A stretch of DNA of 49,842 nucleotides from an uncultured Gammaproteobacteria bacterium. GTDB taxonomy: Bacteria > Pseudomonadota > Gammaproteobacteria > Pseudomonadales > Pseudohongiellaceae. Position numbers and translations under genes: made by a program. This document shows, in pieces, positions 1-49,842 of the stretch. The notes beneath the pieces were generated by a model, which searched no databases, was not told the origin of the DNA, and saw only the letters and a list, made by a program, of their open reading frames with translations. Each line of letters begins with the position of its first letter. The stretch's first letter is position 1. The stretch covers positions 1 to 49,842 of the forward strand of contig CAILUG010000030.1 of assembly GCA_903837345.1 (NCBI GenBank), in the 5' to 3' direction.

Positions 1-186
1 CCCTGAACTGCGCAAATTGCACATCAGGAGCAGGGCGGTCTATTCATGGAAAGCGCCCGCGGCTCTCGTAGCCACCGCCCCTGAACTGCGCAAATTGCAC
101 ATCAGTAGCAGGGCGGTCTATTCATGGAAAGCGCCCGCGGCTCTCGAAGCCACCGCCCCCAGAACTGCGCCAATTACTCACCAATT
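1..186. repeat. 78-bp tandem repeat, at least two copies plus a degraded third
   Basis: Two near-identical units of 78 bp lie in tandem, at about 1-78 and 79-157. They differ at only a few positions (cagg/cagt, cgta/cgaa). From about 158 a third unit begins but decays after some 15 bases. Each unit contains an inverted repeat, gggcggt ... accgccc, about 48 bp across. The first unit starts at base 1, so the array may extend out of the window. It sits just past the 3' end of tRNA-Thr (minus strand). There are no unique spacers, so it is not a CRISPR. The period is a multiple of three but I see no evidence that it is coding. Confidence 0.8.
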
Positions 187-207
187 GCAGGTAAGCTTCT
201 TCATAAA

Positions 208-283
208 TGGTGCCGGCACCAAGAATCGAACTCGGGACCCACTGATTACAAGTCAGTTGCTCTACCGTCTGAGCTATACCGGC
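208..283 (-). tRNA. thrT: tRNA-Thr (anticodon UGU)
   Basis: Read on the minus strand, this is a complete 76-nt cloverleaf with an encoded CCA end (208-210). The acceptor stem is GCCGGTA/TGCCGGC with one G-T pair. The D-arm is AGCTCAGACGGTAGAGC. The anticodon arm is ACTGA-CTTGTAA-TCAGT, giving anticodon TGT, and the T-arm contains GTTCGATTC. It decodes ACA and other ACN threonine codons. No other tRNA adjoins it inside the window. The 78-bp repeats begin about 20 bp beyond its 3' end, a common place for integrated or repeated DNA. Confidence 0.97.
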
Positions 284-370
284 TTTAAAGCGGCGGCATG
301 GTATCAACCACAGGGCCGGTCGGGCAATGTTTGTTACACTTGATTTCATACCAGAACCACAGGCAGCACC

Positions 371-2011
371 ATGAACACCACCGTTTCCCTAACCCACAGC
401 GACGAATGGCAGCAGATGCTGGCACTAGGCGCCAAAACCCTGCCCTCCCTGAAGGAATTGTTCCTTAACGACCCGGAGCGGGCACAGCGTTACCACCTGA
501 GCGCGGCCGGGTTGCAGCTGGACTACTCCAAAAACCTGTTGACTGACGAGATCAGGCAGGCCCTGCTGAATCTGGCCACGCGTGCGGGCCTGCAGCAGCA
601 GATTGCAGCGTTGTTCAGGGGTGATCAGGTCAATAACACCGAACACCGTCCCGCCCTGCACATGCTGCTGCGTTCACCCCGCCGCACTACTGTGTACGAG
701 CAGGAAGTCCACGCCGTATTGGCCAGCATGGAACGCTTTGTGTCGGAAATACATGAAGGCCTGTGGCGTGGTCACAACAATACCCAAATCAAGGCAGTTG
801 TTAACATCGGGATCGGCGGTTCCGATCTGGGTCCGGCGATGGTCTACGCTGCCCTTACCCCGTTCCATACCAGCAAATTGCAGTGTTATTTCGTTTCGAA
901 TGTAGATCCCGTGCATTTGGCACAAACACTGGCCCCTCTGGATGCCAGATCAACCCTGTTTGTAATTGCCTCGAAAACCTTTACTACAGTTGAAACCATG
1001 CAGAACGCCAATGCTGCCCGCAACTGGGTGCTGCAAAGCGGCATTCCGGAGTCGGCACTCAAACAGCACTTTGTCGCTGTCAGCGCAAATACCGGCAAGG
1101 CCGCAGAATTCGGCATAGCTGCAGCCAATATATTCCCGATGTGGGATTGGGTTGGAGGCCGTTATTCATTGTGGTCGGCAATAGGATTGCCAGTGGCACT
1201 CGGCATAGGCATGGAAAATTTCCGGGCCTTGCTGCATGGTGCGTACTTGATGGACGAACACTTTCGCAGTGCTGATCCCGGACACAACATGCCGGTGATC
1301 ATGGCCTTGCTGACCCATTGGTATTACCACTGCCATAACGCCCACAGCCATGCATTATTGCCTTATTTGCAGAACCTGCATTTGTTCCCCGCCTTTCTGC
1401 AACAGCTCGACATGGAAAGCCTTGGCAAACAGGTGGATCGTGAAGGCAAGGCTCTGCAGTGTGACAGTGGCGGCATCATCTGGGGCAGTGCCGGCACCAA
1501 CGGCCAGCATTCTTTCCACCAACTGCTGCATCAAGGTACCCGTTTCATACCGGCCGATTTCATCTGCGCCATTGCCGGCCCCACCGAACACAAGCAGGCG
1601 CACTTGCAACTGTTGGCCAACTGCTTTGCCCAGAGTCAGGCATTGATGGCTGGCAAAACCCTGCAATCGGCCAAAGCCGAAATGTTGCAGCAGGGTATTG
1701 GCGAAGCAGAAGCTGCCTGGCTGGCACCGTTCAAGGTTTGCCCAGGCAACCGCCCCAGCAACACCCTGGTAATGCAGCAACTGAACCCGCAAACACTGGG
1801 CGCGCTGGTGGCGCTCTATGAACACAAGGTGTTTGTACAGAGTGTGCTGCTCAACATGAACGCTTTTGACCAATGGGGAGTGGAACTGGGAAAAATACTG
1901 GGTTCAGGCGTATTCAAGGCCCTCAGCTCGGGATCCACCTCGCCGGATTTTGATGCGTCTACCAGTGCACTGGTGGCACAGGTTATCGCTCACTATCACT
2001 CCAATAAATAA
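371..2011 (+). CDS. pgi: glucose-6-phosphate isomerase
   Basis: Cytoplasmic glycolytic/gluconeogenic enzyme that interconverts glucose 6-phosphate and fructose 6-phosphate. The 546 residues match the usual length (E. coli 549). The sugar-phosphate-binding segment IGIGGSDLGP is at 146-155, the first family signature VGGRYSLWSAIG at 261-272, and the second, FDQWGVELGK, at 499-508 with catalytic Lys508. The segment WGSAGTNGQH (371-380) aligns with the usual WGEPGTNGQH, so Ser373 stands where the E. coli-type enzyme has its catalytic Glu. I do not know how common this is among related Pgi proteins. No clear terminator follows. The family call is secure. Confidence 0.96.
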   Translation: MNTTVSLTHSDEWQQMLALGAKTLPSLKELFLNDPERAQRYHLSAAGLQLDYSKNLLTDEIRQALLNLATRAGLQQQIAALFRGDQVNNTEHRPALHMLLRSPRRTTVYEQEVHAVLASMERFVSEIHEGLWRGHNNTQIKAVVNIGIGGSDLGPAMVYAALTPFHTSKLQCYFVSNVDPVHLAQTLAPLDARSTLFVIASKTFTTVETMQNANAARNWVLQSGIPESALKQHFVAVSANTGKAAEFGIAAANIFPMWDWVGGRYSLWSAIGLPVALGIGMENFRALLHGAYLMDEHFRSADPGHNMPVIMALLTHWYYHCHNAHSHALLPYLQNLHLFPAFLQQLDMESLGKQVDREGKALQCDSGGIIWGSAGTNGQHSFHQLLHQGTRFIPADFICAIAGPTEHKQAHLQLLANCFAQSQALMAGKTLQSAKAEMLQQGIGEAEAAWLAPFKVCPGNRPSNTLVMQQLNPQTLGALVALYEHKVFVQSVLLNMNAFDQWGVELGKILGSGVFKALSSGSTSPDFDASTSALVAQVIAHYHSNK

Positions 2012-2186
2012 TACGTATTGTGCAGGCGATGCGTTAAATCATAACTATTTGTAACTATTTGGGTTTTTTGTTTGGCATGGTCAACTGCTGGCTCTCCACT
2101 GATTTTGCCTTGCCTTTCTTCACTGGTGGTCTGGCATAATCAGAACCTGTTTTTTGTAAATTTCCCGCTCATTCCCTGAGGTCTTC

Positions 2187-3365
2187 ATGCAACTTGCGCA
2201 AGCCATGTCCCGGCTCGGGACGGAATCCGCTTTCAAAATTCTCGCCAAAGCCAAGGCACTGGAGGCCCAGGGGCGCAGCATCGTCAACCTTGGCATCGGT
2301 TCGCCGGATTTCCGCACGCCAGCCAATATCATGGAGGCCGGCAAGAAAGCGATCGATGATGGTTTTCATTTCTACACGCCAGCCAAAGGGCTGCCGGAAC
2401 TGCGCGAAGCTGTTGCCAATGACATTCTCAAATATCGCGGCGTCCGGATTGACAAAGACAATGTAATGATCGTGCCCGGCGGCAAGCCGACCATGTTTTT
2501 TGCGATCATGATGTTTGGAGAACCCGGTGCCGAGATCATGTATCCCAATCCCGGCTTCCCGATCTATGAATCCATGATCAAGTTCAGCGGTGCCAAGGCA
2601 GTGCCGATCGAACTGCGCGAATCCACCGGCTTTGCGTTTGATCCTGATCGTGTGCTGGCGCAAATCACTCCCAATACCCGTCTGATCATCATCAATACTC
2701 CCGCCAACCCTACCGGCGGCGTACTGGAGCGGGATGTAATTGAGCGCTTTGTGAAAGGCCTGGAGAAACATCCACAGGTGGTCTTGCTTGCTGACGAGAT
2801 CTACGCACGCCTGCTTTACGATGGCATGAAACATGTCAGCTTCCTCGAATATGAATCGATCCGTGATCGCACCATTCTGCTGGATGGCTGGAGCAAGACC
2901 TACTCGATGACCGGCTGGCGGCTCGGTTACGGTGTGTGGCCGGCTTCGCTGATCGATCACGCCGAGCGATTGCAGATCAACAGCAACTCCTGCCCCTCGG
3001 CGATTGTGCAACGTGCGGGTGTGGAGGCATTGAACGGTCCCCAGGATGCCGTCGACATGATGGTCAAGACCTTTGATGAACGCCGCCGGCTGATCGTGAA
3101 ATTGCTGAATGAAATACCCGGATTCTCCTGCATTGTGCCGAAGGGCGCGTTTTATGCGTTCCCGAACATCACCGGCACCGGCATGAAATCGAAACAGCTG
3201 GAAGAGTTGCTGCTGGAAGAGGCCGGGGTTGCCACTGTGGCTGGCACCAGTTTCGGCAACTTCGGTGAAGGCTATATCCGTTTCAGCTATGCCAGCAGCA
3301 CTGACAACATCAAGGAAGCGATGCGACGTGTTAAGGAACTGATGTCTCGAAATCCCGGCAAGTAA
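2187..3365 (+). CDS. class I/II pyridoxal-phosphate aminotransferase
   Basis: A 392-residue fold-type I PLP aminotransferase that moves an amino group between an amino acid and a 2-oxo acid in the cytoplasm. The N-terminal GIGSPDFRTP loop, the FYTPAKGLPELREA segment, the NTPANPTGG motif and the lysine-bearing SKTYSMTGWRLGY motif (Schiff-base Lys in SKT) are all present. It resembles alanine/aspartate-type transaminases of the AspC/AlaA branch, but the substrate cannot be fixed from sequence. A GAGG-like ribosome site lies 7-8 bases before the ATG. It is followed after 50 bp by the rhodanese gene. Confidence 0.9.
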   Translation: MQLAQAMSRLGTESAFKILAKAKALEAQGRSIVNLGIGSPDFRTPANIMEAGKKAIDDGFHFYTPAKGLPELREAVANDILKYRGVRIDKDNVMIVPGGKPTMFFAIMMFGEPGAEIMYPNPGFPIYESMIKFSGAKAVPIELRESTGFAFDPDRVLAQITPNTRLIIINTPANPTGGVLERDVIERFVKGLEKHPQVVLLADEIYARLLYDGMKHVSFLEYESIRDRTILLDGWSKTYSMTGWRLGYGVWPASLIDHAERLQINSNSCPSAIVQRAGVEALNGPQDAVDMMVKTFDERRRLIVKLLNEIPGFSCIVPKGAFYAFPNITGTGMKSKQLEELLLEEAGVATVAGTSFGNFGEGYIRFSYASSTDNIKEAMRRVKELMSRNPGK

Positions 3366-3415
3366 ACACAAAACGTCCGGACAAAAACCCATCAATTTTC
3401 AAGAGGATTCTGCCA

Positions 3416-3766
3416 ATGACAAACCTGATCAGAAAATTTGCCATGTTGTGCTTCGCACTCGCAGTGAGCAGTTCGGCACTGGCCGCACAAGTATGGATAG
3501 ATGTGCGCACTCCCGAAGAATTCACTGCCGATCACATCAAGGGTGATACCAACATTCCGCTGGCTACGATAAAACCGGACGAACTGGCTACCAAATACGG
3601 CAAGGATGCCGAGCTGATGTTGTACTGTCGCAGCGGCAAGCGAGCCGGTGAAGCCAAAGCCTTGCTGGATGCAGCGGGCTTTACCAAAGTCAGCAATGCC
3701 GGCGGCATTGTTGATGTGCGCAAGCTGCGCAAACTTGCCGAAGCCAGCACATCCCCGGCTCAGTGA
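3416..3766 (+). CDS. periplasmic rhodanese-like sulfurtransferase (PspE type)
   Basis: A 116-residue single rhodanese domain behind a Sec signal peptide, cleaved near SSALA-AQ (about residue 23). The domain runs from VWIDVRTPEEF through the active-site loop YCRSGKRAGEA, whose Cys would carry the persulfide, to a C-terminal AGGIVDVRKL segment. Size and export signal match PspE-like thiosulfate sulfurtransferases. An AGAGGA ribosome site precedes the ATG. The stop codon overlaps the GTG start of the next gene (GTGA), so the two are probably translated together. The physiological sulfur donor is unknown. Confidence 0.9.
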   Translation: MTNLIRKFAMLCFALAVSSSALAAQVWIDVRTPEEFTADHIKGDTNIPLATIKPDELATKYGKDAELMLYCRSGKRAGEAKALLDAAGFTKVSNAGGIVDVRKLRKLAEASTSPAQ

Positions 3767-4854
3767 ACGCAAATTTCCGGCTGGGAACGGTAGAAGGTTT
3801 TTTTGGCCGTCAATGGAGCTGGCAGGCGCGACGTGATCATGCCAGCTTCCTGGCAGCCCAGAAATTCACCACCTATCTCTATGCGCCCAAGAATGATGTC
3901 TATTTGCGCAAGCAATGGTTCACACCCTACCCCGCAGAAACCTTCACCGAACTGAAAGCGCTGGCGCGACACGCGGCAGGTCTCGGTGTCGAATTCGGAA
4001 TCGGTCTCAGTCCTTACGAACTTTATCGTGATTTCTCGGCCCGGCAACGCGAGTTGCTGCTGCAGAAACTGGAACAACTGAACCAGTTGCAAGCCCCGCT
4101 GCTGGCAGTCTTGTTTGATGACATGCTGGGCGAGCTGCCTGGCCTTGCTGCCACACAGATTGAGATTCTTGACTGCATCCGGGCACACACCAACGCGTCG
4201 AAGCTGGCGTTTTGCCCCACTTATTATTCGTTCGATCCGTTGCTGGTGAAACATTTCGGCAGGCAACCTGAGCGCTATCTGGATGAACTGGGACAGGCGC
4301 TGGCGCCGGAAATTGCGGTGTTCTGGACCGGCCCCAAGGTGATTTCCCACTGTTACCCGCGTGACCATTTGCTGGAAGTAGGTGACAGACTGAAGCGCAA
4401 ACCGCTGCTGTGGGACAACTATCCGGTGAATGATGCCAAACGGCTGACCCCATTTTTGCACTTGCAACCCTTTGCACTGCGACAGGCCAATCATGACGGC
4501 AACTCCGGACAATTCAGTCTGCAGCCTGTGCTCGAACTTTGCAGCGGCTTGCTGGCGAACCCGATGAACCAGGCCTATCTGTCACAGATTCCGCTGGCAA
4601 GTCTGGCTGCACTGCATCAGCAACACACACAGGGCAAGCACGCCCAGGCGGCAACTTCTGCCAGACAAACAGTACTGGCCCGACTGGCCCAGGATGCAGA
4701 GCTGTTCCAGCGACAAGGACTGGAACAACTTGCTGCCACCGAGAAATCACAGCTGCTGGCTGTTTACCAACAGTGGTTGCCGGATCCGATGGCGCTGGAA
4801 GTATGTGAGTGGCTGCAGGGGCAATATGCATTCGATCCGGCCTGTCTGACTTGA
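3763..4854 (+). CDS. GH84-type beta-N-acetylglucosaminidase domain protein
   Basis: 363 residues covering the catalytic barrel of the NAGidase/GH84 (O-GlcNAcase-like) family. The N-terminus has the typical GTVEGFFGRQWS (8-19). The barrel includes YAPKND (40-45) and the paired acidic residues LFDDML, Asp119-Asp120, the expected proton donor and assisting residue for substrate-assisted hydrolysis. WDNYPVND follows at about 212. No signal peptide is seen, so it is probably cytoplasmic. The start is GTG, overlapping the preceding stop by four bases. Its likely substrate is a beta-linked GlcNAc glycan or glycoprotein. The exact substrate is not determinable. Confidence 0.85.
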   Translation: MNANFRLGTVEGFFGRQWSWQARRDHASFLAAQKFTTYLYAPKNDVYLRKQWFTPYPAETFTELKALARHAAGLGVEFGIGLSPYELYRDFSARQRELLLQKLEQLNQLQAPLLAVLFDDMLGELPGLAATQIEILDCIRAHTNASKLAFCPTYYSFDPLLVKHFGRQPERYLDELGQALAPEIAVFWTGPKVISHCYPRDHLLEVGDRLKRKPLLWDNYPVNDAKRLTPFLHLQPFALRQANHDGNSGQFSLQPVLELCSGLLANPMNQAYLSQIPLASLAALHQQHTQGKHAQAATSARQTVLARLAQDAELFQRQGLEQLAATEKSQLLAVYQQWLPDPMALEVCEWLQGQYAFDPACLT

Positions 4855-4881
4855 CCAGTCAGTTTCCGGCAAACCATGAAA

Positions 4882-4909
4882 AACAAACGGGGCCGCAGCC
4901 CCGTTTGTT
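4882..4909. terminator. bidirectional intrinsic terminator
   Basis: A perfect 12-bp stem (4882-4893 with 4898-4909) with a CGCA loop lies between convergent genes. A T-rich stretch follows on both strands (TTGTTGTTTG on plus, GTTTTTC on minus). It would end both the plus-strand glycosidase operon and the minus-strand TonB receptor gene. Confidence 0.85.
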
Positions 4910-4967
4910 GTTTGATGATACTGCAGCAATTTCCAGCATGCTGCCGTACCCTCTTTTCAACTACAGC

Positions 4968-7900
4968 CTAGAATGAGTAGTTGAAGTTCAGTGCGTAGCG
5001 ACGTCCTTCCGCATCATAGGTATCACTGATCAACTGCGAACCGCTACGTGAGTTGAAGCTGGCGATGATTGGCGGGTTGCGGTCAAACAGGTTTTGCACG
5101 GCCAGTCCTACCGACCAGGTGCCACCATTCTTTGCCTGCCCGCTGTAAACCACCTGACCATTGAACACGGCATGTGACGCTACTGTAGCGTCATCAAAAT
5201 CAACCCCGGAAACAGCGAGTACACCACCACCGTTGATTTTGGCCAGCGTCACTGAATCAATCCACCGGCTCTGCAGCTGGAAGCCCCAATTGCCAACATT
5301 GTAATTGGCAGAGAGGGTAGCCGTGTCCTTGGGAGCGCCAACACCACCGGCAATGTCGATACTGGCAGCACCCACTGACGAGATGTTGGATCTTTCAGTC
5401 ACATGACCCCACAGGAACCTGACCGCCAGACTTTCCTTTTCATTCTTGAAAAAATTGGGCTCCATACGGTAGGAAAGTTCGGAATCCACACCCATCACAA
5501 ACGCCGAAGCAACGTTGAGCCAGGGGTTGAACACCCGACCGATGATGCCCTGGTCATCGCGCTCAACGTACTGGCACTCGCTGGTGATCCCTGCCACGCA
5601 ATCATTGACGATACGCTGTGTACCAAGCTGGCCGATGGCATTCTGCACACTCACTTTGTACCAGTCAGAAGAAACTTGCAGACCTGGCAAAAATGACGGC
5701 TGGAACACGAAGCCCAGCACATCAGTGTTGGCGAATTCCGGAGTCAGTTTCTGGTTGCCCACTGATACTGTCGTGATTTGCGATGCCAGGTTATTGCGGC
5801 TCGGATCATTGACAGCACCACCGCCCCCTTGCGCATCAAAGCGTTCGGCAAAGGTGGGTTCACGCACATCGCGCGAACGCGTGGCACGCAACCGCAGATC
5901 AGCATAAAGCTGGATATCGACCCCCAACTTCCAGGTATGAACCATGCCTGAAGTGGAGTAGTCGGATTGGCGGTAGGCTGCAGAACCACCAACGCTCTGG
6001 TTGCCGGAAGCGGATTTCCAGAACGGTGCCTCCAACTCGCCAAACCACTCGGTGACATGGTAACCACCATAGATCAACGGCACCGTGGAGAACTGATGCA
6101 GGTTGGGACTGCCGTTCAACGCAATACCTGCCGGGAAGCCCTGGATCCCCAGGGCAGGATCATTGCGGGGCGGACCCAGATCATCGACACCGGCCGGGGT
6201 TGCACCATCAAAGAAACTTTGGTCGCGATAAGTCATACCTGCCGCCAGAGAAACCGGACCATAGCCCCAACCCTTGAACAGCTCACCGGTCAGCAGCAAC
6301 TCCGAAAAGTTCTGGTACACCTTGCCGAGGCCGAATTTGTCGGTACCTACATATTTGACAGCATCGGAGGTGATGTTGCCATTGCCCATCACATCGTAGG
6401 GCACGCAACCGCCTACGGTATTGTCGAGGCCAATGGGCGAATACAACGGTACGCGCGTAGTCACGCCGTCGATCGAATTCAATTGGTCTGAACGCGAGGT
6501 GTAAAGACCCTTGAGAGAAGGCGACGCTGCCAGCTGGGCAGGCGTCGGATTGACCAGCGATACCCGGCACACGATTTTGCCGGTAGCTGGATCACGCACC
6601 GCATCGGCAGCAAGAAACATACGGTCGGCGCGGAGTTTGTTGATTACTTGTGATTTACGTCCTGACTGTCCGTCCTGGAAAGTACCCTTCAGGGACCAGT
6701 TGTCATTCAGTTCTGCGTTGAAACCCGCCGACCATGACTGGATGGTCAGCACGTTATGGTCACGCGAGCCGGTACCGATTTCCGGCACATTCATGAAGGC
6801 ACCGTTCTTGTTCACCTGCAATGCGGTAAACTTGTTGGCGTCCATGATCGCTGCCAGTGCTGCTGGCAGATAGGCGTTGTCACGGAATACCGTGACAGTC
6901 CACGGGGCTTCCATTTCATAGGTGGCACGGTTACTGGCAAAGTTGGATTCTGAACGACCTTCCATGATCTGGCCAAACACCGAGATCTTGTCAGTCAATT
7001 GATAGTCAGCGCCCAGAAACATGGACCGACCCACCACTTCGTTGCCATTGGCTCCACCCACACTGAAGGCCTGATTGGCCAGATCAGCTTCAGGACCGCC
7101 CGACATCGTGGCCTGCCCGGTAGTGGTGTAGTAATCACCTTTGACAAACGGGGTGATGGCGGTGCCATCACGAGTGAATTTCATGTTGGCCAGACCGCTG
7201 GCATTGAACGCTGCGGTTGATGCACTGGCTGCAACTGCACTGGGCGAAGCGAGAGCCGGACCCACGTTGGCACCGACAATCAAGCCATAAGGTGACTGGG
7301 TGGTAGAAGCCACCCAGGGACGGATCAGGTACTGCGGATTGGTGCCCGCGGGATCAGTCGCTTTGAAGCTGGGGTTGGCTACCCAACCCCAGCGCTGGAA
7401 GAAACCAGGGTCCATGTCTTTTTCAGTGCGTTCGATCTGGTCAATGTGTTTGACATCGACTGATCCGATCACATTGAGGCGGTCACTGACCTTGTGACCA
7501 AACGCCGCCGAGAAGTTGTAACGTTTGCCATCACCCATGTCGGTAATGCCGGTGCCGGCACTGAACTTGAACCCCTGGAATTTGCGGTCGAGTATGAAGT
7601 TGGTTACGCCACCGATGGCATCGGCACCGTAGGCAGCCGAGGCACCACCAGTCACTACGTCAACGGTTTTCAGCAAGGCTGTCGGAAGCGTATCCACGTT
7701 GACGGAACCGCTTTTGTCACCCGGCACCACACGGGAGCCGTCAAGCAGAACCAGCGTGCGTTGCTGGCCAAGATTACGCATGTTCAGGAACGAGCCACCG
7801 GCAGAACCGAACAGTGCTCCGCCGCCACGCTGGGCTGTCTGGGTATTGAAAAACTGCGGCAGGTTGTCGAGCTGTTCGGCCACTGTTCCGCCGGGATTGA

Positions 7901-8111
7901 AATTGTTCAGCTCACCGGCGGTGAGCGCCGTGACAGGTGTTGGAGTTGCCATGCCATTGGTAATGCGCACGCGCGAACCAGTGATCTGGATTTCTTCTAC
8001 TGCTGGATCTTGTGCACTCAATACCGGTGCTGCAGCGAGTATCGCTGTTGCGGCAGACACCGAGATTGCCAAGGCCTTGGCCTTGCAGTTTTTTAATATG
8101 GAATATCTCAT
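4968..8111 (-). CDS. TonB-dependent outer membrane receptor, large type
   Basis: A 1047-residue TonB-dependent receptor. A Sec signal peptide ends near LSAQD. It is followed by a TonB-box-like VEEIQITGSR, then a plug domain (about 50-170) with LDNLPQFF, TLVLLDGSRVVP and the GGASAAYGADAIGGVTNFIL segment. The rest is the 22-strand barrel ending in the aromatic terminus NFNYSF. It takes up a large or scarce ligand across the outer membrane using TonB energy; the ligand cannot be read from sequence. An upstream TTG is in frame, but the ATG at 8111 is preceded by GAGGGG seven bases away, so I start there. It is monocistronic, with a terminator just downstream. Confidence 0.93.
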   Translation of the reverse strand: MRYSILKNCKAKALAISVSAATAILAAAPVLSAQDPAVEEIQITGSRVRITNGMATPTPVTALTAGELNNFNPGGTVAEQLDNLPQFFNTQTAQRGGGALFGSAGGSFLNMRNLGQQRTLVLLDGSRVVPGDKSGSVNVDTLPTALLKTVDVVTGGASAAYGADAIGGVTNFILDRKFQGFKFSAGTGITDMGDGKRYNFSAAFGHKVSDRLNVIGSVDVKHIDQIERTEKDMDPGFFQRWGWVANPSFKATDPAGTNPQYLIRPWVASTTQSPYGLIVGANVGPALASPSAVAASASTAAFNASGLANMKFTRDGTAITPFVKGDYYTTTGQATMSGGPEADLANQAFSVGGANGNEVVGRSMFLGADYQLTDKISVFGQIMEGRSESNFASNRATYEMEAPWTVTVFRDNAYLPAALAAIMDANKFTALQVNKNGAFMNVPEIGTGSRDHNVLTIQSWSAGFNAELNDNWSLKGTFQDGQSGRKSQVINKLRADRMFLAADAVRDPATGKIVCRVSLVNPTPAQLAASPSLKGLYTSRSDQLNSIDGVTTRVPLYSPIGLDNTVGGCVPYDVMGNGNITSDAVKYVGTDKFGLGKVYQNFSELLLTGELFKGWGYGPVSLAAGMTYRDQSFFDGATPAGVDDLGPPRNDPALGIQGFPAGIALNGSPNLHQFSTVPLIYGGYHVTEWFGELEAPFWKSASGNQSVGGSAAYRQSDYSTSGMVHTWKLGVDIQLYADLRLRATRSRDVREPTFAERFDAQGGGGAVNDPSRNNLASQITTVSVGNQKLTPEFANTDVLGFVFQPSFLPGLQVSSDWYKVSVQNAIGQLGTQRIVNDCVAGITSECQYVERDDQGIIGRVFNPWLNVASAFVMGVDSELSYRMEPNFFKNEKESLAVRFLWGHVTERSNISSVGAASIDIAGGVGAPKDTATLSANYNVGNWGFQLQSRWIDSVTLAKINGGGVLAVSGVDFDDATVASHAVFNGQVVYSGQAKNGGTWSVGLAVQNLFDRNPPIIASFNSRSGSQLISDTYDAEGRRYALNFNYSF

Positions 8112-8597
8112 CAACTATCCCCTCAGATATGTGAATGAATGAATTTGGCAGGGCCGGTGTTCTCCCGGCAAATCCGGGAAATACAACAACAGTACTGACA
8201 AGGAGGGGGATTTTTTTGCAAAACTTTAATGCCAACGCAGGATGACTGTGTTGTTACTGTAGCCGGGCAGAACCGGCCGATGTTGGCAAATTATACTGGA
8301 CTGCAGAGTATGCCGAACTTGCACGAGAAAACGAACCGGACAGTTCGGTACTTATTGGTCAGAGCACTACATTGGCACTCTGCCTGTTTTTGTTACTTCC
8401 CCACTCGAGCCGGATTGAAAACATCTTGGTAATTAAAGTCAACGAGAATTTTCGTTCATTAACTTTCCATTTTCATCAAAATGGTTTTGCTCTTGGGGTT
8501 CCATAACCTTCATCAATTCCGGACAAGCACATGCGATGGCAGTTTCTGTGCTGCAACCCCTCAAACCTGGCATTTTTAACCGTGCTATTCTTTCCGG
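8112..8597. other. intergenic region with probable receptor promoter
   Basis: This 486-bp stretch has no convincing gene on either strand. On the minus strand a perfect -10 TATAAT (8290-8295) could serve the receptor gene ending at 4968, with a long leader of about 175 bases. The -35 (TTCGGC, about 8312-8317) is poor. A small inverted repeat CGAAC-N6-GTTCG (8332-8347) lies just upstream of it and could be an operator. A short CCCGG/CCGGG hairpin is near 8164. The right half is AT-richer and I see nothing else in it. Confidence 0.4.
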
Positions 8598-8879
8598 ATG
8601 AATGATCAAACCATCTTGCGCATCCAGATCAAGGTCATCCCGGGCGCAACTCGTACCGGCATCGAATGGTATGGCGACAAACTGAAAATCAAGGTAAACG
8701 TCGCACCGGAGAAAGGGCGCGCCAATGCAGCCGTCATCGCGTTGCTGGCTGAAAAACTGGGACTGCCACCGAGTGCGGTCACCATTGTGTCCGGGCATAC
8801 GTCTGCCCTCAAAACAGTTGAACTCAAAGGTCCTGGTCTTGCTGAACTGAAACTGGCCATTGCAGCAAAATCAGTGTGA
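8598..8879 (+). CDS. DUF167/YggU family protein (UPF0235)
   Basis: A 93-residue protein with the full DUF167 pattern: a beta strand LRIQIKVIPGATRTGI, then LKIKVNVAPEKGRANAAVIALLAEKLGL and TIVSGHTSALKTVEL. The family is a small conserved cytoplasmic alpha/beta fold whose biochemical role is not established. The length matches the family (E. coli YggU about 96). It stands alone, with long spacers on both sides. No ribosome site is obvious before the ATG. Confidence 0.9.
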   Translation: MNDQTILRIQIKVIPGATRTGIEWYGDKLKIKVNVAPEKGRANAAVIALLAEKLGLPPSAVTIVSGHTSALKTVELKGPGLAELKLAIAAKSV

Positions 8880-8933
8880 ATCGCGTCAAACTGCGGCATT
8901 AAAGATTTACATACTCCGCCTGCACCCACTACC

Positions 8934-9260
8934 ATGACGGTTCCTGAAACCCGAACCACCTCGATGCGCATTCCTTTCCTGCAAAATTGTCACCGGATCC
9001 GGCTGATTGCCTTGATGGCATTGATGCTGCTCGGCGGGCAATTGCTGCAACACTCACCTCTGCACAACCACTCACATGAAGTGGTTGATTGCGCCATGTG
9101 TCATCTGCAGTCACTGGGCGATGACACCGAACATGAACAAGCGATCAACTTGCCGGCAGTGGCAGCAACTGCTGTACTGGCAACTGCAAGCATTGCATCG
9201 CCACTCATCGCCTTCGCCTCGCCCTATCAGGGCCGCGCACCACCACGCCACTCCTTCTGA
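8934..9260 (+). CDS. small His/Cys-containing membrane or exported protein (DUF2946-like)
   Basis: A 108-residue protein with one hydrophobic N-terminal segment (LIALMALMLLGGQLL). It is followed by a histidine-rich stretch HSPLHNHSHEVVDCAMCH with a CxxCH-like motif, CAMCH, and a second hydrophobic stretch (about 72-95). The layout resembles small DUF2946-type proteins found beside metal-uptake receptors, but I cannot confirm membership. The His/Cys cluster could bind a transition metal. A second in-frame ATG at 8964 is an alternative start; neither has a good ribosome site. It precedes a TonB receptor gene by 164 bp, which suggests a shared role in uptake. Confidence 0.65.
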   Translation: MTVPETRTTSMRIPFLQNCHRIRLIALMALMLLGGQLLQHSPLHNHSHEVVDCAMCHLQSLGDDTEHEQAINLPAVAATAVLATASIASPLIAFASPYQGRAPPRHSF

Positions 9261-9375
9261 AAGTTCCGCGAACTTGCTGCAGACAGCCTTGGGCTGTTGC
9301 CGGAAGTGACGTTCAGATTCCATGCGTATCCGGCATTTCGCAATCTGCACTGAGTGGGCTTTCATAAACGTAATC

Positions 9376-9393
9376 AACAGCTGACTGGCTGTT
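9376..9393 (+). promoter_or_regulatory. small hairpin upstream of the TonB receptor
   Basis: AACAGC-TGACTG-GCTGTT forms a 6-bp stem with a 6-base loop, 32 bp before the receptor start, and is followed by CCGTTTATTATT. It could be a weak attenuator between the small His/Cys gene and the receptor. Confidence 0.3.
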
Positions 9394-9424
9394 CCGTTTA
9401 TTATTCCTGTATTGCAGGTTCAAA

Positions 9425-11602
9425 ATGAAATCATATTCCCGCTGGCACACGCTGCCGCTCGTGCTGACAGGTACGCTCCTCGCTTCCGGCCTTCAGGCAC
9501 AAGACATCAAGGGTGCAGCAAATACTTCTGCCGTTAACGGCAACGCTGCGGCAGCACCCGAAGTTATTGAAATTATCGGCGCCCATCTCAAAAGTGCCCG
9601 CATTGAGTTGTCGCCCGAAGTCGGGACAACGGTGTATACGCTGGACGAGCACATGATCAATACCCTTGGCCAGGGTGATGACACGCCATTCAACGAAGTA
9701 TTGTTGCGGCTTCCGGGCGTTTCGGAAGATTCCAAGGCGTCAGGATCGCTGCATATTCGTGACGACCACGGCAATGTCCAGTATCGCGTCAATGGCGTGC
9801 AACTGCCGGAAAGCATTTCCGGCTTCGGGCAATCGATTGATACCCGCCAGGTCGACAAAATCGACTTCATTACCGGGGCCCTGCCGGCACAGTATGGCTT
9901 GCGCACTGCGGGCATCATTGATATCGAAACCAAGGAAGGCGGCACCAAACCCGGCGGCCAGGTGGGCATCCTGGCTGGCAGCAACCATTATGTTGAACCC
10001 AGCGCAGAGTTTTTCGGCAGTTCAGGCAATTTCAATTACTACCTGTCTGGCAGCTATCTCACGGATTCAATCGGCATCGAGAATCCGGTTTCCGGCAAGA
10101 CCCCGATTCACGACGACACCCGTCAATCCAAAACCTTCGGAAGTCTTTCGTATTTCACCGACGATGACACACGATTCGGCCTCATGTTCGGCACATATAG
10201 CGGCAGATTCCAGATCCCCAACAACCCGGGTCAGGTTGTCGGCTATTCGCTGACCGCCATGAGTAACGCCAATAACGATACCAGCAGCCTGCCTTCGTCA
10301 CAGCTCAACGAGAACCAGACAGAAACCAACCGTTACGTGGTCCTGTCCTACCAGAAGAGCCTTGGTGACCTCAACTTCCAGGTTTCCGGTTTTCATCAAT
10401 ATTCAGAACTGCATTACCGGCCCGACCTCGCTGGTGACCTGATATTCAACGGTGTCGCCTCCAACACCTTGCGCTCCAACAGTGCCAACGGGCTGCAGTT
10501 TGACGCCAGCTTCAAGCTGAACGACACGCATACCGTGCGCGCCGGCCTCGAATATACGCGGCAGGCCACCGAGAGCAACAACACGGTAGTTGTGTTCCAT
10601 GCCGATAATGCCGGTGCGCAACTGGGTACCGATCCGTTCACCGTGATCGACAATTCCGGCAAGACCGGCACCCTCGGCAGCCTTTACCTGCAAGACGAAT
10701 GGCATATCACAACCCCTTTGACGCTGAACTATGGTCTGCGCTATGACCAGGTCTCGGCATTTGTTGACGAGCAACAATGGAGCCCGCGTTTCAACCTCGC
10801 CTATGCCTTGAACGAAGACACTGCGTTGCACGCGGGGTATTCGCGCTACTTTACGCCACCACCCCAGGAATTGGCTTCGCAAGCCAGCATCCAGTTCTAC
10901 GCCAATACCACCAACGCTCCCAAGATCATGTTGTCAGACAACGTCAAGTCGGAACGAACCCAATATTTCGATATTGGTGCCAGCCGGAAGATCGGTGCAA
11001 CCCTTACGCTAACGGCAGACGCTTACTACAAGAAAGTCGCCAACCTTATTGACGAAGGCCAGTTTGGACAGGCGCTGATCCTGTCTCCGTTCAACTACGC
11101 CCAGGGTCACGCCAAAGGGCTGGAATTGTCGGCGATCTACAACGAGAAGCCGTGGGGCGGATACCTGAACTTCACGGTGCAGAAAGCGCAAGCCCGCAAC
11201 ATCATCTCGGGACAAGCATTGTTTGCGCAGAACGAATTGAACTATATCGCCAACAATTTTGTGTACCTTGATCACGACCAGACCTATTCGATATCGGGCG
11301 GGGCTCACTATGATTTTGGCGACTCCCAGATCAGCTCCGATGTTCTGTATGGCAGCGGTTTGCGCCGCACACCTGCTGGAGGTGCCCCCAATTCTGCCAC
11401 CTTGCCGCAGCATACGATTGTCAATATGACCTTGACACATACATGGATGGATACCGCCGCTGGCAGACTTGAGAGCCGGCTTTCACTGCTTAACATGTTT
11501 GACCAGTCGTATTTGCTGCGTGATGGCAGCGGAGTTGGCGTAGGGGCACCGCAATACGGTGCGCGGCGGACTCTGTATGCCGGAATCTCCTTGAGCTTTT
11601 GA
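9425..11602 (+). CDS. TonB-dependent outer membrane receptor
   Basis: A 725-residue TonB-dependent receptor. The signal peptide ends near GLQAQD. A TonB-box-like region EVIEIIGAHL precedes a plug domain (about 60-185) with FNEVLLRLPGVSEDSKASG, LHIRDDHGNVQYRVNGVQLP and TGALPAQYGLRTAGIIDIET. The barrel follows and ends in an aromatic terminus (ISLSF). The ligand is unknown. Its neighbours are the His/Cys small protein upstream and the Tat/Lys-Gly peptide with its PqqD-methyltransferase downstream, all on the same strand. That makes transport of a metal or a modified peptide worth considering, but this is inference from position only. Confidence 0.92.
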   Translation: MKSYSRWHTLPLVLTGTLLASGLQAQDIKGAANTSAVNGNAAAAPEVIEIIGAHLKSARIELSPEVGTTVYTLDEHMINTLGQGDDTPFNEVLLRLPGVSEDSKASGSLHIRDDHGNVQYRVNGVQLPESISGFGQSIDTRQVDKIDFITGALPAQYGLRTAGIIDIETKEGGTKPGGQVGILAGSNHYVEPSAEFFGSSGNFNYYLSGSYLTDSIGIENPVSGKTPIHDDTRQSKTFGSLSYFTDDDTRFGLMFGTYSGRFQIPNNPGQVVGYSLTAMSNANNDTSSLPSSQLNENQTETNRYVVLSYQKSLGDLNFQVSGFHQYSELHYRPDLAGDLIFNGVASNTLRSNSANGLQFDASFKLNDTHTVRAGLEYTRQATESNNTVVVFHADNAGAQLGTDPFTVIDNSGKTGTLGSLYLQDEWHITTPLTLNYGLRYDQVSAFVDEQQWSPRFNLAYALNEDTALHAGYSRYFTPPPQELASQASIQFYANTTNAPKIMLSDNVKSERTQYFDIGASRKIGATLTLTADAYYKKVANLIDEGQFGQALILSPFNYAQGHAKGLELSAIYNEKPWGGYLNFTVQKAQARNIISGQALFAQNELNYIANNFVYLDHDQTYSISGGAHYDFGDSQISSDVLYGSGLRRTPAGGAPNSATLPQHTIVNMTLTHTWMDTAAGRLESRLSLLNMFDQSYLLRDGSGVGVGAPQYGARRTLYAGISLSF

Positions 11603-11634
11603 ACCGCGCTAACCGTCCGTATTGCATATGGCTG

Positions 11635-11680
11635 GCTTATGGCCCCGACTCTGGCCGGGGGCCTGAATACGCATAAGTCC
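11635..11680 (+). terminator. possible hairpin terminator after the TonB receptor
   Basis: GGCCCC (11641-11646) pairs with GGGGCC (11658-11663), and flanking CTTAT/ATAAG could extend the stem imperfectly. No T-run follows directly, so termination is uncertain. It would separate the receptor transcript from the Lys-Gly peptide gene. Confidence 0.35.
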
Positions 11681-11869
11681 CTGAACACGCCCGGTTTTTG
11701 CTCTGGGACAAAAAAAGTTTGATTGTTGATAAAATTTTTATGGCCTGCGGACCAACTCCAGCCTAAAGTCAGCGCGTCAGGATCATCATTTTTCTGTCAT
11801 GCAGAGAATTGAAGGAAAGCTGACAGCATGCTGGTTCCATTTCCAACTATTACTAAAAGGTATGATGCA

Positions 11870-12115
11870 ATGGCAGACAAGACTCTGATTGATTCTCTTC
11901 TCAAAGACATGCAGCCCACCCGTCGCGGCTTTCTCAAAAGCGCACTGATGGTCGGCGGTGCTATGGCACTGATTGCCGCTCCAACCTCTGCTGTTCTGGC
12001 TGCTGATGAACCAGAAGGCGACGGCAAAGGAAAAGGCAAGGGTAAAGGCAAAGGAAAAGGCAAGGGTAAAGGCAAAGGAAAAGGCAAAGGCGAAGGCGAA
12101 GGCGCTCCCCAATAA
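11870..12115 (+). CDS. Tat-exported small peptide with eleven Lys-Gly repeats (putative precursor peptide)
   Basis: An 81-residue protein with three clear parts. Residues 1-16 are a polar leader. Next is a textbook twin-arginine signal, TRRGFLK (17-23), with a hydrophobic core ending AVLA-AD, so cleavage is expected near residue 44/45. The mature part is short and acidic at its ends: ADEPEGDG, then (KG)11 at residues 53-74, then EGEGAPQ. The ATG at 11870 is chosen because AAAAGG lies nine bases upstream; an in-frame ATG at 11828 lacks one and would push the Tat motif further in. The mature peptide has no fold I recognise and carries eleven lysines spaced by glycine. The next gene encodes a PqqD-like/methyltransferase fusion, so this looks like a ribosomally made substrate for modification. 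Function unknown. Confidence 0.85.
   Translation: MADKTLIDSLLKDMQPTRRGFLKSALMVGGAMALIAAPTSAVLAADEPEGDGKGKGKGKGKGKGKGKGKGKGKGEGEGAPQ
12026..12091 (+). repeat. 24-bp tandem repeat encoding (Lys-Gly)11
   Basis: The Lys-Gly tract is built of a 24-bp unit (codons aaa gga aaa ggc aag ggt aaa ggc) present twice in full and once in part. The synonymous codon pattern repeats exactly, which indicates recent duplication at the DNA level and likely variation in copy number between strains. Confidence 0.9.
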
Positions 12116-12135
12116 GCTCGGACATTAACGAGGCA

Positions 12136-12163
12136 ATCAGGCACCACGTCGTTGGTGCCTGAT
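12136..12163 (+). promoter_or_regulatory. perfect 11-bp hairpin between precursor and modifying enzyme
   Basis: Arms 12136-12146 and 12153-12163 are perfectly complementary around a CGTCGT loop. The hairpin lies 20 bp after the peptide stop and five bp before the ATG of the methyltransferase gene. No T-run follows, so it is more likely a partial terminator, an mRNA-stabilising 3' end, or a structure that hides the ribosome site of the next gene. It would allow much more peptide than enzyme to be made. Confidence 0.7.
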
Positions 12164-12168
12164 CTTCC

Positions 12169-13350
12169 ATGTCACTTTCCACACCATCCGCACCCTGCTC
12201 TCCAGCCACACCAATTTGTGCCAGCCCGTTCAATGCCATAGCTTGTCATGAGGCTGGCTATCTCGTTTACAATCTGCGATCAGGCCAGCTCCACAAACTG
12301 AATACGACAGCTTCACTGCTGCTGGAATTCTGCTCCACCCCAAGAACCCCGCACGATGTTGAAGCCTGGCTGCAGCTGATTCCCGGCTGTGACCTTGCCG
12401 GCTGGCAACAATGGCTTGCACAAGCGCTCACTGAACAATTGCTGGTTACCACCACTTCAGAAACTGCACCTGCCGTCAGTGAATTTTCAAAAACAGCGCA
12501 AAAATTGCGTGATAACGGTGAAATTCGGGCTGCCTGCATTTGTCAGGAACATGTGGTCACGCTGCAGCCACAACGGGCTGCCAACTGGCTGGCGCTGGGC
12601 GAGCTGGCCCACATACTCGGACGTCGTGACCAGGCCAGGCAGGCCTATACCGAATATCTGAAACTGCGACCTGACAATGCCGAAGCCGCGCACATCCTGG
12701 TGGCCCTGCAGGATCAGGCCCCGCCGGCACGCGCACCTGATGACTGCATCAGGCAACTTTATTCGCGCTTTTCCGGCTTTTATGAAAAGAACATGTGTGA
12801 GGATCTGGAATACCAGGGCCCCTCACGCCTCAATGAAATACTTGAAGAGGCGCTTGCTGATACGGGCAATCTCGATATCCTCGAGCTCGGCTGCGGCACC
12901 GGGCTGGCTGCCGGTTATCTGAGGCCGCGCGCGAACCGGTTGACTGGCATCGACCTTTCACAGGAAATGCTCGATCAAGCTGCAAAAACCGGCCATTACG
13001 ATCAGTTGCAGATGGCGGAAATCACCGCATTCCTTGGCGCCGGCGCCGACCTTTATCACCTGATCGTGGCCTGCGACACCTTCATCTATTTTGGCGATTT
13101 GTCGCAGGTGCTGGTGCCCGCTGCAGCCAGACTCCACTCGCACGGGTGGATGGTCTTCACCTGCGAACTGGGCGAAGGCGATTCATTCAAACTCACCGAT
13201 TCCGGCCGCTACACGCACAGCGAAAAACATGTCCGCACCGTGGCTGCCAGCAGCGGCTTTGCCGTGGCGGGTTTGCGCGAAGGTTTTCTGCGCAAGGAAT
13301 ATGGCGAACCCGTTACCGGGCTGATGGTGGCCTTGCACAAGCTGAACTGA
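12169..13350 (+). CDS. PqqD-like domain / TPR / SAM-dependent methyltransferase fusion
   Basis: A 393-residue three-part protein. Residues about 20-95 read like a PqqD-type domain: [25 protein letters not shown], then a helical part ending [11 protein letters not shown]. This fold is known in RiPP pathways for gripping precursor leaders. Residues about 105-180 form two to three TPR-like helical pairs ([22 protein letters not shown] type). Residues about 190-393 are a class I methyltransferase with motif [14 protein letters not shown], an acidic [11 protein letters not shown] after it, and a C-terminal ALHKLN strand. No signal peptide is seen, so it acts in the cytoplasm, before Tat export of the neighbouring Lys-Gly peptide. 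That peptide is the obvious candidate substrate. Methyl transfer to its lysines is inference. No clear ribosome site lies before the ATG; the hairpin covers that position. Confidence 0.85.
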
Positions 13351-13352
13351 AT

Positions 13353-13487
13353 TTTGTAAGGCAGCGTCTGCACTTCTACCGACAATACCGGCGGCAGATC
13401 GCGCGCGATGGCTGTCCAGTTGTCGCCGGCATCATCGGAACTGAGAATGAAAGCCCCATACGGGTGCCGGCCAATACTCGCACATTG
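13353..13487 (-). pseudogene. remnant of a BNR/YCF48-like repeat protein
   Basis: On the minus strand, 45 codons after a TAG (13488-13490) encode a segment containing [19 protein letters not shown] followed by [11 protein letters not shown]. This is the characteristic Asp-box (SxDxGxxW) pattern and closing strand of BNR/sialidase-type beta-propeller proteins. There is no start codon, the rest of such a protein is absent, and the frame simply runs into the neighbouring methyltransferase gene. It looks like the 3' scrap of a lost gene next to the hydrolase. The assignment rests on the motif alone. Confidence 0.45.
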
Positions 13488-13508
13488 CTAATGGGCTTCT
13501 CCCTGGAG

Positions 13509-14396
13509 TCAGGGTGATTGCAGGGTTCTGCGCAAAAAAATTACCACAGCTTGCTGATGCTCGGGAGCAAAAAATAACGGGCCACCATGGGCTGCGCCAT
13601 GCACCGGATCGAAGGTGACATCCAGACCCGCCGCCTTGTAGGCACCCAGCATTTGCAGACTCTGGTTTACCGGCATCTGCGGATCACGGTCGCCATGCAG
13701 CAAATACAAGGGCGGGTCTTTCCCATCCACATGGAATACCGGGCTGGCGAGACGCGCCAGTTCCGGTTTTTTGTCAGGCAAGGCGCCCAGCAATAATGTG
13801 AGACCCGGCTCCCTGACACTCAGTCCGAACGGCGTAGACTGCGCCAGGATCGTGGTGAGGTCAGTGGCGGCAAAATAACTGACGATGGCTTGCACATCGG
13901 AAGATGTGGCCAGATTGTCCCCAACCTTGCCTTCAAGTTCTCCATCGCCATTGGTCACTCCGGCCAGCAACGCCAGATGTGCCCCGGAAGATTCACCGGT
14001 GATGCCGATGCGTCCGGCGTTATAGCCGTACTGGCCGGCATTGGCGCGCAGGAACCGGATGCCGGCCTTGATGTCATGGATATTCGCAGGAAACGGCGCG
14101 TCCGTGGTCTGCCGGAAATCCAGACTTGCCACCGCGAAACCTTCCTTGGCCAGTGCAGTGGCAAAATTGCGGCCGGCGGTTTTGTCGCCATTGCGCCATA
14201 CGCCGCCATGCACATAGATCACCAGCGGGGCGGTGTCGGTAGCCGGCAAATACAGATCAAGCTTCAGCACTTTGCCATCGATGGTGGCATAAACAAGGTC
14301 GTGCAGCTGCCTGGGCGACTGTGCCAGCAACATGGGGCAGAGCAACAATGAAACAAGGCAGAGGCTCCGTTTCAACAAGCAGCGAAGGGTTTGCAT
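13509..14396 (-). CDS. exported alpha/beta-hydrolase (BD-FAE/carboxylesterase-like)
   Basis: A 295-residue serine hydrolase with a signal peptide (cleavage near LLAQS). The oxyanion-hole motif YVHGGVWRNGDK, the nucleophile elbow GESSGAH, an acid-bearing LLHGDRDPQMP loop and the catalytic-histidine region HGAAHGG appear in the right order. It belongs to the alpha/beta-hydrolase-3/BD-FAE group that cleaves small carboxylic esters. It probably acts in the periplasm. AGGAAA lies about seven bases before the ATG. A beta-propeller gene relic lies directly downstream on the same strand. The substrate is unknown. Confidence 0.88.
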   Translation of the reverse strand: MQTLRCLLKRSLCLVSLLLCPMLLAQSPRQLHDLVYATIDGKVLKLDLYLPATDTAPLVIYVHGGVWRNGDKTAGRNFATALAKEGFAVASLDFRQTTDAPFPANIHDIKAGIRFLRANAGQYGYNAGRIGITGESSGAHLALLAGVTNGDGELEGKVGDNLATSSDVQAIVSYFAATDLTTILAQSTPFGLSVREPGLTLLLGALPDKKPELARLASPVFHVDGKDPPLYLLHGDRDPQMPVNQSLQMLGAYKAAGLDVTFDPVHGAAHGGPLFFAPEHQQAVVIFLRRTLQSP

Positions 14397-14556
14397 GTTC
14401 AGTTTCCTGTGGTTGGCAAGCCGATTGCAAAACAGGATATTACTGCCTTTATTGCGCCTGTTTTACGCGCCCCTGCATATTCAGTTGTTATTCAGTGATT
14501 CAGGTCTACACTTTGCGCTAGTTTGCTTTTGGGCAATCTGCTTGTAGGAGGATGTT

Positions 14557-15006
14557 ATGAAATTTCTGCTGAAAAGTGCGATGTTATTACCGCTCATTCT
14601 GGTCCCGGCATTGGCCATGGCGGCCCGTCCAGGCTATGTAGGCGGGCATGGCGGCTTTGGCGGCCCGTCCCATTTCATCAGGGGTCCCGTCTATCGTCCA
14701 CATTATTACAGCTCCTTTGGTCTGGGGGTTGGTGTCGGCTTCGCTCTGGGCTACCCCTATTACGGCTACCCCTACTATGGCTCTCCCTATTATTACGGTC
14801 CGCCACAGGAAGTGATCGTCGAGCACAACACCTACGTGGAGCCGTCGGATGGCACCACCACAGTTATCAGGGACGCTGTGCCTGCCCCCAGAGCATCCGG
14901 CACCAGCCTGCTGCGCGATCTGCAAGGCCGCTGCTATCGACGCACCTATGATCAGAACGGTAACGAGCAGCGTACCGAGCTTGATCCCGGTATGTGCAAC
15001 TTCTGA
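14557..15006 (+). CDS. Gly/Tyr-rich secreted protein of unknown function
   Basis: A 149-residue exported protein. The signal peptide is cleaved near LAMAA-RP. The next part (about 25-85) is low-complexity, rich in Gly, Tyr and Pro, with YPYYG-type repeats (GYPYYGYPYYG, then SPYYYG). It ends in a conserved-looking tail of about 45 residues, SLLRDLQGRCYRRTYDQNGN, with two cysteines (CYRR and MCNF) that could pair in the periplasm. A strong AGGAGG ribosome site sits five bases before the ATG. I recognise the general type (small periplasmic or surface proteins with a Tyr-rich middle) but not a named family. Confidence 0.75.
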   Translation: MKFLLKSAMLLPLILVPALAMAARPGYVGGHGGFGGPSHFIRGPVYRPHYYSSFGLGVGVGFALGYPYYGYPYYGSPYYYGPPQEVIVEHNTYVEPSDGTTTVIRDAVPAPRASGTSLLRDLQGRCYRRTYDQNGNEQRTELDPGMCNF

Positions 15007-15016
15007 CAACCTGCCG

Positions 15017-15047
15017 GCCAATCCACGCCAGTGATGGGTGGATTGGC
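15017..15047 (+). terminator. intrinsic terminator
   Basis: A 10-bp stem (15017-15026 with 15038-15047) with an 11-base loop, followed by TCAGTTTT. It lies 11 bp after the Gly/Tyr-rich protein stop. Confidence 0.7.
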
Positions 15048-15062
15048 TCAGTTTTAACGCTC

Positions 15063-15118
15063 ACTAACCGTTCGTTAGCTGTTAATTAACTCCGTTATTC
15101 CACTTCCTGCCTTAGAAT
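15063..15118 (+). promoter_or_regulatory. possible operator/promoter of the third TonB receptor
   Basis: CTAAC-CGTTC-GTTAG (15064-15078) is an inverted repeat of the size bound by TetR-type dimers. It is followed by the perfect palindrome GTTAATTAAC (15081-15090) and a -10-like TAGAAT (15113-15118). No good -35 is seen. The sites lie where a repressor or activator would act on the receptor gene. Confidence 0.35.
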
Positions 15119-15178
15119 CGCGGGCCATCACGCAATGCTTTTGGCGTGGCCCGCTTTGCGATACAAGGAACCTTTGGA

Positions 15179-17284
15179 ATGAGCGACAGTATCACCTTCG
15201 AACACACCCTCAAGCACAGTTCTGTCAAACACTGCCTGGCCAGATCAGTCACCAAGGCACTGTTTGGCTGCATCCCGTTAAGTTTGCTGGCGCTCTCCCA
15301 CGCGCTGGCCCAACAGAATACCGGGGCTACCCCAACCCCTGCCCCCAATGGCGAAATTGAAGAAATTGCGGTATTTGGACGCAACACCGACTTGCAAGGC
15401 AAGGCCGAGGCCGCCAGTGAAGGATCGGTGGGTGGTGCTGACCTGGTGATTCGCCCGATGTTCAAAACCGCTGAGCTGCTGGAATCGATGCCAGGCATGG
15501 TCGCCGTGCAACACTCGGGCAGCGGCAAAGCCAACCAGTATTTCCTGCGTGGTTTCAACCTCGATCATGGCACCGACTACACCGCTCTCATTGACGGCAT
15601 GCCGTGGAACCTGCGTTCACATGGCCATGGCCAGGGCTATCTGGACGTGAACGGGCTCATCCCTGAAATCGTTGATCGCATCGATTACCGCAAAGGTCCT
15701 TACCGCGCTGATCTGGGTGATTTTGCGATGGTGGGGGCCTCTTTTATCAAGACCATAGATTCGCTGGAACAGCCCTTCGTTTCTGCCGAAATCGGACAGA
15801 ACGGCTGGATGCGCTATGCCGGGGGTATCAGTGAAAGCGTCAATGGCGGCACCCTGACAGTGGTTGGCGAAACCAAACGGTACGATGGCCCGTGGCAGAA
15901 ACCGGAAGACCTCGAACATTATTCGGTATGGACCAAATACGTGAAGGACACCAGTTATGGCCGCGCCCTGATTACCCTCTCGGGCTACAACGCCAAATGG
16001 GATCCGACTGAGCAAATACCTGAACGTGCAATCGGGACAGCAGTTTGTGCTGATGCCTTTTGCTCACTGGATTCCACTGCCACCGGCAAAACCTCACGCT
16101 GGATTCTGACCAGCCAGTTACAGGGCAATGACTGGAGTGCCACGCTATATGGCCAGTATTACAACTGGGCGATGACCTCCAACCCCACTTACGATTACCA
16201 GATCGGCCAATTCGACAAACGTTGGACCATGGGCGGCAGCGCCGACAAGACCCTTGTTGATAATCAGGACTGGCTGGTCACTGCCGGTGGTGTTTTCCGC
16301 TATGACGACATCTCCAGGGTTGGCGTGAGCCACTATAACCAGGGAGTGTTTGTCTCCCCGATCAGCGATAACGCCATCAGTGAAGGTTCCGCCGGCGCCT
16401 ATCTGGAAACCACGTGGTTCGCTACCCGCGATCTGCGGGTGCTGGGCGGACTACGCGGTGATTACTACAATTTTGATGTTACCGCACACACCGCCAGCAG
16501 CAATGCCGGGCAAGTATCGGAAACCAGAGTCTCACCGAAAGTAGGGCTTGCCTATGCTGTGCTCGACAACCTTGAGCTGTATGGCAACTGGGGCAAGGGT
16601 TTTCACTCCAATGATGCACGCGGTGTGGTTAATGCTACTGCACCCATACAAGGGCTTTCGCCCGGCACCGGCTATGAAGTTGGTGCCCGCACCAAGCTGG
16701 GCGCTTTCAAATTTACTGCCGCCTACTGGTGGATGCATGAGAGCAGTGAATTGATCTTCATAGGTGACTCCAACGCTGTTGAACCCAGAGGTGCGTCGAA
16801 ACGCAAAGGACTCGAGCTGACCATGTTCTGGCAGCCGCTGGATTGGCTGGGGATGGACGCTGTCTATACCAGCAGCAATGCCCGCTTCCTCAACAACCCC
16901 GATGGCCCTTATGTGGACGGTTCGCTCGAAAAAGCCGCCGAGCTTGGCATTTCTGCTACGCGTGATAAATGGGATGCGAGTCTGCGGGTGCGCTACATGG
17001 GACAGTATGCGCTGTTGGCTGACAACTCTGATCGTGCCGGACCACTGACCACCGTCAGCCTGCGCGGTGCCCATCACTGGACATCGCTGACTGTCTATGC
17101 CGAAGTGATCAATCTGCTCGATACCGACAAAAAGGAAATCGTCTACAACTATCCTGCCTATGTGAAAGGACTCGATCCGGCCGGCCTCACTTCGGCAGAC
17201 ATCGATTGTGCTACCGTCAACTGTCGCTTAAGCCGCGCCACCGAGCCGAGAACTTTCAGGGTAGGTGTAAGTTACAAATTCTGA
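15179..17284 (+). CDS. TonB-dependent outer membrane receptor
   Basis: A 701-residue TonB-dependent receptor. A long N-terminal region leads into a signal peptide cleaved near HALAQQ. A TonB-box-like IEEIAVFGR follows, then the plug with LLESMPGMVAVQHSGSGKAN, QYFLRGFNLDHGTDY and VDRIDYRKGPYRADLGDFAM. The barrel ends in RVGVSYKF. The plug pattern LRGFNLDHGTD is seen in receptors for metal chelates or vitamins, but I cannot name a ligand. An in-frame GTG at 15146 exists, but AAGGAA stands eight bases before the ATG at 15179. It is followed after 78 bp by an Nramp-like transporter on the same strand, which hints at a metal-related role. Confidence 0.92.
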   Translation: MSDSITFEHTLKHSSVKHCLARSVTKALFGCIPLSLLALSHALAQQNTGATPTPAPNGEIEEIAVFGRNTDLQGKAEAASEGSVGGADLVIRPMFKTAELLESMPGMVAVQHSGSGKANQYFLRGFNLDHGTDYTALIDGMPWNLRSHGHGQGYLDVNGLIPEIVDRIDYRKGPYRADLGDFAMVGASFIKTIDSLEQPFVSAEIGQNGWMRYAGGISESVNGGTLTVVGETKRYDGPWQKPEDLEHYSVWTKYVKDTSYGRALITLSGYNAKWDPTEQIPERAIGTAVCADAFCSLDSTATGKTSRWILTSQLQGNDWSATLYGQYYNWAMTSNPTYDYQIGQFDKRWTMGGSADKTLVDNQDWLVTAGGVFRYDDISRVGVSHYNQGVFVSPISDNAISEGSAGAYLETTWFATRDLRVLGGLRGDYYNFDVTAHTASSNAGQVSETRVSPKVGLAYAVLDNLELYGNWGKGFHSNDARGVVNATAPIQGLSPGTGYEVGARTKLGAFKFTAAYWWMHESSELIFIGDSNAVEPRGASKRKGLELTMFWQPLDWLGMDAVYTSSNARFLNNPDGPYVDGSLEKAAELGISATRDKWDASLRVRYMGQYALLADNSDRAGPLTTVSLRGAHHWTSLTVYAEVINLLDTDKKEIVYNYPAYVKGLDPAGLTSADIDCATVNCRLSRATEPRTFRVGVSYKF

Positions 17285-17362
17285 TAAGAGCGGCAGCCCT
17301 CAGACGAGGGGCGCAAGGAGTGTTATCCTTTCAGGAATCAGCCTGCGCCCCTTTGAATCAAG

Positions 17363-18652
17363 ATGAACAGCAATTCCCCCAGGAAGGACAAAACCAGAAC
17401 TGACAATGTGTCATGGGTAAAGAAGCTGGGGCCGGGGCTGATCTCGGGTGCGGCAGATGATGACCCGAGCGGCATCGCCACTTATTCACAGGCTGGCGCC
17501 CAGTTCGGCACCAACATGTTATGGACGCTGTTTTTCACCTATCCGCTGATGGTGGGCATCCAGATGATCAGTGCCCACATCGGACGTGTGAGCGGCCAGG
17601 GCCTCGCCGGCAATATCCGCCAGCATTACTCCCGCGGCTTGTTGTATTTTGTGGTTGGCCTGCTGCTGGTCGCCAACACCATCAACATCGCAGCCGATTT
17701 GTCGGCGATGGGTGACGCCCTGAAACTGATGACAGGAGGCCCCTCGCATTTGTATGCGCTGGCATTCGGCCTCTTCTCGCTGGTGTTGCAGATTTTCATT
17801 CCCTACTCGCGTTATGTACGCATCCTGAAGTGGCTCACTCTCGCCCTGCTCGCTTATGTCGGCACCATTTTTGTAATCGATATTTCGTGGCCAGAAGTAA
17901 TCTCACATACTGTATTTCCGCAGTTGTCATGGAGTCCTGCATTCATCACAACAGTGGTGGCAGTGTTTGGCACTACCATCAGCCCGTATTTGTTTTTCTG
18001 GCAGGCTTCGCAGGAAGTGGAGGAACTGGCCGCAAATCCTGATGCCAAGCCACTCAGGTTTGCCTATGACCAGGCGCGCGCCAACCTGAGCCGTATAAAA
18101 ATCGACACGCTGATCGGCATGGGATTTTCCAACATCGTGGCTTTCTTCATAGTCTTGACCACAGCCATGACCTTGAATGCGCATGGCCTCACCGACATAC
18201 GAACCTCAGCCGAAGCTGCGTCTGCGTTGCGACCGATTGCCGGCGATTTTGCATTCTTTTTGTTTGGCGCCGGCATCATCGGTACCGGCCTGCTGGCCAT
18301 CCCGGTGCTGGCAGGCTCTGCTGCTTACGCAATGGCGGGAGCATTCCAGTGGCATGACAGTCTGGAAGCCACTTTCAGCAAAGCCAGGGAGTTCTACGGC
18401 ATCATCGGTCTTTCGACCACCATCGGCATTGTGTTTTGCTTCATGCCGCTGGACCCGATCAAAACACTCTACTGGAGTGCCGTTATCAATGGTGTGATTT
18501 CGGTTCCCATCATGATGGTGATGATGATGATGGCCACCAACAAGAACATCATGGGCCGGCTGGTGATCGGGAACAAACTGGCCGGGCTTGGCTGGCTGTG
18601 CACACTGGTGATGACAGTGGTGGTAGCTGTCATGTTTCTCACTTTGTTCTAG
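17363..18652 (+). CDS. Nramp-family divalent metal transporter, variant clade
   Basis: A 429-residue inner-membrane protein with about 11 hydrophobic helices and the Nramp layout. The first helix carries ADDDPSGIATYSQAGAQFG (Asp34) where canonical Mn/Fe transporters have DPGN. The helix-6 motif reads TTISPYLFFWQ where they have MPH. The metal-coordinating Asp is therefore kept, but the Asn and Met positions are replaced by Gly and Ser. Such changes are known in Nramp-related branches with other ion preference, including Mg2+ transporters, so Mn2+ should not be assumed. Its stop codon overlaps that of the convergent kinase gene at CTAG. Confidence 0.88.
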   Translation: MNSNSPRKDKTRTDNVSWVKKLGPGLISGAADDDPSGIATYSQAGAQFGTNMLWTLFFTYPLMVGIQMISAHIGRVSGQGLAGNIRQHYSRGLLYFVVGLLLVANTINIAADLSAMGDALKLMTGGPSHLYALAFGLFSLVLQIFIPYSRYVRILKWLTLALLAYVGTIFVIDISWPEVISHTVFPQLSWSPAFITTVVAVFGTTISPYLFFWQASQEVEELAANPDAKPLRFAYDQARANLSRIKIDTLIGMGFSNIVAFFIVLTTAMTLNAHGLTDIRTSAEAASALRPIAGDFAFFLFGAGIIGTGLLAIPVLAGSAAYAMAGAFQWHDSLEATFSKAREFYGIIGLSTTIGIVFCFMPLDPIKTLYWSAVINGVISVPIMMVMMMMATNKNIMGRLVIGNKLAGLGWLCTLVMTVVVAVMFLTLF

Positions 18653-20022
18653 CCCAGCCGGATCCTGATACTGGCGCCGCCCCATTCACTGCAGTCGATT
18701 TGCAGCTCACCACCATAGGCGCTGACGATTTCGGTAACCACAGCGAGACCGATGCCCTGTCCGCTCTTGACCGTGTCAGCGCGGGCTCCACGCTGCAGCA
18801 CATAGTGGCGGTCACTTTCGGCAATGCCATTGCCGTCATCATTGAATTCCAGCAGCAAGGCCTTGCCGTTCTGGCCGGCTTTCACCTGCACCAGGCTTTT
18901 GCCGTATTTGAATGCGTTATCCAGCACATTGCCGCACAACTCCATCAGATCGCTTTCATCTCCATAAAACTGCACACCTTCAGCAAGTTCCAGCAACACC
19001 CTGGTGGCCTTGTCATGATAAACCTTCTGCAAGGCTCCGATGATCTTGTCGAGTACGGGTGCCACCGGCACCGGCCGAGCCAGCACTGCCTTGTTGCCTT
19101 TCACAGCACGCTTCAACTGGTAGGACACGATCTGGTCCATGCGTTGCAACTGTTCGGCCATGTCGCGCTGGTGCTCGGGCGTGAACTGTTGCTGATGTCT
19201 GGCTTCCTGCAACGCGGTCGAGAGCACGGCCAGCGGAGTTTTGAGACTGTGGGCAAGATCGCCCAGCATGCTGCGAAAATGGTCCTGCCGTTCACGTTCG
19301 CTTTTGATCAGCAGATTCAGGTTTTCGGTAACCGGTACCAGCTCACTCGGATAATGTTGCTGCAGCTGGTCCTGGGCACCGCTTTCGATTGCCGAAACAT
19401 CCTGCGCCAGTTGTTGCAGCGGCCGCAATGCCCAACGCAGAAATACGTATTGGGCTATGCTCAGCAGCACTGTGAGGGCACCAAACCACAGGTAGAGAGT
19501 CGAGCGGAACTCATTGATCTCTGCGGCTCTTGGCTCGGTGGATTCCATCACAACGAAATAGAAATACTGGCCCAATGCTTCCCAATAAGTGCGGTAACTG
19601 GCCCATGACAAACCACCCTGTTCACCGGCGCTGGCATTGCCGTAATTGGTCTGACCCGGCCGCATCTTGCTGCCAAGCAAGGGTGCTGCATCCAGTTTGA
19701 GTGTAAGCGCAGAAGGGCTGCGCCATAACTCATGGCCATTGCGATCGAAAATGAAACCGTAGAGTCCGGAATTGATTTGCATGAACCTGGCTTCTTCCAG
19801 ATCGGGCAGAAAGAATTTTCCCCCTTCAGGCTCTGCTACACCCATCAATGCATAGACCTGCAACTGCAGACGTTCTTCTGCGGCAGCATCCACACTGCGG
19901 GTATAGGCACGATCCAGTACATAGCCGGCGAGGCCGAGAAACAGGATCAACAGCAGTCCGAACGCCAGCACCAGCCGCCGGCGCATCGAATAGGAAGTCT
20001 CAGCGTTTGCTGGCTGGTACAT
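18649..20022 (-). CDS. PhoQ-like sensor histidine kinase
   Basis: A 457-residue inner-membrane kinase. The first membrane helix is at about 15-38. A periplasmic sensor of about 130 residues follows, with the PhoQ-like pattern SGLYGFIFDRNGHELWRSPS, then a second helix (about 172-192). The cytoplasmic part has a HAMP-like region, the H-box LAHSLKTPLAVL, an N-box LCGNVLDNAFKYGK, the G1 box DDGNGI and the G2 box GQGIGLAVV. The start overlaps the upstream response-regulator gene by 23 bp. PhoQ-type sensors respond to divalent cations or cationic peptides. It ends tail-to-tail with the Nramp-like gene, so a divalent-metal stimulus is plausible but not shown. Confidence 0.9.
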   Translation of the reverse strand: MYQPANAETSYSMRRRLVLAFGLLLILFLGLAGYVLDRAYTRSVDAAAEERLQLQVYALMGVAEPEGGKFFLPDLEEARFMQINSGLYGFIFDRNGHELWRSPSALTLKLDAAPLLGSKMRPGQTNYGNASAGEQGGLSWASYRTYWEALGQYFYFVVMESTEPRAAEINEFRSTLYLWFGALTVLLSIAQYVFLRWALRPLQQLAQDVSAIESGAQDQLQQHYPSELVPVTENLNLLIKSERERQDHFRSMLGDLAHSLKTPLAVLSTALQEARHQQQFTPEHQRDMAEQLQRMDQIVSYQLKRAVKGNKAVLARPVPVAPVLDKIIGALQKVYHDKATRVLLELAEGVQFYGDESDLMELCGNVLDNAFKYGKSLVQVKAGQNGKALLLEFNDDGNGIAESDRHYVLQRGARADTVKSGQGIGLAVVTEIVSAYGGELQIDCSEWGGASIRIRLG

Positions 20023-20683
20023 TGAAGCGGTAACCCTGGCCCCTGATGGTGTCGATGGGTTTCAGCTGTTCGTCGGGGTCGAGTTTCTGGCGCAGGCGCC
20101 GTATGAAAACCTCCAGCACATTGCTGTCGCGGTCATGGTCCTGCTCGTAGAGGTGTTCGGTGAGTTCGGTTTTGGAGACTACCTTGCCAGGATGCAGCAT
20201 AAGGTATTCGAGTACTTTGTATTCAAAGGCAGTGAGCTCGACTTCCACCCCGCTTACTGTGAGTTTCTTGGCCGTAGTATCAAGACTGATGTGGGCAAAA
20301 TCGAGTGCGGGTTTGGCAAAACCGGCCGAGCGTCGCAGCAAGGCGTTGAGGCGGGCGCGGATTTCTTCTATCTGGAACGGCTTGACCACATAATCATCGG
20401 CACCGGCATCGAGCCCGGCCACCTTGTCGGTCCACTTGTCACGTGCAGTCAGGATCAGGATGGGAAACACCAGTCCCTTGGCGCGTATCGCCTTGATCAG
20501 CGAGATGCCGTCCAGTTCCGGCAACCCCAGATCAATGATCGCTGCGTCATAACTGTACTCAACAGCCTGGAACAACGCCGTTTTGCCATTGCTGGCGCTG
20601 TCCACCACATAGGAATTGTCTTCAAGCGCCTTCACAAGGCGTGCTCGCAGCAGGTCTTCGTCTTCTACAACCAGTAAGCGCAT
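20000..20683 (-). CDS. OmpR/PhoP-family response regulator
   Basis: 227 residues. The receiver domain (1-118) has the acidic pocket VVEDED, phospho-acceptor Asp51 in IIDLGLPELDG, Thr79 and Lys101 in VVKPF. A winged-helix DNA-binding domain follows (about 125-222), with LTAFEYKVLEYLMLHPG and the recognition-helix region NVLEVFIRRLRQKLD. It is partner to the kinase encoded immediately after it, with which it overlaps. The PepSY protein gene precedes it by 18 bp, so the three form one operon. Confidence 0.94.
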   Translation of the reverse strand: MRLLVVEDEDLLRARLVKALEDNSYVVDSASNGKTALFQAVEYSYDAAIIDLGLPELDGISLIKAIRAKGLVFPILILTARDKWTDKVAGLDAGADDYVVKPFQIEEIRARLNALLRRSAGFAKPALDFAHISLDTTAKKLTVSGVEVELTAFEYKVLEYLMLHPGKVVSKTELTEHLYEQDHDRDSNVLEVFIRRLRQKLDPDEQLKPIDTIRGQGYRFNVPASKR

Positions 20684-20701
20684 GAGGGATTATTTCACAG
20701 G

Positions 20702-21070
20702 TTATTCGGAGGGGCGGACAACAGAGCCGTTGGCAGGGTCGACAATGACATTGAACACAGTTCCACCCTGATCCATGCGTACACGCCAGTTGGCGCCATC
20801 CGGGCGGATGCTCAACACACGGCCCGGATAGACACCACGCGCCATATCGGAGGCTTTGCGACGATCACTGGAGGACTGCCCGTTTTCCTGCTGCAGTTGC
20901 AGGGGCGGGGCTGCGAACTGGGTTTGAGCCCCTCTGTCGTCATTGCTGTGTTTGCGGAATTGCTCGTTCTGATGACCCATTTTCTCGCGGAACTGGGCAA
21001 AGCCCTGCCCGCTGGCAAGAGGCACCAGCAGGAAGTTAGAAAGCAACAGGGCGAGCAGGGTTTTCATCAT
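20702..21070 (-). CDS. exported PepSY-domain protein
   Basis: A 122-residue protein with a signal peptide cleaved near PLASG-QG, a polar Gln/Asn-rich middle (about 25-75), and a C-terminal PepSY-like unit: DMARGVYPGRVLSIRPDGANW, then VRMDQGGTVFNVIVDPANG. PepSY proteins of this size often travel with PhoPQ/QseBC-type two-component genes and may tune the sensor from the periplasm. It is the first gene of the operon. Two ATGs (21070 and 21067) are equivalent starts. Four 12-bp tandem repeats end 10 bp upstream. Confidence 0.82.
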   Translation of the reverse strand: MMKTLLALLLSNFLLVPLASGQGFAQFREKMGHQNEQFRKHSNDDRGAQTQFAAPPLQLQQENGQSSSDRRKASDMARGVYPGRVLSIRPDGANWRVRMDQGGTVFNVIVDPANGSVVRPSE

Positions 21071-21080
21071 TGCCGACCAT

Positions 21081-21128
21081 CAATCTTGCGACCAATCTTG
21101 CGACCAAAGTTGCGACCAATCTTGCAAC
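21081..21128 (-). repeat. four tandem 12-bp repeats upstream of the PepSY/two-component operon
   Basis: The plus-strand unit CAATCTTGCGAC occurs twice exactly (21081-21104), then as CAAAGTTGCGAC (21105-21116) and CAATCTTGCAAC (21117-21128). The array begins 10 bp before the ATG of the PepSY gene, so it is in the leader or at the promoter. Regular direct repeats of about one helical turn suit cooperative binding by an OmpR/PhoP-type regulator, here possibly the operon's own. Confidence 0.8.
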
Positions 21129-21178
21129 TACTTCGACTTCGGCAAGTGCGCTGATCAGCACATTTCACCAAAAACGGT

Positions 21179-21718
21179 TTACAAAACAGGCACTGCGTTG
21201 ACCTGAATGCGCAACGTTGGACCCGGATCACGATCCATTCTTACGGTCTGTTCAGAACCATTGTAGCGATAGCGTACATCATAACCAACCAGTTTATCTT
21301 CCTGGTGAACGGAAGAAACAGTACGACATTTCTCCACAGTTTGCGTGGTGACAGTGTCATGTTCATGGTTGGCATTATCAATGTCATGGGCGATAGTTCC
21401 CCCCAATACCGCACCCACCACCGTACCCACTTTGGAGTTGACAGTATGGTTACCAACGGCATTGCCGAGTGCCCCACCAATGACTGCGCCAAGTATTTCA
21501 GGTGTAGCCGAGTCGTTGCGATCGCGGGTACGCTCGTGACGGGTAACCTCTTCCTCATGACACTGCTGGGTGGGGGTAGCTATTTCAACCGTATGATAAA
21601 TCGGTGTGGTGGATATCACCTGGGCAGTTTCATAAGTCGTAGTCGCAAGCGAAACGTTGGCAAAGCCCGCAAAGCTGACGGCCAATACCCCACAAACTGC
21701 CAGTTGTAATTTATTCAT
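21179..21718 (-). CDS. glycine-zipper periplasmic/outer-membrane protein
   Basis: 179 residues from the ATG at 21718, which has GGAGAA seven bases upstream. A longer reading from 21790 lacks a ribosome site and buries the signal peptide. The signal peptide ends near VSLAT-TT. A glycine-zipper segment, ILGAVIGGALGNAVGNHTVN and then KVGTVVGAVLGGTIAHDI, spans about residues 75-115, as in SlyB/Rcs-type 2TM proteins. The C-terminus, KLVGYDVRYRYNGSEQTVRMDRDPG, is the usual conserved tail. Such proteins sit in or at the outer membrane and are linked to envelope stress. No lipobox is seen. Confidence 0.87.
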   Translation of the reverse strand: MNKLQLAVCGVLAVSFAGFANVSLATTTYETAQVISTTPIYHTVEIATPTQQCHEEEVTRHERTRDRNDSATPEILGAVIGGALGNAVGNHTVNSKVGTVVGAVLGGTIAHDIDNANHEHDTVTTQTVEKCRTVSSVHQEDKLVGYDVRYRYNGSEQTVRMDRDPGPTLRIQVNAVPVL

Positions 21719-21891
21719 GGTAACTTCTCCGTTATGCCAACTGAAAATCAGCTTAACTCTTGTCTGACGGTGCACAATGTTTTTTGGCACGCGGCAACTT
21801 TAATGCAAGTGAACTTAATATGGCCTGAATTGCCTTTATGGTCCCCAAAGGCCCGAAAATCCGGCAACGATACGCCCCGTGGACTGCCCTT

Positions 21892-23436
21892 ATGACGACC
21901 AAAACCCAACTGATTCTGACCACGATATTATCCCTTTTTTTTGCCAACTTTGCCCAGGCGCAGTTGCCGCAACCGGTTCTGACCACGCTGGGGCTTGCCG
22001 AGGGCGAGCTGGTGGCCGGCAGCACCAATGTGAGCGTGTTCCGGGGCCTGCCCTATGCCGCCCCGCCAGTGGGTGAAAACCGCTGGCGTGAACCCCAGCC
22101 AGCGGCCAGCTGGGCCGGTGTGCGACCTGCCGACCGTTTCGCACCCCGCTGTGTGCAGCGCGGTTTTGCGCCAGGCGCAGACCAGCCCCAGACCAGCGAA
22201 GACTGCCTCTACCTCAACTTGTGGACGCCGGCATCAACCAGCACCGCCGCCTTGCCGGTGCTGGTGTGGATACACGGCGGTGGATTCTTCGGCGGCTCAG
22301 GCGGCGATATGTCCTACACCGGCACCAACCTCGCCAGTCGGGGTGCGGTGGTGGTGACCATCAATTACCGGCTCGGCGTGTTCGGATTTTTTGCCCATCC
22401 CGCGCTCACTGCGGAATCACCCAATCACAGTTCCGGCAATTATGCATTGCTCGACATGATAGCCGCACTGCAGTGGGTCAAAACCAACATCGCCGCATTT
22501 GGCGGCAACCCTGACAACGTCACCATCGTCGGCGAATCCGCTGGAGCTCAATCCGTTGGTGTCCTGATTGCCTCACCATTGTCCTCCGGCTTGTTCAAAC
22601 GCGGCATCCTGCAAAGCAGTGGCTGGCTCGGTTTCAATATCAATGCACAACCACGACTTGCAGACAGGGAAGCGCAAGGCATTCAGCAGATGCAGAAATT
22701 CGGCGCAGCCAATATTGCCCAATTGCGCCAGGCCGGCAGTCAGCAGATTTTCGAGAAACTCCCCAACACTGGCACCATCAATGTGGATGGATATCTGCTG
22801 CCAAAGGATGCCTCGCAGATCTTCGCTGCCGGTACGCAGCAACCGGTGGATGTGCTGGCAGGATCCAACAGCAATGAAGCCGCGTTTTTCGGTAACGGCC
22901 CGCAGACAATCAAGGCTCTGCATGAATACGCGAGCCGCTTTGGCAGTCTGGCAGAAAATTTTGCCCGGCTTTATCCCGCAGCAGATGACAGCAAGGCGCA
23001 AGCCACGCACTACAAGGCCTTCAGTGCCGAAATGGCCTGGCACGTGCGCAAACTGGCCCAATACCAGTCTGAACGCGGTCACCATGCCTACGCTTATTAT
23101 TTCAGCCACATTCCGCCGGGCCAGGAACAACGCGGAGCTGCCCACGTGGCTGAACTTGCCTACATGTTCAACCAGCACGAACAGAATCCCGCGTGGACTG
23201 CTGTCGATCACGCGCTGTCGGACCAAATGGCCCGGTACTGGGTCAATTTTGCAGCCACCGGCAATCCCAACGGCAAAGAGCTGCCCACCTGGGCTGACTA
23301 CAACCCGAACAACAGGAACAGCGTGATGTCGTTTGCAGACAAGGCAGCCGCGATGAAGGATGCAATCCCCTCAACTGCCGAAATGGCTTTCTTCGACAAG
23401 GCTTATCAAAACCAGTTGCAAGCGCTGGCTCCCTGA
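21892..23436 (+). CDS. type B carboxylesterase, exported
   Basis: 514 residues from the ATG at 21892, which opens a clean signal peptide (cleavage near FAQAQLP). The upstream ATG at 21838 does not. The family landmarks are in order: FRGLPYAAPPVGENRW, EDCLYLNLWTPA, the oxyanion region WIHGGGFFGGSGG, and the nucleophile elbow GESAGAQS. A later GSNSNEA segment carries the acid-region Glu, and a His near the C-terminal third (HVAELAYMF) fits the catalytic region. It hydrolyses carboxylic esters, probably in the periplasm. The substrate is undetermined. It faces the convergent M48 protease gene 32 bp away. Confidence 0.9.
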   Translation: MTTKTQLILTTILSLFFANFAQAQLPQPVLTTLGLAEGELVAGSTNVSVFRGLPYAAPPVGENRWREPQPAASWAGVRPADRFAPRCVQRGFAPGADQPQTSEDCLYLNLWTPASTSTAALPVLVWIHGGGFFGGSGGDMSYTGTNLASRGAVVVTINYRLGVFGFFAHPALTAESPNHSSGNYALLDMIAALQWVKTNIAAFGGNPDNVTIVGESAGAQSVGVLIASPLSSGLFKRGILQSSGWLGFNINAQPRLADREAQGIQQMQKFGAANIAQLRQAGSQQIFEKLPNTGTINVDGYLLPKDASQIFAAGTQQPVDVLAGSNSNEAAFFGNGPQTIKALHEYASRFGSLAENFARLYPAADDSKAQATHYKAFSAEMAWHVRKLAQYQSERGHHAYAYYFSHIPPGQEQRGAAHVAELAYMFNQHEQNPAWTAVDHALSDQMARYWVNFAATGNPNGKELPTWADYNPNNRNSVMSFADKAAAMKDAIPSTAEMAFFDKAYQNQLQALAP

Positions 23437-23468
23437 ACCGGGGATGAGTCAGCAGAAAGTTGCTGCAG

Positions 23469-25361
23469 TCATTGCAGTGGCGGCAGCGGACAATCCAGCA
23501 GTGCCGACACCACCCGCAACAGATCCAGCTCTGTGGTTGTGAGCTTGCCGTCGTGCTGAACACAGGCAACCATGGCTTTCAGCAAGCGTGGTTTTTGCAA
23601 ATGCTTCAGCTGTATCAATTTGTCGATCGCCTTATCCAGCAACGTGGTATCCGCAGGCAGCATGGTGGTGGGAGTGAGCTCCAGCTTGCTGCAGGCAGCC
23701 GCAAACGCCGCTACAGCATCAGCACTGTCATTGCCTGCCTCAGCCAGGGCCGACAGCAGTACCCGGCACTCTTCGCTGCATTCATCCAGATCCAGCTTCG
23801 CGGCAACTGCATGCGTGCTGTCGAGATAATGTCTGAGCAATCTGCCAAGACCCCATTCCGGCAACGTTACCACGCCATCCATGCTGATCAGATCGGCAGT
23901 GATTTTCAAAAACTGTTCAAGCTGATCGGGCGACAACTGCTTGAGTGCTGGTTGTGCCAGTGCGACCAGTGCCAGATCAAGCTCGCGCGGCATTGGCAAC
24001 AGCAATTTCAGCTGCTTTGCCAGCAGCCGGACCGACGCAGGCGGCAACGTCTGTTGCAGCATGTTGAGTTGCTTGCTGACAACTCCAGGTTCCGACTGGA
24101 CCATGACTACACCGTACATCAGGAGGCTGGCTTCAAGCGTTGTCTGCAAATGCTGTTTGACTGCATCCGGCACCGCTGACAATTGTGACTGTGCCAGCTC
24201 CAGTGACTGTGCCGTAGCAGTACCAACAGCGCTGACCAGTACGGCCGCCAAAGCCTCGGCAGCAGCGGCTTTGCCGGCAGTTGCATGCAGTCCACCGGCA
24301 GCAACAGGTTCATCCGGCAGCGAGCTGTAGGCTATTTCCCGCTGATGCTCGGGATTGATCAGCTCGCCATTCCAGCGCGGGTCTATGCGGAGAATGCGGT
24401 CGCCGATTGGCGGATGGGTGGCAAACATGCCGCCTATGCCCCTTCGCATCACCCCTTCCCCAAACAGCATATGGCTGATTTCAGTGGTCTCGTTCATCAA
24501 CATGCGTGAGCCCAGCGCATAACCGCCGATTTTTTTCAGCGCATTGCCAATGCCGTCCGGATTGCGTGTGAACTGGACGGCTGAAGCATCAGCCAGGAAT
24601 TCCCGTTGACGGCTGACGGCCGATTTTATGATGTTGCCAAACATCACACCCGTATAGCCCAGCACTGCAAGAGCAAGACCCAATACGAGGATGCCTCCCG
24701 CGGCCTGGCTTCGCTCACGACTCATGCCTTGCGGCAATCGCAGCAGCTGCGCGCCGATCAGGCCAATCAACAGTAACCCGTGCAGCCAGCCGACCAGTCG
24801 CAGATTGAGCCGCATGTCACCATTGAAGATGTGACTGAACTCATGCGCAATCACGCCTTGCAATTCGTCACGGTTGAGGAATTTGATGGCCCCGCGCGTG
24901 ATGCCGATCACGGCATCCTGCTGGCGATAGCCGGCAGCAAACGCATTGATGGCATCATCCTCGATGACATAGACCGGCGGCACCGGCAAACCGGAAGCCA
25001 GTGCCATCTCTTCCACCACATTGAGGATTTTGGTTTCATCGAGTGAAGGCTGATTGCGACTGAGCAGGCGTCCACCCATGCTTTCGGCTATTGCGCGTCC
25101 GCCACTGTGCAGCTGCGCGATGCGATAGAGCGCGCCCAGCAACACTACACTGACAATTACGGTAGCGGTGCCCAGCAGAATATCCGGCGGCAAGGCCATG
25201 CCGAATTCAACATGTCTTCCCGACTTGGCCTGCATGGCTGCCAGTGCCAGCGCAACCACATAGCTAGTCCCCACCACCAGCGTCGCTATGGCCACCACAA
25301 ACAGCAACAACAGCCTGGTGGTCGAAGTGCGGGCGCGATCCTGATGCTCGAAGAAATTCAC
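23469..25361 (-). CDS. membrane M48-family zinc metalloprotease with helical C-terminal domain
   Basis: 630 residues. Two N-terminal membrane helices (about 16-42 and 58-80) precede the peptidase domain. The zinc motif is HEFSH (173-177) in a VIAHEFSHIFNGDM context. Two further hydrophobic segments follow (about 188-240), then the third ligand region REFLADASAVQFTRNP. Residues about 330-630 form a long alanine-rich, all-helical extension whose end (MVACVQHDGKLTTTELDLLRVV) resembles TerB-like folds. HtpX-like M48 enzymes degrade damaged membrane proteins. The gene follows lemA by 24 bp in a four-gene operon. Confidence 0.9.
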   Translation of the reverse strand: MNFFEHQDRARTSTTRLLLLFVVAIATLVVGTSYVVALALAAMQAKSGRHVEFGMALPPDILLGTATVIVSVVLLGALYRIAQLHSGGRAIAESMGGRLLSRNQPSLDETKILNVVEEMALASGLPVPPVYVIEDDAINAFAAGYRQQDAVIGITRGAIKFLNRDELQGVIAHEFSHIFNGDMRLNLRLVGWLHGLLLIGLIGAQLLRLPQGMSRERSQAAGGILVLGLALAVLGYTGVMFGNIIKSAVSRQREFLADASAVQFTRNPDGIGNALKKIGGYALGSRMLMNETTEISHMLFGEGVMRRGIGGMFATHPPIGDRILRIDPRWNGELINPEHQREIAYSSLPDEPVAAGGLHATAGKAAAAEALAAVLVSAVGTATAQSLELAQSQLSAVPDAVKQHLQTTLEASLLMYGVVMVQSEPGVVSKQLNMLQQTLPPASVRLLAKQLKLLLPMPRELDLALVALAQPALKQLSPDQLEQFLKITADLISMDGVVTLPEWGLGRLLRHYLDSTHAVAAKLDLDECSEECRVLLSALAEAGNDSADAVAAFAAACSKLELTPTTMLPADTTLLDKAIDKLIQLKHLQKPRLLKAMVACVQHDGKLTTTELDLLRVVSALLDCPLPPLQ

Positions 25362-25385
25362 CGGGAATCTGCCTTCGCGTCAGTA

Positions 25386-25982
25386 TCAGAAACTGACTTT
25401 GGGTGCTTCCTGGATTTTGTCGCTGTCGGCAAACTCGAGCAGAGTGGCATTGGCAGCATGACCGAACATTGCAGCCAGCAGCACTGGCGGGAAGGTTTGT
25501 TTATAGGTGTTGTACTCAGTCACCGCATCATTGAAAGCCTGGCGTGCAAATGCCACTTTGTTCTCGGTGCTGGTGAGCTCTTCGGAAACCTGCATCATGT
25601 TCTGGTTGGCCTTCAGTTCCGGATAGGCTTCCATCACCACATTCAACCTGCTCATCGCTCCCATCAGCTGGCCTTCAGCCTGCCCAAGGCCGGTCATCGC
25701 CCCGGCTGCGCCTGGCGCTGCCGCTGCAACATTCAGCCCGCTGACTGCCTTGTTGCGGGCTGCGATCACGGCTTCCAGAGTACCGCTTTCATGCTTCATG
25801 TAAGCCTTCGCGGTTTCCACCAGGTTGGGGATCAGATCGTAGCGGCGCTTGAGCTGCACCGCGATCTGCGCAAAACCATTCTCAAAACGGTTCTTGAGCG
25901 TCACCAGTTTGTTGTAGATGCCGACTGCACCCAGCAACACCACTGCAACGATTACCAGCGTTACCACCAAAGTCATGCTCAT
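25386..25982 (-). CDS. lemA: LemA family membrane protein
   Basis: 198 residues. One N-terminal membrane helix (TLVVTLVIVAVVLLGAVGIYN) is followed by the LemA helical domain with YNKLVTLKNRFENGFAQIAV, QLKRRYDLIPNLVETAKAY and LTSTENKVAFARQAFNDAV. The fold is a long helical bundle anchored in the inner membrane with unknown biochemical role. Pairing with an M48 protease downstream is common, so the two may act together in membrane quality control. The start overlaps the preceding gene's stop by four bases (ATGA). Confidence 0.93.
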   Translation of the reverse strand: MSMTLVVTLVIVAVVLLGAVGIYNKLVTLKNRFENGFAQIAVQLKRRYDLIPNLVETAKAYMKHESGTLEAVIAARNKAVSGLNVAAAAPGAAGAMTGLGQAEGQLMGAMSRLNVVMEAYPELKANQNMMQVSEELTSTENKVAFARQAFNDAVTEYNTYKQTFPPVLLAAMFGHAANATLLEFADSDKIQEAPKVSF

Positions 25983-26392
25983 CGACCTTCTCCTTCACGA
26001 TTGATCTGTTGCAGCCAATCCTGCAGATTATAGTGATTGCTCACACGTTTTATGCGGCCATCCCCGATTTCGAAAAATGTGCCAACCCGCAGACGGTAGA
26101 CCTGGCCGCGGGCTGGCGGCAGATCGCTGTCGGTGGCGAGATAGGTACCGGTCAATTCAAATTCTGCTGCGGCGCGTTTGCCATCGGAACTATAAAATAT
26201 ACACGGGTTGTGCACCTGCTCCCGGTAGCAGCGTTCCATATGCTGCAGGAATTCCCGGAACTTTTGTTTGCCCTGTCTGGGCGCGCCCTGACAGGGTTCA
26301 TGCACGACATCTTCAGCAAGCAGATCCAGCATGCCCGGGTAATTGCCGGCGTTGAAACACTGATAATAGTTTTCCAGCAGGTTGTTCATCAT
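25979..26392 (-). CDS. SnoaL/ketosteroid-isomerase-like (NTF2-fold) protein
   Basis: 137 residues with the NTF2-like cone pattern: N-terminal helix NLLENYYQCFNAGNYPGMLDLLAEDVVHEP, a central KFREFLQHMERCY, and beta strands GKRAAAEFELTGTYLATD and YRLRVGTFFEIGDGRIKRVSNHYN. These small domains are enzymes (isomerases, hydrolases, dehydratases) or binding modules. This one shows no export signal, so it is probably cytoplasmic. It overlaps both neighbours by four bases (ATGA at each end), an unusually tight link between a PQQ dehydrogenase and lemA. Specific function unknown. Confidence 0.85.
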   Translation of the reverse strand: MMNNLLENYYQCFNAGNYPGMLDLLAEDVVHEPCQGAPRQGKQKFREFLQHMERCYREQVHNPCIFYSSDGKRAAAEFELTGTYLATDSDLPPARGQVYRLRVGTFFEIGDGRIKRVSNHYNLQDWLQQINREGEGR

Positions 26393-28521
26393 TGTCCCGG
26401 TGGCGCAAAGGCCGGTGCATTTTTCGCCGCAATCGCGCGATCAACCATATAGGCACGTACGAGTGCTGTATCCGCCGCCGACAATTTGCCTTCGAACGAT
26501 GTCATGCCTTTGTCCTTGCGGATCCCGCCCAACACTACCTGGTCAAATGCTGCCTGGCTTTGCAGCAGCGGTGAACGGCGCAGATCCGGGAACATGCCGC
26601 GACTGGCGCCACCATCACCGTGACAAATCGCACAGGCACCACTGTAAAGCGTGCCGCCTTTTGCTACATCATCAACCGATGCTGTTTGCGCAGGCGGTGC
26701 AAACGGCGCCTGCGCGTACTCGGCGCTGGGAGGCAGTTGCGCCTTGCCACCCAGTTTGAACACCAGCAGACGCGCATAGGTCGGGGCGTAGTAACCGCCC
26801 GGGCCACCACCGCCTACCACCTGCGCCACATATTGTTCGCCATCAAGCTCATAGGAAATGGAACCGGCAGCAATACCCGCCTGCACCGGATAGGACCAGA
26901 TCTGTTCTCCAGTATCGGCTTTGAATGCCTGCATCTCGCGTTTGGCGCCGTTGCCGCTGAACAACACATTACTGGCAGTGACTTGCATGCCGACTGCCGA
27001 GCCGGCGGTGGTGACACTCCACACCGGCTTGGCCTGCACCGGATCCCACGCAACTATTTTGGTGTCGCCCCCGCGCGGGATCTTGTTGCCTGGTTCATCA
27101 TAGGCCTTGTCGCCTCCTGTGAAATTCACATTGAGATTGAAATTGCCGGGGCTGCCATTCGGCATGACAGTGTAGGCAATACTGCTCTCACGTGCCGGGA
27201 TGTAGAGATAACCGGTAAGCGGACTGTAGGCCATTGAATGCCAGGCATGCGCTCCCACCGGGCCAGGCTGGGCGATGCGCGGCCCTTCCGCCAGCGTGTA
27301 GCGTGCCTTGTCGTTGATGACGGGCCGGCCTGTATTGAGGTCATAACCGGTAGTCCAGTTTACCGGTACAAAATTGTTGGCAACCAGCAACTGACCGGTG
27401 GTGGCATCGATCATGTAGTAATAACCGCTCTTGGTGGCCTGCATTGCTACATGACGGGTGGCGCCATTGATTGTGATATCAGCAACCGTGATTTGCTGTA
27501 CTGCATCGTAATCCCATTCTTCTGCCGGAATTTCCTGGTAATGCCATTTGTATTCACCGGTATCGGCATCCACTGCCACTATTGAAACCGTAAACAGGTT
27601 GTCGCCACCTTCAGGACTGCGGGCCCTGGAGTTCCACGGAGCACCATTGCCTACACCCATCAGCAACAGATTGGTAAGGGGATCGTAGGTCAAGGCATCC
27701 CAGGTTGCACCACCTCCGCCTTTCTCCCACCAATGGCCAGACCAGGTCTTGGCTGCCATTTCCATGGCTTTGCTTTCAAAGCCGTCGGCCGGATTGCCTG
27801 GCACCGTATAAAACCGCCATACCTGTTTGCCGGTCTCGGCATCATAGGCTGATACATATCCGCGATAGATGTATTCGCCGCCGCTGTTGCCAATGAAGAC
27901 CTTGCCGTTGGCAACACGTGGCGCGCCGGTGATCGTGTAGAACTTGCTCTGGTCGGTGGTGACAGTGCTCCATACTTCCTTGCCGGTAGCAGCATCCAGT
28001 GCTACCAGCCTGCCGTCATAGACTCCCACGTAAATCTTGCCGTTCCAGACTGCAACGCCACGATTGACCACATCACAACAGCCTCTGGCACCGAATTCGC
28101 CTGGCACTTTCGGATCGTATTCCCACAACAGCATGCCGGTTTTGGCATCATAGGCATTCACCTTGCTCCACGCTTGCGTCACGTAGATGACGCCATCGAC
28201 CATCAGCGGCGTCGACTCCTGGCCCCGGTTGGTATTGAAATCGGCGAACCAGGCGAGACCCAGATCCTTGATATTGTCGGGTGTAATCTGCTTGAGTGCG
28301 CTGAAACGTTGTTCGTTGTAAGTGCCGCCATAGGTCATCCACTGGCCTGGCTCCTTGTCGGCATTGTTCAAACGGCTCTGTGTCACTTTTGCCGTGGTGG
28401 GCGCAGCAGTGGCGCCACCCGCTTCCGGCCCAGTGGCTGGCTTGTTGCCACTATTATTGCCACCACATGCCACCAACATTGCGGACAAAACGGAAATTAC
28501 CAGAAATTTTATTGTGGCCAT
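26389..28521 (-). CDS. PQQ-dependent quinohemoprotein alcohol dehydrogenase (type II-like)
   Basis: 710 residues. A lipoprotein-type signal (LVACGG) is followed by an eight-bladed PQQ propeller: WMTYGGTYNEQRFSAL at the start, the adjacent-cysteine pair GARGCCDVV next to PQQ, GNGAPWNS, and the catalytic Asp in EEWDYDAVQQ. The C-terminal heme c domain (about 610-710) has CAICHGDGGA and an axial Met in its last part (GMTSFEG). It oxidises alcohols or aldehydes in the periplasm and hands electrons through heme c to the respiratory chain. The ATG at 28521 is favoured; another in-frame ATG is at 28536. No PQQ synthesis genes are in the window. Confidence 0.92.
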   Translation of the reverse strand: MATIKFLVISVLSAMLVACGGNNSGNKPATGPEAGGATAAPTTAKVTQSRLNNADKEPGQWMTYGGTYNEQRFSALKQITPDNIKDLGLAWFADFNTNRGQESTPLMVDGVIYVTQAWSKVNAYDAKTGMLLWEYDPKVPGEFGARGCCDVVNRGVAVWNGKIYVGVYDGRLVALDAATGKEVWSTVTTDQSKFYTITGAPRVANGKVFIGNSGGEYIYRGYVSAYDAETGKQVWRFYTVPGNPADGFESKAMEMAAKTWSGHWWEKGGGGATWDALTYDPLTNLLLMGVGNGAPWNSRARSPEGGDNLFTVSIVAVDADTGEYKWHYQEIPAEEWDYDAVQQITVADITINGATRHVAMQATKSGYYYMIDATTGQLLVANNFVPVNWTTGYDLNTGRPVINDKARYTLAEGPRIAQPGPVGAHAWHSMAYSPLTGYLYIPARESSIAYTVMPNGSPGNFNLNVNFTGGDKAYDEPGNKIPRGGDTKIVAWDPVQAKPVWSVTTAGSAVGMQVTASNVLFSGNGAKREMQAFKADTGEQIWSYPVQAGIAAGSISYELDGEQYVAQVVGGGGPGGYYAPTYARLLVFKLGGKAQLPPSAEYAQAPFAPPAQTASVDDVAKGGTLYSGACAICHGDGGASRGMFPDLRRSPLLQSQAAFDQVVLGGIRKDKGMTSFEGKLSAADTALVRAYMVDRAIAAKNAPAFAPPGQ

Positions 28522-28553
28522 GGGCAAGCCCTGCATTGGTTTTATTGTTTGAT

Positions 28554-28573
28554 CCGGGCTTTTTCAAACCCGG
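28554..28573 (-). terminator. hairpin with GAAA tetraloop between POT and PQQ-ADH genes
   Basis: On the minus strand CCGGGTTT-GAAA-AAGCCCGG gives an 8-bp stem (one G-T pair) with a GNRA loop. It lies about 60 bp after the POT transporter stop. The following bases are A-rich rather than T-rich, so it may instead be a stabilising leader for the dehydrogenase operon. Confidence 0.45.
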
Positions 28574-28634
28574 CGGAGGATATTAGCCCAACTGCGGGCA
28601 TTGGCAATATCTGCAGGACTGCAGGCGAATTGAA

Positions 28635-30383
28635 CTAATCCGCCCCGTGCATGAACCGGCGCACGAAAGGCGCAATCAGCAGCATTACTGCTGCCACCCC
28701 AAGTGAAATATAGCCCACCTGCGAATACACCGTGATGTAGTTGGCCTTGGCAGCAGCGACATCCACCAGTTGCCCGCCTATTGTCTCGGCCCCCGTGGTT
28801 TTGGCAATGACGCCAGCCAGATAATCAGCCAGGCCTGTATACAAGAACCAGGCCCCCATCATCATGCCGGCCACGCTTGCCGGTGCCAGCTTGGTCACAG
28901 TCGACAAACCCACGGGTGACACCATCAATTCACCTATCGTGTGGATACCATAGATCAGGAAGATGAATCCGACACCGGTCATGCCTGTGGTTCCCGACAC
29001 TTTCATGCCGGCTACCAGTGCCAGGAATCCCAATCCCGCCATCGCTACTCCCACTGCAAATTTCACAGCCGCCGGCGGATTCAACTTGTGTTTCGCCAGC
29101 ACAATCCATAACCAGGCCAACAACGGCGCAAACAGTATGATGTACATTGAATTCAGCGACTGGAACACCGGTGCCGGCACAGCCATGCCCAACAAGGAAC
29201 GGTCTACCAGACGGTCAGTGAACAGATTGAGGGAAGATCCCGCCTGCTCGAACAAGGCCCAGAACGGAATTTGTGCAAGGATGAAATAGATGCCGGCCAA
29301 CATGCGGCTGCGCTCTTCACCTTTGTATTTGACGAGTGAAAATCCGATCAGTATCACCAATATGAATATGCCAAGCAGGCCCACATAATTTTCATCAACC
29401 AGATGTGCATTCATTATCAGCAACATCGAAACCACAATGATCCCCAGTCCGCTGAGATAGCACAGCATTTCCACAGTGATGAAACCAAACACGATTTCGC
29501 GCAGCCTGGCAGGATCAGGCGGCTCTGCCTTGCCTTCCAGCCAATGCTGGTATTTCAGGAAAGTGGCCAATCCCAGCAACATGCCGATGCCGGCGAGACC
29601 GAACCCATACTTCCAGCCAAACGCAATGCCAAGATAGCCGCACAGGATCGATGACAGAAATGCACCAAGGTTGATGCCCATGTAGAAAATCGTGAAGCCG
29701 GAATCCCTGCGATGATCTCCAAAACCATAGAGCGAGCCCACGATGGTGGAGATGTTGGCTTTCAGGAAGCCGACGCCTGCAATGATCAGTGCCAGCGACA
29801 GATACATCACATTCTGGTAGAAACCATCCGTCTCGACCCGAACGCTGTAGTCGTTGACAGCAATACTGGCGGGCAGGCCGGCTGAGGCGGGATCCTCAAT
29901 CAGCATGGTGGTGGCCCCCTCATTGAACTTCAGCCGCGAAACTCCTTTTGACGACACCACGATCTGATGGGCATCTCCGCCCCTGCCATCCAGCGTGAGT
30001 TGATAGTCTTGCCCCTGATAATGCATGAGTTGACGCGAGCCGCTGCCTTCGAATGCCATGCCAAAGTGGCCGAGTACCAGCAAAATGGCTCCGAAAGTAA
30101 CTGCTTTGCGTGATCCCAGATATTTGTCGGCCAGGGTGCCACCGATGATGGTCATCACGTAGACCAGGGCATTGTAGGCGCCATACATGATATTGGAGCG
30201 CTCATCACTGAACAGGAAATGCTGGGTCAGGTAGAGGATGAGCAGCCCGCGCATCCCGTAGTAGGAAAACCGTTCCCACATTTCGGTGAAGAACAGGATC
30301 ACCAGGCCTCGCGGATGACCCAGCAAGGTGGGGCTTGCAGTTGCTTGCCTGGTACTGTTGACCGCACTGGACTGGTTGTTCAT
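28635..30383 (-). CDS. POT/PTR2-family proton-coupled oligopeptide transporter
   Basis: 582 residues from the ATG at 30383 (ATGs at 30413/30416 and a TTG at 30560 are alternatives). The proton-coupling ExxER motif is in FFTEMWERFSYYGMRG and the PTR2 signature is in GGTLADKYLGSRKAV. About 12-14 membrane helices follow, as expected for di- and tripeptide uptake into the cytoplasm. Unusual is a soluble insert of about 75 residues after the third helix (FEGSGSRQLMHYQG to ETDGFYQN), probably periplasmic. An 11-base G tract lies 92 bp upstream of the chosen start. Confidence 0.9.
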   Translation of the reverse strand: MNNQSSAVNSTRQATASPTLLGHPRGLVILFFTEMWERFSYYGMRGLLILYLTQHFLFSDERSNIMYGAYNALVYVMTIIGGTLADKYLGSRKAVTFGAILLVLGHFGMAFEGSGSRQLMHYQGQDYQLTLDGRGGDAHQIVVSSKGVSRLKFNEGATTMLIEDPASAGLPASIAVNDYSVRVETDGFYQNVMYLSLALIIAGVGFLKANISTIVGSLYGFGDHRRDSGFTIFYMGINLGAFLSSILCGYLGIAFGWKYGFGLAGIGMLLGLATFLKYQHWLEGKAEPPDPARLREIVFGFITVEMLCYLSGLGIIVVSMLLIMNAHLVDENYVGLLGIFILVILIGFSLVKYKGEERSRMLAGIYFILAQIPFWALFEQAGSSLNLFTDRLVDRSLLGMAVPAPVFQSLNSMYIILFAPLLAWLWIVLAKHKLNPPAAVKFAVGVAMAGLGFLALVAGMKVSGTTGMTGVGFIFLIYGIHTIGELMVSPVGLSTVTKLAPASVAGMMMGAWFLYTGLADYLAGVIAKTTGAETIGGQLVDVAAAKANYITVYSQVGYISLGVAAVMLLIAPFVRRFMHGAD

Positions 30384-30474
30384 GCCTGTCGACCCTGTTG
30401 GTTTGACTGGCATCATTTCAGCAACATCTGCTGATGAGAGCAAGAAATCTGCAGCCGCCCAGGAGTTTGTCTGT

Positions 30475-30485
30475 GGGGGGGGGGG
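30475..30485. repeat. homopolymer run of 11 G (11 C on the gene strand)
   Basis: Eleven consecutive G residues on the plus strand, 92 bp upstream of the chosen POT start. Runs of this length change length readily by slippage. It is either in the untranslated leader or, if translation began at the TTG at 30560, inside the frame. Confidence 0.9.
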
Positions 30486-30653
30486 CAAAAAGAAACAGCC
30501 AGTGGGCATTACATCCAATATCTGCCCACTGACTGCAAGGGGAACCAGGGGGTAAAACAATGCTGTACTTCTTGACTGCCGGAACTACTCACCTGAACGC
30601 CATGGCATTGCTGCTTTGGCTTTGCATAAACGACCCGGCAAGGTCAGTTAATA

Positions 30654-30681
30654 AGAATATAGATTCGTAATTTAATGTCAA
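30654..30681 (-). promoter_or_regulatory. probable sigma-70 promoter for the POT transporter
   Basis: On the minus strand a consensus -35 TTGACA (30676-30681) is spaced 16 bp from TATTCT (30654-30659). It points toward the transporter gene, leaving a leader of about 260 bases. Confidence 0.45.
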
Positions 30682-30934
30682 GCTTTCAGTTTGGACTGTC
30701 AGTACATATTTCCTTTGATTTGCAGCGGTGCCCATCAACAGGCCACCACTCCTGCCTCCACTCCTGTGACGTCTGGTGCAATGGAGTCTTTGCAGCATGT
30801 TTTCAGCACCTAAACTTGATTTTATTAAGTCCAGACCAGACTTGTCTTATGCTTGACGGCTCGGGTATGTTACATGCAGTTGCCATTCTGCCTTTGCCCC
30901 GAATACATAATCAGAATTTTGGTTCTTATTTCCA

Positions 30935-31600
30935 GTGAAAAAGTTCCATAACATACCCACCCAAACCCACGGTGTAGCCATCAAGCAGGAACGTGGCCAG
31001 CTTACGCATGACCGGCTGATTGCGACCGGGTTCAAGATGCTTGAGCAGACCGAACTGCAGGAAATCTCGATCGCAGAGCTGACACGTGAAGCGGGGTATT
31101 CTGTAGGTGCCTTCTATTCACGTTTCCGCAGCAAAGACGAATTTTTTGACGCCCTCATTGCCAAGCACAAGGAAACACGCACTCGTACCCAGATTTATCT
31201 GTTTGCAACCTTGCCTACGGACATTCTTGTCAGCGAACTGATTAATAACGTTGTCAGCTATTACTGGGAGCACAGGAAATTCTGGCGGGCTGTGCTGGTG
31301 CGCAGTGTGCGTGATTCGGAATTCTGGGAACCTATCCGCCAGCACGGCCATGAATTTACCAGCAGATTTGTGGAACGCGTCAAAAAGGAAATCGGCCGCA
31401 ATCTCACCCAGGAGGAAGAATCCAATATCGCCTTTGCATTCCAGGTAACCCTTGGCACCATCAATGCCACCATCATCAATCAGCCGGGGCCGATTTTCAT
31501 GGGTCAGAAACTGTTTATTGAAGAACTGATCCGGGTTTTCCAACTGGTTTCGAATTTCGACAATCTCGTGAAAACCGGCACTCGCAAACGCAAGGCCTGA
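30935..31600 (+). CDS. TetR/AcrR-family transcriptional regulator
   Basis: 221 residues. The N-terminal three-helix DNA-binding domain (about 25-75) has the TetR helix-turn-helix ISIAELTREAGYSVGAFYSRF followed by RSKDEFFDAL. The remaining helices form the ligand/dimer domain, with no assigned ligand. The frame has no upstream ATG; a GTG at 30935 is the best start, without a clear ribosome site, so the first few residues are uncertain. It is divergent from the POT transporter gene, which is the usual arrangement for a regulator and its target, but the intervening 551 bp is long. Confidence 0.87.
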   Translation: MKKFHNIPTQTHGVAIKQERGQLTHDRLIATGFKMLEQTELQEISIAELTREAGYSVGAFYSRFRSKDEFFDALIAKHKETRTRTQIYLFATLPTDILVSELINNVVSYYWEHRKFWRAVLVRSVRDSEFWEPIRQHGHEFTSRFVERVKKEIGRNLTQEEESNIAFAFQVTLGTINATIINQPGPIFMGQKLFIEELIRVFQLVSNFDNLVKTGTRKRKA

Positions 31601-31639
31601 CTGCACAAAGACAAGGCAGGGCATCAGAGAACTGGCAGC

Positions 31640-32659
31640 TCACCAGGAAAATTGGGCCACTCGTTCGATCAGCCAACAGGCGGACGGAATACCAATCACG
31701 TAGGCAGCACAAATATCACTGCGTTGGCGCAATGCACCACTTTCCCACAGTTTCGGCGGGAGTCGCAGCAAGGCGCTGACCAGCCACAACAAGCCCAGCA
31801 CTGTACCTATAAAAAACAGCTGCCCGGTTTCCACCCCGACATTGAAGAACAACAACGATAGCAGTGCTTCATTCTGCGCCAGCCCTATTTCGCCGAGCGC
31901 ACTGGCAAAGCCCAGGCCATGCAACAATCCAAAACTGAATGAAACCAGCAACGGATAGCGATAGGTAAGACTCTCCGCAGATTGCTGGCCAATTTCATGT
32001 GCAAGAAACACTATGGACAGCGCGATGGTCGCTTCCACCGGCGCCACTGGTACATGCACGAAGCCAAGGGCCGACAGCGACAATGAGATTGAATGCGCCA
32101 GGGTAAATCCCGTCACTGTCAGCAGAATCCGCCGCATACTGCGTGCAATCACCAGGAGACCAAACACAAACAGCAAGTGGTCATAACCACCGATGATGTG
32201 CTCAATGCCGAGCAAGGTATATTCCTTCACCACACGTCCGGGAGTCACTGCCGGCGGGACAGTCCAATTGCCATCGGTCGGAGCCAGCATTGCGGAGATG
32301 CTGCCACCTTCCAGACGGTTCAACCGGAAAAAAGTAGCCAGTGATGGATTGAATAACGGATAGCTCAATGCGAACTCCCGGCCTTCAAGATCACCTGCAC
32401 ATCGCATCACGGGATTGGAGACTCTGGCAGCGGACTGCTGAACAGTTGTGCATGTTGCAGGCCAGACCACTGAGGGCTGGTTATCTGCCTCTACTGTTGG
32501 AGGCACCCGCACTGAAAAATCATAAATACCCGTGGAGACTTCATTGATTGTTACTGCCACAGGCCTGGCATCATGTGCACTTGCCACAGTTGCGTTCAGC
32601 ACAAACCACAACGGCACCCACAGCAGCCGCGCCAGTACTGCAACCCGGCGACTCATCAT
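31640..32659 (-). CDS. HupE/UreJ-like membrane protein
   Basis: 339 residues. A signal peptide (cleavage near VASAHD) and an extracytoplasmic part of about 120 residues precede six or so membrane helices of the HupE/UreJ_2 type. The landmarks are IEHIIGGYDHLLFVFG, FTLAHSISLSL and LLHGLGFASALGEIG, with conserved histidines inside membrane segments. Relatives carry nickel or other metals, or are of unknown role. The start overlaps the stop of the upstream PPIase gene by four bases (ATGA), so the two are co-translated. Confidence 0.88.
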   Translation of the reverse strand: MMSRRVAVLARLLWVPLWFVLNATVASAHDARPVAVTINEVSTGIYDFSVRVPPTVEADNQPSVVWPATCTTVQQSAARVSNPVMRCAGDLEGREFALSYPLFNPSLATFFRLNRLEGGSISAMLAPTDGNWTVPPAVTPGRVVKEYTLLGIEHIIGGYDHLLFVFGLLVIARSMRRILLTVTGFTLAHSISLSLSALGFVHVPVAPVEATIALSIVFLAHEIGQQSAESLTYRYPLLVSFSFGLLHGLGFASALGEIGLAQNEALLSLLFFNVGVETGQLFFIGTVLGLLWLVSALLRLPPKLWESGALRQRSDICAAYVIGIPSACWLIERVAQFSW

Positions 32660-33552
32660 TGCCCTGGCTCCAGCCGGACTTGCACCTCGTAACCTGCAAC
32701 CACTGCACGTTCTGCGGCTTCGCGTTTGCGGGCCAGGGATTCATAACGAAAGTCGTCGAGCACCCTCTCGCGAATCTGTTCAAGCGATGGCGTGGTGGTT
32801 TCCGTTCTCTTTACCAGCATCACAAGATGGTAACCGTAACGCGAAGCAAGCGGGCCGTACCAATGCGTACCGGAAGGCGCACTGCCATCCAGTGCATTGA
32901 CAAAATCACTGCTGAAATTGTTGGCGACGAAGTCACGGGTACGTTCCACGTAATTTTGCAGAAACGGAAACCGGTCGCCATACCGGCTGGCATCAGCAAA
33001 ATTCTTGCCGGACAATTTGGGCAGCAGTTTTTCCGCTTTCACTTTGGCTGCATCCATTCCGCCATTTTCAGCATCAAAAAAAATGTGGGTAAAGGTATAA
33101 ACCGGATCCACCTTGTAATCAGAGAGTCTTTGTTGGTAAAAATTCCTGAGCTCATCATCTCCAGGCATGATGGTGTCTGCTGCCGTGCTCTCAATCAGGA
33201 ATTCGACTTTTTGTACCAGCCGCTGCTTGATTATGTAATCACCTTTTTCCAGCTTCAGGCGCAGCGCTTCCCGATAAAGCGCCTCTTCCCGCACATAGTC
33301 CGAGATCAGAGCCTGACGCTCCTGCACGCTCATCGTATCCAGTTTTTTGTTGAAAACATCAGGCTCGAAAGCCTTGGCCTGATACTGCATGTAATCAAGC
33401 AAGCGGGCTCTGTCCACCACAATGGGGCCCTGACTCCCGGCAGACAGGGAGCTTTGGGTGTCTGACTGGCCGGATTGACGACCGCCAATGGCAAACAACA
33501 CTGCACCAATGATGAAGAAGTGCAGGAGCGGCTGTCGCAGGAATCGGAGCAT
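32656..33552 (-). CDS. membrane-anchored parvulin-type peptidyl-prolyl isomerase
   Basis: 298 residues from the ATG at 33552. A longer frame to 33654 runs back across the upstream terminator and is rejected. One N-terminal hydrophobic helix (LLHFFIIGAVLFAIGG) anchors a periplasmic chain with a SurA-like helical arm (about 60-125). The PpiC-like domain follows (about 130-270): VYTFTHIFFDAENGG, AEKLLPKLSGKNFADASRYGD and YGPLASRYGYHLVMLVKR. It assists folding of exported or membrane proteins. Its coupling to the HupE-like gene suggests it may serve that protein. Confidence 0.88.
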   Translation of the reverse strand: MLRFLRQPLLHFFIIGAVLFAIGGRQSGQSDTQSSLSAGSQGPIVVDRARLLDYMQYQAKAFEPDVFNKKLDTMSVQERQALISDYVREEALYREALRLKLEKGDYIIKQRLVQKVEFLIESTAADTIMPGDDELRNFYQQRLSDYKVDPVYTFTHIFFDAENGGMDAAKVKAEKLLPKLSGKNFADASRYGDRFPFLQNYVERTRDFVANNFSSDFVNALDGSAPSGTHWYGPLASRYGYHLVMLVKRTETTTPSLEQIRERVLDDFRYESLARKREAAERAVVAGYEVQVRLEPGQ

Positions 33553-33618
33553 GCCTTTCACTTTCGGATGGAGTGTTGAAGCCGGAAGTCCATTTTGCAC
33601 AGGTGCCACGCAAAACAA

Positions 33619-33641
33619 AACACCCGGCAATACCGGGTGTT
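33619..33641 (-). terminator. intrinsic terminator after the class V aminotransferase
   Basis: A perfect 9-bp stem (33619-33627 with 33633-33641) with a CAATA loop. On the minus strand it is followed by TTTTGTTTTG. It lies 17 bp after the aminotransferase stop and isolates it from the PPIase/HupE operon. Confidence 0.85.
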
Positions 33642-33657
33642 CTGGTTCAGGCAATCA

Positions 33658-34842
33658 TCAATGATGCTGGTGATATACCGCCATGGCTGCCGCAACTGCG
33701 TTGCCACTGTGAATGGGGGCTCTCAAGTCGGAAAGTACTGCGTCAAGTGCACCCAGACAACGAAGTACATTGGTCTTGCTGGAACCATGCCCCATCAGGC
33801 CGATGCGCCAGACTTTGCCCGCAAGTGCTCCCAGACCGGCACCGATTTCCAGATTGAAATCTGCCAGCAAACGCGCCCTCACTTCTGATTCTTTCACTCC
33901 TTTTGGCACCGTGATCGAATTCAGTTGTGGCAATCGGGCTTCCTTGCTGACCACAAATTGCAGGCCCATTGCCTCAACACCTGCTGCCAGGGCATTGTGA
34001 TTGAGCGCATGCCGTTCCCATGATTTTTCCAGCCCTTCTTCCTGCAGAATCACCAGCGCTTCATGCAATCCATACATGTTATTGACGGGGGCGGTATGGT
34101 GGTAAGCACGTGAGGCATCGCCGTCCCAGTAAGCCATCATCAACTGCATGTCGAGAAACCAGCTCTGAACCCTGGTTTTCCTGTTCCGGATGACTTCCAC
34201 AGCGGCGGGGCCGAAGCTGACCGGCGCCAACCCTGGCGGGCACGACAAGCATTTCTGGGTGCCTGAATAGATTGCGTCAACTTCCCAGCCATCCACATCC
34301 AGTTCCACACCAGCCAGACCGGTAACGCTGTCGACCAACGAGAGGCAGCCGAATTTGTGGGCCAGGGAGGTCAGCAGGCGCACATCACTGCAGGCCCCTG
34401 TTGAAGTTTCAGCATGCACAAACGCAAGAATTTTGGCATCAGGATGGGCTTGCAACGCCTCCTCCACCTTGTTGGGATCCACCGCATCCCCCCAGGCATC
34501 CTGCACCATCACCGCTGTTGCGCCGCAACGTTCAACATTCTCTTTCATGCGTCCGCCGAAAACACCGTTCTGGCAAACTACTACCTTGTCGCCCGGCTCA
34601 ACCAGATTAACGAAACAGGCTTCCATACCGGCTGATCCGGGAGCAGAGATCGGAATAGTCGCACGATTGCGGGTTTTGAATGCATATTGCAACAGCTGCT
34701 TTACTTCATCCATCAGCGTCACGAACGCAGGATCAAGATGCCCAATCGTTGCAGCTCCCATGGCGCTGGTGACCCTCGGATTCACGTCTGATGGCCCTGG
34801 ACCCATCAAGGTTCGCAGAGGGGGGTGAAAAGATTTGATCAT
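33658..34842 (-). CDS. class V aminotransferase (alanine/serine-glyoxylate type)
   Basis: 394 residues of the fold-type I class V group. The N-terminus LMGPGPSDVNPRVTSAMG is typical of alanine-glyoxylate and serine-glyoxylate transaminases. PGSAGMEACFVNLVEPGD holds PLP-phosphate contacts, VDSVTGLAGVELDVDGW carries the PLP-binding Asp, and the Schiff-base Lys is in SGTQKCLSCPPGLAPVSF. The likely reaction is transfer from alanine or serine to glyoxylate in the cytoplasm. The exact donor is open, and purine-pathway (PucG-like) roles cannot be excluded. It is monocistronic, bounded by terminators on both sides. Confidence 0.9.
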   Translation of the reverse strand: MIKSFHPPLRTLMGPGPSDVNPRVTSAMGAATIGHLDPAFVTLMDEVKQLLQYAFKTRNRATIPISAPGSAGMEACFVNLVEPGDKVVVCQNGVFGGRMKENVERCGATAVMVQDAWGDAVDPNKVEEALQAHPDAKILAFVHAETSTGACSDVRLLTSLAHKFGCLSLVDSVTGLAGVELDVDGWEVDAIYSGTQKCLSCPPGLAPVSFGPAAVEVIRNRKTRVQSWFLDMQLMMAYWDGDASRAYHHTAPVNNMYGLHEALVILQEEGLEKSWERHALNHNALAAGVEAMGLQFVVSKEARLPQLNSITVPKGVKESEVRARLLADFNLEIGAGLGALAGKVWRIGLMGHGSSKTNVLRCLGALDAVLSDLRAPIHSGNAVAAAMAVYHQHH

Positions 34843-34891
34843 GATCTGCTGAATTCCATTCTTGATATTCTGATACGAACTTTGGGCACAA

Positions 34892-34920
34892 AAAAAAAGC
34901 CGTTATGAACGGCTTTTTTT
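34892..34920. terminator. bidirectional terminator at the end of the ribosomal cluster
   Basis: A 13-bp stem (34892-34904 with 34908-34920), A/T-rich at its base, with an ATG loop. Its T-run on either strand makes it work in both directions. On the minus strand it ends the alpha operon, eight bases after the rplQ stop. Confidence 0.9.
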
Positions 34921-34927
34921 GTTGGTG

Positions 34928-35314
34928 TTATTCCGCCGTCGCGTCTTCGGGTACTACCGGGCGATCCACCAGCTCGATGTACGCCATCGGTGCCTTGTCA
35001 CCAGTGCGGTAACCGCATTTGATGATGCGGGTGTAACCACCTGCGCGGCTCGCATAGCGCGGACCGATGTTGGTGAAGAGTTTGCCTACAGTCGATTTGT
35101 TGCGGGTGCGATCAAACACCAGACGACGGTTGGCTACACTGTCTTCTTTCGCAATCGTGATCAACGGCTCAGCAAACATCCGCAACTCTTTGGCCTTGGC
35201 CAGAGTGGTTTTGATGATCTCATGCTCAACCAGCGACGAGGTCATGTTGCTGAACATGGCATGGCGATGCGAACTGGTTCGGTTTAATTTACGGCCACTT
35301 AGACGATGACGCAT
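34928..35314 (-). CDS. rplQ: 50S ribosomal protein L17
   Basis: 128 residues with the L17 start [17 protein letters not shown] and core [17 protein letters not shown]. It binds 23S rRNA near the tunnel exit. It is the last gene of the alpha operon, 87 bp after rpoA, with a strong terminator directly downstream. The length is typical (E. coli 127). Confidence 0.97.
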
Positions 35315-35401
35315 GACACAGCTACCTGCTTACTCGTGAATATAGTTAAAAAACTTTTTTAAAACGGAATCCGGATCAGAGCCCTGATGAACGCTGCCGG
35401 A

Positions 35402-36400
35402 TCAGGCAGCGCGATCATCACCTTTCAAGCTTGCGGGCGGCCAGTTTTCAAGCCGCAGCCCGAGTGAAAGACCTTTGGAAGCCAGTACATCCTTGATTTC
35501 CGTCAGCGATTTCTTGCCAAGATTCGGAGTCTTGAGCAACTCCACTTCGGTTCTCTGGATCAGATCACCGATGTAATAAATGTTTTCTGCTTTGAGGCAG
35601 TTGGCGGAACGTACAGTAAGTTCAAGATCATCGACCGGACGCAACAGGATCGGATCAATCTTGTCTTCGTGTTTCGGCTGTTCCTTGACCGAGTTGTTCT
35701 TGAGATCAACAAACACGCTCAACTGGTGTTGCAGGATTGTAGCCGCCTGACGAATCGCTTCTTCTGGATCAATGGTGCCATTGGTTTCCAGTTCGATCAC
35801 CAGTTTGTCGAGGTCGGTTCTTTGTTCGACACGGGCGTTCTCGACAGCGTAGGTGACACGACTTACCGGCGAATAGGAAGCATCCAGCATCAACTTGCCG
35901 ACAGAGCGTGTTTCGCTGTCGCGCGAAATGCGGGTATCTGCAGGAACGTAGCCACGACCCACCCCCACTTTTATCTGCATGCTGATGGTGGAATTTTCAG
36001 TGAGATTGCAGATCACATGGTTCGGGTTGATGATTTCAACATCATGCGGGAGAGTAATATCACCTGCTTTTACCGGCCCTTTGCCGCTTTTTTTCAGGTT
36101 CAGCACTACGGACTGGCCGCCATGAAGGACAACTGACAATTCTTTCAGGTTCAACAACAGGATCAATACATCTTCCTGCACACCCGGGATTGCGCCGTAT
36201 TCGTGTACTACACCTTCGATTTCCACTTCTTCAACTGCACAACCTGGCATGGAAGACAGCAGAATTCTGCGCAGTGCGTTACCGAGCGTGTGACCGAAGC
36301 CGCGCTCAAGTGGTTCAAGTATTACTTTCGAATGCCACTTGTCAGTAGCTTCTACTTTGATGTCTTGTGGTGTCAGAAAATTTGCCAGCGAGATCTGCAT
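35402..36400 (-). CDS. rpoA: RNA polymerase alpha subunit
   Basis: 332 residues. The N-terminal dimerisation domain (1-235) contains [21 protein letters not shown] and the Ala/Gly-rich assembly surfaces. A flexible linker follows, then the C-terminal domain (about 250-320) with [20 protein letters not shown] and [14 protein letters not shown], the helix-hairpin-helix surface that contacts UP elements and activators. It nucleates polymerase assembly. It lies between rpsD (23 bp) and rplQ, as usual. Confidence 0.98.
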
Positions 36401-36423
36401 GGAGTCCCTCTTACTGTTTAGGT

Positions 36424-37044
36424 TTACTTCGAATACAGCTCAACAATCAAGCTCTCGTTGATTTCGGTCGACAACTCACTGCGTTCTGGCTTGTGTTTGT
36501 ACAGACCTTCCAGTTTTTCATGGCTGACTTCCACCCATTCAACGGCTGCGCGTGAACTGTTGATATCGAGGGAAGACTTGATCCTCAGCTGGTTTCTGGC
36601 TTTTTCACGGACAGACACCTTGTCGCCTGCCTGAACCTGATAGGAAGGAATGTTTACAACCTTGCCATTCACCAGAATCGATTTGTGGGAGACCAACTGA
36701 CGGGCCTCGGAACGGGTCGTACCAAAACCCATCCGGTATACAACGTTGTCCAGGCGTGATTCGAGCAGCTGCAACAGGTTTTCGCCGGTGGCCCCTTTCA
36801 TACGGGCTGCTTCAGTATAGTAATTGCGGAACTGACGCTCGAGGATGCCGTACATGCGGCGCACTTTCTGTTTCTCGCGCATCTGCACGCCGTAGTCGGA
36901 CAAACGTCCCGGACGCTGGCCATGCTGGCCTGGTGCAGTCTCGGACTTGCACTTGTCTTCCAAAGAGCGGATACCGCTTTTCAGGAAGAGGTCAGTTCGC
37001 TCACGACGAGCCAATTTGCATTTAGGGCCTATATAGCGGGCCAT
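36424..37044 (-). CDS. rpsD: 30S ribosomal protein S4
   Basis: 206 residues, the standard length. The start [15 protein letters not shown] and the S4 RNA-binding domain (about 96-160, [18 protein letters not shown]) are present. It binds 16S rRNA early in small-subunit assembly. In well-studied relatives S4 represses its own alpha operon by binding the leader before rpsM; the 208-bp gap there could hold such a site. Confidence 0.98.
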
Positions 37045-37093
37045 ATCAATTTCTCCTGTACGTCATTGCTGGGTCAGCACGCGTCTTTGGTTT

Positions 37094-37486
37094 TTACACT
37101 CGACGGCGCTTGGGTGGGCGGCAGCCGTTGTGAGGGATTGGGGTTACATCGGTAATGTTGCTGACTTTCAGACCGCAGGCATTAAGGGCACGTACGGCTG
37201 ATTCACGGCCTGGGCCCGGGCCGTTGACGCGGATGTCCACGTTTTTCAGGCTATAAAGTTCGATGGCGCTTTTGCCGGCTTTTTCTGCAGCAACCTGGGC
37301 AGCAAATGGAGTACTTTTGCGTGAACCCCTGAATCCTGATCCACCCGAAGTAGCCCAGGACAGTGTGTTGCCCTGACGATCAGTGATGGTCACGATTGTA
37401 TTGTTGAAAGACGCATGAATATGCGCAACACCATCGGATACCGAGGATCTTGCTTTCTTGCGGACTTGGGGAGCTGGTTTGGCCAT
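37094..37486 (-). CDS. rpsK: 30S ribosomal protein S11
   Basis: 130 residues with [21 protein letters not shown] and the C-terminal [18 protein letters not shown]. It lies on the platform of the small subunit next to the mRNA exit. Order rpsM-rpsK-rpsD is standard, with spacers of 66 and 49 bp. Confidence 0.98.
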
Positions 37487-37552
37487 TACTAGTTACCTTG
37501 ATTACTCTTGATTTGGCACGCCTGGTTTTGCACTCTTGCCGGTATTTCCTGA

Positions 37553-37909
37553 TTATTTGCGAATCGGTTTACGCGGGCCTTTGCGGGTTCGCGCATTGGT
37601 TTTGGTACGTTGTCCACGCACCGGCAAACCTTTGCGATGACGGATACCACGATAGGTACCCAGATCCATCAGCCGTTTGATGTTCATGGAGACTTCACGA
37701 CGAAGATCACCTTCAACGGTAATTTTGCTGATTTCACCGCGCAGGGAATCCAGCTGATCTTCACTGAGATCACTTACTTTGGCAGCCGGGTTGATACCAG
37801 TCAGCTTGCAGAGATTTTTGGCAACGGTAGCGCCAATCCCGTACACATAGCGGAGGGAAACAACTATGTGTTTGTTATCTGGTATGTTGACACCGGCAAT
37901 ACGGGCCAT
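37553..37909 (-). CDS. rpsM: 30S ribosomal protein S13
   Basis: 118 residues. It begins [14 protein letters not shown] and ends with the basic tail [20 protein letters not shown], which contacts tRNA and the subunit bridge. It is the first gene of the alpha operon. The preceding 208 bp to rpmJ is much longer than other spacers here, matching a leader with its own promoter. Confidence 0.98.
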
Positions 37910-38082
37910 AAGTTCACTCCAAAAATTCTAGATTTTCCAGGTTGTCCGATTTACAGGGGATCAACCATCGTACCCAACAAATTTATTAAAAAACCTTCAG
38001 AAACAATCAGTTATAGCGCCCGGAAGGGGTCTGGCCTGCTCAGGTTCCAACCGGTTGTATCCGGTGGAAAAAGGGCGGCAAG

Positions 38083-38109
38083 CTTATACTCCGAGGCCGA
38101 CAAAATCAA
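38083..38109 (-). promoter_or_regulatory. probable promoter of the alpha operon
   Basis: On the minus strand, just past the rpmJ stop, TTGATT (38104-38109) is followed 15 bp later by TATAAG (38083-38088). This would give rpsM a leader of about 165 bases, long enough for an S4-binding regulatory structure. The spacing is one to two bases shorter than ideal. Confidence 0.45.
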
Positions 38110-38117
38110 CCGCGCTG

Positions 38118-38231
38118 TTAGCCCTGTCTCTGCTTGTGACGTGGCTCAGAGCAAATGACCCTGACAACACCATTACGCTTGATGACTTTGCATTTTCTGC
38201 AAATTCTCTTCACGGATGCTCTTACTTTCAT
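38118..38231 (-). CDS. rpmJ: 50S ribosomal protein L36
   Basis: 37 codons that read as L36: [19 protein letters not shown], then [18 protein letters not shown]. The zinc ligands Cys11, Cys14, Cys27 and His32 are all present, so this is the zinc-binding (C+) form. GGGAGA lies before the ATG. It lies between secY (96 bp) and rpsM (208 bp), its standard place. Confidence 0.97.
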
Positions 38232-38327
38232 TGTCTTTCTCCCGATAACTTTTCACTGCTGCAAGGCACTTGCTCTACGCCTGCCGCAGCACTCAAAACA
38301 CAGCTTCAGAATGCTTTGCTTACAACA

Positions 38328-39653
38328 TCACCTTCTGAACGAACCTATATTCGACTTCTTCATCAGTGACTCGTACTGATGGGACATCAAGTGCGACTGC
38401 ACCTGTGCCATGAAGTCCATGCATACCACCACCACAATCAGCAGCGAGGTTCCGCCAAGCTGGAATGGCACGTTTGCCGAAGTCTGCAAAAACTGGGGCA
38501 GCAGGCAGATCAAGGTAATGTAGAGAGCTCCGAACAGGGTCAATCTTGTCATTACATTGTCAACGTAAGCTGCTGTGTGCTCTCCTGGACGGATCCCCGG
38601 GATAAATGCTCCGGAACGTCTCAGGTTTTCTGCAATCTCCTTGGGGTTGAACACCAACGAGGTATAAAAGAAGCAGAATGCAACAACCAGAATCACGAAC
38701 AACAAAATATTCAAGGGCTGGCCAGGCCCCAAAATCAGCGCCAAATCTGCCAGAAACTGGAATCCTTCATTCTGGCCGAACCATTGTCCCAGCGATGCAG
38801 GGAACAACAAAAAACTGCTGGCAAAAATTGCCGGTATCACTCCACTCATGTTCACTTTCAGCGGCAAATGACTGGTTTGCCCCTGGTACATCTTGCGGCC
38901 CTGTTGTCTGGGTGCGTAATTGACCGTGATGCGACGCTGCGCCCTCTCGACAAAGACCACTCCGGCAACTACAGCCGCCCCGATAATCACCACTACAAAC
39001 AAGGCCAGCGGCTGGATCGAGCCTTCTGACACCTGTTCCAGCGACTGCCCTACTGCAGCAGGCAAGCCTGCAACAATGCCGGCGAAAATGAGCATTGATA
39101 TGCCATTTCCCACCCCGCGCTCGGTGATCTGTTCACCCAGCCACATCAGGAACATTGCACCGGTAACCAGCGAAACAATCGCAGTTACGTAAAAACTGAA
39201 ATTCGGCTGGAAGGCCATTTTGGCCAACAAACCGGTTGTAATTGCCACCGCTTGCACGGATGCAAAAAACAACGCGCCATAACGCGTGTACTGGCTGAGC
39301 TTCCTTCTGCCCGCCTCACCTTCTTTCTTGAGCTGCTCCAACGATGGCGTCGTTGCAGTCAGCAACTGCACAATGATCGATGCCGTAATGTAGGGCATGA
39401 TTCCCAGTGCAAAAATACTCATGCGCTGGATGGCGCCACCCGAGAACATGTTGAACATCCCGAGGAATGTTCCTTGCTGCTGGTTGAACAAATACGCCAA
39501 CTGGTCGGGGTTGATGCCAGGCACCGGTATATGGGTACCTACCCTGTATACCAGAATGGCCAACAGCAGGAACAGCAGCCGGGCTTTCAGTTCAGCCAGA
39601 CCATCCGCCTTTCCCGGACTCATTGCTTGGGCCATTTTCGTTACCGCAACCAT
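38328..39653 (-). CDS. secY: protein translocase subunit SecY
   Basis: 441 residues with ten membrane helices. It forms the protein-conducting channel of the inner membrane with SecE and SecG. Landmarks are [23 protein letters not shown] in the first helix, the plug region [37 protein letters not shown], and [22 protein letters not shown] in the last cytoplasmic loop. An in-frame ATG at 39635 is an alternative start (435 residues). It sits between rplO and rpmJ within the spc operon. Confidence 0.97.
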
Positions 39654-39707
39654 TGCTTAGTGAAAACCGATACCTGCTTCAACTCAGGCAACTTTAATTC
39701 GCGCAAA

Positions 39708-40139
39708 TCAGGCAACTTTTCCGCCTGAAGCTTCAATTGCAGCTCTGGCCCCTTTGGTAACTGCTATGCCTTCAACCGTAAAGCTGCGGCCTACATCGCC
39801 TGACAACATGATGCGCGCACGCGCGATACTACGGTCGATGATGTTGGCTTTTTCCAGCGTAGCCAGATTTACAACATTGCCTTCAATCTTGTTAAGTTCC
39901 GAGGTGCGGACTTCAGCTGTGCCACTTCCCATCCTGGAATAAAAGCCGAACTTGGGCAGCCTTTTCTGCAAAGGCATCTGGCCACCTTCAAAGCCCGGAC
40001 GGACATGGCCGCTCTTGCGCGCTTTCTGCCCTTTGTGACCGCGGGTAGATGTTTTCCCAAGACCGCTGCCAATGCCACGACCAACCCTTTTGGAGGCGTG
40101 GGTGGAACCCGGTGCAGGACTTAATGTGTTCAAACGCAT
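39708..40139 (-). CDS. rplO: 50S ribosomal protein L15
   Basis: 143 residues: [20 protein letters not shown] at the start, the Gly/Arg/Lys-rich core ([20 protein letters not shown]) and the globular C-terminal half ([19 protein letters not shown]). A late-assembly 23S-binding protein. It lies 29 bp after rpmD and 54 bp before secY. Confidence 0.97.
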
Positions 40140-40168
40140 GACAAACTCCTACTGAATCTTTTACCGGT

Positions 40169-40354
40169 TTATTCCTGGACCAGAACAACAAGATGACTGA
40201 CTTTGTTGATCATTCCGCGCACAGATGGAGTGTCTTGCACTTCAACAACATGGCGAATACGGCGCAGGCCAAGACCGGTGAGGCAGGCCTTGTGGTTGGC
40301 AAGAATTCCATGGGAACTCTTGATCTGTTGCACTTTCAAAGTCTTGTTAGCCAT
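40169..40354 (-). CDS. rpmD: 50S ribosomal protein L30
   Basis: 61 residues with [19 protein letters not shown] and the [20 protein letters not shown] motif that identifies L30. Small alpha/beta protein of the large subunit, between rpsE (74 bp) and rplO (29 bp). Confidence 0.97.
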
Positions 40355-40428
40355 TGCTTGAACCTTTTATACACTTCGCTCTATTCACTTCACTGTCAGA
40401 AAATCGGGGCTTATAACCGTTTTTCAAC

Positions 40429-40941
40429 TCAACCTGCTATGTCTTCCAGTGATTTGCCACGCTTGGCAGCAATATCAGATGGAGAGCGCATATTCATCAA
40501 TCCTTTGAATGTAGCGCGCACCACGTTAACCGGATTGGTTGAGCCATAACATTTGGCCAGCACGTTGTGAACGCCTGCAAGTTCAAGAACTGAACGCATC
40601 GCACCACCGGCAATAACGCCAGTACCATCTGAAGCCGGTTGCATGTAAATTTTTGACGCACCATGGTGCGCTTTAACCGGATACTGCAGGGTGGTTCCAT
40701 CCAGCTTTACCACGATCATATTGCGTCGCGCAGCTTCCATTGCTTTTTGTATGGCCTGTGGAACTTCACGCGCTTTACCGCGACCAAAACCTACACGGCC
40801 TTTGCCATCACCAACTGCAGTCAACGCTGTAAAGGAAAATATCCGGCCACCTTTCACCACTTTGGCGACGCGGTTGACCTGGATCAGCTTTTCCTGCATG
40901 CCGTCTTCATTGCTTTTGGGTTGTTCTTTCTTGAATGCCAT
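40429..40941 (-). CDS. rpsE: 30S ribosomal protein S5
   Basis: 170 residues from the ATG at 40941 ([14 protein letters not shown]). The longer frame to 40986 would overlap rplR and lacks family similarity. The double-stranded-RNA-binding part ([32 protein letters not shown]) and the C-terminal domain ([19 protein letters not shown]) are both seen. It supports decoding accuracy. Confidence 0.97.
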
Positions 40942-40954
40942 ATTGATTATCCGA

Positions 40955-41290
40955 TTAGAATTCCAGTCCACCTTCACGTGCCGCATCAGCCAGGGCTTTT
41001 ATGCGACCGTGATACATGTAGCCACTGCGATCAAAGGCCACTTTGCTGATGCCTGCGGATTTAGCACGTTCGGCAATCAGTTTTCCGATTTCTTTTGCAG
41101 ATTCCACATTGCCGGTTTTTTCGCTGCCCAAAGAGGAGGCAGATGCCAACACCTGGTTCTCAGGAGAGATGACCTGGGCGTAAATATGGCGCGGGCTGCG
41201 GAACACACACAGGCGATTCACTTTAAGTTCGCGAATCTTGGCGCGTACACGCTTTGCTCTACGCAGCCTGGAAGTCTTTTTTTCGTTCAT
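40955..41290 (-). CDS. rplR: 50S ribosomal protein L18
   Basis: 111 residues from [18 protein letters not shown] at 41290. An upstream ATG (41362) adds 24 residues not found in the family. The 5S-rRNA-binding pattern [13 protein letters not shown] and the closing [26 protein letters not shown] are typical. It sits 13 bp before rpsE. Confidence 0.96.
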
Positions 41291-41404
41291 CTCTATATAC
41301 CTCGGCCTACTGCCAGTATCTTTCTTTTTACCAAATGTTCGTGCACTGAAGGTTTCCTGCACCAGGCATCCAACAGATGCCCCGCCAAACTCCAGATCAA
41401 TTAC

Positions 41405-41938
41405 TTATTTTTTCTTCGCTTCTTTGCGATATACCTGCTCGCCTGCATAGCGAACACCTTTTCCTTTGTAAGGTTCCGGAGCCCTGAACTGGCGCAACTC
41501 TGCGGCAACCTGACCCAACACCTGCTTGTCAGCACCTTTCAGCACGATTTCAGTCTGGGTAGGAGTTTCTGCAGTCACACCTTCCGGCAATTTGTAGTCA
41601 ATCGGGTGGGAGTATCCAAGCACCAGGTTGACTGACTTGCCCTGTGCCTTGGCACGATAACCCACACCAACCAGTTCCAGTTTGCGCTCAAATCCCTGGC
41701 TGACTCCCTTGACCATGTTCTGCAGGATCGCACGGGAAGTACCCGCCATGGCGTTGGCCGCCTGACTGTTGTTTTTGGGTGACAATTTCAGTGCACCTTC
41801 CTCGTTGACAACCAGAACCTGGTCATTCAACTGGATTTTCAGAGTGCCTTTGCCACCTTTGACAGACACAGCGCCGCCGGAAACGGTGGCTTCCACGCCT
41901 TTCGGTAACAGCACAGGTGCTTTTGCAATTCTGGACAT
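41405..41938 (-). CDS. rplF: 50S ribosomal protein L6
   Basis: 177 residues with the two repeated domains. The second carries the L6 signature [20 protein letters not shown] near the C-terminus. It binds helix 97 of 23S rRNA near the factor site. It is 106 bp from rpsH and 114 bp from rplR. Confidence 0.97.
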
Positions 41939-42044
41939 ATGCCTACTCTTTGTATCGTACGTTATGTAAATCGTTCGTTATGTAAACCGGATGTAATCTG
42001 CAACAAACTCAATTCAATACCGGAAACTGTTCTCTGGCTCCGGA

Positions 42045-42440
42045 TCAGAAGACTGTGCAGAGGACTTCCCCGCCAATACCTGCCTTGCGGGCAGCCTTGT
42101 CGGTCATGACACCTTTGTCAGTCGAAATAACTGCAATTCCAAGGCCTGCACGTACATTCGGCAACTTTTCACTGCCTTTATACATGCGCAAACCGGGGGA
42201 GCTGCCGCGATGCAATTCTTCAATAACCGGGCGACCATTAAAATATTTCAGGTCGATCTTCAGCTCCGGTTTGGTTACATCAGCACTGATGGAATAACCG
42301 GCGATGTAACCTTCCTGCTTCAAAACATCAAGAATGGCCATCTTGATTTTGGAAGACGGACACTCAACCACAGGCAATCCGGCCATTTGTGCATTACGGA
42401 TTCTGGTCAAGAGATCTGCTATCGGATCGGACATGCTCAT
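42045..42440 (-). CDS. rpsH: 30S ribosomal protein S8
   Basis: 131 residues: [20 protein letters not shown] at the start and [20 protein letters not shown] near the end. It binds the central domain of 16S rRNA. In well-studied relatives S8 also represses its spc operon by binding mRNA near rplE. Confidence 0.97.
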
Positions 42441-42493
42441 TTCAATTCACCTTTTATCCACTACCACTATTCACTACTGCTCTTGGTCCAAAA

Positions 42494-42799
42494 CTACCAG
42501 CTGGCTTTCGTCAGACCGGGAACATCACCTTTCATGGCATGTTCACGCAACTTGTTCCTGCACAGGCCAAATCTTCTCAAAACACCATGCGGCCTGCCGG
42601 TAATCTGGCAGCGTCTGCGCTGTCTGGTCGGACCGGCATCACGGGGCAGCTTCTGGAGCTTGATCTGCGCTTCCCATTTCTCTTCAGCCGAAGCTGTAAC
42701 ACTCAAGATTGTTGCTTTGAGAGCGGCACGTTTGGCTGCAAAACGCTTGGCAATACGCAGGCGTTTGTTCTCTCTTTCAATCATTGATGTCTTGGCCAT
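42494..42799 (-). CDS. rpsN: 30S ribosomal protein S14
   Basis: 101 residues with [20 protein letters not shown] and [20 protein letters not shown] followed by [16 protein letters not shown]. The CxxC pairs of the short zinc form are absent, so this is the long zinc-free type usual in gammaproteobacteria. It follows rplE by 3 bp. Confidence 0.97.
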
Positions 42800-42802
42800 G
42801 AC

Positions 42803-43366
42803 TTAACCCCTGCCTTCTGCTGACTGAACTTCACCACGGAACGGGAAGTTGAACGCACGCAACAATGCGCGACCTTCATCATTGGATTTTGCGGTGGTAG
42901 TGATGGTTATATCCATACCGCGCAACTTGTCGATCTTGTCGTAATCAATTTCCGGGAAGATGATCTGCTCGGTTACACCAAGCGCATAATTGCCACGACC
43001 ATCAAACGCCCTGGGGTTCAGCCCACGAAAATCCCTGATACGCGGGATTGCAATGTTGACCAAGCGATCCAGGAATTCGTACATGCGTTCGCCACGCAAA
43101 GTGACTTTGCAACCAACCGGCCAACCCTCACGGATCTTGAAACCGGCAACGGATTTGCGGGCCTTGGTAACAACCGGCCGCTGCCCGGTGATTTTCACCA
43201 AATCACCAAGGGCATTATCCAGAATCTTTTTATCTCCGAATTCACCGCTGCCCATATTCAGCACAATCTTGGTGATTTTGGGAACTTGCATAGGGTTGGC
43301 GTAGGAAAACTGTTTGGCCAGTTCCTTCGTTACCGTTTCTTTGTAGAACTCTTTCAATCGCGCCAT
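42803..43366 (-). CDS. rplE: 50S ribosomal protein L5
   Basis: 187 residues, about eight longer than the E. coli protein at the C-terminus ([10 protein letters not shown] tail). [35 protein letters not shown] and [20 protein letters not shown] are diagnostic. It binds 5S rRNA and contacts the P-site tRNA. Confidence 0.97.
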
Positions 43367-43408
43367 GATAGAACTCGCTTTCTAAAAGCTTGTATTAACT
43401 ATTGCCTA

Positions 43409-43723
43409 TTAACCAATCTGGGACTGGTCAGACTTGTAAATTCGCACTTTGCTGCCATCAGCACCAACCTTGATACCCACCTTGTCGGCTTTCTGGGTTT
43501 TCGGGTTGAAAATTGCAATGTTGGAAACGGCAATGCCGGCTTCCTTCTCCACGATTCCGCCCTGTTTGCCCAGGTTCGGATTCGGCTTGGTATGCCTCTT
43601 GACCATATTGATCCCGGCAACGAGGGCACGGCCACCGTCCAGAATCTTGGTGATCTTTCCGCGTTTGCCTTTGTCACGACCCGTGGTCACTATGACTTCA
43701 TCATCGCGTTTGAGCTTTTGCAT
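43409..43723 (-). CDS. rplX: 50S ribosomal protein L24
   Basis: 104 residues with the KOW motif at the start ([20 protein letters not shown]) and the [15 protein letters not shown]-type loop (here [20 protein letters not shown]). Assembly-initiating protein of the large subunit. Confidence 0.97.
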
Positions 43724-43796
43724 ATATCTATTTCAACCTCTTGTCAGTCAACCCGGGGTACGGACCTGTTCGCGGTCCCGGGGATTTCCCTTCCGG

Positions 43797-44165
43797 TCAA
43801 AGCACTTCCGGAGCGAGAGAAATGATTCTCATGAACTTTTCGTTGCGCAACTCGCGCGTCACCGGCCCGAACACGCGGGTTCCGATCGGGGCATCCTGGT
43901 TGTTCAACAGGATGGCTGCATTGTCATCAAACTTGATCAGCGAACCATCCGGACGACGAACACCGCTCTTGGTTCTGACCACAAGCGCATTAAGCACCTG
44001 GCCTTTCTTTACTTTGCCGCGCGGAATTGCATCCTTGACGGTGACCTTGATTACATCGCCTATACGGGCATAGCGTCTGTGGGATCCGCCAAGCACCTTG
44101 ATACACATCACACGACGCGCACCGCTGTTATCCGCAACATCCAAATATGACTGAACTTGTATCAT
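43797..44165 (-). CDS. rplN: 50S ribosomal protein L14
   Basis: 122 residues, exactly the standard length: [40 protein letters not shown] and the C-terminal [20 protein letters not shown]. First gene of the spc operon in enterobacteria. The 108-bp spacer to rpsQ holds a 14-bp tandem repeat and a hairpin. Confidence 0.98.
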
Positions 44166-44177
44166 GTGGCTTTTCTG

Positions 44178-44192
44178 GACCCTGGGAGGGTC
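44178..44192 (-). promoter_or_regulatory. hairpin in the rplN leader
   Basis: GACCCT-CCC-AGGGTC (minus strand) forms a 6-bp stem with a 3-base loop, 12 bp before the rplN start. No T-run follows. It may influence rplN translation. Confidence 0.35.
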
Positions 44193-44217
44193 TCACTCCT
44201 GGAAATTCTGCTTGCTG

Positions 44218-44259
44218 TTCAACTTCTTGTGTTCAACTTCTTGTGTTCAACTGCTTGTG
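44218..44259. repeat. 14-bp tandem repeat between rpsQ and rplN
   Basis: The unit TTCAACTTCTTGTG occurs twice exactly (44218-44231, 44232-44245) and once with one change (44246-44259). A degenerate fourth copy follows up to the rpsQ stop. It is non-coding and lies inside a highly expressed operon. Confidence 0.85.
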
Positions 44260-44273
44260 TTCAGTTCTGTCGT

Positions 44274-44540
44274 TCAGGCCTGTGCTGCCTTTTCATCAAT
44301 GCTGACAAGCGACCACGTCTTCGTCTTGGATATGGGCCTGACTTCTTTCACCGTGACCACATCTCCGATACTGCATTCATTTTGCGCGTCATGGGCATGC
44401 ACTTTGGATGACTTGGATACGTATTTGCCGTAGACGGGATGTTTTACACGTCTCTCGACAAGCACCGTGATCGATTTGTCCATTTTGTTACTGACAACTT
44501 TGCCGGTAATTGTGCGCGAGCGCTTTTCGATATCTGACAT
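44274..44540 (-). CDS. rpsQ: 30S ribosomal protein S17
   Basis: 88 residues: [20 protein letters not shown] and [18 protein letters not shown], then [21 protein letters not shown]-fold protein that binds 16S rRNA early. It follows rpmC by 3 bp. It is the last gene of the S10 operon in the classical order. Confidence 0.98.
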
Positions 44541-44543
44541 AGA

Positions 44544-44744
44544 TTACAAACCCGCTTTTTCGCTAATCAAGGTTTTAACACGTGCAATGTTTTTGCGCGT
44601 CTCTTTCAGCAGATGGGTCTGACCCAACTGACCGGTACTTTTCTTCATGAAGTTGTTGAACTGGTCTTTCTGCAAACCAGCCAGAACCACCTGGAGTTCT
44701 CCAACAGTCTTTTCATTCAAATCTTTCGTTTCTAACTTGGCCAT
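44544..44744 (-). CDS. rpmC: 50S ribosomal protein L29
   Basis: 66 residues, two-helix hairpin, with the L29 pattern ELQVVLAGLQKDQFNNFMKK and LLKETRKNIARVKTLI. It borders the tunnel exit where trigger factor and SRP dock. The start overlaps the rplP stop by one base (TAATG). Confidence 0.97.
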   Translation of the reverse strand: MAKLETKDLNEKTVGELQVVLAGLQKDQFNNFMKKSTGQLGQTHLLKETRKNIARVKTLISEKAGL

Positions 44745-45157
44745 TACATCACCACCCGCTTGGCAAATTTCGTTGCAAACGGCAGTTTGGCTGCAGCAAG
44801 AGCAAATGCCTCTTTTGCAATTTCAGGTGTTACACCTTCGATCTCAAACAGCACCCTGCCTGGTTGAATATTGGCTACCCAGTATTCAACATTACCTTTA
44901 CCGCTACCCTGTCGAACTTCCAACGGTTTCTGCGTTATCGGCTTGTCGGGGAATACGCGTATCCACACTTTGCCACCACGCTTGATATGGCGGGTAAGTG
45001 CACGGCGTGCCGACTCAAGCTGACGTGCGGTAAGACGACCGCGACCAGTTGCTTTGAGCCCGTATTCACCAAAACTGATTGTGCTGCCCCGCAATGCCAA
45101 ACCGCGATTGCGGCCTTTCATCTGCTTCCGGAACTTGGTTCGTTTGGGTTGTAACAT
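44744..45157 (-). CDS. rplP: 50S ribosomal protein L16
   Basis: 137 residues: [39 protein letters not shown] (the loop with the hydroxylatable Arg region) and [18 protein letters not shown]. It binds near the A-site tRNA elbow. Confidence 0.98.
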
Positions 45158-45194
45158 CTCTGACTACCTCTTTTAACCGTCTACAGGTCACTAA

Positions 45195-45875
45195 TCACTG
45201 TTGCGGCTGTGCTTTCTTCTTGCTGTCGTTGGTGAGTACTTCATCTGCATTAAGTACTTCACCTTTGAAGATCCAGACTTTCACTCCGATGATCCCGAAG
45301 GTAGTCAGCGCTTCACTTGTTGCATAATCGATATCTGCGCGCAGTGTATGAAGGGGAACACGACCTTCATGGTAACGCTCGGTTCTTGCAATCTCGGCAC
45401 CACCAAGACGGCCACCTACCTGTACTTTTATTCCTTCTGCACCCTGGCGCATTGCATTCTGCATTACACGCTTCATGGCACGGCGGAACATCACGCGACG
45501 CTCAAGCTGCTGGGCAACACTGTCTGCCACCAACTGGGCATCAAGATCAGGCTTGCGGATCTCTTCAATGCTGATGTTGACCGGTACACCCATTTTCTTG
45601 ACAAGCTCGGTCCGCAGTTTTTCAACATCTTCACCCTTCTTGCCAATCACAATCCCTGGACGGGCTGTATACACTGTAATTTTGGCTGTCTGGGCCGGAC
45701 GCTCAATCTCTACCCGAGATACGGAAGCAGCCGCCAGTTTTTTCTTGACCAGCTCACGCACTTCCAGGTCCTGCAGCAAATAGCGGGCATAGTCTTTGCC
45801 GCTTGCATACCAGACGGATGTATGGCGTTTGACAATGCCAAGGCGAATACCAGTTGGGTGAACTTTTTGACCCAT
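45195..45875 (-). CDS. rpsC: 30S ribosomal protein S3
   Basis: 226 residues. The type II KH domain (about 40-110) has the GxxG loop in [16 protein letters not shown], and the C-terminal domain includes [17 protein letters not shown]. It forms part of the mRNA entry tunnel and helicase activity. Confidence 0.98.
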
Positions 45876-45909
45876 GAGTTCCTCTGATTACTATCCAGTT
45901 ACTATGCAG

Positions 45910-46248
45910 TTACTTGTTACTTTCTGAAACCTTGATCGTGATATGGCAAGAACGCTTGGTAATGCGGTCTGCCCGACCTTTGGCACGTGGCATGATGCGC
46001 TTCAGAGATACACCTTCATCAACAAAAATGGTGGAAACTCTCAGCTCATCAACATCAAGACCCTGGTTGTGCTCGGCATTGGCAATTGCCGAATCCAGAA
46101 CCTTCTTGATAAGAGGAGCACCCTTTTTTGTGCTGTACGACAGCACTTCAAGTGCTTCTTCCACTTTTTTGCCGCGTATCTGGTCAGCAACCAATCTGGC
46201 TTTCTGAGCCGAGAGTCTGGCGCCTTTTAATACCGCTGAAACTTCCAT
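45910..46248 (-). CDS. rplV: 50S ribosomal protein L22
   Basis: 112 residues: [20 protein letters not shown] and the long tunnel-lining hairpin [20 protein letters not shown]. Mutations in this hairpin confer macrolide resistance in other species; nothing unusual is seen here. Confidence 0.97.
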
Positions 46249-46308
46249 CCTCTATACCTCTTCGATCTTCATTTCGGCCACCTCCGGAAACCAGGGCGAC
46301 CAAGCCGT

Positions 46309-46581
46309 TTACTTGGCTTTCTTGTCTGCTGAATGGCCACGATATGTGCGGGTAAGAACAAATTCACCCAGCTTATGTCCAACCATGTCTTCTGTTACCA
46401 ATACCGGCACGTGCTGACGACCGTTATGTACAGAAATAGTCAGGTTCAACATTTCCGGAGAAATCATCGACCTTCTTGACCAGGTCTTGATTGGTCTTCT
46501 GTCATTTTTGTCAGCAGCGGCCTGCACTTTCTTCAACAGATGCAGGTCAATGAACGGACCTTTTTTAAGCGATCTTGGCAC
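46309..46581 (-). CDS. rpsS: 30S ribosomal protein S19
   Basis: 90 residues with [39 protein letters not shown] and [20 protein letters not shown]. It lies in the small-subunit head next to S13. Confidence 0.98.
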
Positions 46582-46611
46582 TTGATTACCCTACTCTTGG
46601 TTACCCAACGG

Positions 46612-47442
46612 TTACTTGGTCGCGTTACGACGGCGAACAATAAGATTAGTGGTGCGTTTGTTGGTTCTGGTTTTGTAGCCCTTGGTCGGAGTTCCCCAAG
46701 GGGATACCGGATGACGACCACCGGAAGTACGACCTTCACCACCGCCGTGCGGATGGTCAACCGGGTTCATGGCAACACCACGTACGGTCGGTCGTACACC
46801 GCGCCAGCGCATTGCACCGGCCTTGCCGATCGAACGCAGATTGTGTTCGCTGTTGGAAACTTCGCCGATGGTGGCACGGCAATCCGCAGGAACCCGGCGC
46901 ACTTCACCGGAACGCAGACGCAATGTTGCATATTGGCCTTCACGTGCAATCAACTGAACGGAGGTACCTGCACTTCTTGCAATCTGGGCGCCTTTGCCTG
47001 GCTTCATTTCCACACAGTGAACGTTGCTGCCTACCGGAATGTTGCGCAATGGCATGGCATTGCCGGCCTTGATTGGCGAAGCAGGGCCTGACACCACTTC
47101 ATCACCAACGCTGACTTTTTCAGGAGCAATTACATACCGGCGCTCGCCATCTGCATAAAGCAGCAGGGCAATATTTGCGGTACGGTTTGGATCGTATTCC
47201 AAACGCTCTACTTTTGCGGTTATGCCGTCTTTGTCTCGCTTGAAATCAATAATGCGGTATTTCTTTTTGTGTCCACCACCGACATGACGCTGGGTCAATC
47301 GGCCCGAACTGTTACGACCGCCGGTTTTGGCTTTCGATTCGGTCAACTGATCATATGGCGCGCCTTTGTGCAATTCCGGGTGAACAATTTTCACCAGAAA
47401 GCGGCGGCCAGGTGAGGTTGGTTTACATTTTACAACTGCCAT
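46612..47442 (-). CDS. rplB: 50S ribosomal protein L2
   Basis: 276 residues: [20 protein letters not shown] at the start, the RNA-binding domain with [20 protein letters not shown], and the C-terminal [20 protein letters not shown], whose histidine lies close to the peptidyl-transferase centre. Largest large-subunit protein, required for subunit joining. Confidence 0.98.
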
Positions 47443-47461
47443 AAATTTCTCTCAGCCCGTA

Positions 47462-47761
47462 TCAGCCCATGTCTGCAAGGTCAATTTCCTGACCCTGCTC
47501 CAGACGCACATACGCCTTTTTCCAGTCACTGCGGCTGCGTGATTTGCCCTGCGCAGTACGCTTGGTTTTACCTTTGACATTCATGATCTGAACATCACGA
47601 ACCTGTACATTGAAAAGTTTCTCAATCGCCTGTTTTACTTCCGGCTTGGACGCATCAGGCAGCACCTTGAAGGTCACCTGGTTGTTCTGCTCGGAAATCC
47701 GGCTGGTTTTCTCGGAAAGATGCGGCCCGAGAATCACTTTGAATATGCGTTCCTGATTCAT
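47462..47761 (-). CDS. rplW: 50S ribosomal protein L23
   Basis: 99 residues with [20 protein letters not shown] and [20 protein letters not shown], then [20 protein letters not shown]. Main docking site for trigger factor at the exit tunnel. It overlaps the rplD stop by four bases (ATGA). Confidence 0.97.
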
Positions 47762-48377
47762 GCCAACAGTCCCTCCAGTTTTTTCAGTGCAGAAACAGTA
47801 ACCAGCACTTTTTCATAACCAATCAGACTTACCGGATCGACTGCATCAGCATCAACCACATCAACCGTGTGCAGGTTGCGGGCAGCCAGGTAAAGATTCT
47901 CGTCAACCTGATCACTTACGATCAGCACATCCTGCAGGGAAAGCTGGTTAAGCTTTTCGATCAGGCTTTTCGTTTTGTGATTGTCAAGTTTGAACTCATC
48001 AACAAGGATCAGACGCTCTTGCCTGATCAGCTCGGAGACGATGCACTGCATGGCGCCTCTGTACATTTTCTTGTTGATTTTTTGGAATGATCCTGCGGCA
48101 CCGCAGCAAAAGTTTTGCCGCCGCCACGCCAGAGCGGGCTACGGGTACTGCCCGCCCTTGCCTGGCCTGTGCCTTTCTGGCGATGCGGTTTGCGACCACC
48201 GCCACGGACTTCAGCGCGGGTTTTCTGCTTGACCGAACCCTGACGGGCGCCGGCAAGGTAGGTCACTACCACCTGGTGTACCAGGCTTTCATTGAATTCT
48301 TTGTTGAAGGAGTCGTCAGAAACTGACACTTTCGAATCAGCTGGCTTCAACCCTGGCAAAATAACTTGAAGTTCCAC
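47758..48377 (-). CDS. rplD: 50S ribosomal protein L4, interrupted by an apparent one-base frameshift
   Basis: The N-terminal frame (from 48377) reads as L4 through [20 protein letters not shown] and [18 protein letters not shown], then goes out of frame. The C-terminal frame resumes with [20 protein letters not shown] and continues to KLEGLLA at 47758. The break is at an A6 run (gene strand) near 48076-48081. One extra A would give a single protein of 206 residues, matching the usual 201. L4 is essential and represses its own S10 operon in enterobacteria. A sequencing or assembly indel is the simplest reading; a programmed -1 shift at AAAAAA is possible. I annotate it as one gene. Confidence 0.9.
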
Positions 48378-48388
48378 GGTTAAGCCTC

Positions 48389-49051
48389 CTATTTACCAGC
48401 TTTGCTGTCAGCTACAGCTTTTACAGCAGGGAATACAATCACATCACCACCGGTGGCACCTGGAACAGCGCCTTTGATCAGCAAAAGATTGTTGCTTGAA
48501 TCTACACGAACGACTTCGAGATTCTGGATAGTGACTTGTTCATCACCCATATGACCGGCCATTTTCTTGCCTTTCTTGACCCGGCCCGGGGTCTGACGCT
48601 GCCCGATGGAACCAGGGGAGCGATGCGACAGGGAGTTACCATGGGTGGCATCGCCCATCGTGAAATGGTGACGCTTGATAACACCTTGAAAGCCTTTGCC
48701 TTTGGAGGTGCCAGTAACATCCACTATCTGGCCTGGAGCGAAAAGGGCAACCGTCAGTTCGGAACCTTGCTGGTAGGTATCGGATTCAGAAGCATTGGTT
48801 CTGAATTCCCACAAACCCCTGCCTGCTTCAGTTCCGGCTTTGGCGAAATGACCCGCCTCTGCCTTGCTTACGTGGTTGGCCTTCTTGCTGCCAGTAGTAA
48901 TCTGGATCGCAGAATAACCATCGTTCTCAGTGGTTTTGACCTGAGTAACGCGGTTTGGAAGCACTTCCACAACTGTTACGGGTATAGAAGACCCTGTTTC
49001 GGTGAAAACGCGGGTCATACCGCTTTTTCGACCGACTAAGCCAATCGTCAT
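48389..49051 (-). CDS. rplC: 50S ribosomal protein L3
   Basis: 220 residues: [20 protein letters not shown], the long central loop with [20 protein letters not shown] and [20 protein letters not shown], and [19 protein letters not shown]. One of two proteins that start large-subunit assembly. It is 11 bp from rplD and 166 bp from rpsJ. Confidence 0.98.
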
Positions 49052-49182
49052 GTTCTACTCCATCGTGTATGGGGCTTTACCCACTATGGCTGCTAATGCA
49101 TTACACGTGTTAATTGCCGCTTTTTGCGACAAGTGCTGTATTTAATGTGCCGGCGTTAATGAAACACAGACACCACTTCTTT

Positions 49183-49207
49183 GGGCTTTGCCATTATGAC
49201 AAAGCCC
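49183..49207 (-). promoter_or_regulatory. hairpin between rpsJ and rplC
   Basis: An 8-bp stem GGGCTTTG/CAAAGCCC with a 9-base loop, 10 bp after the rpsJ stop, with no T-run. It may partly terminate or stabilise the rpsJ message. The rplC gene starts about 130 bp further on. Confidence 0.4.
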
Positions 49208-49217
49208 GGAAACTGTC

Positions 49218-49529
49218 TTATCCGAGACTGATCTGCACTTCCACGCCAGCTGCAAGATCCAGCTTCATGAGTGCATCAACGGTTTTCTCGGTAGGTTCAA
49301 CAATATCAAGGAGACGTTTATGGGTGCGCAGCTCGTACTGGTCACGCGCATCTTTGTTCACATGCGGCGAAATCAGAATGGTGTAACGCTCAATCTGGGT
49401 CGGCATCGGTATTGGGCCACGGATCTGTGCCCCTGTTCTTTTGGCAGTCTCGACAATTTCCTGGGTGGATTTGTCAATGAGCCTGTGATCAAAGGCTTTA
49501 AGCCGAATTCTGATGCGCTGGTTCTGCAT
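49218..49529 (-). CDS. rpsJ: 30S ribosomal protein S10
   Basis: 103 residues, standard length: [40 protein letters not shown] and [20 protein letters not shown]. It is part of the 30S head and, as NusE, of the transcription antitermination complex. First gene of the S10 operon, with its own consensus promoter upstream. Confidence 0.98.
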
Positions 49530-49572
49530 GAGACCAACATCTCCCGTATTGTTAAAGAACTTGAAGCAGCCT

Positions 49573-49588
49573 GGGCGGTAACTTGCCC
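49573..49588 (-). promoter_or_regulatory. leader hairpin of the S10 operon
   Basis: GGGC ... GCCC around AAGTTACC lies in the roughly 80-base leader between the promoter and rpsJ. In enterobacteria a structured S10 leader is the target of L4 autoregulation. This leader is much shorter and I cannot show equivalence. Confidence 0.35.
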
Positions 49589-49615
49589 TTTTTAGGCCTC
49601 TAAAAAAGAGCGCGA

Positions 49616-49643
49616 ATTATATTGCTTGCCAACTTCCTGTCAA
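49616..49643 (-). promoter_or_regulatory. consensus sigma-70 promoter of the S10 operon
   Basis: On the minus strand a perfect TTGACA (49638-49643) and perfect TATAAT (49616-49621) are separated by 16 bp. It lies between the tuf terminator and rpsJ and would drive the whole ribosomal cluster. Confidence 0.9.
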
Positions 49644-49649
49644 CCATAA

Positions 49650-49685
49650 AATGGGTTTCTTCCTGAATTCCTGAAGAAACCCATT
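49650..49685 (-). terminator. terminator after tuf
   Basis: A perfect 13-bp stem (49650-49662 with 49673-49685) with a 10-base loop lies 10 bp after the tuf stop. It is followed on the minus strand by TTTATGG. The short T-run may let some polymerase pass into the S10 operon. Confidence 0.75.
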
Positions 49686-49695
49686 CAGCAAAGCA

Positions 49696-49842
49696 TTACA
49701 GGATGATTTTGGCTACCACTCCGGCCCCTACGGTTCTGCCACCCTCACGGATCGCAAAACGCAGGCCTTCGTCCATCGCCACGGGGCAGATCAATTCCAC
49801 CACCATCTTGATGTTGTCGCCCGGCATGACCATTTCCACCCC
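49696..49842 (-). CDS. tuf: elongation factor Tu, C-terminal 48 codons (gene runs off the window)
   Basis: The last 48 codons of EF-Tu: the domain 3 segments [10 protein letters not shown] and [20 protein letters not shown], then [17 protein letters not shown]-Tu brings aminoacyl-tRNA to the ribosome as a GTP complex. It is partial at the window edge; the stop is TAA at 49696-49698. Position next to rpsJ is the usual tufA place. Confidence 0.97.

Follow-up and report, generated by a model that had tools for sequence, protein, structure and literature searches.

A candidate RiPP-like gene pair joining a PqqD-like/TPR/methyltransferase fusion enzyme to a Tat-signal peptide with a Gly-Lys core

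The locus described here raises the question of whether a short gene for a repeat peptide and the methyltransferase gene that follows it on the same strand form a two-gene system, in which the enzyme would recognize the leader of the peptide and modify its core. Both genes lie in a stretch of 49,842 nucleotides from an uncultured gammaproteobacterium of the Pseudohongiellaceae (assembly GCA_903837345.1, contig CAILUG010000030.1), which is referred to as a whole as the window. A preliminary description had proposed that the leader guides the methylation of eleven lysines and that the product is then exported by the Tat pathway.

Features of the peptide and of the fusion enzyme

The coordinates of the features are given in Table 1. 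The peptide consists of a 17-residue extension, a Tat signal formed by RRGFLK and a hydrophobic stretch, a (GK)11 core in which the lysines alternate strictly with glycine over residues 52-74, and a GEGEGAPQ tail. By its twin-arginine signal it is classed as a Tat substrate: the NCBIfam model TAT_signal_seq (TIGR01409) scores 18.7 bits against a cut-off of 16.7, and the Pfam model TAT_signal reaches 21.1 bits, slightly under its cut-off of 22.7. The signal peptidase site is probably situated near A44/A45. Since 3.3 tandem copies of a 24-bp DNA unit underlie the core, the regularity of the core is probably in part the product of recent expansion. The short peptide gene with a ribosome site, a repeat core and an export signal, as first described, is thus borne out by the ORF, the AAAAGG sequence, (GK)11 and the TIGR01409 match; the eleven lysines hold for the window copy and do not extend to the relatives, whose core patterns differ. 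No sigma-70 consensus promoter was found across window positions 11600-13500.

Table 1. Positions in the window of the features of the peptide gene, the spacer and the enzyme gene.
Feature	Position	Strand	Remarks
Likely ribosome-binding site AAAAGG	11855..11860	+	nine bases 5' of ATG 11870
Precursor-like peptide gene	11870..12115	+	81 aa, in-frame ATG 11870
LxxPhi motif L11-K-D-M14, candidate PqqD-domain recognition sequence	11900..11911	+	9/9 peptides
Twin-arginine motif RRGFLK	11921..11938	+	TIGR01409 above cut-off
Core, alternating Gly-Lys, 11 lysines	12023..12091	+	over 24-bp DNA repeat
Intergenic stem-loop	12136..12163	+	11-bp stem, 6-nt loop, no T-run; z -4.84 vs dinucleotide shuffles
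PqqD-like/TPR/class I methyltransferase fusion gene	12169..13350	+	393 aa, 53 bp 3' of peptide gene
PqqD-like (RRE) domain, about aa 22-88	12232..12432	+	predicted three strands then three helices
TPR region, about aa 103-180	12475..12708	+	Pfam, model
Class I SAM methyltransferase domain, aa 195-393	12751..13347	+	ELGCGTG at 12883-12903

Several other repeats were observed. A 149-aa ORF at window 14557-15006 has a signal-like start, a YPYYG-type repeat and no Pfam or NCBIfam match, and a 78-bp tandem repeat occupies the contig edge (window 1-175). In genome G082, a (GGCAAA)n array (L036:1501-1575) lies within a universal-stress-protein-like frame, seemingly splitting it between two frames; a similar array is found in L037, and such DNA repeats occur elsewhere in this order.

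The enzyme is assigned by sequence to the class I SAM methyltransferases through its Rossmann domain and GxGxG-type motif; Pfam Methyltransf_12 scores 41.3 bits against a cut-off of 30, and the SAM motif GCGTGL is invariant in a nine-row enzyme alignment. Pfam TPR_8 scores 25.6 bits against a cut-off of 25.7. The methyltransferase domain is generic and by itself does not reveal its target. Its best NCBIfam models, BioC and UbiG, both remain far under their cut-offs, and the Pfam model Methyltransf_16, 'Lysine methyltransferase', exceeds its cut-off in two of six scanned homologues (L074 and L108) with scores that are lower than those of general methyltransferase models and not diagnostic of lysine methylation. 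The full-length enzyme was modelled poorly (pLDDT 62.3), and its best Foldseek matches, mostly small-molecule methyltransferases, include NodS (an N-methyltransferase by title), BioC and NNMT. A defence role was considered and set aside, the one PADLOC match, mad2, being limited to the methyltransferase part.

On the window copy the Pfam PqqD model scores 15.5 bits, below its cut-off of 23.4, and the assignment of a PqqD-like domain there therefore rests on relatives and fold. Five of the six scanned homologues (L074, L196, L197, L005 and L108) pass this cut-off, with 34.2, 36.8, 30.6, 26.0 and 26.7 bits, and L112 (in G779, the copy without a peptide) gives no match at E up to 0.001. Eight members of the nine-member enzyme alignment match PqqD at E up to 0.1, the exception presumably being L072, which is without its N-terminus. 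When the N-terminal domain was modelled in isolation (pLDDT 76.4), the nine best PDB chains found by Foldseek all came from RiPP proteins, six of them lasso-peptide B1 proteins titled as leader-complexed (entries 6jx3, 5v1u, 5v1v) and three from sactipeptide biosynthesis (5why, 5wgg); the best match has an E-value of 0.024 and a probability of 1.00, and none falls under 0.001. From sequence and model together, the enzyme appears to carry an RRE/PqqD-like domain whose fold matches have weak E-values. The leader-binding domain of the preliminary description accordingly gains support from three sides: the PqqD matches in relatives, a fold that best resembles RiPP leader-binding proteins, and a conserved leader motif. 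Identity with the PqqD of PQQ biosynthesis is not supported, as the curated PqqD equivalog cut-off is not reached. None of the 25 NCBIfam models listed for the window enzyme reaches its cut-off, and TIGR03859, which is not among them, matches four of the nine enzyme members at E up to 0.01.

Linkage, leader motif and distribution

Twelve genes with the fusion architecture were collected: those of the window, G006, L072, G510 (= L074), G799, G557, G672, G536, G779, G715, G1245 and G1082. Three are proteobacterial and nine belong to the phylum of the Planctomycetaceae MAG that contains L074. A protein search of 95 related genomes, combined with a two-row profile in 137 genomes of the family and 390 of the order, yielded one further full-length copy, G006, from the same genus as the window and 51% identical to its enzyme. 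A pattern scan of named genome contigs returned three loci: L072, in a Betaproteobacteria MAG, on a 3.8-kb contig that starts within the gene and may have been misbinned; L073, in an uncultured Gammaproteobacteria MAG, with the same sequence as the G006 contig throughout the stretch compared; and L074. Across 297 genomes of the class of L074, the enzyme profile gave seven matches of at least 330 bits, followed by one of 221 bits that does not cover the PqqD part, and G1245 and G1082 were added from a sample of 246 genomes of the same phylum. A wide distribution of the full-length enzyme was rejected, since it occurs in 2 of 137 family, 1 of 390 order and 1 of 258 class genomes; this single carrier is the genome of the window.

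A tree was built from the last 270 residues of the 12 enzymes and of 27 TPR-methyltransferases selected from the loci collected, with a midpoint root for drawing only. The fusion enzymes form one clade (support 100/100), and the three proteobacterial copies cluster (98/92) within the others, a grouping that suggests transfer between phyla. Carriage as mobile-element cargo was also considered and found no support: no enzyme relative was confirmed in viral contigs, none of 29 plasmid records covers 80% of the enzyme in one place, and the one phage-labelled record matches enzyme residues 60-386 at 29.3% identity, with no K/G-rich or leader-motif ORF in the surrounding 5.2 kb.

A Tat-signal peptide rich in lysine and glycine adjoins nine of the ten intact enzyme genes for which both flanks are visible (window, G006, G510, G799, G557, G672, G536, G1245 and G1082), ten being judged because L072 is cut at a contig end and G715 is a truncated remnant. 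The neighbourhood survey thus did not return the unlinked distribution that the preliminary description had named as evidence against itself. The peptide gene stands second in G510 and first in the other eight. The pairs of G1245 and G1082 came to light after the pattern had been noted and, as close relatives of each other (enzymes 82.5% identical, flanks in common), amount nearly to one test. Judged by sequence, a putative precursor gene stands beside its candidate modifying enzyme in conserved linkage. The intact enzyme of G779 has no adjacent Tat Lys/Gly peptide. Upstream of it, on the minus strand (L112:6348-7106), lies a gene for a Gly/Pro-rich protein with a Sec-like signal and, by eye, EF-hand-like motifs, which is possibly an alternative substrate of that enzyme.

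No third recurrent gene accompanies the pair: every other ORF match among the ten loci compared is confined to two of them at most, and membership in a larger cluster was rejected on that ground. The remaining flank matches, such as a sigma-factor-like ORF in L074 and L112, join two loci each, and when L196 and L197 (the loci of G1245 and G1082) were added, they shared flanking ORFs only with each other. Among the loci compared, neither a peptidase gene nor a transporter gene is a recurrent neighbour of the pair. In the window, the pair is flanked on both sides by TonB-dependent receptors, and an Nramp-type transporter is also present (9425-11602, 15146-17284 and 17363-18652); these were not found at the other loci of the ten-locus comparison.

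All nine peptides carry an LxxPhi motif placed at -7/-4 from the first twin arginine, with Leu at -7 and a hydrophobic residue at -4 (LKDM, LDGV, LEHV, LEQI, LSQI, LDGV, LSTI, LKTV and LKSV). Among 30 ordinary Tat signals from six of these genomes, namely those of 112 matches for which loci were available, Leu at -7 occurs in none, a hydrophobic residue at -4 in six and LxxPhi in none. The leader motif is conserved and, as far as sequence can tell, distinct from the export function; the shared residues reflect descent in part, because the nine peptides are homologous. RREs of groups including FusE, McjB, PqqD and StsC bind a W/Y/LxxP/L/I sequence according to the accessible text of PMC12710340, and the LxxPhi of the peptides resembles this sequence by analogy. 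What the analysis directly supports is the conservation of the pair, its domain composition, the motif in the leader and the lack of a third recurrent gene.

The leader pattern LxxPhi-x3-RRxF, set after the peptides had been seen, was found in 9 of 11 fusion loci (10 intact and 1 remnant) and in none of 51 control loci. Composition in lysine and glycine gave 7 of 11 against 0 of 51 at the original threshold, which G1245, G1082, G779 and G715 fail, and 9 of 11 against 0 of 51 when the threshold was loosened to 0.85, likewise after the peptides had been seen; L196 and L197 reach 0.89 of the original value. The controls are methyltransferase relatives in which the profile match leaves at least some of the PqqD part uncovered (in L105 it starts at position 53), the absence of PqqD being judged from match range alone. 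Their loci reach 1.5 kb beyond the match, part of that being the gene itself, and L006 and L067 are one place.

A profile of seven peptides matched 35 of 297 genomes at E up to 1e-4, of which five reach at least 69.8 bits, all of them enzyme carriers, and the next scores 47.1; a leader-only profile of nine peptides matched 30 of 170 genomes, with four enzyme carriers at 68.6 bits or higher and the next at 28.1. Because the top matches were themselves in the profiles, the weight lies in the absence of other strong matches, and no comparably strong unlinked peptide appeared in the planctomycete sample. Of the 30 weaker peptide-profile matches, 17 were inspected, and most of these fall in low-complexity parts of unrelated proteins or reading frames. 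L126, L140, L141 and L143 encode proteins that look signal-bearing and K/G- or Q/G-rich (L126 with an EF-hand-like motif by eye), and none of their genomes was identified as an enzyme carrier by the 297-genome profile search; secreted-looking K/G-rich proteins in such enzyme-free genomes (L126, L141, L143) indicate that segments of this kind can serve unmodified. With the window peptide as query against the 95 relatives of the window, eight matches were obtained at E up to 1e-3, and the window and G006 alone matched at E below 1e-10 over more than the repeat. A possible relic is present at L135:1501-1680 in G539, a genome for which the 297-genome enzyme search gave no full-length copy: this short frame is Tat-like and contains GKGKG. 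A sigma-factor-like frame lies just upstream of it (1212-1475), as one does before the peptide gene in L196 (373-1005).

The spacer of G006 also contains hairpins (z -3.61), and those of G557, G536, G799 and G510 reach z-scores of -3.4 or lower against mononucleotide shuffles. By the same shuffles the spacers of G672, G1245 and G1082 give no signal (-1.0, -0.9 and 0.1), and the hairpin was therefore rejected as a universal feature. In some members the stem-loop may keep the amount of peptide high relative to that of the enzyme.

Proposed pathway and competing explanations

At a probability of roughly 60%, we read the pair as a candidate RiPP-like class in which, on sequence and models, RRE-guided methylation of the core lysines would take place in the cytoplasm and be followed by Tat export. 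Both products would probably come from one transcript, with the peptide abundant and the fusion enzyme less so. The PqqD-like domain would bind the LxxPhi stretch that immediately precedes the twin arginine, the flexible core would be positioned by the TPR region, and the methyltransferase domain would methylate this core repeatedly, most likely on lysine side-chain nitrogens. Leader binding, methylation, the choice of lysine, the order of modification and export, and the function are steps that we infer. Action in the cytoplasm is expected because SAM is needed and no export signal was found on the enzyme among its family matches. Tat exports finished proteins, which would allow time for modification, and the Tat-proofreading chaperones TorD and DmsD hold back the export of other Tat substrates. 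Binding beside the twin arginine could likewise delay Tat export until modification is finished, after which cleavage of the signal would take the leader with it and set a methylated polycation free in the periplasm or envelope. Since the leader should be lost in this way, a lasting modification would have to sit in the core. A more detailed version is tentative, and we place it somewhat short of even odds: the RRE-TPR-methyltransferase would read the Tat signal as leader and methylate poly(Gly-Lys), possibly to trimethyllysine, giving a permanently cationic, protease-resistant exported polymer, with the RRE acting as a Tat quality-control gate and the cassette having moved between planctomycetes and proteobacteria.

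The composition of the cores bears on the target. Seven cores contain 11-22 Lys, 15-45 Gly and 11-18 GKG each, with Cys absent or single and His absent; those of G1245 and G1082 have 12 Lys, 15-16 Gly, 3 GKG, an RRRR stretch and many prolines. GKG thus occurs 3-18 times per peptide, and Lys and Gly are plentiful in all nine. With Cys and His scarce or absent, this composition makes lysine the best candidate. As the window core contains neither Cys nor His, metals look least likely among the ligands first suggested for the product. An EF-hand occurs in two family members, read from the sequence as G510 and G799. In L074:9244-9783 and L108:6363-6761, an EF-hand unit lies between K/G-rich stretches of the family peptides.

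An RRE-guided methyltransferase might instead modify something other than lysine, by O-methylation of Asp/Glu carboxylates in or beside the core, by N-methylation of Arg, or at another site. This is unlikely in our estimation: BioC and UbiG, the best though sub-threshold NCBIfam relatives, are O-methyltransferases, every one of the seven cores holds 5-11 D/E, and RRRR is found in G1245 and G1082, yet D/E are fewer than Lys in all seven, three of these cores lack Arg (the others have 3, 3, 5 and 7), and it is Lys and Gly that abound throughout the nine peptides. We think it quite improbable that the enzyme mainly guards the Tat signal in the manner of TorD/DmsD, its methylation falling on the leader or being regulatory and discarded with the signal peptide. 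The conserved motif does directly precede the twin arginine, and conservation of the SAM motif is silent on which part is modified; a short low-complexity core, however, should need no folding check, and a modification that is discarded would give no reason to maintain a core rich in Lys and Gly.

The peptide could also be an unmodified secreted polycation, structural or polyanion-binding, with an enzyme that acts on a small molecule or lipid and is linked for other reasons. The secreted-looking K/G-rich proteins of enzyme-free genomes and the predominance of small-molecule methyltransferases among the best enzyme folds would agree with this, but the linkage persists whichever gene comes first and although the flanks are mostly unrelated, and the enzyme bears a peptide-binding type of domain; the explanation has, in our view, a low probability. 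That a GGCAAA-type DNA repeat fell by chance into a Tat-protein gene beside an unrelated enzyme is exceedingly improbable. Such an array does lie inside a stress-protein-like frame in L036, and the window core is itself a 24-bp repeat, but the recurrence of the pair in nine of ten enzyme loci, with differing core order, refutes a chance repeat, and the leaders match even under low-complexity masking. Leader-guided methylation of the core lysines remains our preferred reading.

Relation to known systems and significance

The closest sequence relatives of the enzyme are TPR-methyltransferases whose matches stop short of the PqqD part, a group that we take to be COG4976, 'predicted methyltransferase, contains TPR repeat'; they fall outside its clade in the tree, and none of their 51 loci has a K/G peptide or a leader-motif ORF. 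The heparin-binding haemagglutinin HBHA is, to our knowledge, not a leader-guided small peptide. It resembles the present case, with no sequences compared, in being a surface protein with a methylated, lysine-rich C-terminal domain, as stated in the accessible portion of PMC8467707. METTL9 in complex with a substrate peptide ranks 49th among the Foldseek matches of the full enzyme model. It is a class I methyltransferase whose target motif alternates a given residue with a small one, in its case histidine in HxH (PMC12269839, as far as its accessible text goes); with a histidine target, no RRE and a eukaryotic origin, it offers an analogy only.

With RRE-dependent RiPPs (TbiB1 and other lasso-peptide B1 proteins, the PqqD of PQQ, sactipeptides) the pair shares a PqqD-like RRE, an LxxPhi-type leader motif and a small precursor gene beside the enzyme, and the best fold matches of the N-terminal domain are lasso-peptide B1 proteins with leader. 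Unlike in these systems, the RRE is here fused to TPR and methyltransferase parts as the only enzyme, the leader doubles as a Tat signal, the core is low-complexity Gly-Lys, and no peptidase or transporter gene recurs alongside. The DUF2063/DUF2282 systems, as described in the available part of PMC12710340, also combine an export signal within the precursor leader with RRE pairing; their precursors carry Sec signals, unlike the Tat signal and methyltransferase found here, and neither DUF2063 nor DUF2282 is among the Pfam matches listed. The system was not described in the literature searched, which left out most subscription papers and all bioRxiv.

RRE-dependent RiPPs are known; what would be new is a candidate RiPP-like class that joins an RRE-methyltransferase to a Tat-signal leader. 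The cassette is small enough for reconstitution in E. coli in one experiment. If the reading is true, it would represent a minimal two-gene RiPP class with a Tat signal as leader, it would connect the recognition of RiPP leaders to quality control in the Tat pathway, and it would provide bacteria with a genetically encoded methylated polycation.
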